The translations under genes were made by a program, and so were the position numbers. Under the pieces are notes generated by a model that worked only from the letters and a program-made list of their open reading frames with translations, made no database searches and was not told where the DNA came from. Shown piece after piece: positions 1-64,000 of a DNA stretch of 64,000 nucleotides (positions within the stretch are counted from its first letter, which is position 1; every line of letters begins with the position of its first letter). The stretch spans positions 15,805,805 through 15,869,804 of the forward strand of contig NC_092631.1 of NCBI RefSeq assembly GCF_039555335.1. Reading direction: 5' to 3'. The DNA is from Amphiura filiformis. Taxonomy: Eukaryota > Echinodermata > Ophiuroidea > Amphilepidida > Amphiuridae.

Positions 1-1124
1 CCTATCAAAGATACATGTTGCATTCCAAAAATGTGCACATTTTCAACATTTTGACCATTTGTGCTTATTTCCCTAGATTTGCATTAAATACCAAATCTCA
101 ACATATAGTTTTTGACCGTTTATCTGCTAAAAACCGCTTTAAAATGAAAAGAAATTAGGTTTCATAATGGCAAAGGTCTATATATTAATGATTTTGCAAC
201 AATCACCCCCCTTATAAAATAATTAACATTTGAGAGGTTTAAAGACGTGTGCCGATTTGTCACCTTAAGACAATTTTGCTTCAAATCTGAGAAATCTTAG
301 TTTTCTCACAATTTTTGACAGTTTCTTTAACTTTGAAGGCCTCTGAGAGAATAACCTTAGCGCGACTTGCATCTAAAACGCATTAAATATATTCACTAAC
401 ATAAAAACTATCTATTTAAATCAAAAAACCGCAATTTAATCGAAAGCCAACTTCAATTTTGGGCTAAATCTCTCAGGAGCACGATTTTACACCTAGGCCC
501 TTCAAGAAATTATGGTGTTCATAAAATCGAATTTTGTTATATTTTTCTTGAAATATAAAATGTTTTGAGTAAAACACTCAAGGTTTGAGTGCTCTGTGAC
601 ATCCACATCAAGAGAAATGTCCTATCAAAGATACATGTTGCATTCCAAAAATGTGCACATTTTCAACATTTTGACCATTTGTGCTTATTTCCCTAGATTT
701 GCATTAAATACCAAATCTCAACATATAGTTTTTGACCGTTTATCTGCTAAAAACCGCTTTAAAATGAAAAGAAATTAGGTTTCATAATGGCAAAGGTCTA
801 TATATTAATGATTTTGCAACAATCACACCCCCCCTTATAAAATAATTAACATTTGAGAGGTTTAAAGACGTGTGCCGATTTGTCACCTTAAGACAATTTT
901 GCTTCAAATCTGAGAAATCTTAGTTTTCTCACAATTTTTGACAGTTTCTTTAACTTTGAAGGCCTCTGAGAGAATAACCTTAGCGCGACTTGCATCTAAA
1001 ACGCATTAAATATATTCACTAACATAAAACTATCTATTTAAATCAAAAAACCGCAATTTAATCGAAAGCCAACTTCAATTTTGGGCTAAATCTCTCAGGA
1101 GCACGATTTTACACCTAGGCCCTT
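1..1124. repeat. 620-bp tandem repeat, two partial copies
   Basis: Bases 1-504 recur at 621-1124 with only small indels, such as the length of the C run near 205/828. The full unit is about 620 bp, and 505-620 is the remainder of unit 1. Unit 2 stops abruptly where the inverted-repeat element at 1129 begins. The array continues off the left edge. No coding potential is seen. Confidence 0.9.
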
Positions 1125-1128
1125 CGAA

Positions 1129-1576
1129 GGGCGCACACCACTAAATAATCTTCCCATTGAAACACGTGTAAAAACACCGGTTTTCTTTGCTCATTTTGAG
1201 GCCTTTTGGGCTCGTTTTAAAATAATTTATGATGACCAGTCGATTGCAAATCGATGCAAGTTTAACATATGTTTCAATGTATGGGGGTCCTTCCACCTCG
1301 TTTTCCCGCTACGAGGCCGCGAACAGCGCCCTCACTGTTTTTGACATGCTCTCAAGACTGCAAACCCGATTCTGCCATTTTTAATTCGCGGACCTATTTT
1401 CTCAATAATTATACAAAAGCGACTTTTTTGGCTACTCAAATTTATGTATAGGCTTTACACTTTTATTTGAGCTATAATTCGCCACTCTTTCTGATTAATA
1501 AGTCTAAAGACCAGCCCAAAATACCGGAACTCATTAGGGTTACACAAATGGCGCATTGATTTAGTGGTGTGCCCCC
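1129..1576. mobile_element. Short TIR element (MITE-like)
   Basis: An 18-bp terminal sequence starting GGGCGCACACCAC is found inverted at 1559-1576 with one mismatch. The roughly 410-bp interior has no transposase. It truncates the second copy of the 620-bp tandem repeat, so it arrived after that array formed. No clear target-site duplication is visible, so the superfamily is not assigned. Confidence 0.6.
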
Positions 1577-2779
1577 ATAAACAATACTAAAATAAAGAAA
1601 TGGCCGCGTAGCGGTATCCCGTCGCGCTTCCGCGACGCAGGGAGGTGTCTGAGGGGGGATGTGCCCCCCTGAGAATTAAGAAACTTTTGGGAAATGAAGA
1701 CCTAATTGAAGCGATTTTTTGGTGGACAATTTTGGCACTATTAGGCTAATGAAAGTCGATTCAAAGTTTCCCGTTACCCTACTCCGCGCAAAACAAATTG
1801 CTGGCCAAATATTTCATTATTTTGAATAAACGTTGATTTCTAACAAACTTTTTAATATGCAAATAAATAATTGTGTTTTTAAATATATCATAAATCTCTT
1901 TCTGTTGATTTTCAGGGATTTTTTTTGCAGTAGGAGCATGGTATATCATGCCTGGAAAAAGTGGGGAACTTGGGAACCATGTTCCCAGGAAATTTTGCTA
2001 TTTGGAGGGAAATGTTTGTCTTCTAAACAAAAAAATACATAAGAAATAATGGAAACATTTTCAATACTGGAGGGAAATTTTGCAAACTTGGAGGGAAAGT
2101 TTGATGATGTTCCCGGGAAATGTTGCATTTTTTCCAGCCCTGCGGGTTCAGTCCATGTCAAATCAACCAATATTCTGAAAAGTTCCCAGGTGACCCTCTC
2201 AGATTTTGATGAAATTCCATCAGAATAATCTTTTGTGGCCACAATGAACCCATACAAAAATTTGGCTTCATAGGCCATGTCGTTTTTGAGAAATGGCCCT
2301 TTGAAGTTTGGCCCGGACCCCCCCTTTTTGGCACTCGCGAGTGTCATTGGTGATTTTTACCAACTTTGGTGGCTCATATTAAACTTCTTGTTCTAAACAG
2401 ATATAAAGCTGCATTCTTGGATTCTAGCTAACCTTATGTCATATTTTCAGAATCTGGCTCTAAATTTCAGATATCTGCTTTCGTTTTTTAAGTTATGAGC
2501 ATCCAAACTTAGTCATTTATTCAACCGCAAGTGTGATTTTGTCATTTTTGGGGTCCCCTGGTGCCAAAAATATGTGGTCATATGACTCAAATGTCATAGA
2601 TACATTGTCTATGGGACTCAGGGACAGACTTAGGTTTCAGTTTTCTACTGGCCCTCCGGGCCAGTGAAATGGCAGATCTAGTGGCCCTGCAATAAATTTA
2701 CTGGCCCAGCTTTTTCAATAAAAAACATGCTAATTTTTTTCATGGTGTTTTTTGAGGAAAATCTATATCAATTTTTAAT
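1577..2779. other. Gene-free repetitive stretch
   Basis: No gene is supported. A GC-rich patch (about 1600-1670) is followed by a stretch repeating GGAGGGAAA-type words (1990-2130) that creates a spurious minus-strand open frame at 1946-2347. The rest is AT-rich with no recognisable structure. Confidence 0.5.
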
Positions 2780-2942
2780 AATTTGCCATAAAAATGTGTA
2801 CGGTATTAATATATCACGAAATTTCAAAAAATCAAAATCATTTGATATCAGAAGGACATTCCTCTTTCAAAATGCTATTCGATATGTCTGATGTGCTCTC
2901 AAGTCCCATAAAAATTATGTGGAAACGTCGCTATCCGAGCCC
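2780..2942. mobile_element. Truncated TTAA-type MITE, right half
   Basis: This matches the right half of the element at 42792-43040, ending in the inverted form of GGGCTCGGATAGCGACGTTT next to TTAA. The left terminus is missing. Confidence 0.6.
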
Positions 2943-3184
2943 TTAAAGTCAAGCAAACCTTAAATTTGATTTGTACTTGTTATTACCCAATGTCTATAAA
3001 TTGTAAACAGATTAGGGGTCAAATGTCATTAAGGGGTTCAATTCCGGTGTTAAACAAAATAACATAGCACATTAACGGTATGTTTACACATGAATTGTTG
3101 ATACCCCACTCCTCCCTACGCCATACATAAATTCTCCCAGCTACATTTCCCTAATAAGAAATTAAAAATAAAAGTAAATTGAGT

Positions 3185-3270
3185 TCGGCAGAGGTGGGGC
3201 TCGAACCCACGCCGCTATCATAGATACAGTATACTTCCAGCGCCTTCGGGCGCTCGCCTACGCAACTTCA
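3185..3270 (-). repeat. tRNA-like (SINE head) fragment
   Basis: On the minus strand there is a good RNA polymerase III box B (GGTTCGAGCCC, at 3198-3207) in a T-arm-like hairpin, followed by CCACCTCTGCC resembling an acceptor 3' strand. The D-arm-like part (3247-3266) is irregular and no matching 5' acceptor strand is found. It is a tRNA-derived SINE head or pseudogene, not a functional tRNA. Confidence 0.5.
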
Positions 3271-3432
3271 ACATACCACGTGGCAATTTTATCTGCTTAA
3301 AAACATTAATGTGTATTATAGCGCTAAATTGTTGATAATTGCGTGTTCTACATACAGAAATACGACAATACATGGGCCTATACACATGCACAATACATAT
3401 CGATTTTGACTCGCCGGACTGCATGTGGCTAA

Positions 3433-3919
3433 GGTACCAGTTATGTTCATCCCCTGTATATCCTAAATAAACACAGATATATAAGAAACCAGCATCCAAA
3501 AGCTCCATCTTTTAGCTCGAATTTAAGACCTCATTCGTTGAAATTGTTCAAGAAATAAAGACACGACGATCCAAAAACCCAGAAATACCAATTTAAAACT
3601 TGCAGTTAACACCATTGCATGCCCTATAATATTGATTTGTACACAAAGCGTTCGCGAACAAGAGAACTATAGCGCCGTGCTTCCATTGATTAGCACGATT
3701 AAAACTAGCGTCGTTCTTTCATTGATTGGAACACAAAAGTGCAACTTTTGAGTCGTTTTTTCATTAAGTTTTAGATCACTGTTTCTTTAATTCACAACCA
3801 ATGTCAACAAATAAGGTCTTAAATCAGAGTCAAAGAGTATAGGTATTGGCTGCTTGTTTTAATTTTGACATATTTGTCCTTATTTAGGATATACAGGTGT
3901 GAACACAACTGGTACCTGA
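3433..3919. repeat. Diverged inverted-repeat element
   Basis: About 38 bp at 3433-3472, starting near GGTACC, is repeated inverted at 3881-3919. Similarity fades outside. The interior has no coding potential. It is probably a decayed fold-back or MITE copy. Confidence 0.45.
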
Positions 3920-5820
3920 ATTCTTTGGCTTACTGTAGATCAGTATATGGAGCCAACCATTTTTCTTGTGTATACGTTCTGGGTTTTTACCATTTATTTA
4001 TAGGATTTCCCGGTCAATTTTGCAACTTGTGTGTTCTGTTTAATAAAAGGGTCGTTCCTTTTCGTGCCAGATTGAATGATCGCAACGAATCCCGCTTTCT
4101 TTTTGCATCATGAGCAATCGATTTCATTTTAGCTCAATCAAATTAATGTATGATCAGCACTATTCATTATTGTGAATTCAATTTTGTTCTAATGCTTCTA
4201 ATTAATTTCACCATTACACGTCTAATTTGAAGAATTCGCCACAGATGAAGAGGGACTGTGAAACGGTGTTAATCCGATTTTCTGTTTCATGCATTGTCAA
4301 TCTAATAAGCAATAATGCATTCAATTCGAAACTATGGGCATATTTAAGTCCACTGATATTGCAAACAAGAAGAGTCTTTCAAAAAGACACAGTTCACGGA
4401 TCAGGTGTATAGTAATTTGTTCTATAACTTTCCATTTTCATATAACCTAGGCCTACTCTGCACTGATCTTACAATAAATTAGTGATTTGAGGCATAATGA
4501 CTACTACATCCTGACTCTGGCTATATAACTCTCCATCCAGCAAGAAATATATACCATGCAGATAATAACCTTGGCCAAATAAATATTTGGGATCCAATTA
4601 TGATAAGCAAACATTACTGGGTAGATAACAGGAATTAAGTTTTGTCAGTTGGAAGGAATTGAGTAAATCGCCTGTATCAACATAGCAGTCTATTTTTCAT
4701 ATATGCAGTAATATGCTCAGCCTTATCACAAAATAAACAATAGCATTGACCTTACCCACCAATCAGTAAAACCTATTATAATCATGTGATGGCTCAATCC
4801 AATAGTAAACATGCTTAGAAAAAAGGCAAAAAAATAGTCCTGGCTGCCATTGTCTCAATACAAGATAAGATGTGCTAAAAAGTCCTTGTCAGTGGGGCCG
4901 GATTAGATAAAGGAATACAAACCTGGGTATGAGGCATTAGGAATTATTTTCTAGCCTCACAACCACATGGTTGATGGCTACAATAGTTATTCAAGACACA
5001 GTGTATGTAAGGGATAAACTGTGCATATGAGATATGGGTTCAAGTGGGAGAAAATGTTCACTGCCGTGAACAAAAATACAGAGTATGCCTAGGTACGTAA
5101 AACTGAAACACTTTAACGTGTTGATGGCCAATGCTTGTACAATTAAGTATACATTAGGTGCTGTTCAAGTTCATTCATGAATTAACACATTAACGCTTGC
5201 AAAATGAATACGAATGCAACATGTTACTATTGTTAACACACGCACGTCTTAAAATGTGTTCAAAACGTCTTTTCACACGTTCAATGATAAACCATTACGT
5301 GTTCAAGTATAGGGCTTAGGCTTCTCTGCATTTTTGCAGACAAACACCAATCTGTAAATGTTATTTTTTTATCCATATTTTCACACAATCACTTGAACAA
5401 GAAATAGGTCTCTATAGCTTTAAGATTTTATTCGTAATTAAAGTTGCGTATATATACATTTTATTATACATATCTGGGGTCAAAGTTATTAAAAGGTCAC
5501 TTCCGGTCCGAAACGAAATTCCTTCAAAATGTCTCTTCTGGCACAAATAACACAGCAGAGTGATGCCACGTGCACTCATGCATTGGCAATAGCCAATGTC
5601 TATGGGGTGTTCAGAGATTTTGGGGTCAAAGGTCATTAATGGTCACACCACAGCTGTGTTCGTTGTCGTAGACAATGATATTGGTTATGACACTGGATTC
5701 CTGATGATTGACAGCTGAAGGGCGGGGCTAATCGACGAGACAAAAATGTGACTCGAAAAATGAATCAAAATTCGGAGCGGTGATACAGGAGTCACAAACT
5801 AGATAGATCATAGATGCAAG
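3920..5820. other. No gene or element recognised
   Basis: AT-rich unique-looking sequence with stop codons in all frames. I see no conserved domain, tRNA or repeat structure apart from short low-complexity runs. Confidence 0.5.
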
Positions 5821-6688
5821 GCATACTGCAGTTACTGTCCGTTTTCCTATACACAATACACAGTGCTCTCACCATTGACGCGTGACCTCTACAAATGATG
5901 TATGTTGGAAGAATGGACACTTGCCTAGTTAACATCACTGTGTGAAAAATAACCAGCCAATATTTAATTTATTCTCCAAACTTCTAGCAAATATGTTTCT
6001 CTAACATCATGACCTAAAATTACAGCTAGGTTAGATGTTCAGAAATGGTCGCACTTTTGTAAAATATGATGGTGAGGGCAAAGCATAGCTAGCTCATAGC
6101 TAGCCAACTCCCCGTGTTAATTGAATGGAGATTTGACCGAAAATATTGAGCTATATTGGTAACGGACCGCTCCGTTCTGAAGGATGCCACAAAAAAACGG
6201 GTACAAGCTACATTTAAACTATTCTAAATAGGTTCTAGAAAATATAGTTTTGTAACATGTCCTAAATTTTTAGCTAATTTAGATGTTTGGAGAGGGTCGC
6301 ACTTTTGTGTTTTAGGAAGGATATGTAAACGACAGAAAAAATATGAAGAAATTATTTCCAAACCGTGTTAAGTCAACAATCATTATGTTGCTCATTTTGA
6401 AGAATGCTGGTTAACAAAAAGCAGGTCATTGTCTCATTTCGTGAACAAAGGTACACATACCATTGTTTCCTTTCGTTTCCTTTATAATCGGTTACCCAAC
6501 TGAAGCTATAATACCAGCTTTATTGCGATGTCGCACATGTAAAACAGACACTTGTGCACAACCAGAGAAGATCTGATTTAATCAGTTGAGCTGCTTCAAT
6601 GAGTGTTATCTTGGTTTAATAGCTTTTAATGGCGTTTAAGTCCTGCAAAGGTCGAGATGAATTCTACTGTACACATGACTGCATCATG
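5821..6688 (+). repeat. Dispersed repeat, copy A
   Basis: The segment from GCATACTGCAGTTACTGTCC to GACTGCATCATG recurs at 19463-20081 in the same orientation and at 34449-35087 inverted. Copy A is about 250 bp longer because part of the middle is duplicated: the block ending near TCGCACTTTTGT occurs twice. It is non-coding and lies just upstream of the first visible aldo-keto reductase exon. Confidence 0.8.
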
Positions 6689-6875
6689 GGCCGATGTGAC
6701 TCCATCGTATAGGCATTTACTACAGAGTATCGTTGGCCTGATTCCCCGCTGGGGCCTGATTAGAATATGGCTTTCATTTATAAGCCTAAGTTGTATGATT
6801 ACAAAGTGTACCACGCCTACAACAAAGTTATGAACGATCATCTTACCCACACTGTATTTGTTCACTATTCTTCAG

Positions 6876-6982
6876 ATTACCTGAAACATTTGTCAAGGAA
6901 TTTCACGATGAAGACTCCGTCCGAAAAATGCAATACAACCCTTTGGGGAATACGGGAATGAATGTATCCGTTATTGGCTATG
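6876..6982 (+). CDS. AKR exon 1 of those visible
   Basis: The acceptor TTCTTCAG ends at 6875 and the donor GTAAGT is at 6983. The exon encodes the N-terminal beta strands ending NTGMNVSVIGY and stops one base into a Gly codon. No in-frame ATG lies between the preceding stop (6796) and the acceptor, so an upstream exon is required unless translation starts at Met 6928. Confidence 0.85.
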
Positions 6983-9900
6983 GTAAGTATAGGTCTTTCA
7001 TCCTAAATAAAAATGCAATATTTGCTTCGATGATTACATACAGATACTGCATTCAACTTTGGATGCAGACTGAATTAATTAAGATATCTGCCCCCCCCCG
7101 TTAAAACGGGTGACGGGGATGTGCGGTCACATTGACCCCCATTTTTCAACTCGCTCTCACCCAATGACCCCCTTTTTTGTTTTACTGAACTCCTCTCACA
7201 TGACCCCCTTGTTTGTTTTTCTGTCACCAAAAGACCCCTTTTTCAAAAATTGTTTTGAAATTTTGAAATTTTTCATCAACTTTTATATCTTGACCCACAA
7301 TTTTTCCCAGTCTCACTGAATGACCCTCTTTTTGGTCAGAATTTCCCCAGTCTCACGGAAATCCCCTTTTTTGGAACCTTCTCACTGAAAGACCCTCTTT
7401 TTCGGTGTCTAGGCTCTCACCGAAAGACCCCTAGTTTCGAACTGCTGTCCGCACATCCCCGTCACTTCCAAAGTCGAGTGCCCCCCCCCCCCCCCCCCCC
7501 GGGTATCTGCCTCCCAAACTTGCCTGTTATGTGCATTACAGGTTGTTATCGATAACATTTTCAGTCTTTGGCGGACTTTGCCATTTTTCTCTTATCTTCT
7601 GACTTCACATTGAATCTTGATGAAGCCATCTTTCTTCCAGTTGCCTAACAGCTTGTAAGATATATCTCATAGTGGACCCTCTTAACCGTATCCCTCTTCT
7701 GCAACTGTAACCCTAATTCAAATTCTAACCCAAAACATATTTCTAGCACTACTAAACAATCATAATCCTAATAGTAATACGTGTACTATATTTTGGAACA
7801 CCAAATCAAGTATGAATTATAGGCCTACACCTAAAGACTTCTCCAAACGCGCCCCTTTCATTGGCTGCTGAATTTGGCACCATTTTTGGTTCTGACCCCA
7901 ACCAGCTTAGGTAGCCGTGTTAACGCTTGCTTTACAGAGTCTAATTATTAATGACTGAAATTCTATCGAGAACGGTGAGCAATGTGGTTTACTTTACCGT
8001 AAAATTCCGTCTACAAGAATATACCGTATGCCTCTAAACGAGGGTTTTTTGACGGAAGATATGAGAGGCAGATACTCTTCACAAAAAAACATTATTTGGA
8101 GTTTGAACAACTATATTACTGCAGGCGACTGCACAAACACGTATTATTGTAAGACCGATATATCATAATATTTTTGTGAAGGGTATTTGCCTTTGGTCCT
8201 CGTTTAGAGGCATAATCATGCTTGTGATATCACACCACCAAATAAATCCTCATAGAGATATGTACTAAATTCGCCTCAAGAAAACGTCCTTTTTTCTTCT
8301 CAAGAGCGACTCAGTTCTTAGCGACAGCTATGATGGTTGAAATTAGCCCTAGCCTGATCCCTCTGACTGGGAAAAATATAGGTTGACCGTCATTATTTTT
8401 TACGACTGGCCCTCGAAGTCTATGATGTCTGGGAATTACCTAATTTACCTGCAAAATCATGCCAGTGTTTCTGTACAGAAACTTACTTTTACTTTTATCC
8501 ACCACTTTTGCCTTTCATAGCGTCGTGGGGAAATGTAACTTTCTTTCCTGGGCGAGTCGGGTAGCCTCACTCATGGTAATCCCATGACTTGCGAGTACTT
8601 CCTTTACTCCATCTGCCCACCTCTTCCTTGGTCTTCCTCTAGCCCTAGTTCCTGTTGTTTTGCTGTTATATGTTCTTGCTGCAGGTTGGCTAGGGGCCAT
8701 TCGCATAAGGTGACTGAACCATCTAACTTTTTGTTTTGCAACATATTCTGTGATTGGTGTGGTGCCCACCATCTTTCTGATATCCTCATTCCTGATTTTA
8801 TCCCTCCTTGACTTATTAGCTGCTCTTCTTAGGCATCTCATTTCACAGGTGATGAGCTTTGGGGTTGTTCTATTGTTGAGAGTCCATGTTTGGCACTGGT
8901 AGCAGAGAGTTGGGAAAAATATGGCATTGATGAGTTTTTCTTTTGTATCCATCGGTATTGCAGGATGTGTGAGAAGCGGGCCTAGTTGGTAGATACTATT
9001 ATTGGCCTTTTGACATCGTGTCTCTATTTCTCTGGTGATACTTCCATCCTCAGAAAAGATACTTCCCAAGTACTTAAACTCCTTCTGTACAGAAAAGACT
9101 GCTTAAAATCATTTAAAAAAAATCGATCTCTCCCATCTGTGGTACACTTGCAGGATTTGATATTACTAATCATGACCAATCCAAATTTAGCCAAAATTAT
9201 GCAAATTTCAGCTCATTTTAATGCTTACCAAGGGTAATTCAAGTTTTTTCTGAGAAATGCATTGGACGCACGACCGTATAATCCTATTTTATATTTGGTG
9301 GTGTGAAATCTTGTAGACGGTATTTGCGGGAGCAGAATGAATCAAACAAAAAGGCAGTAGCCCTATCTGCTCTGTAATATTTAGGCTACATGTAATCACT
9401 GCGTTGTTACTTGGATGGGCATACATGTAGGTCCGCCGTCCAAATTGTTAATTCATATACAGACTTTTTATTAGTTAGAAGTTAAACATTACTGGAAATG
9501 GAATTGGAACAGATTGAATAACGAATACATGTTACATCAAATATTCTACGTCGAATATTCGGAGTCTGTATGACCCTTTAAGCGTAATATTTTTGCTCTA
9601 AATGCAAAAATTGAGTGCCCAATCGGCACCCGTGAGCAATCCCAACATTCCAAAGTCAAAGTGTATACAGGGGTCAAAAGTTTGGCAAACCAAATCCAAA
9701 TAATTCTGCTGGTCCCAAGGATTAAAAAATTATAGTTTGACAAATCTACAACTTATCTGTCTGTAGTTAATAGTGAAAAGGCCCAAGGATTTTGGTTTTG
9801 TTATCTCAAAAAGAATACTTTGCACTATCTAGGGTATTTGTTATCTAGGAATCACAGCAAAATATGTCACAATCAATAGGACTGGATGGGTATCGATCCA

Positions 9901-12900
9901 TTTCGATAACTGTGTTACCCAGGTAACAAAATATCTTAGGTATTGCAAACTATTTATTATTTAAATAATTATTATTGTTGCAACAAACTGACCATTTTGA
10001 GACCATTTTGATGAAAATGTTTTGTTTTTTACCTAAAGCCAAAATGTTGTCCTTCGACCTTAAAGGTGAACCTCATTGAAAATAAAGTTATATGTCAATG
10101 GAAAGCTTATGATGTCAGGATACTAAAAATTATTTTTTCCGATTTTTTTGATGGCCAATAAAGCTGAAAAATTAAAAAAATGATTGAATTTTTGGTCTTT
10201 TTTGAGGCGCCCAAAAAGCACCCAAATCAATCGTCTATGACCTTGGGAATGCTCGTGACGTAAGCTCAGGGTTCGCAGTCACGTGATCCTACTCGGAAAC
10301 ATGTAAACAAGACTTGCTTCCTGTACTTTGCAAGCTGCCCGGCAAGTCTGATTTTCACAATAAAGCTTGAAATTAGAGGAATCTTCAAGTTGCTGGTTCC
10401 TTCTATATATATTAGAAATAATAGAATTATTGTCAATACATACATTTTCCGTAAATTTTTGACAAAATCAGTCATAACTGGCTGGGTATAACTGGGTAAT
10501 TGAGTTTGAATTTCGCGCTGGGATCAATCCCATGCGCAAATGCTTGCTGCTACCGTTCATGTCATGGACTGAATAAACATGATCGAATAACAAATTAAAT
10601 ACTTGTTTGTGACACTCCCTATTCTTGATTCATTTTAAAATATCTGATTAAAAAAAATATCGTCTTGCAGTAATGAAAAAATTAATTAAAAAAAACCAGA
10701 TTTCATCAAATCCAGCCCATATAATGGTTTTCATATTTAGCGCATTGCGGTAATACATTCTTTCCACACAATCGCGATTGAAAGAAACAGATACTCGGCC
10801 AGATACTTTATTATAAAAATAAATACAATTTAGGCTTAGTAGACCGTTATTTGACGGAAATCTGAATAAAATTAAAATATTGTCACTTGTGTCACGATTC
10901 TTTAATGATAGTACAATCAGTGTACGGTACTGAAAAAGTGAAACATTCATGTTTTATGGATTACCGAACACGATGCGTAAATTGCTGCTGAAGAAATTGA
11001 AGGGACGGATATGCACAAACACAGCGACTCGCTTCGGGGCTTCGTCCTCAGCACTTGCGCTGTCTGTTTCATGGGGTGTTTCAGCAGATTTGATCAATCG
11101 TTCCCTTATATTTGGAACATTTACAGGAATATATTACGCTGATGAAGTAGCAATAAGTTGGAAATATCAGAATGTCAATATCAAATCGGTCATTTTGTCT
11201 GCAAGTACAGTACAGTCGCGGATACTGAACACTCGGCGTAGTGAGACTCAGTCAGTCACTGAGCTCATCCCGTATGTATCATATACGAGTTCGCCTATCA
11301 TACATGACCGGCCATGACCGGTTGTAAAGCTAAGAAATAATTAAAACATCCTGTACATATACCTTATTCTATTCCTTCATTTTCTCATTGTGATAAGTTC
11401 ATCTCAACTTGGTGTGACGATCTGAACTGGTAGCACTAGCAGTTATTTTTTGCAACTTGATCTGTTTTCATTCCGGTTCTTCGGCGAATCTTCACTCTTC
11501 GTGTTACTGTAATATTCCCTATGCATATCGTGGATGGCTTGGCCTATCCCAAATCACCCCGGCCAGCACTTTTCCCATTTTTAAATCCACACACTTTATT
11601 CAGGAACTTCATTCTTGATTTGATCATGATATTTCCTTCATGTTATTCTTATTTTATTGAAGATATTTTTCATGTAAAGTAAGTTGACAATGACTGAGTT
11701 CGTGCATTGGCCCGTTGCATGCCACAGTAATACACGGACATTGTGTTTACAATCAAACCCGGAAGTAACTGTGTGTCCCTGAGCTGACGTCATCAACGAA
11801 AGCGCCCAATTTGAACGATTTCGTTTTGTAATTTAGGGGGGGTGCCAATATCCAATCTTTGCATGGAGATTATGTCTAACCTGGTACGCTATGCAAATAA
11901 AAAATATTCTTTTCTGCTTCCTGACATCATAAACTTTCCATTGATATATAACTTTATTTTCAATGAGGTTCACCTTTAACGTTAAGAATTCCAGACTAAT
12001 AAGTTGTAGGTAGGCCAAACTATATTTTTCTGAATCCTACGAATATTTTGGAATAAGTTTTAACTAAATCAGAACAAGTATGAGTTTTAACCCCTGTGTA
12101 AACTTTGACCCTTGATATCTCGGAAGGCTCAGGGGTTCACACTGGACACCCTCCAGATTCTTGTTCTATAATACACCTCAGAGGTCAACATAAAAAGCAA
12201 CAAATCGTAGTCATACCCAACTTTACAGTCATAATCAAGTTCTACCTAAAGTATTATTCAGATTTCCTTTTACAAGTTAACCATCGCGTATACGTGCGCG
12301 ACGTCAAGCGTGTGCATTGGACCATGTGTAAAATACGCGCTGGACGGCTAGCAGTACGCTTAATTTGTAAAAGGAAATCTGAATAATACTTTACCTGACT
12401 AAATATTTTGATATGGTCGTAAACCATGATACCACGAGGAGGATGAGCTGACATTTTAGGGGGCGGGGGGGAGCCGCAATAGTGAAATTGAGGTTTAGTC
12501 AATAGACTCCCGCCTTTCTCTGGACGAATCCAGAATCCAAATTACCACGTTTCTTGTGAAGACAAGAATGTTAATTTTGATACATTTTGACAGTTTATTT
12601 GAGCAAATTGATTTTAACATTACACGATTCTCTCATACAGGTGGTGCACCTCTTGGCGGATGGTATGGTGATTTTCATGAGGAGAAAGGTGTACAATCAG
12701 TTCGCGATGCTCTCGTCAATGGTATCAACTATATAGATACATCACCATGGTATGGAATGGGGAAATCCGAAATGAACATTGGGCGAGTATGTTTCTTGTT
12801 CAACTTTCGAAATGATAATGACGATAGTGTATAAACTTACTATATATGGAAATTTCGGCAGTATTTCTTTTCCAAATACACTAAGCCAAAAAAGAAACCT

Positions 12901-15900
12901 ATCATTTTTTACAAGGTCATATCTTAAAATCCTGTCCATCAAAATTAACCAAAATTACACACAGGATTGCCTCAATACTATACTCTAAACACATGTCAGT
13001 AACCAAGCAGTTGTCCAACTGACACAACAGCAAAATGAACTGATATGGTACAGCTTCCTGGACCACCATGACCATATTCACAGCCCAATAATTGGCACCA
13101 GCACAAGAAATATGTGAGAGCGTTGAACAGATGCCAATTATTGGACTGTGAATGTGGTCCAGGAAGCTGTTCCATGTCAGTGCATTTTGCTGTTGTGTCA
13201 GTTGGACAATTGCTTGGTTACTGACATGTGTTTAGAGTAGAGTATTGAATCCGGGTGCTCTGCAGGGACTCCAGTGGTGCCGTTGTGGTGGATGGCAGTG
13301 TCTCAGAGCCTTTCCGGGTGACGGCTGGAGTGCTTCGGGGTGGTGTGTTGGCGCCGTTTCTGTTCATTGTCCTGGTGGACTGCCTTCTGATGAGGTCGAC
13401 TTCTGGAATTGACGCTGGGGTTGTTGCCTGCCCGTGTCAGTCTAGCAGGTGTCCTGCCGGGATGTTGAATGACCTGGATTTTGCTGATGATGTTGCCCTG
13501 CTGGAGTCTTCCGTGGACTTTCACGGCTTGCTGGGACTGCGGCTGCGGCGGCGGATCTGGGCCTTGTTGTCGGCGCACCTGGGACGGAATGTGTGACTGC
13601 GGGCTGTGACGCCCGGCCGGCACTTGAGGTCTGTGGTGGTACCATCAGCCATGTCACAGGCTTCAGGTATTTGGGTTCCGGGGTGGGCTCTGTTGTTGGA
13701 GACCTGGAGGGAGGAGGGGCGCTGGCCTGGGCGGCTTTCTGGAGGCTGGGCGCCTTTGGAGGGGCCCGTCCCTGCCGGTCGAAACAGGGGTCAAGCTGTT
13801 TCAGACGGCGTGTGTTGCTGTCTTTCTGTGCGGGTGCGAGTCGTGGGTGATTGCCAGGGACGTGGAGGACGGGATCAATGCGTTTGCAGCGTCTTGCTGC
13901 AGAGTCATGTTGGACGTCGGGCGTGTGGATCGGATTCCGGGTGGGGCCATCTGCAGCCTGGCCGGCGCCACTCCACTGGTTGCCGGAGTCGGGATTCATC
14001 GGCTCAGATTTCTCGGCCATGTGCTGCGTCTTGGAGATGGCGAGCCTGTGAGAGAATATGCGTTTTGTATTCCACCACATTGGAAGAGGAAACCGGGACG
14101 GCCACGCACACTGTACTTACAGTGTGTCTAGCACCTCCTGGGAGATACTGATGGGATGCTGCAGCCAAACAAAATTGTTTTGCTTGCCCAAAATCGCATT
14201 AGTTGGAGAAAGCTTGTAGTCGCCTGCTCCGCAGCCGACTGATGATGATTGAAGTAATCCTGTGTGTAATTTTGGTTCATTTTGATGAACAAGATTTTAA
14301 GATATGACCTTGTGAAAAATTGTAAGTTTCTTTTTTGGCTTAGTGTATCAACCCCAATCATAAGTTTCAGCCTAATCGTGAGAATCAACTTAACCGTATA
14401 GGGTCATGATTTTTATGTTGGGCACCAGTTACGTTGCATGTGTATTTTTCAAACAAATCACATGCTTTTACAGGTTTGGTACTAAAACTTCAAAAGTTTA
14501 CATTAGAACCCAATAAAAGTATATATTCTGAGAGCATATACTCAGACGATTTCAGAAACCATACAATGGGAGTAATTATACAGGGTGACCCATATAATAT
14601 ACAGGGTGTAACAAGCAAAATAAGAATGAAAATATTAATTCAGTTAGGGGTGTCACCCCTCGACGTACATTGATAATGTAAAGTTTTCACACATGTTTAA
14701 TATAGTTTATTTAATTGCCCACCTAGCCATATGGAACTTTTAGCGGTCAAGTACTTCAATTATGTAGATATATGGTGGTCAAAAATCTGTCAATATTTAT
14801 ATATATTTCTTTAAAACACCCCTTATCAAAATTTGTCGCAAACTTTCTATAATTTTACTAGTTTTTAGTTTGCTGAAGTAAAGAGGATCACAACCAAGGT
14901 CTGCTTAAGAAATTTGAGCCTTTTATCATGTTTCGTTTGTCCGTAGCATCCTTTTGAATGTTGCCTACATTAAATCCCTATTAAGTACATAGAGGTCAAC
15001 GAACTTTATTAATGTAGCAACAAGTAATTAGTAATTTTAATTGTCTAATTAACAAATACTGAGGCAATGAATGCTAAACATGATATCACTTGGCTGAGAT
15101 CAAGTACAGAAACAAGTAGAAATCCATCAATAATGTTTATTGAAGATCATGTGGCGGAGGATCACCATTGTACAGCATTGTGATCCTCCGCCACATGATC
15201 CTCCGCCACATGAGCCACCTCTGACTAATTAGACTTAACGAGTTACAGTAATTAGTACAAATAAAAATCATTAATTTTTGTTTCAGAAATTGAAGGACCA
15301 ATGTCTAAGGAAAAAAAAGTACTAAACAAGCTCATAATAAATATCAAATAAACAAGCTACATGCATGTAAACTTCAAATTGTGAAAGCCTTTTGTTTTCG
15401 AACGAAAACAACTTATTTGCTATATATAATTTACATAAACATGATAAAATCTGAACTAATTTTTGTTTGCCATCGACTAGCTCAATATACAAAGGTATGC
15501 TCGACTTCGCTTGCTGCATTTAAGAAGACATACCTCATACGATATGCCATCATGTAACAGTGATAATATTTGGTATGGTCAAATTTCAATAATTACGTCA
15601 CAATTCATTTCGCATGCGCCCATCTCCCAAAAGCTTACACAAAAACATATCAAAAATCATGGAAAATCTAAGTGGTGATCAGTGTCTAATATGCATGAAT
15701 CCAACATGGCCGGCTATAAAGGTGTGAAATGTTAATGCATTCCTCACGTCATAAGGATTCAGAAAAAGTACACTTTGACCTGTCTCAGTCCTTGAATTAT
15801 AGGCCTATACAAAAAGGTCGAAGGTCGAAATATGTGGAAAATCACACTGGTCTCAACTTGTTCCTTTAGCAAAATCGCGACATTGGTCAACGTCAGTCAG

Positions 15901-18900
15901 CAGTAGTCAATGTATCATTGCACCCCCCCCCGACACACCCCCACACAGATCAGTGCATTCTGCTTACAGTGCGGGATAATACATTCAAAAATAGTGCAAA
16001 CCCATAACGCTATTGACGACTTCTTGTCTCCCAATGGCTGTTTTATCACATGACTGCATGGGTTATTATATGTGCCTTGAACGCTACCATGACTGCGGTA
16101 TTTTTTACAAATGATGTCACTTATGTACTAATAATTACTTTTATGGACCGAAAAGAGTTATTGTTCAGCTTCACTTGTGCTCTTTTCACCTAATGCGCAC
16201 TCAAAAGGCGGGAAAAGTGGGTCAAGATCGTCGCGGTGGTTGTTTCCCTTGCACGCTACCCTACCAAAAAGCAACTGAATAAAAGTTACTTATTTTTTGA
16301 AACATTGGATACCTTTAACAGAGGGTCGCTGATATCAGCGGACCAAAGTGCTAAATTTTATTCCTTCGCACCTTTTACACCGAGATGATCCCTATCCATG
16401 TCACTTATCTTTTGTTTTAAATGAAGTTTACGCTATTAATTAATTGATTATCACCTACATTTTGTACTGTATCTATTTTAAAGGCGATTAAAAATGTTCC
16501 TCGACAAACGTTCTACATCGCTACCAAAGTGGGTCGATACATGAAGCCAAATCGTGAAGCGATATTAGATTTTTCTGCGGAGAAGACCCTTCAGAGTGTG
16601 GATGATAGCCTGCGCTATCTAGGGTTAGACTACGTGGATATCATTCAGGTAATACTCCTAGGGTAATACTTTGTTCTCGGGGGTTTGTATAGGCTTAACC
16701 ACGGTGGCTTACAGATGCAATTAAGGAGCCAAAGAAAACTTGGTGTTGTCACGATCACTTACAAGTTCTTAGAAAGTCAGTGCGAATTTAATACCGTGAG
16801 TAGACAAAACAGAGTATAGATCCTAAGTATGTGCGTCTTGTAGTGACTCCTTCGGTAGCCTAATGATCTATAATAATTACTCTGTACCCCTCCTCTGGCA
16901 CAACATTTTGCAAAAGCCAATTTCAAATCGATGATTGCTCTCATATTCGAGCCTATATACGCCCTGATCCTAAACCCAATCATTATAACTCTGACTCTAA
17001 TACTAACTGTGACCCTAACCCTGGCATGACCCAACACCAATCCTAACCATTACCTAATTCCTAATATAACCCTAATCCAACGACATATTCCTAACCAAGC
17101 ATACTCTAAAGTAACCGTAATTTTAACCCTTTTCGAACTATAAATGACTCTTCGGACTGTTCCGCCTTGTTTACCCCCCCCCAGTTTCCGAAGAAGAAAC
17201 CTAGATTAGGCTGATCAGGTCTCCATCATATTTTAATTTACAGGTACACGATAACCAGCATACGGATGCCATTGTAAACGAAACGCTACCAGCATTAGCA
17301 AAAGTGAGACAAGCTGGGAAAGCTCGGTTCATTGGACTTACGGGATATTCATTAAATGCTTTCAGGCACGTTTAATTTTGATAAAGTGACAGTAACATTG
17401 ACCCTTTAGGCTGAGTTCACATAGAAGTATACGGTATACGGTATTCGCTATACGAAATACGCTCATTCGTTCAGGCTGAGTTCATATAGGAGTATACTAT
17501 GTGAACTCAGCCTGATCGAATCAGCGTAGTTCGTATAGCGACTAGCGAGTATGTCAGTTTTCCCATTTTCTTCGTCTTATCAAATGCTTCGAACTTTACT
17601 TGTGAACGCATTGCGCAGCCTCAGGGTGCGTTCACAGAAGTATACTATTCGCATACGGTGTCACGTTTTTCAGGTTCACGCGTATAGCTTAAATCGAGCA
17701 AGGCAATTTCATAGTACCGGGTCACATAAGGCTACGATCGCATAGAAGTATACTATTCGGGTATACGATGCACGTTTTGTAGGTGCACGCGTATAGCTTA
17801 ATTCGAGCAAGGTAATTTCATAGTACCGGGTCACATAAGAGCTATTCGAAAAGGCCGTATACCTGCGTTTAGTATAGTATAGTGGGAATCGCGCGTGTGC
17901 GATTTTAGTGCAGCGTATACCGTCCAAATTTTAAAAACCTAAACCATATGTGGGTAAATTCATTTTTTAATAGATGCACTATCTAATTCTGCACATTATG
18001 ACACCTCATTGAATGCAATGTGACCTCAAGAAGTAAAGTTACAAGCATTTGATAAGACGAAGAAAAATGGGTAACTGATATACTCGTTATTCGCTATATG
18101 AATACGCTTTATTTGATCAGGCTGAGTTCACATAGTATACCCTATATGAACTCAGCCTGATCGAATGAGCGTATTTCGTATAGCGAATACCGTATACCGT
18201 ATACTTCTATGTGAACTCAGCCTAAGAACCAACTTCGTCTATAGTTTGTCATTAATTTTTGAAAATGCATGCTTTGAATTTCATACCCTTTCAAATCTTC
18301 AAGGTTTAACTTTTCATTAATCCCCTAATCTAGGCAATGAAAATTGATTTTTTTTTGGAGTTAAACGACCGCAGCTATTCCGACACGCCTTGCACTATTC
18401 GTGATGATCATGTAACAAGATTAAAGGATGACTCCGGCAATCACAACTAGTCTCAGCTTATTATCAGTTCGGGGGCACTGGTAATAACCAGACGTCTCTG
18501 ATTTCAAAGACGGGTCACTGATTTCACATACGGGGCACAGTGTCGGCGCCCTATACGATAAATATAAATTTAATACTCCGTTGGTGAGCGACGGGCGAGT
18601 GAAGGAGTTCTATCTGATTGGCTAGCAATCGATCGCTTATGTCGCTCAGTAGTCAACTACAAACTCAAAATGGAGCAATGTATTCAATTCGATTGAAATC
18701 GATTATTCTATTATTGACGTAGATAAAGAGAGTGATAGTGTGTCAATAATGTACATTGTATTGCACCTGGATTTTACATGCATTCCTTTATATAATTATT
18801 TTCTCTAAGAGTTGAATACTATCACAATTTTTACCGTGGATTTCAAATTTTTTACATCAAAATTGCAGTTAAACATATCCACAGCAAAATACCGGTCCTC

Positions 18901-21900
18901 ACTAATTAGTGAATTTAATTTCCAGTTAGTGTATTTAAAATAAAACCTGTGATTTACCTGACAACAAATAAAATGTTCTTGCAATAGAAATATCATATGG
19001 GATACTGATATGGTAGGCCGCAACAGCCACAACGCGTAGCTGACTTTTTGCTCCGTGGAGCCAAATTGACCAATCATGTTAGAGTTTTTCATTACTCGGA
19101 GGTAAAACTGACCAATCAAGTACGACTTACTCATTACGTGAAGCGAATTTATTCATTAAGAATTTGCCAGACGAGCTTCACGTAGTTGCAAGATATCCTC
19201 GGTCACGAAAGTTATGATTCAAAAAGTAGTTTATGAAAAGTACGAACCGACTTATTATTAAGATGGACATGCACTCATAAGAAACTCATACAGTATTGTA
19301 CATGACTATATAGCTAGGCAGAGTGGTGGTAAACCATGCGCACAATTCTGCGATGTGCAGTGTATCGCCGGGAGCTAATTTGTACAACTTGCGCGGCGTG
19401 GTCTGCGGAATTCGACCTTCAGCAAACCAGTTCGGATTTACTTTATATACTAGTAGTAGGCCATACATACTGTAGTTACTGTCCGTTTTCCTATACACAA
19501 TACTCAGTGCGCTCACCATTGACGCGTGACCTCTACAAATAGTGTATGTTAGAAGTATAGGCCATTGCCTAGTTGACGTCACTGTGTAAAAAATAACCGG
19601 CCAATATTTAAAGTATTCTCTGAAGTTCTAGAAAATATAGTTTTGTAACATGTCCTAAATTTTTAGCTAATTTAGGTGTTTGGAAATATTGGTACTTTTG
19701 TGTTTTAGGAAGAATATGTAAACGACAGATAACACCAAACAATATGAAGAAATTATTTCTAAACCGTGTTAAGTCTGCAAACCATTATGCTTCTCATTTT
19801 CAAGAACGCTGGTTAACAATAAGCAGACTATTGTCTCATTTCGTAAACAAAAGCGCACACAGTATTGTTACCTTGCATTCGCTTTGTAATCGTTCACCCA
19901 ACTGAAACTATAATACCAGCTCATTGCTCATTGCACAGGTAAAACAGACACAAGTGCAGTGTGTATTTAACCAGAGAAGATCTGATGTAACATAGTTGAG
20001 CTGTTTTCATTGAGTGTTATCATGGGGTTTAAGTCCTTCAAAGGTCGTGGTGAATTCTACTGTAGACATGACTGCATCATGATTATTTTAAAGTCAACAA
20101 CATTCAACAATATGATCACCGTGATAGTATGACAGTATCAGTACCGTGGGTGTCAGTGATCCTGGCCTGACACAGTAGACAAACAAACAAACAAATACGC
20201 CACACACATGACACATGCATGCAAGGTAACATTGACTATACACTAATCAAACAATGGTATTGATCCTGTACAACTGGTCGTGGTTTATTTACATTTGATT
20301 CATTTAAAATCCCCATAGAAAACATTAATTTTGGCAAGAGTTTTCTCTCTCTGGAACGAGGATGCATCCACTGGCTCCGCGTAATGAAAAGATCTAACAT
20401 GATTGGTCAATTTAGCTCCGCGAAGCGAAAAGTAAGCTACGCGTAGCAGCTCCACGTTGTGGCGGTTACGGCCAGCCATATACTGATCATGCGAAAATCG
20501 TAAAAACATAGAATAGAAACAGTGTGGCAGACTCTCAAAATCTCACATTGTATGCTTAGCCTGAGTCACTCGGCCTATCTCGAACAAAATCACCATGCGT
20601 AGCTGTTGAAAAACGTGAGGATTCATCGTACTATCACGGCAATTATTAACACGAAGATATAGGGACGATGACGGTGTGCGGGGGTCTGTTATATCACATA
20701 CGTCGAGCTTTGTTGACAGCTCGGCACCCGATGCAGCACATCGGAACGAAGCTGAGTGTATTAGAATAAGCTTTCCTATGTTTAGAAAATATCTACCTGT
20801 GCAAAAATTATATCTATCTGTGCAAATTCTGACAAATGGTCCCAGAGCACACTTAGATTGCAATGGCCAAAATCAAATGTTTTGAAGTAAAAAAATCCCA
20901 ATTTTACTATCCAATTCATGAATTGGATAGTAAAATTGGCAGGCACTCAACATGGTCAACTTGGGCTAGCTACAACCCTGATAAGGCCTATACACAAAAT
21001 TATTCCCACTGCGCTGGCACGTTCATCAAAATTACTTATATCGTTTGCGACTGGGTTTTGAAACTAGGGAGTATGTGATTTATGAGACGTCTCTGAAATA
21101 TGATACTGTTATGTGACATGACGCTTCAAGAGTATTTGATATCAGAGACGTCTTTGAATTAGCAGTGCCCCCGAGCTGTTATATACCAGGGCTACGACAC
21201 TCAACTCATTTGCATAGCAAAATGACCCGTCTCCTCTGCAGCCAATTTGGCTCCATCGAAATGTTTTTTCTTACGGAGCTACAGCTGTTGAACAAAGGTT
21301 GTTCAGCGATTGTACAACAATATCGCATCGATTGATTGGTTATTCAGGCGTTTCATTGAAGGATGAATTTCACTTCACGCTTGCGTATTCAGCCTGGACA
21401 GACCTGTTGTGCTTTTATCTAGATTTGTTTCTAGATTTCGCGGATGTATTCATTTTAAATAGAGTTCATGCCCGTTGTATGCTAACATGTTCCCACTTCG
21501 AAGAGGTTCAACTGCCTTGACAGAGGCTTCATAATCTAATTCACTACGGTAGCAGTGTCCACGCTTTTGGATGATTTTAAATCAGCCGGTTTCTTCTATC
21601 TAGCTGGCTGGAAATTTCAGCACATGGGCATTGCTCAAGAGAAGAGAAATGCACATAATATTTAATTCAAATGTGGCGCTGTCAGATTGACACGTGGTGT
21701 TGACGCGGTTTCGCAGGTAAACGGTGGAATGACCATCAATTACGGTAAGGTCAACAATGATATGTTTATGCAATGGCGATGGGAAGTTTTTTGTACGAGG
21801 ATCTAGCAAGGTTAGTAAATTTTATGCATGCATAGCTTAAAATATTAATTCAGTTGGTGCACGGTGATGTGAATTTCGATTAATTCAAATAAGTGGGTGT

Positions 21901-24900
21901 AAGTTATACACCGATAAACTGAATGGAGAGTTCATTGCAGGAGCCCATTAGCAGCTGCCTGAAGTCAAACTTAATGGCAATATTGCACCGATAACTAGTA
22001 CATTGTAGTAGAGTCAAATGAAGGAGCGCATCAATAGCTGCTTGGAGTCAAAATATGGCAGCATCGTTGTCAGAATTCCGTATCATACACGATCATGTCA
22101 TAAATTGATATTTCAGTTCTGGGTCTGATTATTCGGACTACATTATTATGATTACAGGATATAAATTTTAAAGTATTATATAGCGTTTTTTGCAGAGGAA
22201 GCTCTGCTAGATTCTAGATTTGTTATCACTGATAATGATAATAGTAAAAATTTGGAAATAGCGTAATTTCAATCATTGGATTTTTATCACAGAATATCCT
22301 TCTAGAGCAGTCGGAAGACCCGGGGTTTTTGTTGTTGCGAGGTAGAAATATTTGGTTTGTGCAGTTTGGAGCGCATAATCAACCCCTGATGATAAAAGGG
22401 TGGTTGAGAAGAGTTGTTGATATGAAGATATTGCCTTAAAGATTCTGCCTTTAATTCCGTGGTATCAGAGTTTGAGTCAAACATTCCGCATTTGGATTAC
22501 ATTCAGATGCAGTTTCAAGAAGATACAACTAAGCAAACTGAATTGGTGAGCAGAAGGTTCGGCAAAACAGGTTTAAAAGAGGAATTGAGCCAAGTTATTT
22601 ATGATATTCTTTGTTTCATATTGAGGAACTGGAGCGTAATTATTCCTATTGGATAGGGGAATAATGTCAACTGGCTATTAATGCCTTTGTATTCCAAAAT
22701 GAATACATAGCTTTTTATTGTCTTATTTCTAAGGATTCAGAGATCGAGCTAAAGAGCTTTCGATAAATATTCAGATTCGGTTCAAAATTTATTGAGGAAC
22801 TGGTGCGTAATTATGAGTTTCCGATTGGATGGGGGAATAATGTAAATTGGCTATGATTGCCTGCGTATTCCAATATGAATACATAGCTACTTATTGTCTT
22901 ATTTCTAAGCGGGTTTCTAAGGCTTCAGAGATCGAGCTAAGGAGCAAGAATTTCGTTTTCGATAAATATTCTGATGTCGGTTCAAAATTTATAAAGGATA
23001 AATAAGCGCAAGTGCGCTAAATGCCAAATTGTTTAAGATCGTTTTCTGGATACAATTCATAAGGCCGATTAAAAAGATTTTCTCGAGCTTAAAGTGGTCA
23101 ATGTTCAAGTATTAATTCTAAGCAGGATCGGTGTCATGTTTTAGAATAAGCTTGCAAAATATGCAATTTGCTTTGTCTGGTATTCAGATTTCCGTCATAT
23201 TGGCATAATGTCTCAATATTAGCAGTTATGAGAGTTTATTGAGAATTTTTAACGGATTTAATGTCTTTTTGGTTAATTGTTGGGGAAGTCATATCTGCTT
23301 AAATTATGTTTATCAAATGTGATCATCATTGTTTAAGCTCCGGAAAATTTAAGGACTGCTCCTCAAATTTGGTAGAGTTCAAAATGTTGAAATCGTTAAG
23401 ATCAAGTTTCATTGTTTTTCTAAATTCCCCGCGAAGAGATTGCAGATGGATATAAGCAAAATGTAGGATCTAGATAATTGAGTATAGTCTTGTTTCAGAT
23501 ATAGAGGTGAGTTTCCTTTCCCGTATAAGGATTCATATTTTGGACTTCACAAGGTAGACTATATCGCTGATAACTCAAGACTGTGAAGCTCTTAAATTTC
23601 AAAAGTAGGCCTAGATTAATTTTTTTTTTTTTTCTATGAAGGCGAGAATCGCGCTCGTCGTATTCTTCTATGCCAAGATGGAGTAAGGCTGTGTTACATT
23701 CCTTCAGGTGTATCCATAGTTAACAAAGCTGATGAGGTGTGGGCGATGCCTGCATAGCTAGCCGGAAATCTGTAACATTAAGTTTTTCAGTCTAGTTTGC
23801 TTAGCACAGGCCTAATGTCTGCGATATGTGCTAAGTGTGGGACATTTGTACCGTCATCAATGTCATGTATAAGTTAGGGGCAATCGTGGTTAAGGGAGAA
23901 ATGGTAGTTTTCTCTTTCAGCTAAATCACGCGGTGGCTCGCATCCGTTTAATATACCACATAATAAATATACTAGTTCGCTTTAAGAGGGAACGGAAAGT
24001 GAAACTGTTTTCACTGGGTATAAATATCTCGTATGTGTTTCTGAGAGGAAACAGGAGTGCAAGATCAGAATTATCGAAAAGGTCTTAACGAATTTGTTTT
24101 CAGGTATATTCAGTAACGGTTTTCTTTTTGAGACTCTATATATTAATATATTATTAATGAATCATCAGGATTTCTGAGTTAGTTGAGTTCCAGAAAGGAG
24201 TTGGTGTAAAATAATGGAAATTTTAGGAAGATTCGGAAATCAGTTACGAGAAGCGTTGATAACGGCAACCGTGCAAGTTGAGGTTCTATAAGAGGATCCA
24301 GAGAAAAAGCCATACTCAAGGCAGTAGATAATATGCAAGGGTAATATTAATTGTCAACGAAACAATGAGATTAATGGAGAGTGTAATTATCGGGACGTCC
24401 CTGTGACGAAGCGGTTAAGGCCATGGACGTCTAATCCATTTATGAATGCTTGCTCAAGTTCGAGACTAATGTCTATTGAATTTAAATGCCATGAAGGTGA
24501 ACCAGAGCGTAAAACATGAGTTACCGATTTGAAAGTGGAATTAAGTTCAAGTTGGCAGACTGTTGGCTGTAAATGCCATGAGGAACCAGAGGGTTTTATG
24601 AGAGCCCGAATGGACAGCGGAATTAATAGTCCATTGGCTGTATACGCCATTTATGTGTTCCTAAGAGGAACCAGAGCGTAGTTATGAGTTATTGAATGTA
24701 CAGTGGAATTATGGAAGCTGGCATTGAACGCCATAAAGTTGGGCCTAAGAGGAAATAGAAAGTAAACATGAGTTTCTGACTCAACACGGAAATTTCATCC
24801 ACCTGCTAAGAATGCCACGAATACGTGTGTTCCTAAGAGGAACCCGAGCACAATGAGTTTCTGAATGGACATGAATTTCCATCGACTAGGTATGAATGAA

Positions 24901-27900
24901 TGCGTTCCTAAGAGGAACCAGAGCTTAATCATGAGTAATGAGTTTCTGATTAGATAGCTTAATTATATTTATTGGCTACGAATGCCATGAATGTGTTCAA
25001 AAGATGAACCAAAGCTTAATCGTGGGTTATTGATTGGTAAGCGCAATTATGTCTATTGGCTACGAAGGTCATGAATGAGTTCCTAAGAGGAACCAATCTT
25101 GTTTTAAACGATCTTGATAAATTCGTTCCTAAACGGAAATAGTTATTGTTTGGGACGTTTAAGAGACGGCTAAATATCATGTATAATTATCGTAATCGAT
25201 ATATATTAATGAAAATTATACACCGAGTGAGAGTAGCTGGAGCAAAGTAAATGCTAGAAATATTTGCCTACGTTATAGCAATCGTTTATAATCAAAGACG
25301 TGTTCCAAAGAGGAGCCAGAGCATAACATTTTGTGAAGCGGTGATCATACTGCGTTTTTCTTTAAAAAGAAAGAATATATAAAAATATCGTTTTGTAAGC
25401 ACACAAAGATGCCTAGTGTCGAGAAGACAATCACAATTAGGCCTAATATCAGCGGAAGGCCGGTCATATATATATAATTAGCCAGTTAGGGCGCAATCCA
25501 AAATTGATATATTAGCATGAAGTTTAAAATTGTCGGCCAGAAATCTAACGAGTCGGAGATCAATTGATATTCAAATACGAATATACTGGCATGCATGCAT
25601 CAATATGCACGCTGAGATTACAACTAGGCAACAAATCCGCTACTAAGCTGTCTCCCATTTCGGTTCCGTATTCCGTTGCAGCTATTCGCAATGGATTTTT
25701 CCTCTGCGAATTTCGTCAAGTTTTATTATTCTCTAGAATAAACTCTATACTGATCGCGTCCTTTTTTTTGACGTCACCGTTCCGGCTTCCGGATCATACT
25801 AATAACATTCGAGAACGTAATCATCAGTGTTTTACGCCATTAAAATATGGCAAACGGCATTATGACGTGGATATCTTACTAAGCTTTAACAAGCCATATG
25901 ATTTCATGCATTGTTTTTGGCTTGGAAGGTTCTAATACTACGAAATAACTAAACTGATTTGCAAGAAAGCATCCCGCAAAAAATTTCAAGAAGATGAATA
26001 GCATTCGTACAATGCTGTCGGACTTGCAGATTTGAGCATTTAGCAGGTTTCTTCAGCGGACTTTTAAGCTTTGAAGAGATGTGATATTCAGACGCTTAAT
26101 GATGCTCTTAACAATTGCAGAGATCTACAAGTACGATTTTAAGTACTATAGGCAAGGATCAATTAAACTTTAGCGGGTTCTCATTCAGAAATATACTTCT
26201 GAGGTAAACAAATGCCAAATAATGATCTCACGTTTATTCATAAAGGAATTTTTCATAATAGCTCAAGATCGGGAGGGATATGGTAATACGGCAGTTAACC
26301 GAGTCCCATGCATACAGGTTGTGAAGTAGCATAGTGTTGGCGTTCACAGCATGCCAAAGATATGGCAATCTGGTAGATATTTTTCAATCTCGTTTTCGTG
26401 ATTAGGCATACATGGATTAACGTCTTGTATCAGATCATGTAGAAGTTTGCTCTTCCAGAAATGAGAGCAGTTGCGATTTCACTAGTTGCTTAAACAGTTA
26501 GAGATTGATTTTTAACGGTTTTATGGTTTAATATAGGGCCTATGCACAGTTAATTTTTGAGGCAAAATAAACCCTTTTCTCGATAAGCCCGTTCTTTGGT
26601 CTTCACGGAGGAGCTGCTGCGGCAAGGCGTCATACCCCATATGAATGTTGTTTTTGTGTGTATTCATTATGTTTAGGGAAACAGCGGCAGCGCGTATGAA
26701 AATATTTTATTCGCGTTTAAGCGCAGCGAATTTAGCGAATAAATGTTTTTTCTTACGGAGCTACAGCTGTTGAACAAAGGTTGTTCAGCGATTGTACAAC
26801 AATATCGCATCGATTGATTGGTTATTCAGGCGTTTCATTGAAGGATGAATTTCACTTCACGCTTGCGTATTCAGCCTGGACAGACCTGTAAATTTTCAAG
26901 ATCTCAACAGAAAGAGGTTATGCTTTGTTTTTTAAGAATGTTTTTTCCCAATTTGGAGTTTGTTGGGTAAGTTAATCTAATTTTTCTCTTGGTCTGATAA
27001 GTAGGCTTAAGGGTAGGTCTTTAACCTGTAATTAGTACAGCCAGGACAGACCGGTAGGGGAGAGCGGGGAGTGTTCGCCCTAGGGGCAGGTTCGCCCACC
27101 CCTTGTTTCTCAGCACTACGGCTATCGGGGGATTTGATGATGGCAAAATTAGGTGACATAGGTTATTATAAACTTCTCATATTAGCTACGCGACATATAG
27201 GGACGTGTTCATCGAACTGCAGCCAAAACAAAAAAATTACACCAAAACGTAATTTTTTGTTGCATTAATAATGTTGTATTATCATTGATACATAAATACA
27301 AGTGGTTTTAATGGAAATCTGTGTTGGGAACATATGGGATTTCTCAAAGATTTAATGCTGTTATAAACTCCTTATTCGATTTGTATTTTGCATACTCTGA
27401 AGAAAATACAAAAATGTGCACAAGGGGCACGTTCGCCCTTTTGAGGATGGGGCATGTTCGCCCTATATCTTCCCCGGGCGGACTTGCCCCAAACTGGAGG
27501 GCGGACCTGCCCCACCAGCGTATTATGCAAAATATTGATAATTATACCATTAAACAAGGTAAAACTACTGAAAAGCATGTTTTTAAAGTTATGTGGTATC
27601 AGTATTACTCATACCACCGTTTATGTCCTAATCCATAATCTCCCCGATGATACGTTTAAGCTCACTTTGGACCCCTACATTTTACCATGACCCGACCCCT
27701 GCAACAAATTTAGTAACTCCCCAGAAGAGAATGGATGCCCTGTATACGCTTGCTAAATGTTTGCATTGAATATGTTATTGTTATGCAATGTTTAAATCTT
27801 TTTTTGTGTTATTAGGGTGAACTTACCCCCACCATATGGGCGAACCTGCCCCAATATGGGGCAAGTTCGCCACTTTGCAAAACTTTTTTGTTTGCTCTAT

Positions 27901-30900
27901 CCTGTTGCTATTGTAAGGCCTATAGTTCTGGGATTGTAACCGTATATAGCTAAGACATAGGGCTTTCACATGAGCTAATCAGGTCATCCCTAACCTTAAA
28001 ATTGACATCGCTAGGCTGGTCAGAAAAAATAGGGCGAACACTCCCCGCTCTCCCCTACGGTACATTTTGTAGATCTCAACAGAAGAGGTTTTCGTCTTTT
28101 AAGAACGCTTTTTCTCAATTTCGAGTTTGTCGAGTAAGCTAATCTAACCTTCCCCTCGGTCCGGTACGTAGGCCTAAGGATAGGCTTTTAGCACGTATCA
28201 CGTAAGTCAGCACAACACTGTCCGGAGCTGCTGCGGCAAGGCGTCATACCCCATATGAATGTTGTTTTTGTGTGTATTCATTATGTTTAGGGAAACAGCG
28301 GCAGCGCGTATGAAAATATTTTATTCGCGTTTAAGCGCAGCGAATTTAGCGAATAAATCAAGCTGGTCACGGAGGAGACTACCCTCCTTTGTGTTTGTTC
28401 ATTTGTGTAAGGAGAGCCCATCTTGGAGTCCGTAATGACTTAGGCTACGCTCTCAGCTAGAGTCCGACGCTGCATTGCACTAGAAATACTTTTCTGTGAA
28501 ATCGCTATAGAGCCAACCGGGAACACGTATTCGTTTTGAAAATATAGCATTAAAATTAGTATCACCCTTGTGGCCCCCGTGCAGTGGAAAACCTTAATTC
28601 TTTCATTAAAAGGAAATGAAAAACAAAACAAAAACACGGATCTACCTGTGCACCTATAAAAATGAGCACAGCAATTTGTCTCAAATAATTATGAATGAAT
28701 TTTAAGAAACATACGGGATGATGATGAACATTGACCTGACGCCATGATAGTAGGATCTATTAGTCGTTTTATATACAATGTATATACCGTATTGTCATAA
28801 TACCAATGTTTGTCATTATATATAATGAGTAATATTTAGCAACGTAAATGTCAGTTCATATGCACAAACGAATACTGCATGATCGATCTTTATGATATTC
28901 AGGTTTTTGTACATCACATATAACATGTCACATAGGAGGTCATACGTGTTGACCTTCATCTATTGTATTTGTTCATCTGTGTATGGACAGGATTAACGCC
29001 ATTAAACGCCATTAAAACTCCATCAGTATAAGGGCGTATAGTTCAGTGAACTCACCGTATTGCTATTCCAAGTACTTTGATAATACAGATAATATGTATT
29101 AATGGGTCGAGACTCGAGGCGATTGCATTGAAAAACCTAATAAATTATTCATAACAGTTACGTAATCAATCGATAGTGCGGACATTTTTCATTTGCAAAC
29201 CACCAAAATTCGTAATCTTTTAGCGTTGGAAAAGAAACCACGTGAATCGAGTGCCCTCTCGAGAATATCTGCTCTCTGTTTATATTATCAAGCACAAATC
29301 ACATGGTTTTATTTAAAACAAACTCATATTGACCATAAAAATGAATAAAAACAGCCGGCTCTCAACACGCGATATTCAAAATTCCCCGCCGCCGAAATTG
29401 TCCAGTGCAATGACGTCGTGGTTATTTGTGCTCAATTGTTGTCAGCCTTCATTGTATTACTGGGACGTCACTGCACTCGATAATCTCGGCGCCTGGGAAT
29501 TTTGAATGTCGCGTGTTGAGAGACGGCTGTTTTAATTAGTTTTTATGGATAATATGAGTTTGTTTAAAATAAAACCACGTGATTCGTGCTTGGTAATTAA
29601 TTTTCTAACATATAAGGCATAATGTTGTGATTGCAGGAGTCATATCGTTTAAATACCGTAGCAATAGGTTAAAACAATTTTTGAATATATCGCCCAGCAC
29701 TACAAGCAGGTTGCACTTATCACCTGTGTATGTCTGCAATCATAGATTAAATGCAATACCGCTCTTTTCAACGGTACTAATCTTGCAGGTTCGAGTGATC
29801 AGCATGATATGGTTCAATGCAGAGGTATCGCGTGAACGTATTAGTGCATCGCGATATATTCAAAAATTGTTTTAACCTATTGCTAAGGTAGTTAATCCGG
29901 TTGTTACATCACTTCTACGGCGAATCAGTGATTTGGGAAATCAGATAACTCCTTCTTTTGCATTTTTTAAAGAAAATAGTATTTTGTCAATTAAAAATCA
30001 ATTTTCAATTGGAAGTATTAAAGTCGATGTTGGAGGCGTTTATCCATTTGGACACTCGTCGCTCGGATGACATATCGCTTGGATGACATACCGACGTATC
30101 AGCTATTTTTGACAACATATCAATTTGTAAGCGCCCTCTAGCAAAGTCATAGTTCATTAAATTTACAACCGTATGACAAAACAGGCGAAAGTAGTAACTT
30201 TTTGCACAAGATTTGCAATTTAAAGAGAATTGGCCATTGCTCATTCTAATGAGGCTAGTATATGGACAATATAAGTGTGCCCTTTCATTTAATGACATAA
30301 AATGTGACCGTACAGCACGAATGAGCCGTAAATGTCCTCAATTGTATTCTGAGTTACAGTGTAAAATGGGCATGAAGGTCATATTCATAGGTATTTCAAT
30401 TTGGTGCTACGTGTATCTCATTAAATGAGGTACACGTAGCACCCAATTGAGGTACCTATGAATATGACCTTCATGCCCATTTTACACTGTAACTCAGAAT
30501 ACAATTGAGGACATTTACGGCTCATTCGTGCTGTACGGTCACAAATTTGAAAAATATTGTGAGGAACACTTGAGGTTTTGACTTTTAAAACCTACATTTT
30601 GGTCAAAAATTGTGCCGTGGTATGTCCATACTAGCGTCACTAGAATGAGCAATGGCCAATTCTCTTTAAATTGCCAATCTTGTGCAAAAAGTTACTATTT
30701 TCGCCTGTTTTGTCATACGGTTGTAAATTCAATGAACTATGACTTTGCTAAAGAGCGCTTACAAATTGATAAGTACGCCACTATGTCGTAACTATTTCGG
30801 TAAATCGCGGCTGTGTGGCTAATACAGATATGAATTCAACAATGACTGGACATAATTGACGTATCACGTGTCGTATGTCAATTTAACCATTTTTCAAAAA

Positions 30901-33900
30901 ATTTACCATACTGGCGTATAAGTTTAATGATTAGTTACAATTAATTGGTGAACGACAACAATGTATTTTCATTAAATATAACTTAAATATCTATTTTTTC
31001 ATATCCATTCAAGAAAAGGAGACATTTTAATCGAGTCGAGGTAATGTATGACAAACGGGTAAAAGTTGCAAAAATATTTCAAATGCAATTTTATCTCATA
31101 ATGGCCATTTTCGTGATACGTCATTATTTCATCCGAGCGAATTCATACACACAATAACTTCACTGATATATCATATTTTCAGTACTTTTTGTTGTTTTTC
31201 ATATGAAACAAATACATGGTGTGAAAAGTATTAACTTATCCTTCACCGATGGTGCTCTTTAGTGCCTGTCTTGTAGGACTACATTTCCTTTGGATCTTAT
31301 TTTGATTTGCTTCGGTTCTTCTTTCAGGGATATCATAGAAAGAAGCACAGTTAAGATAGATACTATCTTGACATTTGCTCACCTGACGATGCATGATACC
31401 ACTCTACTTGGCCATTTATCATACTTCAAGGTAAGTTAGTGTGTAATTGCTATAAATGCATATATAAAAAGACAAACTACCATACAGAGAAAATAGAATC
31501 CAGTAAAATGACAATCGCGACAAAATGAGCAAGAATGAAAGTGGAGGAGTCCAGCAGGTGCGATCCGGGTGCCATCACAAACTGTCGAGAGGCTGATCTT
31601 TGGATATAGCTGGAGAGGAAGGCCATTGCTGAGCACGAGTGGCCCAACATTGTCCGGGTAATGAGCTCACGGGATTCAACTACAACAGGAAACAAAATTA
31701 CGCGTTCCTGAAAAACAATAATTTTGACCATCCAATTTTGATGTTTCTTCTTGATTTTTATGGGTTTAACGTTAAAGTGGTTCTTTTGATATTGATGTTG
31801 GGTCCCATGGAACTCCCCCCCCTGGGGGTGGGGGGATTTTCGAACATAGTCGTACGGGGACATGCCACGTGAACTTTCGGATGTTAACTTTCACTATATT
31901 TTTGCAACCCATCAGTATACCAATTTATGTTACAAATACCACCCAAAAAGCACACAAATTTGCCCAAATTGGTTGTTTTTAAGGGCACTTTTGCCCAAAT
32001 ATGCCAAATTGGGCGCATTGGCTTAAAACCTACCTATCGATATACCAAATCGCTGAAAAGGTATTCCAAAACCGTGACACATCCCCATAAACTTTCAACC
32101 AGGAAGAACCCCCCCATGTACACCCCCTCACCACAAGCGAGGAAAAAGGTACCTTGATCACTTTTACCATGCTTACATATTAATTTCCATTCCGCTTCTA
32201 AACCATTAATTAGGAAAAAGGAGTTGGTGTTATCAATGCGTCACCGTTTGCGTTAGGAATGCTTACACCACACGGCCCTCAACCATGGCACACAGCACCG
32301 GCACCACACATCAAGGAGAATTGTAGGAAAGCAGTTGATTACTGTCAAAGCAATGGAATTGATATTACCAAGTTAGCGCTACACTACACACTTTCCCACA
32401 ATGCAGTGCCGATTACAGTTATTGGTACGTCGAGCCCTGAAGAGATGAAGACCAACATCGGGAACGCTTGTGGTTCTTTGACATCTGTCGAATCTGAAAC
32501 AATGGAATATGTACTTGAAAAGTAAGAAATTAATTGATTGCCTTGTTGTATCCTTTATCGATTTTGATTTAGTTTATCCTGCGTGTTTTCATATTTTGTG
32601 ACGTGTCATGTCAAAAGGAGACACTTTTGGGCAGGTTATCAATTTTGAGGTTTTTACATATCTTAGAGATATTTTGCTCCACAACGCCGTTTACCCCCAA
32701 TGAAATCGGACATTCCTAAGCGAAGATATTGAGTTTGTAAGTTATGGTATTATAAAATTGGAAATTGAGATACCGGTCTTTAAAAATATTATTGACAATG
32801 TTGAGAGTATAGTTGGAATTACCTTGAAAAAATGTCAAGATGCCAGTTATATTCCGGTCTGAAACTATCAGACAATATGTTTAACATTAATAACATCACG
32901 AATTTGCAACAAACCCAAATTGTGAAAAAATCACACCCGGGCAGATTTTTGGCTATTTCTCCATTTACGATCCTGCCCAAAAGTGTCTCCTTTTGACATG
33001 ATACGTCACATTTGATCAAGTGCGGGCGAGTAGGATGGCAGGGGCCATTATGTCCATTTTAATAGACATTAATCGTCGTCCGTATTCCATAGTGGCGTAT
33101 AGTGGGGCGCCGCGAATAAACAACTTTTTGAGAAAATCGGGTTTGAAGAAATGCCAATTTAAAATCGAGTTGTGTAAATCAGACATTCATTATATTTTGT
33201 AAATGATGTGAAATTTCTGTAGTAAACTAAATAGATTTTATTGTTATATATTTTTCAAAAGAAATAAATACATACTTTTGCTGGCAAACTGACAATAAAA
33301 CTATACGTCACTATGGAAAACGAACAAAACGCAATACCTAACCTTTTTTTGTATTTATAGTGAGATCGACTATACGCCACTTTTATACATTTTATAATTA
33401 TGAAATATCGGCAAAATGAAAACATCGTATTCCATAGTGGGGTATAGGTCCGATACGCGTACGCCACTATGACATACGATGTTTTTCATTTTTGCCGATA
33501 TTTCATAAAATAAATGTATAAAAAGTGGCGTATGGTCGATACGCCACTATGGAATACGAAAAATGTCACTTTGTAACTATACGCCACATTTAATTAATCA
33601 ATTACTAATTAATTAGCTAATTATGACTGATGAGACTTAGAAAAATGAAAGAGAACATCATTAAAGACATATGTGCCAATTTTCAAAAAAATGACCAAAA
33701 ATCACTATACGCCACTATGGAATACAGCCGACGTTAACGAAAACAATACAGTGGAGAAGCAACGAAAAAGGAAAGAAGATGAACAAAGAAGTTAAAGCTT
33801 TTCCCCGAGTATTGACCCAGGACCCCTCACGTGCCAAACACTCCATATCGGCGAAGTGTAGCTACGGGTGTTTCGCTAGCCCGGCCAACGAAACCGTGCG

Positions 33901-34422
33901 TTGGCCCTCTATGACTTTTGCATACGTAGCTAGCATCACGTGGGATGCACACAGTGGTGGTTTTGCTTTCAATTGTAAGATTTGTGGAGGAAATTATACT
34001 CCTGATATCAAGCCTTAGTATCTAATTTAAATTTCGATTACATATTATTTTAGCCAAAAATGAAGGTGAATTTTGCTATTTGAAAGGCTAGTGTGCGCGA
34101 AGGGCGCAAAATTTAAAAATGTTACCCTATGTTGGCCCAAAACATGGGCTAAAAAGGAATTTTTGGGCCCTGAGCCCAGGCCCATCTGGCCAAATGGTAA
34201 ATCCAGCCCTGATTGCAGCGGCTAATCGCAGCGGGGAAAAGAAAACGCAGCATTCGTCGCTGCGAAAAAAATTCACGCGAAAAACGTAATACTATAGGTC
34301 TTTACTGACCCTTAATCCTATTTTGCACGAATAATATGTTTGCACCTTCTTTTTTCAGATTTATGCGTCCATTGAATAACGAGAATTGGGATAATGTCAA
34401 CCAATCGTATACATTGAGGTAG
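6876..34422 (+). CDS. Aldo-keto reductase, L-galactose dehydrogenase-like (7 exons, 5' exon missing)
   Basis: Predicted NAD(P)H-dependent oxidoreductase with an AKR TIM barrel, probably cytosolic. Exons: 6876-6982, 12641-12786, 16484-16648, 17244-17365, 31328-31430, 32214-32521, 34359-34422. Every phase joins cleanly, giving 338 residues after an unidentified first exon that must supply two bases; family members are about 320-345 residues. The catalytic tetrad is complete: Asp and Tyr in NYIDTSPWYG, Lys in IATKVG, His in IIQVHDN. The order of the GYGGAPLGG, SPWYG, VHDN, RFIGLTGYS and VIGTSSPEEM motifs matches L-galactose dehydrogenase-like AKRs of animals. The physiological substrate is unknown. 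The first exon contains an internal Met at 6928 that could be an alternative start, but the upstream in-frame residues (LPETFVKEFHDEDSVRKM) look like real family sequence. The long introns are filled with transposons. Fold assignment is secure; the substrate name is not. Confidence 0.93.
7091..7501. mobile_element. hAT-like MITE with homopolymer ends
   Basis: It is flanked by GATATCTG (7083-7090) and GGTATCTG (7502-7509), near-identical 8-mers. Poly-C/G ends are followed by an inverted pair GACGGGGATGTGCGG / CCGCACATCCCCGTC. The interior repeats a TCTCAC-x-GACCCCCTTTTT-type word. No transposase. An 8-bp target duplication is typical of hAT elements. It sits in AKR intron 1. Confidence 0.65.
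7510..8026. other. Intronic sequence without recognised feature
   Basis: Part of the first visible AKR intron. No coding potential, RNA gene or structured repeat was recognised. Confidence 0.4.
8029..8212. mobile_element. MITE with TA target site
   Basis: The TIR TGCCTCTAAACGAGG is inverted at the right end, and a second inner inverted block lies around 8070-8100 / 8165-8190. It is flanked by TA on both sides (8027-8028, 8213-8214), consistent with a Tc1/mariner-type non-autonomous element. Confidence 0.7.
8515..9094 (-). pseudogene. 5'-truncated non-LTR retrotransposon (LINE) ORF2 C-terminus
   Basis: The minus-strand frame has the usual C-terminal region of LINE reverse transcriptase proteins: FKYLGSIFSEDGSI, then LCYQCQTWTLNNR, KVRWFSHLMRM and GRPRKRWADGVKEVL. 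The frame is open for 184 residues from the GS start and a little further upstream. RT catalytic motifs are absent because the copy is 5' truncated near 9094. It lies antisense in AKR intron 1. Clade not assigned. Confidence 0.85.
9100..9640. other. Intronic sequence without recognised feature
   Basis: AT-rich part of AKR intron 1 between the LINE fragment and the long inverted-repeat element. Nothing further recognised. Confidence 0.4.
9650..12110. mobile_element. Element with long diverged inverted repeats
   Basis: Several blocks in 9651-10300 recur inverted in 11730-12110. The clearest is GGTGAACCTCATTGAAAATA with the following 45 bp (10065-10125 against 11925-11985). Others include GTATACAGGGGT and GACGTMAGCTCAGGG. 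The interior (about 1.4 kb) holds an open frame at 10949-11317 with no recognisable domain. It resembles an old TIR transposon with arms of several hundred bp; no target duplication was identified. Confidence 0.55.
12248..12392. mobile_element. 145-bp MITE with perfect 28-bp TIR
   Basis: AAAGTATTATTCAGATTTCC and the next 8 bases are repeated inverted at 12365-12392. It is flanked by ACCT at 12244-12247 and 12393-12396, a direct 4-bp target duplication. The interior is CpG-rich. It lies in AKR intron 1, about 250 bp before exon 2. Confidence 0.75.
12641..12786 (+). CDS. AKR exon 2
   Basis: Acceptor TCATACAG, donor GTATGT. It begins by completing the Gly codon (GGAPLGGWYGDF) and carries the catalytic Asp and Tyr in NYIDTSPWYG. 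It ends in phase 0 after NIGR. Confidence 0.93.
12972..13248. repeat. Large hairpin inside the TIR element
   Basis: Both arms contain CTAAACACATGTCAGTAACC, CAACTGACACAACAGCAAAA, CTTCCTGGACCAC and GCCAATTATTGG in inverted order. The loop near 13110-13125 is short. Arms are about 120 bp with few mismatches. Confidence 0.85.
13249..14240 (+). pseudogene. Frameshifted LINE reverse-transcriptase fragment
   Basis: Three frames must be joined to follow the product. Frame 1 (13255-13500) has an RT palm-like stretch RVTAGVLRGGVLAPFLFIV and the LDFADDVALLES metal-binding box (ADD). Frame 2 (13600-13850) has ISHVTGFRYLGSGVG. Frame 3 (13847-14131) has the C-terminal IHRLRFLGHVLRLGDGEPV and KRKPGRPRT. 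At least two frameshifts make it non-functional. It is visibly GC-richer than its surroundings and fills the TIR element up to its right arm. Confidence 0.8.
14349..16483. other. Rest of AKR intron 2
   Basis: Mostly AT-rich with no gene. It contains a hairpin at 15143-15206 built from GTGGCGGAGGATCA and its inverse, the latter present twice, and a C-rich run at 15921-15935. Nothing else recognised. Confidence 0.45.
15143..15206. repeat. Hairpin with duplicated right arm
   Basis: GATCATGTGGCGGAGGATCA is followed after a short loop by its reverse complement, and the CTCCGCCACATGA part is then repeated once more. Confidence 0.8.
16484..16648 (+). CDS. AKR exon 3
   Basis: Acceptor TTTTAAAG, donor GTAATA. 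It encodes 55 residues including the catalytic Lys in YIATKVG and ends DYVDIIQ. Phase 0 at both ends. Confidence 0.93.
17244..17365 (+). CDS. AKR exon 4 (GC donor)
   Basis: Acceptor TTTACAG. It starts with VHDN, which carries the catalytic His, and continues through ARFIGLTGYSLNAF. The exon ends in AG and the intron starts GCACGT, a GC-AG intron. Only this position joins in frame (phase 2) to the exon at 31328. Confidence 0.9.
17410..18221. mobile_element. Nested fold-back element with TA target site
   Basis: The outer TIR, about 60 bp, starts GGCTGAGTTCACATAGAAGT and is flanked by TA. Directly inside each arm sits a small palindrome built from the same terminal word (17473-17515 and 18119-18158). 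The centre contains two tandem units of about 110 bp (17632-17732, 17741-17840) sharing CACGCGTATAGCTTAA. It is non-coding and lies at the start of the 14-kb AKR intron. Confidence 0.8.
19463..20081 (+). repeat. Dispersed repeat, copy B
   Basis: Same family and orientation as 5821-6688 but without its internal partial duplication. It starts ATACTGTAGTTACTGTCC and ends GACTGCATCATG. Confidence 0.8.
20898..20939. repeat. 42-bp perfect palindrome
   Basis: CCAATTTTACTATCCAATTCA is followed directly by its exact reverse complement, with no loop. Confidence 0.9.
21259..21407 (+). repeat. Split direct repeat A1 (left terminus)
   Basis: 149 bp starting AAATGTTTTTTCTTACGG, identical to 26741-26889. 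The left flank ends CTCCATCG. Confidence 0.85.
21937..22066 (+). repeat. Short degenerate tandem pair
   Basis: Two related segments about 82 bp apart share AGCTGCYTGRAGTCAAA followed by ATGGCA. They lie in the left internal part of the split-repeat element. Confidence 0.5.
22617..22980 (+). repeat. Two tandem units of about 180 bp
   Basis: Both units contain GAGGAACTGG, GGGGAATAATGT, GAATACATAGCT and TTCAGAGATCGAGCTAA in the same order. The GAGGAACTGGWGCGTAATTA start links them to the minisatellite at 24030-25330. Confidence 0.8.
24030..25330 (+). repeat. Degenerate minisatellite with palindromic core
   Basis: About eleven units, commonly 75-95 bp apart, contain GTTCCTAAGAGGAACCAGAGC or a variant, followed by ATGAGTTTCTGATTGGA-like and TTGGCTACGAATGCCATGAA-like segments. 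The core GTTCCTAAGAGGAAC is a perfect 6-bp stem with a 3-base loop. It is best preserved at about 24657, 24829, 24903 and 25078. Non-coding. Confidence 0.8.
24392..24465 (+). repeat. tRNA-Ser-like relic
   Basis: GTGACGAAGCGGTTAAGGCC (box A-like) and an anticodon-arm-like hairpin ATGGA/TCCAT are followed by AGTTCGAGACT (box B-like). The position before the anticodon is G instead of the invariant U, and the stems are incomplete, so it is a pseudogene or SINE head. Confidence 0.5.
25340..26609. other. Non-coding internal part of the split-repeat element
   Basis: AT-rich. The only longer open frame (25564-25935, 123 residues) has no recognisable domain. No recombinase signature was seen. Confidence 0.5.
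26610..26744 (+). repeat. Split direct repeat B1
   Basis: 135 bp starting GGAGCTGCTGCGGCAAGG and ending GCGAATAAAT, identical to 28224-28358. Its last four bases are shared with A2. Confidence 0.85.
26741..26889 (+). repeat. Split direct repeat A2
   Basis: 149 bp identical to 21259-21407, fused directly to B1 through the common AAAT. Confidence 0.85.
26890..28223. repeat. Tandem 150-170-bp spacer units between A2 and B2
   Basis: Two related units, 26890-27054 and 28058-28210, share AAGATCTCAACAG or TAGATCTCAACAG, TCTCAATTT-type and AGTTTGT..GTAAG words. They were contiguous before the TIR element at 27055 split them. Confidence 0.65.
27055..28057. mobile_element. 1,003-bp TIR transposon with iterated 15-mer
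   Basis: Perfect 28-bp TIRs start TAGGGGAGAGCGGGGAGTGT, with CGG duplicated outside (27052-27054, 28058-28060). The word GGGGCAxGTTCGCCC and its inverse occur about ten times, clustered near both ends. Open frames here are composed of these repeats and are not proteins. No transposase, so non-autonomous. Confidence 0.85.
28224..28358 (+). repeat. Split direct repeat B2 (right terminus)
   Basis: 135 bp identical to B1, ending AAAT and then flank CAAGCTGGTC. Confidence 0.85.
28359..29285. other. Intronic sequence without recognised feature
   Basis: Part of the 14-kb AKR intron. No gene or structured repeat recognised. Confidence 0.4.
29288..29593. mobile_element. 306-bp fold-back MITE, TA target
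   Basis: Arms of about 130 bp start YCAAGCACRAATCACRTGG and include ACACGCGATATTCAAAATTCC-like sequence. Flanked by TA. The short centre contains CAATGACGTCGTGG. Confidence 0.8.
29656..29888. mobile_element. 233-bp MITE, TA target
   Basis: The TIR contains AGCAATAGGTTAAAACAATT and continues for about 37 bp; it is inverted at 29850-29888. TA flanks both ends. Confidence 0.8.
30119..30770. repeat. 650-bp near-perfect palindrome
   Basis: Arms 30119-30419 and 30424-30770 mirror each other through ATCAATTTGTAAGCGC, TTTGCACAAGATTKGCAATT, GAGAATTGGCCATTGCTCAT, CATGAAGGTCATATTCATAG and TACACGTAGCAC. The centre at about 30421 has only a few unpaired bases. The right arm carries about 45 extra bases near 30545-30590. 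It looks like a fold-back element. Non-coding. Confidence 0.85.
30771..31327. other. End of the 14-kb AKR intron
   Basis: AT-rich, no element recognised. It ends in a pyrimidine-rich acceptor before exon 5. Confidence 0.4.
31328..31430 (+). CDS. AKR exon 5
   Basis: Acceptor TTCTTTCAG, donor GTAAGT. Its first base completes Arg; it then encodes 34 residues beginning DIIERSTVKIDTILTF. It lies about 14 kb downstream of the previous exon. Confidence 0.9.
31431..32213. other. AKR intron 5
   Basis: It contains a C/G-homopolymer stretch with ACGGGGACATGCC (31815-31870) resembling the ends of the hAT-like elements at 7091 and 54680, and an AAATTGGGC-type repetitive stretch (31930-32020). No gene. 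Confidence 0.4.
32214..32521 (+). CDS. AKR exon 6
   Basis: Acceptor AATTAG, donor GTAAGA. The largest exon: KGVGVINASPFALGML, then the cofactor-binding C-terminal region around TVIGTSSPEEM. It ends in phase 2 within a Lys codon. Confidence 0.93.
32598..33009. mobile_element. 412-bp MITE
   Basis: TIRs of about 36 bp: GTGACGTGTCATGTCAAAAG then GAGACACTTTTGGGCAG, inverted at the right end. The interior is AT-rich. No clear target duplication. It lies in AKR intron 6. Confidence 0.8.
33073..33733. mobile_element. 661-bp TTAA-flanked element with iterated terminal motif
   Basis: TTAA lies at 33069-33072 and 33734-33737. Terminal TCCGTATTCCATAGTGGCGT is inverted at the right end. The motif TATTCCATAGTGGCGTATA or its inverse occurs about eight times, and an inner inverted pair (33376-33440, 33470-33530) forms a hairpin. 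No transposase seen. The TTAA target suggests a piggyBac-type helper. Confidence 0.75.
33738..34358. other. End of AKR intron 6
   Basis: An open frame at 33779-34018 has no recognisable domain. The remainder is AT-rich and ends in the T-rich acceptor of the last coding exon. Confidence 0.4.
34359..34422 (+). CDS. AKR last coding exon
   Basis: Acceptor TTTTTTCAG. It completes Lys, encodes FMRPLNNENWDNVNQ and four or five more residues, and stops with TAG at 34420-34422. No clear AATAAA is seen before the inverted repeat copy that starts at 34449. Confidence 0.88.
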
Positions 34423-34448
34423 TATGTCAGTCAGCAATGAAGTTGGCT

Positions 34449-35087
34449 CATGATGTAGTCATGTCTACAGTAGAATTCACCACGACCTTTGCAGGACTTA
34501 AACCCCATTAAAAGCTATTAAACCAATATAACACTCATTGAAAACAGCTCAACTGATTAAATCAGATCTTCTCTGGTTAAATCCACACTATAGGCCTAAA
34601 TGTTTCTGTTTTACCTGTGCGGTATGGCAATGAGCTGGTATATAGTTTTAGTTGGGTAACCGATTATAAAGCAAACGCAAGGTAACAATACTATGTTGGC
34701 CTTTGTTCACGAAATGAGACAATAGTCTGCTTATTGTTAACCAGCATTCTTGAAAATAAGAAACATAATGTTTGTTCACTTAACACGGTTTGGAAATATT
34801 TTCTTCATATTTTTTGGTGTTATCTGTCGTTTACATATCCTTCCTAAAACACAAAAGTGGGAATATTTCCAAACACCTAAATTAGCTAAAAATTTAGGAC
34901 ATGTTACAAAACTATATTTTCTAGAATTTCAGAGAATACTTTAAATATTGGCCGGTTATTTTTTTACACAGTGGCGTTAGCTAGGCAATATCCTATACTT
35001 CTAACATACACTATTTGTAGAGGTCACGCGTCAATGGTGAGAGCACTATGTATTGTGTATAGGAAATCGGACAGTAACTGCAGTATG
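34449..35087 (-). repeat. Dispersed repeat, copy C (inverted)
   Basis: Reverse complement of the 19463-20081 family, from CATGATGTAGTCATG to the inverse of CTGCAGTTACTGTCC. It begins 27 bases after the AKR stop codon. Confidence 0.8.
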
Positions 35088-35588
35088 TAACACTTAATTT
35101 ACATCTTAATGACAACTTAAAGACTTGAACCTGGTAAAAAGTACTACAATAAAAATGAAGATGAAACTTACTAAATTGATACTGATAATGTAAATAAAAA
35201 TTGAGGCTGATCCGACCCCGGCCCTTCGGTGGTTCTGCATAGTCAGTGACCTAAATGCCCATTCTCTTGTGAGGTGCATGCAGAACTTCACTTTTTGTAA
35301 CAATTTCTAGAAATAAGAGAAAACCTGAAAAAATATCCCAATCGTGCAGCGTCCTTAAAGTTGCAGAATCAAAATTTATCAAGGATTTCATAAAATGGTA
35401 CGTACCCTTTGAATCTCGGGATTCTCGCTATTGCATGCATGCATGCAATAGGAGAAATGGTTGCTTCCTGTACCGGCCGGTATTTCCATGAAATGCTCAT
35501 CGTTTTTGTTCCTCTTGATGTACTTTTTACATATGCGCGTTTAGGGTTCCCATTAACTTGAGCAAGAGGCGCTCAATCATACATGATC
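35088..35588. other. Intergenic sequence
   Basis: No gene recognised. It contains a self-complementary TTGCATGCATGCATGCAAT run at 35431-35450. Confidence 0.4.
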
Positions 35589-35751
35589 TATAACTGAAGA
35601 CCGAATTAAAAAGACTAGTTTGCGTCTGACGTCAGGGCAAAGGTGTGACGTGATTGGTTACTGACCTGCGCAGTAGGCCTACGGCATTTTTGGTTTGGTT
35701 GACAGGACGTCATACGCAAACTAGTCTTTTTCAATTCGGTCTTCAATTATA
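35589..35751. mobile_element. Short MITE
   Basis: TIR of about 38 bp, TATAAYTGAAGACCGAATT then AAAAAGACTAGTTTGCGT, inverted at the right end, TA at both edges. The centre is about 85 bp. Confidence 0.75.
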
Positions 35752-36744
35752 AAAACCTCGTATTACTCCCTAATCCCAGGGTTGCTATAAATCTTTAAAA
35801 ACTAAAACCGCCCATTAAAATTTCCGTTTTCTCTCTTGTCTTATGTAACGCTTCTCTGAAAGTCTTAAAGCTAACAGTTTGGCATGGCTGGTTTTATAGC
35901 TTTTATAAAGATTGAAATTGACAATTGACTGACAGGGTTTATAGTCTTTTGATGTAGGCTAATTGATAAAGTTGTGGTAAAGGCCATTTTACAGTTTTCA
36001 GAATGAAAGTATTGAGAATCACAGACCGTTAAGACTCAATGCGACAAGACCTTTCTTTGTGAAGTTATCGGATATCGAAGACGAACCGATTTGAGCACGA
36101 AGCGTGGCAAAGAGTACTTCCCCTTCACATGCTCGACTTAACAAGTACGTCATTTGAAAACTATAACCCAGACCCGAGATTGATTGAAATGGAACCTGCA
36201 TATAATTTTCTTTCTCAACTTTCCTCGTGTATTATAAAGGGATCGCAAGTTCTAAGTAGACCTTAGACTTTTAATTTTGAATAAATCGAAAAGTTTTTGA
36301 CGACATCAACAGGTTAAAAAATATTGGTATAGCCTATCTTGTGTTGCACACCCTGTCCGATTTACAATGTCCCACATCGTCATAATAACTAATTATATAC
36401 GAAACAACGCCGCGGCGCGCCGTTTTAAAAGTTGCACTTTTGCCCATTCAAAGTCTCACAAAGCATGCAAAATATTCTAAAGTTTAGAACATTCGGCATG
36501 CTTTGTGACAGGTTTTTGTGTTGATAATGGATACATATACGACGTATAAGTATATTGTCGCGAGATATTTGCATTATAAACACGCCAGTATAAATTGTGT
36601 GCGGTATTACCGGAAGTAGGAGCTTCTTTATGCTGCGTAGAATGCGCGCAAGACATTCGCAACGATTCTCACCACTCAAGAGTTATCAAAACAGAAGCTA
36701 CATGTTTGCCGCCATGATCATATTGTTGAATGTGCTGTTTATAG
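35752..36744. other. Intergenic sequence
   Basis: No gene. There is a CGCCGCGGCGCGCCG GC-rich palindromic spot at 36408-36422. The last 300 bp include short open frames on both strands without domains. Confidence 0.4.
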
Positions 36745-37047
36745 CTCGCGCCACAATATTTACACATTCCCCGTGTGACCTCGGGGTCATTGCAAATGTA
36801 CGATAATATTAGTTGGTATATAATTTGTGCGGTAACTGTCAGCGTGTTTGAGTGAAAATACCGTATTTTGAGTATACCGTATATGATAATCCTTGTATAC
36901 TGCGTATGTACCGATACTCTTGCTGTTTATAGTGAGACACAGTTACCGCACAAATTATATACCAATTAGCCTAACTTATACCGTGTAGGCCTACATTTGA
37001 AATGACCCCGATGTCAAACGGGGAATGTGTAAATATTGTGGCGCGAG
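36745..37047. repeat. 303-bp fold-back element
   Basis: CTCGCGCCACAATATTTACA with CATTCCCCG, GACCCCGATGT-like and TTGGTATATAATTTGTGCGG are mirrored across a centre near 36895 that contains several TACCGTAT words. Confidence 0.8.
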
Positions 37048-37255
37048 TTTTAGGGCGTTTTTCGTTGCTGTGATAATCAAGCCCAAAGACTTGTACCAAG
37101 ACTAATTTCACGTTTTGCATTCCAATTTTTGAAAAACACATTATTTTAAATTGCAAATTAAATTTTTTTTAAGTATTTGTCTGGAATTGGGAGTAGACAT
37201 GTTAGAAGTGTAAATCGCATAAGACGCAGACAATTAGTACACTCTTATTTCACCA

Positions 37256-38452
37256 ATTAAAAAAGTCTTAAACAATCTTAATCAATCTTAAACTCGTGTT
37301 AGTTACGTGGTCCTCTCGTCGAAATATTGGTTAAGGGCCCTTAATTTTCTTGTTGTTTAAAGCTCAAATCAATAGTTGGTTAAAACTTTTAACCAATAAA
37401 TGCATATAGCACTTTAACCAGCTTCAAGTTTAAGTGCTTAACCAACTAGGTTGTTTAAGGTCTTTTAATCAATATTTGCTTAATAACTCTAAACAGATAA
37501 TGATTTATATGTTCTATTTTATCTAAGGATTGTTTAAGAAATACAACTGCTTAATCATGGTTGTATTGGATTTAATTATGATTGGGACTTTCTTTCTTTC
37601 TTTTTTAAAAAAATTTTATACTGAAACATAATTCCCCGGGCATAATTCATGATAGATTTGAAGTCATCAGATCTTGGTCAACTGTGAGATTCGTTCAAAA
37701 ATACAATTTCATGCATGCAAAAGTTTTTTGGTTTTTTATCAGTTCAACCCGCTATGTATCCGGGCAATGTATCCGAGTAAAAATTAAAATCTAGTAAGCC
37801 TTTCTCTCGCATGCATTACGATACAATGCTAAAATACAATACATCAACGCTAATAAATTCACACACTCGATACGGTATCCAGCATACCGATACTTCAATG
37901 CATCTCGTCTACATTGTAAGCTATTGTGCGTATGCCCAAAACTGAACATCGCGGTACACACATTGGTGATATACATGTACCGTGCACGTAGAACAGTACA
38001 GTACAGTATCGCTAGAATGTCAATCCCAATGACGTTGTTAAATCTAGCAAATGAACGCATCAATATCCATCCTTTATGTCTCAACGATGTCTATGCATAA
38101 CTTATCAAACGAATCTCGAGTTTGGTGCAACCTGATTGACTCAAACCTACCTATTTGAACGAAGTTTCAGAAGACCATAATCAGCACGACCAGCATTCAC
38201 TCGTGGCCGCCATTTGCTTTTGTCATTTTAAACAATAATTGGTTAAAATTCCGTGGCGCGAGATGTATCGTTAAACAGGTAAAGTACAATTCCACTAAAC
38301 ATTACACAGTTTAACGCCTTTTAACGTAACAAAAAATAACCACCTTTATACGCTCGAGTTTAACAGTCTTTTAACATACGTTAAACTTTGCAGATTAAGC
38401 GCAAAATCACGCCTTTGAACATTAATTGTTTAAAAATCTTAAACTTTTCTTC
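37256..38452. repeat. Region dense in TTAAAC/GTTTAA words with possible TIRs
   Basis: The words TTAAAC, GTTTAA and TTAACCA recur many times at 37256-37560 and again, mainly inverted, at 38220-38452; the edges AGTCTTAAACAATCTTA and TTGTTTAAAAATCTTAAAC are roughly mirror-like. The centre (37560-38200) is ordinary AT-rich sequence. It is probably a degenerate fold-back transposon. Confidence 0.45.
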
Positions 38453-39441
38453 TTATACTTGGCGACTGTTAACTGCCGGAACAAGAGTGTATAATATTAT
38501 TTCTATTTTGATATTACGTTTATCAAATTTTAAGTCGATGTTCATGCTTGTGACTATTGCAAAACATGTGCTCTGAAAGAAACTTCTTCTTTTTTTTGGG
38601 TGTGGGTTGTAGGTGCAGAAAATATAACTTTGTCCGACAATTAATAAGCGATAACTCTTCAATAGTATCGCAACAAAACTTAAGTAACTTGTTTAAACTA
38701 TGTTTGATAAAAATTGCACCAGAAAATCTCAGCAAAGAAAACGTTTTAGGGACATATCCCCATAAACATCACTTCGTGCTGCTAAATCCCAAAGAAAAGA
38801 CCACTCCCGTAAAAAGAGTTTGAATCGCAAACGGGAATTATGGAAATAGCTGCCGGTTGATGTTACCTATATAGACCTACATTAAAAACAGGACTGCTAC
38901 CAAGATAGAGATGAGGGCTATAGGTTTTAGGGTTAACATTAGGCTGGCTAGAGTTAGGATCAAGCCCGTACGCAGGGTTCTTTTTTTCTTTTTGAGTGGG
39001 GGTGCGCATTTTGAAAAAGTGGACCTTTTTCCGGGGTTGGGGACGATTTTGCAAAAGTAGACATTCTTCCCAATGTGGACCTTTTTTGACTAAAATAAAA
39101 ACATAAAATCCCCGATTTGTTTTGGTCGCTACGCTTGTCGGTTTATGGGACTTTCGTTTTTAAGTGGACTTTTGCAAATTTGGAGTCTTCGATGTTATTC
39201 ATAATATGTAATCGAAATATTCTTGCATTTTAATTTTAACATTTTAGCATTAACTACTCTGTCATTAAATCCAAAAGCTACTGGGTGAACAATAAAATTT
39301 ATACAATTTTGAAAATAGAATGACATAAGTATGCTGCTAATTATTTGGTTTGATATTTATATGTATATCAAGATAATTTCTTTAGCCACCAGATAAGTTT
39401 TGTTTCAATAAAATCGAGGGTATGCAAGTGAAGATATGGCC
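38453..39441. other. Intergenic sequence
   Basis: No gene. 38960-39180 has repeated AAAAGTGGACCTTTTT-type words similar to other low-complexity repeat interiors in the window. Confidence 0.4.
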
Positions 39442-39848
39442 AATTCTCGCTATTCGCAATAAAGGGCGCCGCCAGCAGATTTTGCGATGTAATCATGATG
39501 TATCATGGGAAAAGGTCGACATCAAGTCCGCGCAATACGAATATTACCATGCTATTACATAGGAACACGTGACAATATTTTTTAGTTTGTCAAAATAAAG
39601 GTGTTACACGCGAATCGATACTCAATAATACTTAATAATGTGATTGAAATGTGCACAATTAATTTTTTTCTCTATCGATTTGCGTGTAATACCGTTATAT
39701 TGACAAACTAAAAAATATTGTCACGTGTTCCTATGTAATAGCATGGTAATATTCGTATTGCGCGGTCTTGGATGTCGACCTTTTCCCATGATACATCACG
39801 ATTACATCGCAACCGCTGGCGGCGCCCCTATTGCGAATAGCGAGAATT
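39442..39848. repeat. 407-bp palindromic element
   Basis: Arms of about 170 bp share AATTCTCGCTATTCGCAATA, GGAAAAGGTCGACATC, GCAATACGAATATTACCATG and CACGTGACAATATTTTTTAG in inverted order. The loop is about 60 bp, at 39625-39685. No target duplication identified. Confidence 0.85.
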
Positions 39849-39900
39849 ATGTAACCTAGTCTTAAAACCGCTTGGGCCACTTTTGTCTAAGCGTAAAAGT

Positions 39901-39960
39901 GACTGAATAGAGTTGAACCATGGACCAGTTGACTGAATAGAGTTGAACCATGGACCAGTT
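39901..39960. repeat. Perfect 30-bp tandem duplication
   Basis: GACTGAATAGAGTTGAACCA followed by TGGACCAGTT occurs twice in a row. Confidence 0.95.
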
Positions 39961-40850
39961 GAACGGTGCTCTTATGATAGGTAGTTTTAAACAATGGGGT
40001 ATTCGAAGTTATAGAAATGATTACAATTACATAATAGAATATCTCCTTGAGGTTTTGAAAGTTACAACTAAGCACTGACATAACAACCTCATTTACTAGA
40101 AATCGTGGCTGCAGCTCAACAACTTCAACCCCAATTCACGTTGTAAGAGCGTATTTTTATGTTTGTGACATTAGAAACCATAAGATTGTTTATAGCTCAT
40201 TTTCCAAACTCACGTCTTCTATCAAGGCATACATTATTACATATAACTATGAGAAGTATGTAGAATTTGTTAACAGAAATGCTGGCAATAGTGATCGCCC
40301 CAGAACACCTAGTAGAAGCCCAGCTGAACTTAATTTCAAATTTTTATTATTTTGTTCTGTTCTCAGTTTTACCAATGATATGAGAATTACTTTATTTATA
40401 AGATAATTTGAAAGAAATTTCATGACTTAATTTATATCATAAATATCAAAAATATCATATTATGATTAAGTTCATGTTAATTATAATGAAGAAACACCAC
40501 TTATAATTCTTTTGTGTCAGTTCTTTAATGTTTAATGCACGATAAGCATATCTATACGCGGTTCAAACTTGATATGCGCAAACATGGCAAAAGTGGCCCA
40601 ACACGTTTTCTGGGTGAATTAATTAATAGGACATAACTTTTGGATCCAAGTTACTAAAGAAACAAACTAAACGTCTTCTTTTAGCCAATATATTACTGAT
40701 TGTATTGCATATAACATTTGTGCCATAACTCTTTTAGTTTTTTCCTGAGAAGTCAAAATGCAATTATTGTTACACCCTGTATACTATTTATAAAATTTAT
40801 TTCATTGCTTTTATACATATTTCAAGTTCCCCCAAAGTTCGATTTCCTCA
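39961..40850. other. Intergenic, upstream of the orphan gene
   Basis: AT-rich without recognised element or gene. A promoter for the gene at 41148 could lie here or further on, but no defined signal can be named. Confidence 0.4.
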
Positions 40851-40911
40851 TCTCTCTCTCCTCCCTCTCTCTCTCTCTCTCTCTCTCTTTCTCTGACTCT
40901 CTCTTTCTCTT
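40851..40911. repeat. (CT)n microsatellite
   Basis: About 60 bp of CT dinucleotides with a few interruptions, 240 bp upstream of the first ATG of the orphan gene. Confidence 0.95.
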
Positions 40912-41147
40912 TACCACTAAAACAAATAGATTTCAAATCATTTATATAAAATGTAAAAAGGTGTATAGAATTAAAAAAAAAACGGCTTTAGCATCCTCGA
41001 CAATATCGTTTTCCTTTCCAAACACCCAAACCAAAGTATTTACTGTTTAAGGCAGCTATAGTAAGCTTAGCTTGATATTATCATATAACTGCAATAAATA
41101 GTCAATAAGTCAGTGTTCGTTTCTTAAGATAATGATAAGAGGAAAAT

Positions 41148-41286
41148 ATGAAATCAATATCAAAAATTGATCATGTAACGAGGAAAAGTAAAGGGCTGTC
41201 ATGGTTCAACCGCTCGATGCCAATCATCATCGAATATGCTGGAAAAGAGAGGGAATTACCCAGAATTGTAAACAACAAAGGAGGAG
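41148..41286 (+). CDS. Orphan gene exon 1 (tentative)
   Basis: Encodes MKSISKIDHVTRKSK and on to IVNNKGG; donor G|GTGTTT is weak. It is included because its phase fits the next exon and supplies an ATG. Confidence 0.45.
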
Positions 41287-43971
41287 GTGTTTATAAGTCC
41301 GAACACAAACACTTTTTCGCGTCAGAAGTTAAATTGTTATGCAAGGAGCAACATCGTAGTACTTGTTAGAAGTTGTGTAACTTGGCTAACGCTCAATTCT
41401 TATATTGCATCAGGTGTGTTGGCACTTGGCGTCAAATGTGATCATACACTTAAAATAGCTACTTATAAAACCAGTTCGTACCGGTGCCAACTTGGCTTGA
41501 ATAACGTTCTCTCAGATGTAGAGTTACGTATTCAGACAAAAGATTATTTTGGGAATATTAAGACGTACAAAGACTTCATTATGGATAAGCTATCAGTTTA
41601 TACACCAAAACTTTCGTCATCTGCAGAATTGAACTCTCACAAACAATTATCTACAGTGATGGATAATAATCTTCCACTTCGGCGACCAAAAATTGCGATA
41701 TTTGCAAGTCCTGAAGCGGAATCTGCAAGAGATTCTATTGACATTGAAGATGAAATGTTCCTTGCGGATAATGAAAGTGACACAAAGGTACAAAATGACA
41801 GTTGCGTTGGATTGGACATTGAGTTGCAAGAATGCCAACGTTTTCAACGCGAGAAGAAAACAGCTTGGGTGCCGGAACAGAAGGCGAAACCAAACCAGCG
41901 GCAATCTGCAGCAAATCACCGGTGGAAGAAAGCAACAATTAGCGCAAGACTTTGCGTGGATCTTACAAACAGGAAGAAAAGTGGTTTAGAATCTGACGAG
42001 AAAGATTCTGTTTCGGAGAAGAAGGACTTGATACCAGGTTTAACACTAAATCGTCGTCGTTGGAGAAAAGTTGGACTATGTGTATCTATGAATGCAATGT
42101 TGTTGAAAGATGTGAACAAATCTAAACAGGAAAAGAAATTTGAACAAAAAGCAAACGCTGGCAATGATGATTCTTCTGTGCAGATTTCAGAAGACAATAT
42201 TTCTGGCAGTGGCAGGACAGAAACAAAAACATCCGGTAGGACAATTCCAAGTACGCAAAGATTTGGGAGGCGATTGTCACCACAAGTGAGCAGAAGTTTA
42301 CCAGATAAATTCAAGCCGTCTCCACCTCCCAGTCCCAGGCGATGTTTGACAAGAAGAACTCAATCGGAGAGTCATTCTCATCTGGACATACCACATGGTC
42401 ACGCAAAACCCTTCAGAAGAATATCCAGCCCAGCTCTTAGTTCCAGATCAAGCTCACCCCCGTCTTCGACATGTTCTTCTCCAACATTCTGTCGCCGAAA
42501 ACTCTCTCTCGCATCTGATTCGTCACTGCCGAATTCCCCACCTTCATCAACATGTTCGTCACCAAAGAGTGAAAGAAAGAGGTTGTCGCTGGCATCTGAT
42601 TTGGAGACAAATAGAAGTATAGTGGAAGATTTGATGCATCAACGGTCAGAGGCAATATCACACCTTAGTAACGAGAGAAATTCCAGATGTGGAAGGAAGA
42701 ATGTGATGAACTGTGATGAGTCTCCAATTGGAAGACGATCAACTCAAGCTTGGGAACCTTTAAAGGTAATTATGATTTTCAATTTACTTAAGGGCTCGGA
42801 TAACGACGTTTTCACGTCGTTTTTTTTGTAGGACCTGAGAGAACATCAGACACATCAAATTGCATTCTGAATACGAGGAATGTCATTCTAATATCAAATA
42901 ATTTATTGAAATTCGGGATATAATACCAATTTTATGGCAATTATTAAAAATTGATATCATTTGAAAATGTTAACCTTTTGTATTTAAGATACAATTTGAT
43001 GTGTCTCAAAAAATACGTGGAAACGTCGCTATCCGAGCCCTTAACATACATACATGATACATAACCCAACCTTAACAGATAACTATTTTGTGCTCCAAAC
43101 AGTTAATTGGTGCTCCAAACAGTCGAATACATGTATTATACAATGTTTTGATCGTGTGTATGGAATATGGATCTAAATTGATTGAAACTGTTAGTCAATA
43201 AAAACAATCAATGTCCTTCAATTAAATAGATAATATCAATTGAAATATAATACAAGTTGAAAATATGTTACAATAAAAACATGAAAAATATTTATAAATA
43301 GATAAGCTAAAAATATACTTTATATTAATATTTTTGTGCTATCATATTATTTCTTGCAGAGTCATGAAGACATCGTTTTGACTGAAAAGTTACCTAAAGC
43401 AGACCACGCGATATCAAAACAAAGACTTGAAGAAGCTGAGCTGACAGAATACTACGACATTGCAGAAGGCCATTGTTCCTCTCTGTCATTAAAGGAGTTG
43501 AAACAAACATCTAACTTTAATTTACCAGAACTCGTATGCTTAGAGTCAGATAGCATTTCCGAATGCAAAAGCAGGACATCATCGTCTTCAAATGACAGCA
43601 GCATAACGGAATCGACAGGAAGTATGAAATCATTTAGGACTTCCAATAAAACAGACAATACCAAATCATGTTCGAAATTTGCTTGTAACAGAACTGATGC
43701 AGACATTGTCAAAGACGTTGAAGAAGAGATCCAACAGAGAGTCTCCAGGCGGAAGCAGCAGTTGATACAGCAAGCAGGCGGTCAAGAACACCACGGCAGG
43801 TTACAGTTAAGAGCAAGAGCAAGATCAACTGGAGGACAATTACGGAGAGTGCTCTCCGATATGCATGAAAAGCGTACAACATCCGAACTATGGCAAATGG
43901 CCGTTGAAAAGAGCAAATTGCAAAGCTCTTATTTTTCACATACAAATACTATGGTTTTATCAGTTCACTGA
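41148..43971 (+). CDS. Orphan three-exon gene, disordered Ser/Pro/Arg-rich protein
   Basis: Model: exons 41148-41286, 41414-42765 and 43360-43971, 700 residues. I do not recognise it. Exon 1 (ATG at 41148) ends in phase 1 at GTGTTT and joins the GCATCAG acceptor at 41413; without this join the long frame has no ATG before 41581 (MDKLSVYTP), an alternative start. The second intron is GTAATT...TTGCAG, phase 0 on both sides. Residues about 300-500 are low complexity with SPPPSPRR and a duplicated SPPSSTCSSP-x-RKLSLASD block, which resembles basophilic-kinase phosphorylation sites. The C-terminus has a charged probable coiled coil, DVEEEIQQRVSRRKQQLIQQ. No signal peptide, membrane segment or enzyme motif is seen. 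It may be a cytoskeletal or signalling scaffold, but that is a guess from composition. Open length, correct phases and non-repeat content support a real gene. Confidence 0.65.
41414..42765 (+). CDS. Orphan gene exon 2
   Basis: A 1.35-kb open exon carrying most of the protein, including the duplicated SSTCSSP...RKLSLASD block. Donor GTAATT follows WEPLK. The 5' boundary is less certain than the 3' boundary. Confidence 0.7.
42792..43040. mobile_element. TTAA-flanked MITE
   Basis: TIR GGGCTCGGATARCGACGTTT with TTAA on each side (42788-42791, 43041-43044). It lies inside the second intron of the orphan gene. Related truncated copies lie at 2780-2942 and 45858-45960. A TTAA target is typical of piggyBac-type elements. 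Confidence 0.85.
43360..43971 (+). CDS. Orphan gene exon 3
   Basis: Acceptor TTTCTTGCAG. It encodes 203 residues from SHEDIVLTEKLPK through a Ser-rich stretch to a charged helix and RRVLSDMHEKRTTSELWQM, ending at TGA. Confidence 0.7.
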   Translation, partial: SHEDIVLTEKLPKADHAISKQRLEEAELTEYYDIAEGHCSSLSLKELKQTSNFNLPELVCLESDSISECKSRTSSSSNDSSITESTGSMKSFRTSNKTDNTKSCSKFACNRTDADIVKDVEEEIQQRVSRRKQQLIQQAGGQEHHGRLQLRARARSTGGQLRRVLSDMHEKRTTSELWQMAVEKSKLQSSYFSHTNTMVLSVH

Positions 43972-44339
43972 ACTATTGGCTTTGACTCACTGGCTATAAT
44001 ACTCACATATTATGTTGATATCCACTTATTTTCAAAAACAAATCAATGTTGGTGTTGAATGATTTGATCAACTACATGTCCTAATGTAGGCAAATCTAGA
44101 AATACCGTTTTGCGCCTCGTATCTGTGAAAATTATATTTCGAAAGCTTTGATAATACTGTAATATTTATATTGCATGATTGGGGTGTAATGTGATATAGG
44201 CTTATTTTTAAGTCAATTTAAAAAACGAGCAAGTAAAATAAGCATTGTATACAAATGATTGGAAATAATTAATAATTATGTGCAATAAGTACATTGGACA
44301 AAAAGTTTGTTGATGAACTTTTGATTTGGGCCATTCAAC

Positions 44340-44600
44340 TTGAAATCCCGGGGTACTCAAGTTTGGTTTTGGTAGGGACGTGCCGCTGAGAATATGAAAG
44401 TGGACCCATAAATATACCAATTTTTCAAGAAATTTGGACCCATTGATATACCAAAAGTGAAAATTTTTTCGACCAAATTTAACCCATATTGTCTTACTTT
44501 TTACAAGTTTTGGGAAAATTTTGAACATTTTGGCTACATTAAGGAAAAATTGGGCTATATTCCGAAAAAATTGAGACAATTTTTTGAAAAAAGGACCCAT
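44340..44600. repeat. Low-complexity repeat related to hAT-like ends
   Basis: CCCGGGGTACTCAAGTTTGG and GGGACGTGCCG followed by repeated GGACCCATAAATATACCAA-like words. It resembles half of the 54680-type element; no full TIR pair found. Confidence 0.45.
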
Positions 44601-44629
44601 ATGATCTTAATCTTCTAGGCTACATAGGG

Positions 44630-44765
44630 ATTGTGAATTTCAAAGGCGGCTTATACCTGAATGGGTGACTCCATTTGAAATTTACACCCCTATGTGTGAA
44701 ATTAAAGTCAAGCCTTCCATCATTGTCCATAGGGGGTGTATGGATTTCAACTAGAATAGCCCATT
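44630..44765. mobile_element. MITE fragment, family 2
   Basis: It contains GGTGACTCCATTTGAAATTT and ends GGATTTCAACTAGAATAGCCC. Family members lie at 45945-46025 and 49021-49203. Confidence 0.5.
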
Positions 44766-46845
44766 AAATTAACTTAGATTAGGATTTAATTTTCGACGCT
44801 TTGTCATCTTAAATGAATGATGAATAGATCATTGTGGATTATGTAGAATTTTAGCCTAATTTAATGCTATAATTAACAAAGATTTTTGACGATAATAGTT
44901 TAATCATCTTGTAAAGTAAAGCTAATCAGTTTTGATGGAAGATATCAATTTTTTAATATCTAATACATGATATTTGATAAAATAATGCGCCAACATTAGC
45001 TAATGCATGTTGGTAGAAAAAATGACGCAATAACAGTTATGACTATAACTTATATAAACAAACACATGATTCAACGAATTGTGTTAAATAGGCCTACATA
45101 ATAAATGTGGTGATTACATGAACAGTTGTTCCCTTTGTGTCTTACTTGTGATATAAACTGTGTTGTTTTATTGCATAACGATTATTCATAGAACTTCTTC
45201 GGTAGTTATATTACGGCCTATAAATAACATTTACTCAAAGTGAACATTATACACGTGAGCAATACGATCAATATTTCGATTAATAGTAAAAAATCAAAAC
45301 CTTGGAAGAGCGCCAAAAGTACTTTATTGAATATATTGATGATGTAATTTTGTTTTCGATATCACTAGGATCCACAACATGCTCATCAGGGGCACAGTTC
45401 TTTAACCCCAATACATTTGTACATTCATTGAATGACCTTTTGAGAATTTGGGTACAAAAACTCATTCTCGGCAACTTGGGGTCAAATTTTGTACTATGAT
45501 TGTTTAATTGAGGTTATTGAACTATGCCATTAGGATGAGGCCATTGTGGTCCATAGGAAATGTTGAAGCACAGACCCTAGTTGAAGCTACAGATTTGTTT
45601 TTCTGTTAGAGAAAGGAAATAAATTTATCTGTTATCAAAAGTAATCAATTTTCGCTATTATTAGATCATTATGTTCAATAATGATTGATTTAAGCAGAGG
45701 TTCCTCGATATTTTGTAGAACATTTAATTTGATGTTATAAATAAGTAACTATATATTCTACAAGAAGTTAATAATTGGTTCTAAGCCAGTACATTGTCAA
45801 TAAATGACATTAAGACCAACTTTATGGTTTTTGGGTACATACCAAAATTATTATTAAGGGCTCGGTCACCCACCTTTGCACAGTATGTTTGAGGGACCTG
45901 AGAGCACATCAGACACACCAACTTGCGTACTGAATTAAAGGATTATACACCCCAGTGTCTGATATTAAATATATGCCTTCCATACGGGGTTGTATAAATT
46001 TCAACTGAAGTAGCCTGTTAGATTAACACTGATTAGGATTAGGATCAAAATTTAATTTTCGACGCTTTATCATGTTAGATGAATGAAGGTTTATTTTAGC
46101 CTAATTTAATGCTATAAATATGATAAAAGATTTTTGACGATAATAGTTTAATCATTTTGTAAAGCTACTATTACGTTTTGAGGGCAGATATTTTTTTATA
46201 AATATCATATACATGAAACATGTGATACTAGATTATCTGATGAAATTATACGCCAATATTGACTAATGTATGGTAGAAAAAATGACGCAATAATAGTTAA
46301 ATATGTTAAAAACAAATTCAACGAATTGTGTAAATGAATAATAATAGGTGATGATTAGATGAACAGTTATTCCCTTGTGTCATACCTGTGATGTAAACTG
46401 TGTTGTTTTATTTCATAACGATTATTCATAGAACTTCTTAGTTTATATTTACGGCCTATAATATAAATAACATTCACAAAGTGAACATTTATAAACTCAT
46501 GAGCACTACGATCAATATTTCGATAACTAAAATAGTAAAAAATCAAAACCTTGGGAGAGCGCCAAAAGTACTTTATTGAATATAATGTAATTTTGTTTTC
46601 GATATGTTGAAGCACAGACCCTGGCCTACAGATTTGTTTTTTCTGTTAGAGAAAGGAAATAAGTTTATATGTTGACAGAAGTAATCAATTTTCGGTATTA
46701 GTAGATCATTATGTTCAATAATTATTGATTTAAGCAGAGGCTCCTCGATATTTTGTAGATCATTTATATTGAAAACAATTTGATGTTATAAATAAGTCAC
46801 TATAATAATACAAGAAATTAGTAATTGGTTCTAAGCCAACAACGT
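44680..46845 (+). repeat. Tandem duplication of about 1.1 kb
   Basis: Copy 1 (44680-45800) and copy 2 (45960-46845) share ATTTTCGACGCTTT, AAAAATGACGCAATAA, GAGCGCCAAAAGTACTTTAT and AAGCAGAGGYTCCTCGATAT in the same order. Copy 1 has about 197 extra bases (45366-45562) bounded by a shared AT. Many small indels show that the duplication is old. Non-coding. Confidence 0.85.
45858..45960. mobile_element. Truncated TTAA-type MITE, left part
   Basis: GGGCTCGGTCACC after TTAA, then AGGGACCTGAGAGCACATCA as in the 42792 element. The right half is missing. Confidence 0.55.
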
Positions 46846-46876
46846 ACCAAAATGATTAGGTTGCATTTGAAACCAT

Positions 46877-46936
46877 GGTCTTAAGGTTATACAATGGATT
46901 TTTCAAGGTCTTAAGGTTATACAATGGATTTTTCAA
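46877..46936. repeat. Perfect 30-bp tandem duplication
   Basis: GGTCTTAAGGTTATACAATG followed by GATTTTTCAA occurs twice in a row. Confidence 0.95.
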
Positions 46937-47489
46937 GGCTTGATTCCAGAGGGGCGTAAGTTAATAATAGAAACAGCCTTGCTCAAGCGTACTTGGTGTA
47001 TCAATCTACATGCACAATGTCCACGAACCTATGAAACCGTGGCACGTGAGTCATCCTATGTTGCAGGGATAGGGAGGGAGGGGCAACCATGATAGGGGCT
47101 GCCGGGGTGGGGGAGCCGGTTTTCTGCAATTTTCCTATGGTAGGCCTATTTTATAAATTTTCATTTTTTTAAATATTATCCTTAGATGATATTTGTCGTG
47201 AAATAAATCAATGCCGCTATAGGCTATAATTATGCCTAGTAGGCCTACCCTGATTATGCAATATATACAACAATAACTACAACAACAATAACAAAACCAA
47301 CAACCAATATCTAATTTGTAAAAACTATTCATAGGCTTATATAGGCCGCGCCTATTTAGACTAGTAGGCCTATTCATGAATTATTAAAAAAAAGCCGGCA
47401 AAAACAATCAATCACTGCAGTCAATAAGAAAGAAACGAACAAGAAAGAAGGCAGAAAAAGAGAAAAGTAAGAAAAAAAAATAGAATTGG
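46937..47489. other. Intergenic sequence
   Basis: No gene. A G-rich patch at 47070-47115 and an A-rich stretch at 47430-47485 precede the tRNA-like fragment. Confidence 0.4.
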
Positions 47490-47592
47490 ACCACACAGGG
47501 ACTCGAACCCGTACTAGTTGACCAGCTCAAAACTATTACAAAGTCGACAAGAGTATCAGTCAAGCGCGCTAATCGATTCCACCACAGAGGGA
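47490..47592 (-). repeat. tRNA-like (SINE head) fragment
   Basis: On the minus strand TGGAATCGATTAGCGCG resembles box A and GGGTTCGAGTCCC is a good box B, but they are too far apart and the acceptor strands do not pair. tRNA-derived pseudogene or SINE. Confidence 0.5.
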
Positions 47593-47624
47593 ACTTACGA
47601 AAACTGATGGTCTCAAACTGACTA

Positions 47625-47676
47625 TGATATTCAATAGTGCATACAGGCTGTGATATTCAATAGTGCATACAGGCTG
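47625..47676. repeat. Perfect 26-bp tandem duplication
   Basis: TGATATTCAATAGTGCATAC followed by AGGCTG occurs twice in a row. Confidence 0.95.
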
Positions 47677-48302
47677 TTATGATAAACAAACGCATTGCCC
47701 GCGCAAAGTCGGACGCATCGATGACGAAAAAAACTCGTTTTTTTTGCAAAAGTAGCTTCAATTTGGAATGAAAATCAAATGGTAGAGTAATCGACAGACA
47801 GTTGAGAAATAATGTTGGTAGTTAAATGTCAATTAACGTTCCACAATCAAGATATCGATAATGTAAAAAGCAGTTTTTTCTCAAGCAAGATTCTCGAAAA
47901 TGTTCCCCCAAAACGGGCTTTTAATATTTAATCGGTACTGTATTTGGTTCTTCCCCATGGCAACATTATTTCTTTGATCGATTTGTAGTACAATACAAAA
48001 AAGAAGAAAACAATCACTCGGCGTGGTTTTATACGGGGCGCACATTTGAAAAAAAAAACCGTCATGGAACGCGTTTTGATCTTGTGAACATGATGCGTAA
48101 AAAGGCTTTAAACGAAGGAGTCTCAAATTTATTCTAAAATTTGTATAAACACACACAAAAAAATGTTAAGCTACATCCAATGCAGCAACATTCACTCGCT
48201 GCGATATTTGATTACTGAGAAAACTCTAGAACAACTTTACGTCTTTTATACGTTTTTTATACGTTTCTTTGTGTAACCTTAAGGTACATTATGCGTACAT
48301 GT
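47677..48302. other. Intergenic sequence
   Basis: No gene or element recognised. A minus-strand open frame at 47881-48156 has no domain. Confidence 0.4.
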
Positions 48303-48623
48303 ATTAAAAAAATAAAATAAATGTAGATATTTATATAGCGCTTTATGCCGTAAACAGCCTCAAAGTGCTTTACATTTATTCCGCCGTCACTAGAATATGT
48401 CGGAACCACGTTCGCAGCCTACAAGTGGCGCAGGGTCCATCAGTACAACGACTGTGACTACCCCTAACAGCTTCCCATTGCACCTGGGTGGGATGAGGCA
48501 AGCGAGGCAAAGCGCCTTGCCCAAAGGCGCAACATGGTGGGATGGGGAATCGAACCCACGCACGTCGAGCAAGCTCTCGGATTATGAGTCCAAGGCCGTA
48601 ACCACTGAGCCACCGTGCCCTCC
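48303..48623 (-). mobile_element. Full-length tRNA-derived SINE
   Basis: On the minus strand the head has box A TGGCTCAGTGG and box B GGTTCGATTCC in a nearly complete class II tRNA shape: anticodon arm TTGGA-CTCATAA-TCCGA and variable stem GAGCTTGCTC. The body ends in TAAAGCACTTTGAGGCTG and AAGCGCTATATAAAT, a tail type shared by many animal SINEs, then A/T-rich sequence. The tRNA part is a SINE promoter, not a tRNA gene. Confidence 0.85.
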
Positions 48624-49020
48624 ACGTGGATAAACGTTTTAATACAAAATTTCTGGGGAGCTTACGTAAAACATAAAAAATAATATTCGAATTATTGGTG
48701 TACTTTAACATGTTTAAAACGGGTCGTAGGGAAGCCTGTGTTTGCACTCAAATATTGACACAAATAAAATCGACACACGAGAGGAATTATATGGGTTCTA
48801 TATAGGAGACCCCAAGGGTTTATGGGGGGGGGGGGGAGGTGTGATTTCCACCCTATCTGCATGATTTTTTAGGGAGGGAGGAAAACGCTCAACACTTTCG
48901 TTTTGTTAGGTCTTAACACAAGAACCGCATGGAAATTCGATTTTTAAATTTGGTATACGCTGCAGGTTTTAAAATTAGAATTTTGTTTATTTCAATCGGT
49001 CTCATATCAATTATTGGGCT
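48624..49020. other. Intergenic sequence
   Basis: Contains a G(14)-type run at about 48823-48836. No gene recognised. Confidence 0.4.
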
Positions 49021-49203
49021 ATTCTATTTCAGTTGATTTCCATGCACTCCATATTGAAGACATGACCTTAATCTCCAACAATGGGGTGAAGTTTTTAAAT
49101 GGAGTCATCCATTCAGGTAACCCCATTTAGAATTCACACTCTCAGTATGGAAGATTCAGGTCATGTCTTCCATAGGGGGGGGGGGGTGGATTTCAACTAG
49201 AAT
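49021..49203. mobile_element. MITE, family 2
   Basis: ATTCTATTTCAGTTGATTTCC at the left is inverted as GGATTTCAACTAGAAT at the right, and GAAGACATGACCT is inverted as AGGTCATGTCTTC. It includes a G(13)-type run. Confidence 0.7.
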
Positions 49204-52200
49204 TTCCCAGTGCATGCTTGCTGTTTAAGTGCTGCTAAAATTCATGAAGCTTCTGCGATAATTGCACAAGTCATTTGTTATAATTTTGAGAACAAAGCAC
49301 AAACCATGGCCATGGTTCAGGCATGCATTTAAACATATTTATTCACCAACAAGAACAAAATGATAATGAGGCAACTTAAAGGAGTATTTCGTGATCCTAG
49401 CATCTTCTTTTTATGACATATTTCAGTAGATATCCACGAAAAAAGCTTATTCCCAAAATTTCAGTTCAGAGGATGATACTGTGGATCACGAAATGCCCGT
49501 TTAATGGGAATAATCAGAAATAATTAGGAGGATTAGGGCCTATGTATTACCAATGCATGATTGAACCATATTTTATACCTGTTCTCAAAATTACAAAAAA
49601 CGACCTTTAAAAGGCAATTATCGTACAAGATCGTGAACAGAATTAAAGGTATGGAATCATAGAAGTCGTTACGTTTAGACACGCGCCCTTCATGGCTGAA
49701 TTTATCCTTACCCCGGAGGGGGTTCTCCCTGCATGGTTGAAGATGTACGGGTATGTGCCACGGTTTGGGGGTACTTTTTCAGCGATTTTGGTATATCGAT
49801 GGGTGGGTTTTCAGTGAAGACCAATTTTTTGATGAAGCCTCCCGGAATCAGAGCTTTAAATAATTATGTATGGAAATATCAATTTCCTGTGGCATTTTGT
49901 TTCTTTATTATCCACAAAACAACATTCTCTCCGGGCATTCTCTACATCAAGCAATATATATAAATATTAATAATAAATTGCACTTTAACCAAATTGAAAC
50001 GAAATTTACCTTATAAAGATAGTACAAATTAGTGTCAACATTAACAACGCCGAGCTGCTCCAGAACAATGGAATTTATATCAACATAATTAAATCCGTAA
50101 AGAAGTTTAGGAAATTTGAGTCACTTATTTTACATTGTATTACAAGTTCAATTGTGCATTGTTTTAATTAAAAGTTCCAATTATGCAGTTTGACATGTTT
50201 AATTAGCAAAAAAAGCTGCTCGAGTTAGTCAAGTTAATTGTTTCTTTGAGTTTCAAGGAATTCAGATTGAAAACCACGTGCTCTTCCATTTGTAATCAAT
50301 ATAAGGGCCTTTCCCTGCGTCATTCAATTCGATTTGAAGAAGTTAATCAATATCGAATTATTGATGTTCACAACTTAAATGCAATAGAGAATATGAGACT
50401 GATGTCGGGAATGAATCTCACGCAAAATTCCCAAAGACAACCCGTTTCCCCTTTGTCCCCAAATATCCCATATTTTGCTTCTTTGCCCCTCATAGACCCC
50501 TGTTTGCCCCTAAAAGACACCATAATTTTATTGTCTTGTTCCGTCAAGACTTTTTACACTTTTTGTGAAAATATTACTGTTTTACCTAAATTTGCCCAAA
50601 AGACTTACGTTTCTCTTTAAAAAACCCCCCCTTTTTTTTAGCATCTGACCCCAAAAGAATCCCTTTTCAGGATGTGCCACTCTTAATTTGAAGTGTTTTT
50701 ACAAGACGAATAGAATAATTTGCGACCATTTGTATGAACAGTAGTTGATTAAGAGCAGGGGGCTGGTGGTTATTATCTTTGTACAAGAGACAAGGGAAAT
50801 CTCCTGGGTTTGTTTTGGCTTGGTTCTTTCTCGGGCATTTTCATGAGTTTTTTCGTGGCTAATAATTATATCTTTGTTGTGTGTCTTTTTCCCCCACCAG
50901 TGCGAAGCACAGGGAATAAAAAAACAAAAAAAAACAACAACAAAAAACACACACACAAACAAACCTTCTACGCATTTTTTCTGATCTAGAAACCTTGATC
51001 TCCGAGGATACAGGATGTCCCCTACCCTACCATCTATAAACTAAGACGTATGTAGGGTTCAATTGCAAAGATATCGGCTCATATTGTAATTTGCCTTGGC
51101 CGACATCCGACACATTTGGTCGTGTTGATACACAGCTGAGTACTTCACCTACACGAAACATGTTAAATCATATTTAACGATGAATCAATTTATTTATTTG
51201 GTTAGAACTGAAAGACATGATCAGAGGGGCTATGACCTGAAATGAAAAAAAAAAGTAACTTGTTTTTTAAACCAAGTGATGTTTTGATCTTTTCCAGTTG
51301 TTTGCTTAGATTTTAGAGTAGGTTATACATAAATGCAAACCTCTTGCAGGTAAATATTATGGTCATCCATAGGTGATTAACCTGGGAGCAACAAAGGCAA
51401 ATGATTAAAGGTGGTTAGACCGATTGTGCCACATAATGTTTTTTTTTTTACCTCGCACGAGGCCCATCACCCAAATATAATTAACTTATTCTAATTTTGG
51501 TTTAATTGCTCCAGCGGTTTGGTTTCGTATCACAGAGTTTCCTGGGTATTTCCAAACTATATATCGTGTTTTTGTTCATATCACTTTTAAACAAACCATA
51601 ACAAACTTTTAGTTGATTCTCTTGGTCGGGCTGACGTCACAAAGGGGAATTAGCCTTGTAAAACCAGTGTGCGAATGTGCAGTTCCCCTTTCTCGAGCTG
51701 GTTGCTATGCGCGCGTTTGTGCAAAGGGGACAAAGGGGACAATGTTCCCGGATGTCCGACCGAGTGAATACCAAAATTTGTATTTTGATCGGGTTCAATT
51801 TTGGGATGGGCCGTCAATCGGGTCACCTTTAATTAAGGGCACAGTGATTAAGGGGTGTTTCGACGTTTAATTTCTTGCGTTTTTCAGTGCTGTAAATAAT
51901 GGGAAACAAACGTAATGTTTTCACTTCTGATTTTCAGCTGAAAATTTATTCTTCAATCCCAACATGTATAACATTAGATAAAAAGCAGGACCAGATTTAT
52001 CTTTTTCAGGACCCTGTGCGAGGCTAAAATGTAGGACCCTCTGGATATCTAGATCCACGTACACACCCACCCAAGCCCTGTAACCTAATTCTCATTCTAA
52101 ACCAGTGCTTCACTAAATTGTTTCACTTTCCTCTTTTTTTATTTATTTTTAATTTTGTTGTATCCTCCCATAACCAAATATGGGCCCCCTGGATCTTGGG

Positions 52201-52552
52201 TCCTGGTAAGTTCGACCATGTTCATAAGATAAAACGGAGGTAAAGACAATAAGAATTTGCTCTATATAATTTCGAATAGATTAAGAACATGAAGTACAGA
52301 GCAACAAGAGGGGGGGGGGCGGCGGGAGATGTCCACCATATGAGAAACATTACATCAAAATGAGGATAGTACTATAAACCGAATGCATAAAGAGGGTTCC
52401 ATATCCACCTATGTGCTTACTATCGAGCACAAAACATGCAAACATGAAGACCGCCATCCACAAAAGTTTTTGGGGTTTTGAGCAAATCATCGATACATAA
52501 TTATAGTTATAAAAATTATACGAAAAAGTCAACCTGCAAATGTGTGTCTCAA
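49204..52552. other. Intergenic stretch without a gene
   Basis: No gene is supported. 49690-49830 has the CCCCGGAGGGGG and ACGGGTATGTGCC words of the hAT-like repeats. 50440-50680 is pyrimidine-rich repeat. 50919-50963 is an A-rich simple repeat with CA dinucleotides. An open frame at 51613-51870 has no recognisable domain. 52307-52319 is a G run. Confidence 0.45.
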
Positions 52553-52590
52553 CCTCATTAGCCCAGTTGGTAAAGCGCCGGACTTTGGTA
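52553..52590 (+). repeat. tRNA-like box A fragment
   Basis: TTAGCCCAGTTGGTAAAGCG followed by CCGGACTTTGG resembles a tRNA D-arm and the start of an anticodon arm. No box B follows. Truncated SINE head next to the mariner-size element. Confidence 0.45.
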
Positions 52591-52630
52591 CAAATTCATG
52601 TTTTCAAAAGCGCTCGATAGTAAGCACATA

Positions 52631-53986
52631 CGAGGGTTGGTCAATAATATCCCGCAACCATTATTTATCTCCGCTCATGCATGACTTAGATGACTGTTAC
52701 TTACGATCAATAAAGTTTGTACTTTTGTCTTTCAAAACGCACAACAATTAGTATCAGAGTACCTTTAATTACGTAATCTCATTTGCATAAAGTCATTGCT
52801 ATATGTGCACTGACAATTGTCAACATTGGCGAGAAATTTGAATTGGCTTTGAGGAACGTGTAATAAAAAGAAGCAGAAGTAAAGACCAAAGCAGTTTACA
52901 AGCCTTATTTTTGGTATGAGGTAATCTGAGTATATTCGATTGATAATTGTGAAAGAAGAAATGTATCCGTCAACAGATGAGGAAAGGGACCATCTTTGAA
53001 CTTCACCAAAAATAGGCCTATAACAACAAGCAAAAATGGTGTGAAAATCGCGAAAAAGAGCCCACACGGCAGAAGAAAGAATCCAAATTATCTCCAAAAT
53101 TTAACAAAACCAAATATGGTTATTGGTATGGTATTAGAGATCATAGTCAGGACAATAGAATTTGTTGCAACAAAAATAGAAATATGCGCATGCGTTGATG
53201 GTATGCATGATTGAAAGTACCAAAAATGTATGAGAAAAGTAAAAATTCATCAAAAACGCGCTAAAAATATGACTAATACAAGGTTTGCGGAACAGTAGCT
53301 GTGTGAGTGAATTGCTATACCAAGTCTAATGCTAAAATTAGACACACCTTTCGAAATTCAAATTTCTTATTAAATCCAGAGCCTCTCTATGGTGTGCTAC
53401 TTTAATTACAAAAACAAGACCTTTTGAAATTAAGGGTTCATTAAGAAAGAAATGTTTATGGTATTACCACTGGGACCTCCCTTTTTATAATCAGTAGATA
53501 CCCAATCAAACCAGGTACCATTGGTTAAATTTTGTCATCGATTAATCTTTCTATCTCTTATTATGTAAAGAACAATGGGTGATAAAGCCTACTCAAAATT
53601 GGAGATATTCAACACGATTTCTTTTCTTTAATAAAAATGGTATATGTCTAAAAAGAGTCCAGCATCATGCCTATGTTATCGGTTTATAAAGCTGCAAAAG
53701 CCGTGCCAGATTCTATACTTTTATTCTCGAGATATTTGGAATTATGTAACAATACCTCAATTTGGTGCGAGATTTTCTTGACTACTTTTCACCATAAATC
53801 AGGCAGTGCCCATACGCTATTGTGCTTATGCTAATGTCATTACGTAATCAAGCATTCAGCATCGCTAATACATATTCGTTTTGAAAGACAAAAGTACAAA
53901 CTTGAATTTAGCGTAAGTAACAGCCATCCAAGTCATGCATGAGCGGAGATACACCATAGTTGCGGGAACTTATTGACCAGCCCTCG
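52631..53986. mobile_element. Decayed mariner-size transposon
   Basis: TIRs of about 160 bp start CGAGGGYTGGTCAATAA and contain CTCCGCTCATGCATGACTT. TA flanks both ends (52629-52630, 53987-53988). The total of 1,356 bp is the usual length of an autonomous mariner. In the interior one frame at 53060-53101 reads AHTAEERIQIISKI, and an adjacent frame reads KNRPITTSKNGVKIAKK. These resemble transposase helix-turn-helix sequence but are broken by stops and frame changes. Non-functional copy. Confidence 0.75.
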
Positions 53987-54084
53987 TATATGCGAACTAT
54001 CGAGTTTTTACGGTATACTAAACAGTGGATATTCTCAAGAATTGTGTTTTTTGCGTATTTCTGAAAATTGAGATCCGACCATAT

Positions 54085-54153
54085 TCACGCATTAGATTCA
54101 GTTGTATCCTCACAGCAACCAATAAGCCAGTAGGTGATCTGTGTTCCTTTTCC
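54085..54153 (-). CDS. Guanylate cyclase last exon
   Basis: [20 protein letters not shown], then NA and TGA. Acceptor TTCATCCAG. A very short tail compared with some receptor cyclases. Confidence 0.93.
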   Translation of the reverse strand, partial: GKGTQITYWLIGCCEDTTESNA

Positions 54154-57100
54154 CTGGATGAAAAGAAAAAAAATTACATTAATTCACTTTTAATGGAATA
54201 ATATTTAAAAATTCTTTTGGAAAAAATATGTTACTTTTGATGTATAATTTGGTATGTAGATGTTTGTGCCAATGGCCTTATCTCTTATGACTTTATTTAA
54301 GAATAAGTTACGATTTAATGACAGTCGGAATCATTAAACTATCAAAATTGATAACGCTGTATTATTATATTTATCTTAAATATCACTTCTAATATTAGCT
54401 TTTGAATTGTTAATAATTACAAAGTAATACACAATAAGAAATTAAATCATACTTCTTTGCATGTTCAAGCCATAATATGTGATTTGCTCCACAGCGAAGT
54501 CCTAATTTTTTCCTCGAATTTCCACTTTTGCATGATTGTGATGCCCAGTGACATACTAAAATACCATGTCAAAGACTTTAACTAAGCCTGAAGTGCTTTA
54601 ATTACAGTAAAATTAAAATATTCAACCATACAACTCCACAGTGGTAAAGTGGTGTTCTTTCATTATTTCGACATAATACCCCGGGGGTGGGGGGGGGCAC
54701 TCAACTTTAAAAGTGACGGGTATGTGCCTACCGGCGTCGCGAAGTAGGGGCCTATCGGGTACAAAGCGTTATTTCAAAAAAGGGGGTCATTGGGTACAAA
54801 CAAAATAAAAAGGGGGTCATTGGATATAATATTTTGAAAAAAGGGGGTCATTGAGTATAAGATTTAAAAAATAAAAGGTCATCGGGTAGAAAATGTTGAA
54901 AATTTCGGCATAATTTTGAAAAAATTGAGCAAGATTTGAAAGTTTCGGCATTAGTTTTTGGCATTTTGATGATGCTATTCTAGAAAATCTAGAAAAAAGG
55001 GGGTCATTAGGTAGCCGCAACCAAAAATAAAGGGGGTCATTGGGTAGCCGCAACTAAAAAAAAGGGGGGTCATCGGGTATGACTTTAAAAAAAAGGAGGT
55101 CATCGGGTATAGTCGACTTCATAAGAGGGTGCCTATTGACAGGCACATACCATCACTTCAAAGTTGAGTGCCCCCGGGCATAATACAAAACAGGACCAAG
55201 GTTCAACATGCTACAAAAACGGCACCTTTGAAATGATTTACCTTCATTCTTGAAGCAGATTCATCAGGATTGTTCATAGTTCATAAGATTGATAAAGGTT
55301 CTTTTTCAGATCCAATAAAATGATACTACTCACTCAGAAATATTTCAATTCCTATCAGGAATCTTGTTCACTCTGATACTGGTGTTTCTAGATGTTTTTA
55401 GAACCGGCAACACTTCTGTCTGGTTTTGATGACGTCACCAAACTTTCTTGTTGCCGAGAATTTATGACCTGGTCATAAATGTTGTCCAATTTTGTCCAAC
55501 AAGAAAGTAATTGGTGACGTCATCAAAACCAGACAGAAGTGTTGCCGGTTATAAAAACATCTAGAAACACCAGTACCAAAGTGAACAAGATTCCTGATAG
55601 GATTTGAAATATTTCTGAGTGAGTAGTATCATTTTATTGGATCTGAAAAAGAACCTTTATCAATCTTATGATTTATACCTTCATATCTACGTGTCCGCGA
55701 AGCTCCATCTGAAATCTGTCGAAGGAATCAAGAATCTGCTTCGTAGAGGAACTTATGTGAATTTTCAAAGCTGAATATGGAAAAAGTGAAAGTGTGAATT
55801 TTTCTTTTATAAAGATATTTTACTTCATTATCATTAAATATTTATGATTATGATGTAAGCTTTTAAAGCATGTCGGTTTTTGTCGTCACCGTCTTACAAC
55901 TGCTTGGCATACGTGACTCTTTGGTTTTAGGAAGTTGTCATGATTCACCTTTTTGATGAAAACATTCATATCAATACATTTGTATACTTTTTATATCAAA
56001 TATCTCAAATTTATTTCCCCCCATGATTTAGCATGTGCAATTCACTTTTTTGTGGTCAAAATTGAACAAAACTACCCGAATCCATTCCCCCTCAAATATT
56101 TTATCAACGAATATTGAATTACAAATTGTGACTTGTATTCTCCACATCAAATGAAGTTCAAACTTTATTTACTTTAAAATGCTGTTTTAATAATTGACAT
56201 TTTTGGTAAAAAAAGGTAACAAACATCACAGAAACTGCATTATTCAACCCAAATATCTCAGCCTACGTCACTTTTCAGAAATGCCAGCCGGGTAAAATGA
56301 AAAGATCAGAGTGTGTAGATACATTTTTTAAAACACCATAAGAAGCTTTGTCCAAATATGTTGCACGAAAACTTCAAAATCACTATGTGTTCTCACTAAA
56401 TCTATGTATTTACATGCATAAAAGTGGAAAAATCCAAATAATATGCATTTCATGCTGAAATGGCATATGGTTTCTGGTCATAGGTAAAAAAGCTATGGGC
56501 ACAGAAATATGTCACTGTTACCTTTTTCAATTCAAAGATCAAGCTCAATACATTGATATACATTTCTTCAAATAAATACATTTCCCCCCAAAAATAGAAT
56601 AAAAATGGGCATGTTTGGCAAAAAATGATAAATATCGTGAAAAAGCATGTTTTAACCCAAATTTTGTCTCAATATGGTATGATGGAATATTTTTGTTTAC
56701 AGATTTAAAATATTCATATGCCCTTAGATTGCAGTCAATTTTATTTCGAAGTTCCGGCTACTTATATTTGCCATTTTTGGGTAAAAGTTGGGGGAAAAAA
56801 TCACAAAATACACATTTTCATCCAAAATATCTCAGTCCACGTCACCTTTCAGAATTGCCAGCCGGGGTAATCAGATAGGGGTGACTCTCCTCTTTCGAAA
56901 TTATGGCTACTTTAATATTTGCCACTTTGGGGTAATTTTTTTTTTAAGTCACAAAAAAAACCATTTTCAACCAAAATACTTTTCAAAATTGCCAGCCGGG
57001 TTAAACAGATAGGGGAGACTCTAACGATTAATTGCAACCCGGCTGGCACCATTTTCAGAAACTGTTGCACGGCCTCTCTACTATTTTATAGAACATTTGA

Positions 57101-60100
57101 AATACATTATCTTACCTTCCCCAGTGGATTCCATTCTGGATGTTGTGTTGACAGTGTCTCCAAATAAACAATATCTAGGCATCTTAAGACCAACAACTCC
57201 AGCCACACATGGGCCTGTGTTTGAAAGATACACGTAGAAAAATGAAGTGGTTTTGAGAGAATATGTTGTTTGTTGTACTTGTTTATGTGAATATTTATTG
57301 TTTGTTATTTTTAATGTCTTCACGAAATTTAGAATAAAGGTATTTTACATACTCCAGCTTCACATGGACCTGTGTTTGAAAGATATACGTAGAAAAATGT
57401 AGTAGTTTATGAGATAATCTGATGATTTAGTTTTTTGTATTATACTTATTTGTTTGCTTATTGTGGTATGTTTATCATTTTTATGTTTTGACGAAAGTTA
57501 AAAGAGAAGACTTGTCCTAATACTGCCAACTATTATATAGCTAAAGACAAGAGGATGATAATGATGATGATGAGATGAGGTGAGATGATGATGATGATGA
57601 TATGATGGTGATCATCATCATCGTGACGACGTTGTCGACGACGACGACGATGATGATTATAATAATGAAGATGTAGGTTATGAAGGTAGAGAAGAGGATG
57701 AAAAAACGTCAGCTGGTAATCAAACCTGAGTGCACACCGGCCCGAAGCTGTAGTCGCTTTTCTGGTACATGTCTTATCTTAAATGTATCAACAGCTTTGA
57801 GTAACGCCAATGACATCTTAGCTATCTCTTTTGCATGTGATAAACCATTGGGTATAGGTAAACCAGAGACAACCATATAGGCATCACCTATTGTTTCAAC
57901 CTGAAAAATAATTAAATTTGTCATCAAAGAATGGGAGATCAAACGTCAAAAAAACTAAGCAATTAAATTCTTGTCCTATATACAAAATATTAGAACAGTG
58001 TAGCCTCTAAAGGTTAGGGCGTCCAACTCATGATCGCAAGTTTGGTTGTGGATAACAAATGGATAAGGGCACCGTCAGGACGTGTCATTGTACGTGTCAT
58101 TTTATCTCGCTTTTCCACTCTACCCAGGTGTATAATAGGGAGCTATTAGGAGTAGCTTTGAACAAATGAAAAGGCGTTATTTAAGCATGAAAAATGGGGC
58201 TGTGCACTTTAGATATCAAGCCCCACATTTTCTATCAAACAATTATGTTACACCATCTCCCGACACACCTCAATTAATATTTAGCCCGTGTGGTTTATGC
58301 AGACCCCTACCAGACCAGTCTTTGAATTTTGCGAAAAAATATTCCATATTTAATGTCAAGTCTGTATTATTGGAAACCGAATAATCTACCTTATAAACGT
58401 CAAAATTGCCAATTATACCGTCAAAACAGGTGTACAGATCGTTTAACAAGGCAACGACCTAAAATAGACGTGACAAAAATATGATCATAATCAAAATGTT
58501 GGTTTTAAACATTGTTCGGTATCATGCTCATAACTTCCTCGGAAGTAAAGCTATTTGAGTTAAATGTGAACACTATGTATATGGGTAGGGTATTATGGGG
58601 GTGGTACTGGTGTATAGGGGGAGGGTACGGGTCTATTGGGGGCTGTGTGTGATTGTGTGTGAGGGGTGCGTGGGGGTGCGTAAGGATTAAAGATTAAAGA
58701 CACCAAAGTGAAAATTAGTATTGCTTTTTTCATTGTAGATTACGTATTGGTTGATGGATGTGATGGTGTGTTGGGGTGTTAGTTTATGTGTGGGGTGTTT
58801 ATACCTGTGTGGTGGGGGTGCGTGGATAGGGTGTGTGAGTGCATGTAGTACCTGTGTAAATATTTCTGTTTCTTTACACGTGTGGGCGTTAAAAGTGTAT
58901 AAGCAGTGGGATGTGATGGTGTTGGGGGGGGGTTGCGCTGGTGGGTGTATGTGGATGTTAGGTGCGTATGTGCATATTTCACTTCGGAAAAGAGCACCTG
59001 CATTGGAGTACTAGCGGCAGATAGTGACGTGAAGCCAACAATATCACTAAAGAATATCGTCACCATTTCAAAGGTCTCTGGGTCTACGGCATTTCCACGC
59101 TTTAGTTGATCAGCAACAGATCTTTAAAAAATAGATTTTATTTTATTGCATGTATTTCTATTTTGATTGCACTAATGAAAACAATTTATGATGTACGTCT
59201 ACACTGTTAGTTTTAGCAGGATCCATGTGAGAGGTATAAACAACGTATAAAGACTGAAATGAATGTTGTCAAGTTGTCGAGCTTGAGGGCCGAGTGCACC
59301 AAATCGGCATAACTAACTATGACATAGTATCTCGATCTATACCACGTCATAGCTACTCCAGATCTCCGTGTCTGTTATTCTTACTCAAATAGTATATTTC
59401 CGAGCATACCTGGCTTCAGCAGAATAACTTCAAGAATGACAGTCAATGAACTCATGTAGTCATATTTATTGGCGAAAAACCTGGCAAGCGACTTCAGCAG
59501 AATAACTATCTCACTATAATGACAGTAAATGGACCAGTTCAATTCTTTTCAACGTGGTGAGTTGTTATGTTAATAATAACAATCCATAAAGTTATGTCAT
59601 GTCATGTACCAGTATACAAATATTATACAAATATTGACTGCTATGAGGGGCATGGTTAAATTTGTAGGCCCGCGGTGATCTCAAAACCATGACTATGCCC
59701 CGATGCGTAGCCGAGGGGTATAGTCATGGTTTTGAGATCACCGCGGGCCTATAATTTTAACCATACCCCGAATAAAAAGCAGTCAATATTTGTTTTATAT
59801 ACCAAACCGTAAGATTCTTGTCATCTGTTTGGTTAAAAGCATCGATTTTGGAAAGAGAAAGTAATAGTTTCAATGCGAACGGCACAGACGATGTCCACGT
59901 AATTATAGCGCGCGAAAACATTAACGCGTGCGTAATATCATTTTACGCTGGGAACAAAGCACACGCAGAACTATGCCCGCTTTTGCGGGCATAGTCAAAA
60001 TTATGCCCGCTCTTTTAACCAATCAGATGGCGGGAATCTTTGGATGAGGTATATAATGACTGCTATGAGGAGCATGGTTAAAATTATAGGACCAAGGTGA

Positions 60101-63100
60101 TCTCAACACCATGACTATTACAAAGTTGTTATTGGACATTGATGGAACTTTGAGCGAACGGAACAGTGTCATCCTTAACAACAAGAGGATCGGGTAAGTA
60201 AACTTTTCATTAAAGGCACATATTTTGTTAACTTAATCAAACAGTGTGTTTTGTTGTGCATTCTGAACTGAATCTGGGTAAAATGTGTTTTTGGCCTTGA
60301 GTCATTACGACTCGTAACAACATTCACAATTGATCAAAACTAGACATAATTACTTTGGCAAAACTTCGTATAGGAGAGTTTCTGCTCTTTTCTTCTCTTC
60401 CAAAAACGCTGCTGTTCTATCTTCTACAAGTGTTTCTAGATTGTTGGCATACTGCTCCATTCTGGTCAGTAAGTTGTCTAGAATGTTTTCACTGTTGGAT
60501 TCCCTGGAATAATTAAAATGATAAATTAATTCATATTTCTTCGCAAATTTCGAAATCTTTATATAACCTGTGAGGTGTCGTATGCAAGCGATTCACCGTA
60601 GTACTTCCAACATGGTTGTAGTCACTCAAAAGTGGAACTTGATAACGGACATTAAGTGGTGGGATCAAGTGAACATGTACTCACTTCATGAAAAAAAATA
60701 TCACGACTTGTGAGAATTTATATATCTATATAAATAATTATTGAGAGCCGTGAAAGAATGTTATGTCTTTCTCCCAATAAAACCACGCTATTATACAGCT
60801 CCATTTTTTCCCCATTTGTATCTTATTATGACATAAACAATAGGGCATTTTATTTATCATGAATTAAGAGGTCAATAATAATTTTATTAAGTTTATTAAA
60901 CCGGTCAGGGAACTTTTTCAGCGTTAAAAGTTCCCTGACATGCAGTTACGAAACTGAACAAGTATGAACTAAACTTGAACCTACTTAACTGATAATACAT
61001 CGAAACAAATGGAAATCTGTACCATTTCAAAAACAAACCAAGATTACAGAGTGGTCATGTTAAAATCACATTAATCATTTCTGAGAGTAGTATTCACAGG
61101 TATATAGTATTAAAGGGGAATATTGGAATGTCATCTTTCTCTGGGTAAGACCAGACAGCAAGCCAGGCGCAGGCCACAGCTAAACAGTAATATGAGAAGG
61201 TTCATTTCACCTTGAAGGCATGGATAGTCTTGCAAATATGGGATAACTTTCCCCTAGGCCATCCAATATGCCAGACTTAGTAGGACGACAACTGGTATCT
61301 ACTGGTCAGTTTATACTTTTATTTCCACATCTGTTATATTTATGTGGGCCTTTAAAAATGTTGATATGTGAGTCTGTTTATTCGCCCCTACACTCGGAAC
61401 TGTCACGCGCTATGGCCCTCAAACTTGGTGGGTAGGTGCGAATTGGTCTAAAGCAGAGCAAGTTTGCATTTGTTAGGTCATCCAAGGTCAAAGGTCAGGT
61501 CAAACTTAAAGTAGCTCTGATCGGGGAGCATGAAGGTCATATGAGGTGAAAGTTCAGGTCAAATTCAAAGTTGCTCGCATTGGGGTGTAACTTAGTGAAA
61601 TGATCCCTGCACTTGGGGAGTTTAAAACCACACAGGTCATCCGAGAGCAAAGGTCAGGTCAAATTTGAAGTTGCTTCGATCGGGCTGTAACTGCAGGGAA
61701 AAGGATCACTGACACTTGGGGAGTATGAACCGTCGAGATCATCCGAAGTTGTTAACCATTCCGGTTTACCAACCGCTCCCGTGCGGCGAAACAGCTCCCG
61801 TTAGTATTATATAACATAGTAGAACATAACGAAATATTTTTCCTTGCAATATAAGTAAAAAGGCAGTATTTATTATGTTGTTTATCTACAGATACTGCAT
61901 TTTTACTTGACGGAGGGAATTTTGTAAACAAATGGTACTTGTTAAGTTTACGCAAAGCTGCCAGTAGAGCCTTTGCAGGAGGACGGTCGTCAGGTCTCTC
62001 AGCCCAGCAATGTTGCACCAATTGCATCAGTTCTTGAGTTCCGTCGTTAAGGTTCACAAAAGGTCGAAACGGTGGGTCACTGACTTGTTGCAATTTATTT
62101 AAAATCTCTGTGAAAATAAGTGTTTGTTTAATATTATTTTTAATATACATCGCAATCACCTGTTTGTTTTATGCTTTTATTAGAAACAAAGCTTTGTTGG
62201 GAATGCTTCTGGCAATTGGGACACACACACGCTATGATAAAATAAATCTTTACAACCCATTTGCAATGATTTGCAATCGCCATTGTAACTTCCGATTTTT
62301 GAGAGCCCTTTTGGGACACTTTGACCTCTGACATATCGGGAAAAATGCTGTAATTATTTAATATTATGTTGATTTGTTATTGTCATTATGTTACCATTAA
62401 AATGTTTATATAATTAATATATATGATAATAATGCTTTTTGTGTTTGTTTTCATTCTTGCAAAACATTTTAGATTGCATTTTGTACGCACAAAAACAAAT
62501 ATTTCTGAATTTTCCAAATAGGTCAGAGGGCAAAGTGTCCCAAAACTGCAAATACTGTCTCACAATGCATTGCAAATTTCCAATGCCGATTTGGCTTATT
62601 GCCTTGGATTTTTCAAATTGTTATATAAATACCTACCTTCCGATCCAAGATTCATTCGTTCAGTTTCAAATGGTGGATTTCTTGTTGTTATTTCAAGCAA
62701 AATCATCCCGGCGCTATAAATATCACCTTCCTTCGTCGGGGGTCGATTTGCGTCTCGTAGAATTTCAGGTGCTTTCCACAATAATTCTGAAATAATGCAA
62801 TCAAATTAATTTATCTCTTAATTTTGAAATAGCTATCTTATTTGTTAAAATGATCGTACGGAAACTTCAGGAAGTCAGACTTACACCAATTTTACAATCG
62901 AAACATCATGTACCGTAAAACCTCGTCTACTTGCATATAGTGTTTTTGATGAAAGCTAAATTAATACGAAACAGCCGTAAATATATCAATACAATAGATT
63001 GGTCTTACAATGGTACTCGTTTGTATATGGTTATAGCAGTAAATTATTTGCCGAAACTCCACAATTCTATAATTTTGTTGATGGATGGCACCTGGATTAA

Positions 63101-64000
63101 TTTAGCTTTCATCAAAAGCACACTATATGTTTGTAGGCGAGGTTTTACGGTATTCGTGTCAGCCGGCCGACATCTTAGAGGTTTTTTGAGCAAACCAGAT
63201 ACTGTAATTTTACTAAGAGCAGAGTCAGTATATTATAATCAACCCACAGTAGGCTACTATGAGGCACGGCACTTTGTGGCACTTTTGCTATGTTATGAGT
63301 CCGCACAAAGACGAAAAGCTTCAGCTTTGTTCACACAACGTGCTCAATTTCGAACTTTTTAATATTTAACGAATTTTGAGCTATGTAATTTGAATTGCTT
63401 GACTTTACTCTCTGTATTTTGTATTGTTTCTCCTCCTTCATCATGTTTAGCCCACTTGATGAATTCGTAAAGTCCGAAATCTGTGAGTTTTAATACGAAT
63501 CTGCTATCGATAGTACAGTTGGATGAGCTCAGACGCCCATGGATACCCAAGACGCTACCATGGAGGTAGTGGAGACCCTGGAACAAATTTGAGATATACA
63601 CAAAGGTATGAAAGCATAAAGCATAAAGTGAATATGCCCCCTCTGGCCCCACTCAAACCTGGTTTCAAAAATGTTAGATAGTTGTAACTATACAGTTACT
63701 TAATCAAGTGGAATCAATTGACCAAACTGGGAACTGCTGCGGCCAGAGTGGGACCAAATAGTGTTGGGACGCAGGTATCAATTCAATTCTACTTGAGTAA
63801 ATACAGTATAAATTGTTTGGTAAATATCTACACCTTTTTTTTGTATTGTAATGGCCGCCCACATTATCTTTAGTCCTCGAAATGTTGCATTGCCGATTTG
63901 TCGGTATTACTTTCAGCAATAAGCATGAGAAAATATTACCTTCGCCATATCAATCATCAGTGAGTGCTTGAATGATGTGTCCAGCTTGAAGGAGTCATTT
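54085..64000 (-). CDS. Receptor-type guanylate cyclase, C-terminal part (11 exons, 5' incomplete)
   Basis: Membrane guanylate cyclase making cGMP from GTP, with 441 residues to the stop codon visible. Order: pseudokinase domain (about residues 1-180), linker helix with [20 protein letters not shown], then the cyclase domain. The pseudokinase keeps TDFG, but the catalytic loop reads [10 protein letters not shown] without the catalytic Asp, as in natriuretic-peptide-receptor-type cyclases. The cyclase has the metal-binding Asp in [12 protein letters not shown] and in [13 protein letters not shown] (whose Glu also selects guanine), plus [19 protein letters not shown] with the Cys, Asn and Arg of the active site. 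It ends [14 protein letters not shown] plus a 12-residue tail. Extracellular and membrane parts lie past the right edge. All phases match. Echinoderm sperm-peptide receptors are of this class, but ligand and tissue cannot be read here. Confidence 0.96.
54680..55178. mobile_element. hAT-like MITE, 499 bp, in the last GC intron
   Basis: It is flanked by an exact 8-bp duplication, CATAATAC (54672-54679, 55179-55186). TIRs have homopolymer G/C ends, then GCACTCAACTTT, AAGTGA and GGTATGTGCC. The interior repeats AAAAAGGGGGTCATTGGGTA many times. No transposase. An 8-bp duplication is the hallmark of hAT elements. Confidence 0.85.
55281..55671. repeat. 391-bp fold-back element next to a splice donor
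   Basis: Arms of about 185 bp share TCATAAGATTGATAAAGGTT, GATCCAATAAAATGATACTA, CATCTAGAAACACCAGTA-like and CAGACAGAAGTGTTGCCGGT in inverted order. Its right end is eight bases from the end of the exon at 55679. Confidence 0.85.
55679..55770 (-). CDS. Guanylate cyclase exon, end of cyclase domain
   Basis: [20 protein letters not shown], then [10 protein letters not shown]; acceptor ATATTCAG, donor GTATAA. A fold-back element begins within the first ten bases of the following intron. Confidence 0.92.
55790..57115. repeat. GC intron with repeated GCCAGCCGGG blocks
   Basis: Segments around 56270-56295, 56840-56880 and 56975-57015 share AAATATCTCAG, TTTTCARAATTGCCAGCCGG and CAGATAGGGG; an inverted AACCCGGCTGGCACC follows at 57040. 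It is a dispersed repeat cluster without a gene. Confidence 0.6.
57116..57214 (-). CDS. Guanylate cyclase exon, purine and transition-state residues
   Basis: [20 protein letters not shown], then [12 protein letters not shown]; acceptor AACACAG, donor GTAAGA. Confidence 0.95.
57540..57675. repeat. GAT/GAC trinucleotide microsatellite
   Basis: Runs of GATGAT change strand sense at 57612 (ATCATCATCATCG) and continue as GACGACGACGAC. Intronic. Confidence 0.9.
57726..57900 (-). CDS. Guanylate cyclase exon, second metal site
   Basis: [19 protein letters not shown], then [19 protein letters not shown]; acceptor TTTTTCAG, donor GTTTGA. Confidence 0.95.
58390..58458 (-). CDS. Guanylate cyclase short exon
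   Basis: 23 residues, [17 protein letters not shown] and NFDVYK; acceptor TATTTTAG, donor GTAGAT. Phase 0 at both ends. Confidence 0.94.
58560..58980. repeat. GT/GGGT-rich low-complexity intron
   Basis: TGTGTGGGGTGT-like words throughout, in the intron between the exons at 58390 and 58998. Confidence 0.85.
58998..59121 (-). CDS. Guanylate cyclase exon, first metal site
   Basis: [18 protein letters not shown], then [16 protein letters not shown]; the Asp in FFSD binds metal. Donor GTGCTC, phase 0. Confidence 0.95.
59630..60130. repeat. Inverted hairpin pair plus third copy
   Basis: TGACTGCTATGAGGGGCATG...GTGATCTCAAAACCATGACT (59630-59700) is followed by its inverse (59705-59795) and by a direct copy at 60057-60117. 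Between them CTATGCCCGC and GCGGGCATAG form a tight stem at 59973-59996. Probably a fold-back transposon; intronic in the cyclase gene. Confidence 0.7.
60354..60503 (-). CDS. Guanylate cyclase exon, coiled-coil linker
   Basis: Acceptor TTATTCCAG, donor [25 protein letters not shown] and [17 protein letters not shown], the dimerising signalling helix between kinase-like and cyclase domains. Confidence 0.95.
60905..60945. repeat. Small hairpin
   Basis: GTCAGGGAACTTTT and AAAAGTTCCCTGAC flank an 8-10 base loop. Intronic. Confidence 0.85.
61430..61745. repeat. Degenerate tandem repeat, about 110-120-bp unit
   Basis: Three units share GGTCATCCRAGGTCAAAGGTC, AGGTCAAATTYAAAGTTGCT, GATCGGGCTGTAACT and CACTTGGGGAGTWT words. 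In the intron before the exon at 61939. Confidence 0.8.
61939..62107 (-). CDS. Guanylate cyclase exon, kinase-like C-lobe
   Basis: Acceptor [20 protein letters not shown], then [21 protein letters not shown] weak donor GTACCA was chosen because it alone gives the phase 2 join (LRKLNK-ESNSE); a better-looking GTAAAA 16 bases further on does not. Confidence 0.88.
62248..62590. mobile_element. MITE-like inverted repeat
   Basis: TTTTGGGACACTTTGACCTC at 62308-62330 and its inverse at 62521-62545, with the inner/outer words TTTGCAATGATTTGCAA also mirrored. In the intron between exons at 61939 and 62637. Confidence 0.65.
62637..62786 (-). CDS. Guanylate cyclase exon, KLLWKAPE region
   Basis: Acceptor TTATTTCAG, donor [22 protein letters not shown], then [13 protein letters not shown]. 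Phase 1 at both ends. Confidence 0.94.
62913..63150. mobile_element. 238-bp MITE, TA target
   Basis: TIR of about 54 bp starting CCGTAAAACCTCGYCTAC and including TTTTGATGAAAGCTAAATTA; TA on both sides (62911-62912, 63151-63152). Intronic, Tc1/mariner-type. Confidence 0.9.
63409..63577 (-). CDS. Guanylate cyclase exon, pseudokinase catalytic loop
   Basis: Acceptor TTGTTCCAG, donor [26 protein letters not shown], then [13 protein letters not shown]. Ends phase 1. Confidence 0.93.
63940..64000 (-). CDS. Guanylate cyclase exon (partial at window edge)
   Basis: Encodes [20 protein letters not shown] of the kinase-like domain; donor GTAATA, phase 0. Confidence 0.88.

Follow-up and report, generated by a model that had tools for sequence, protein, structure and literature searches.

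A putative non-autonomous split-direct-repeat retroelement in the genome of the ophiuroid Amphiura filiformis

A stretch of 64,000 nucleotides of the Amphiura filiformis genome (hereafter, the window) contains two pairs of direct repeats in interleaved order, which raises the question of what kind of element they delimit. An earlier note, made on the letters of this DNA, had described a 149-bp repeat (A) and a 135-bp repeat (B), each with two identical copies, in the order A1-internal-B1A2-B2. Both pairs were confirmed, with identities of 149/149 bases between A1 and A2 and of 135/135 bases between B1 and B2, and the repeat coordinates gave the same order (Table 1). Self-alignment E-values for these repeats were about 1e-51 to 1e-58, indicating that exact matches of such length are far beyond chance. 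With 0 differences in 280 bases, the divergence of the copies is at most about 1.1% at the 95% level. Apart from a short extension to the left of A1, neither repeat had another match in the 64-kb window at E-values up to 0.01.

The tetranucleotide AAAT, reported to end B, to begin A and to occur once in B1A2, was found as described at all three sites: positions 21259-21262, 26741-26744 (the join of B1 and A2, in single copy) and 28355-28358. In both B1 and B2 the AAAT core is overlapped by AATAAA, a candidate poly(A) signal. The element is preceded at A1 by CTCCATCG and followed at B2 by CAAGCTGG, and these flanks, given earlier as the two sides of a predicted empty site, were read in the window as stated. 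The flanks adjoining the outer AAATs differ, and no target-site duplication was present beyond the short core shared by the junctions.

Table 1. Positions of the element, its repeats and associated features in the window.
Feature	Positions	Strand	Remarks
Whole element, A1-interior-B1A2-R1-(insert)-R2-B2	21259..28358	+	7100 bp in all; about 6094 bp once the insert and one CGG are removed
A1, 149 bp, AAAT at start	21259..21407	+	identical to A2
Interior, 5202 bp, without recognisable coding	21408..26609	+	G-over-C skew +0.167; Pfam, frame and skew analysis
Unit of about 170-190 bp, two copies	22619..22998	+	one repeat of the ~84-bp type in each; repeat search/self-alignment
Degenerate array, about 8 units	24483..25156	+	unit spacing 75-91 bp, typically around 84 bp; repeat search, unit alignment
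B1, 135 bp, AAAT at end	26610..26744	+	identical to B2
AAAT core common to B1 and A2	26741..26744	+	presumed circle junction and crossover
A2, 149 bp	26741..26889	+	identical to A1
R1, repeat unit of ~165 bp	26890..27054	+	~76% identity with R2
DNA-transposon-like insert, 1003 bp	27055..28057		28-bp terminal inverted repeats, perfect; flanked by CGG at 27052-27054 and 28058-28060
R2, repeat unit of ~163 bp	28061..28223	+	~76% identity with R1
B2, 135 bp, AAAT at end	28224..28358	+	identical to B1
CACGGAGGAG in right flank	28368..28377	+	ACGGAG 10 bp from AAAT, as in A1/A2; possible target-site resemblance

Coding capacity was analysed in the six frames of positions 21408-28223, with stops read as X. 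This search returned no Pfam family at E-values up to 1, a range in which the filters of the tool drop most matches above about 0.1, and its results included no methyltransferase, RT/RNase H or tyrosine recombinase. The longest stop-to-stop frame of the interior was 128 aa, and 21 of 200 dinucleotide shuffles contained one at least as long. On the empty six-frame search and a longest frame within the shuffle range we rejected a coding interior, in agreement with the earlier note, which saw neither RT nor recombinase.

The base composition of the interior was also distinctive, with a GC skew of +0.167 vs −0.028 and +0.001 in the two 5.2-kb stretches that border the element. When 5202-bp segments were taken along the 64 kb in 100-bp steps, the eight most GC-skewed of those listed all started between 21301 and 22101. 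This peak over the interior supports a single strand-asymmetric unit, although the skew is not uniform (in 400-bp bins, −0.04 at 21200-21599 and −0.12 at 25600-25999, inside the interior).

The interior also harbors a degenerate array with a period of about 84 bp, unmentioned in the earlier note. Ten such units were extracted and nine were aligned, the one at 25073-25156 being left out since its second half aligned poorly; no base pair of a conserved fold was predicted from the nine-unit alignment. The array as a whole (24483-25156) folded better than 20 of 20 shuffles (z −2.75), and the RNA fold of B1A2 was no better than that of shuffles (reached by 40 of 200). No Rfam family matched within the window at the gathering score; two sub-gathering matches in 21000-28700 (E-values of 0.63 and 3.8) were weak and were taken as chance. 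No tRNA was found, and a decayed tRNA-Ser suspected by eye at 24401-24470 was supported by no tool.

The arrangement of the repeats was compared with those given in excerpts of the literature, namely A1-[ORFs]-B1A2B2 for Ngaro (PMC8547959), A1, B1, A2 and B2 for PAT (PMC4157794), and A1, B1, A2 and B2 for VIPER, with A1 at the 5′ side and B1-A2-B2 at the 3′ side (PMC6681497). As excerpted, the Ngaro elements DIRS-53_XT and that of Cafeteria resemble the A. filiformis element both in the order A1-internal-B1A2-B2 and in having identical repeat pairs of similar size; the repeats of DIRS-53_XT, from the frog Xenopus, measure 236 and 152 bp and are 100% identical (PMC9210276), and the Cafeteria Ngaro, at about 6 kb, is also similar in length to the insert-free element (PMC8547959). 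Split direct repeats are likewise found in PAT-like elements, among them Pat1 of sea urchin, which is of the echinoderm form (PMC4157794). The differences lie in coding content: Ngaro encodes Gag, RT/RNase H and tyrosine recombinase, and PAT encodes RT, methyltransferase and recombinase (PMC4157794), whereas none of these was found in our element. For the Cafeteria Ngaro, solo AB repeats and copies without ORF1 have been reported, and the excerpts of that paper describe no wholly non-coding interior (PMC8547959).

Altogether, the layout, two repeat pairs without differences, the single AAAT common to B1 and A2 and the lack of recognisable coding are best read as a non-autonomous tyrosine-recombinase retroelement, and we consider it likely that the locus is a non-autonomous split-direct-repeat retroelement of Ngaro/PAT/VIPER layout on the + strand. 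Since no RT, RNase H or recombinase was found, it could belong to this class only as a non-autonomous relative of the autonomous members. Such putative membership rests on layout, by which, with no protein domains to go by, Ngaro, PAT and VIPER are not separable. Having no recognisable protein genes, the element is probably a hitchhiker that borrows the enzymes of another element. The identity of the A and B copies suggests a recent move, unless gene conversion homogenised both pairs; the element has probably moved recently, mobility being judged from one copy. The earlier claim of a recently moved non-autonomous element of DIRS/Ngaro type is thus supported by layout, repeat identity and absent coding, but not with regard to the classical DIRS1 type: among 13 inverted pairs of at least 20 bp in 20500-29000, a search in which gapped repeats could be missed, none joins the ends of the element.

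The region between A2 and B2 contains an insert with inverted-repeat ends, surrounded by two diverged repeats of about 165 bp, R1 and R2, all of them overlooked in the earlier note. Removal of the insert together with one CGG produced a join that can be aligned with the A2/R1 border, so that the element itself offers a check on the reconstructed empty site of the insert. In addition, the GC skew of the insert was −0.031, a low value as expected for foreign DNA. The 1,003-bp insert probably did not belong to the element at first; the span previously taken as one element is correct in its repeat-defined ends but includes this DNA-transposon-like sequence. Without the insert the element measures about 6.1 kb, and the gap between A2 and B2 is reduced to about 330 bp holding the diverged R1 and R2, a feature that is not diagnostic and that we counted against the retroelement reading. 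Homology of A as a whole to R1 or R2 was rejected, as simple shuffles reached the scores in 23/200 and 171/200 cases, respectively; 20-odd bases at the end of A match the end of R1.

In the scheme that we infer, with its RNA intermediate, circle, recombinase, partner and recent last move, an RT supplied in trans would copy a transcript that begins inside A1 and stops inside B2. The internal B1A2, where both ends are already joined, would act as the template from which the ends that the RNA lacks are restored and a DNA circle is closed at the B-AAAT-A junction. The circle would then be crossed over with a chromosomal AAAT by a tyrosine recombinase, also supplied in trans, which would leave one AAAT per end and no further duplication. 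As the element encodes nothing recognisable, both RT and recombinase would come from the partner. According to excerpts of PMC3266345, DIRS1-type circles integrate by recombination of a 3-bp junction with an identical genomic sequence, without duplication; the A. filiformis element agrees with this, AAAT being its presumed core. The junction pattern and the B-end pattern had no exact match in the virus collection viral_contigs, and the B pattern had none in the prokaryote collection genome_contigs.

Among the rival explanations, the one that survives best assumes two Crypton-like DNA elements in tandem, A...B copies of 5.5 kb and 1.6 kb adjoining at one AAAT, with no RNA step, from which an identical layout with a single shared AAAT would result. 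In the excerpts of PMC3212892, Cryptons combine a recombinase, a presumed circle, a short shared core and non-autonomous copies: they are thought to move as circles, they were first described with terminal direct repeats of 4 or 6 bp, and one non-autonomous Crypton retained 438 and 260 bp of the ends of its parent at 98% identity. However, the same excerpts describe Cryptons without long direct repeats, unlike our element, and state that terminal repeats were not detected in the Cryptons of animals (PMC3212892). Furthermore, comparison of the A2-B2 with the A1-B1 segment detected no homology beyond A and B themselves, so that two such elements would stand side by side with interiors lacking detected homology and yet with 280 bp of ends without a difference. 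We regard this explanation as rather improbable.

Three further explanations appear still less credible than tandem DNA elements. Local segmental duplication or gene conversion is a general source of identical direct repeats, and small likenesses do exist outside the element, namely a stretch to the left of A1 that shares 12 of 14 bases with the end of B, offset by 3 bases, and CACGGAGGAG. On the other hand, two separate events would be needed that gave abutting copies, one shared AAAT and AAAT at the outer ends, and no homology was detected between the interiors or in the wider flanks, which makes this origin very unlikely. Misassembly, in which reads from repeat copies were wrongly joined, is favored by the capacity of identical repeats to mislead assemblers; as we see it, the artefact would have to mimic a known layout to the base, and we give it very little credence. 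A once-autonomous element whose genes decayed in place is similarly hard to sustain: Pfam can miss proteins that have diverged or decayed, yet identical A and B copies look young and no domain appeared at E-values up to 1, so that the genes would have decayed before the last move. An LTR retrotransposon was rejected because A lies at the left end and internally and B internally and at the right end, with no whole repeat at each end.

A non-autonomous split-direct-repeat retroelement is of a kind already known, with precedents in SIRE and TOC1. TOC1 of Chlamydomonas codes for little and carries an internal array of 76-bp repeats. In organisation, these traits and its split direct repeats recall the A. 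filiformis element, TOC1 being an element of an alga. In the excerpts of PMC3266345, TOC elements are named as PAT-group members with split direct repeats. SIRE of Trypanosoma cruzi is, as excerpted, a short non-autonomous derivative of VIPER that spans the A2-B2 region (PMC6681497, PMC12278014). VIPER and SIRE are like our element in having A1 at the 5′ side and B1-A2-B2 at the 3′ side, and SIRE is non-autonomous too, but SIRE retains A2-B2 only, whereas the A. filiformis element presents the full layout around a 5.2-kb non-coding interior in another host group.

Non-autonomous elements with split direct repeats seem to be little described. The exact phrases for non-autonomous DIRS, Ngaro and tyrosine-recombinase elements had no match in the literature searched, which covers few subscription papers and therefore constitutes weak evidence of absence. 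In broader searches, SIRE was the only non-autonomous element of this type met in the excerpts returned; the excerpted text of a paper on fungal DIRS and Ngaro elements (PMC3783388) does not use the word autonomous, and nothing on the interior of TOC1 was found in the literature searched. The element is an expected case among known split-direct-repeat retroelements; a young copy with a clean junction and defined flanks would make simple tests of trans-mobilisation and target choice possible.

The flanks also showed a possible resemblance to the arms of the junction. Within the window, CACGGAGGAG is confined to two places, the left edge of B1 and the flank beyond B2. The pattern AAAT-N10-ACGGAG has three occurrences in the window, in A1, in A2 and in the right flank, two of these being the A copies themselves, vs 0.15 expected, and three occurrences were reached in 0 of 100 shuffles. 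The site was further compared with the other 1669 AAAT sites of the window (1672 minus the three of the element), using measures picked after the likeness had been seen. Three of them were favorable, being reached by 2 (left-arm local score), 15 (right-arm same-register run) and 3 (summed local score) of the 1669 sites. On the contrary, the right-arm local score was reached by 439 sites and the right-arm ungapped identity (9/30) by 608, and the left-arm ungapped identity (4/30) and same-register run were reached by 1600 and 1314 sites, respectively. The possible target-site resemblance is thus post hoc and mixed, and is read from a single site. A broader suggestion, which we hold to be doubtful, is that an animal family exists of large non-coding split-direct-repeat elements with an internal ~84-bp array reminiscent of that of TOC1, mobilised in trans, with a recombinase choosing AAAT sites whose arms are like those of the B-AAAT-A circle junction; if true, target choice by eukaryotic tyrosine-recombinase retroelements would be readable from sequence.

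Regarding the genomic setting, ten open frames of the window were put to Pfam and four of them matched. Two aldo/keto-reductase matches on the + strand, at 12499-12831 (profile positions 5-57) and 32214-32522 (profile positions 182-280), lie on either side of the element, which therefore probably sits in an intron of an aldo/keto-reductase gene whose mid-domain part was not located. The other two matches, likewise in keeping with an animal, were to guanylate cyclase, in 58782-59123, and to a kinase, in 63362-63652. Finally, TAGGCCTA, a sequence common in sea urchins and their relatives and taken here as a lead only, occurred 14 times, vs 0.75 occurrences expected from base composition.

The insert between R1 and R2, the diverged repeats of the candidate split-direct-repeat element, was DNA-transposon-like and had perfect 28-bp terminal inverted repeats, which begin TAGGGGAGAGCGGGG..., and a CGG that flanks it on both the left and the right. 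The longest frame within this insert was 108 aa, a length that was reached in 33 of 200 shuffles.

Features in and around the element (window positions)
Feature	Position	Strand	Remarks
Open frame	8515-9102	-	195 aa
Perfect inverted repeat	20898-20939		21-bp arms, spacer 0; just left of element
Degenerate ~84-bp repeat units	22619-22998 and 24483-25156		
DNA-transposon-like insert	27055-28057		1,003 bp

In the interior of the element, a G-over-C skew was sustained along the non-coding stretch 21600-25600, where each 400 bp gave a value between +0.13 and +0.33. A conserved fold was sought in the alignment of the ~84-bp units and was not found; by eye, a hairpin (GTTCC-TAAGA-GGAAC) was observed in some of them.

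Comparison of the open frame with Pfam gave no matches at E <= 0.001. Inspected by eye, its product looked like the C-terminal portion of a reverse transcriptase protein of the LINE type.
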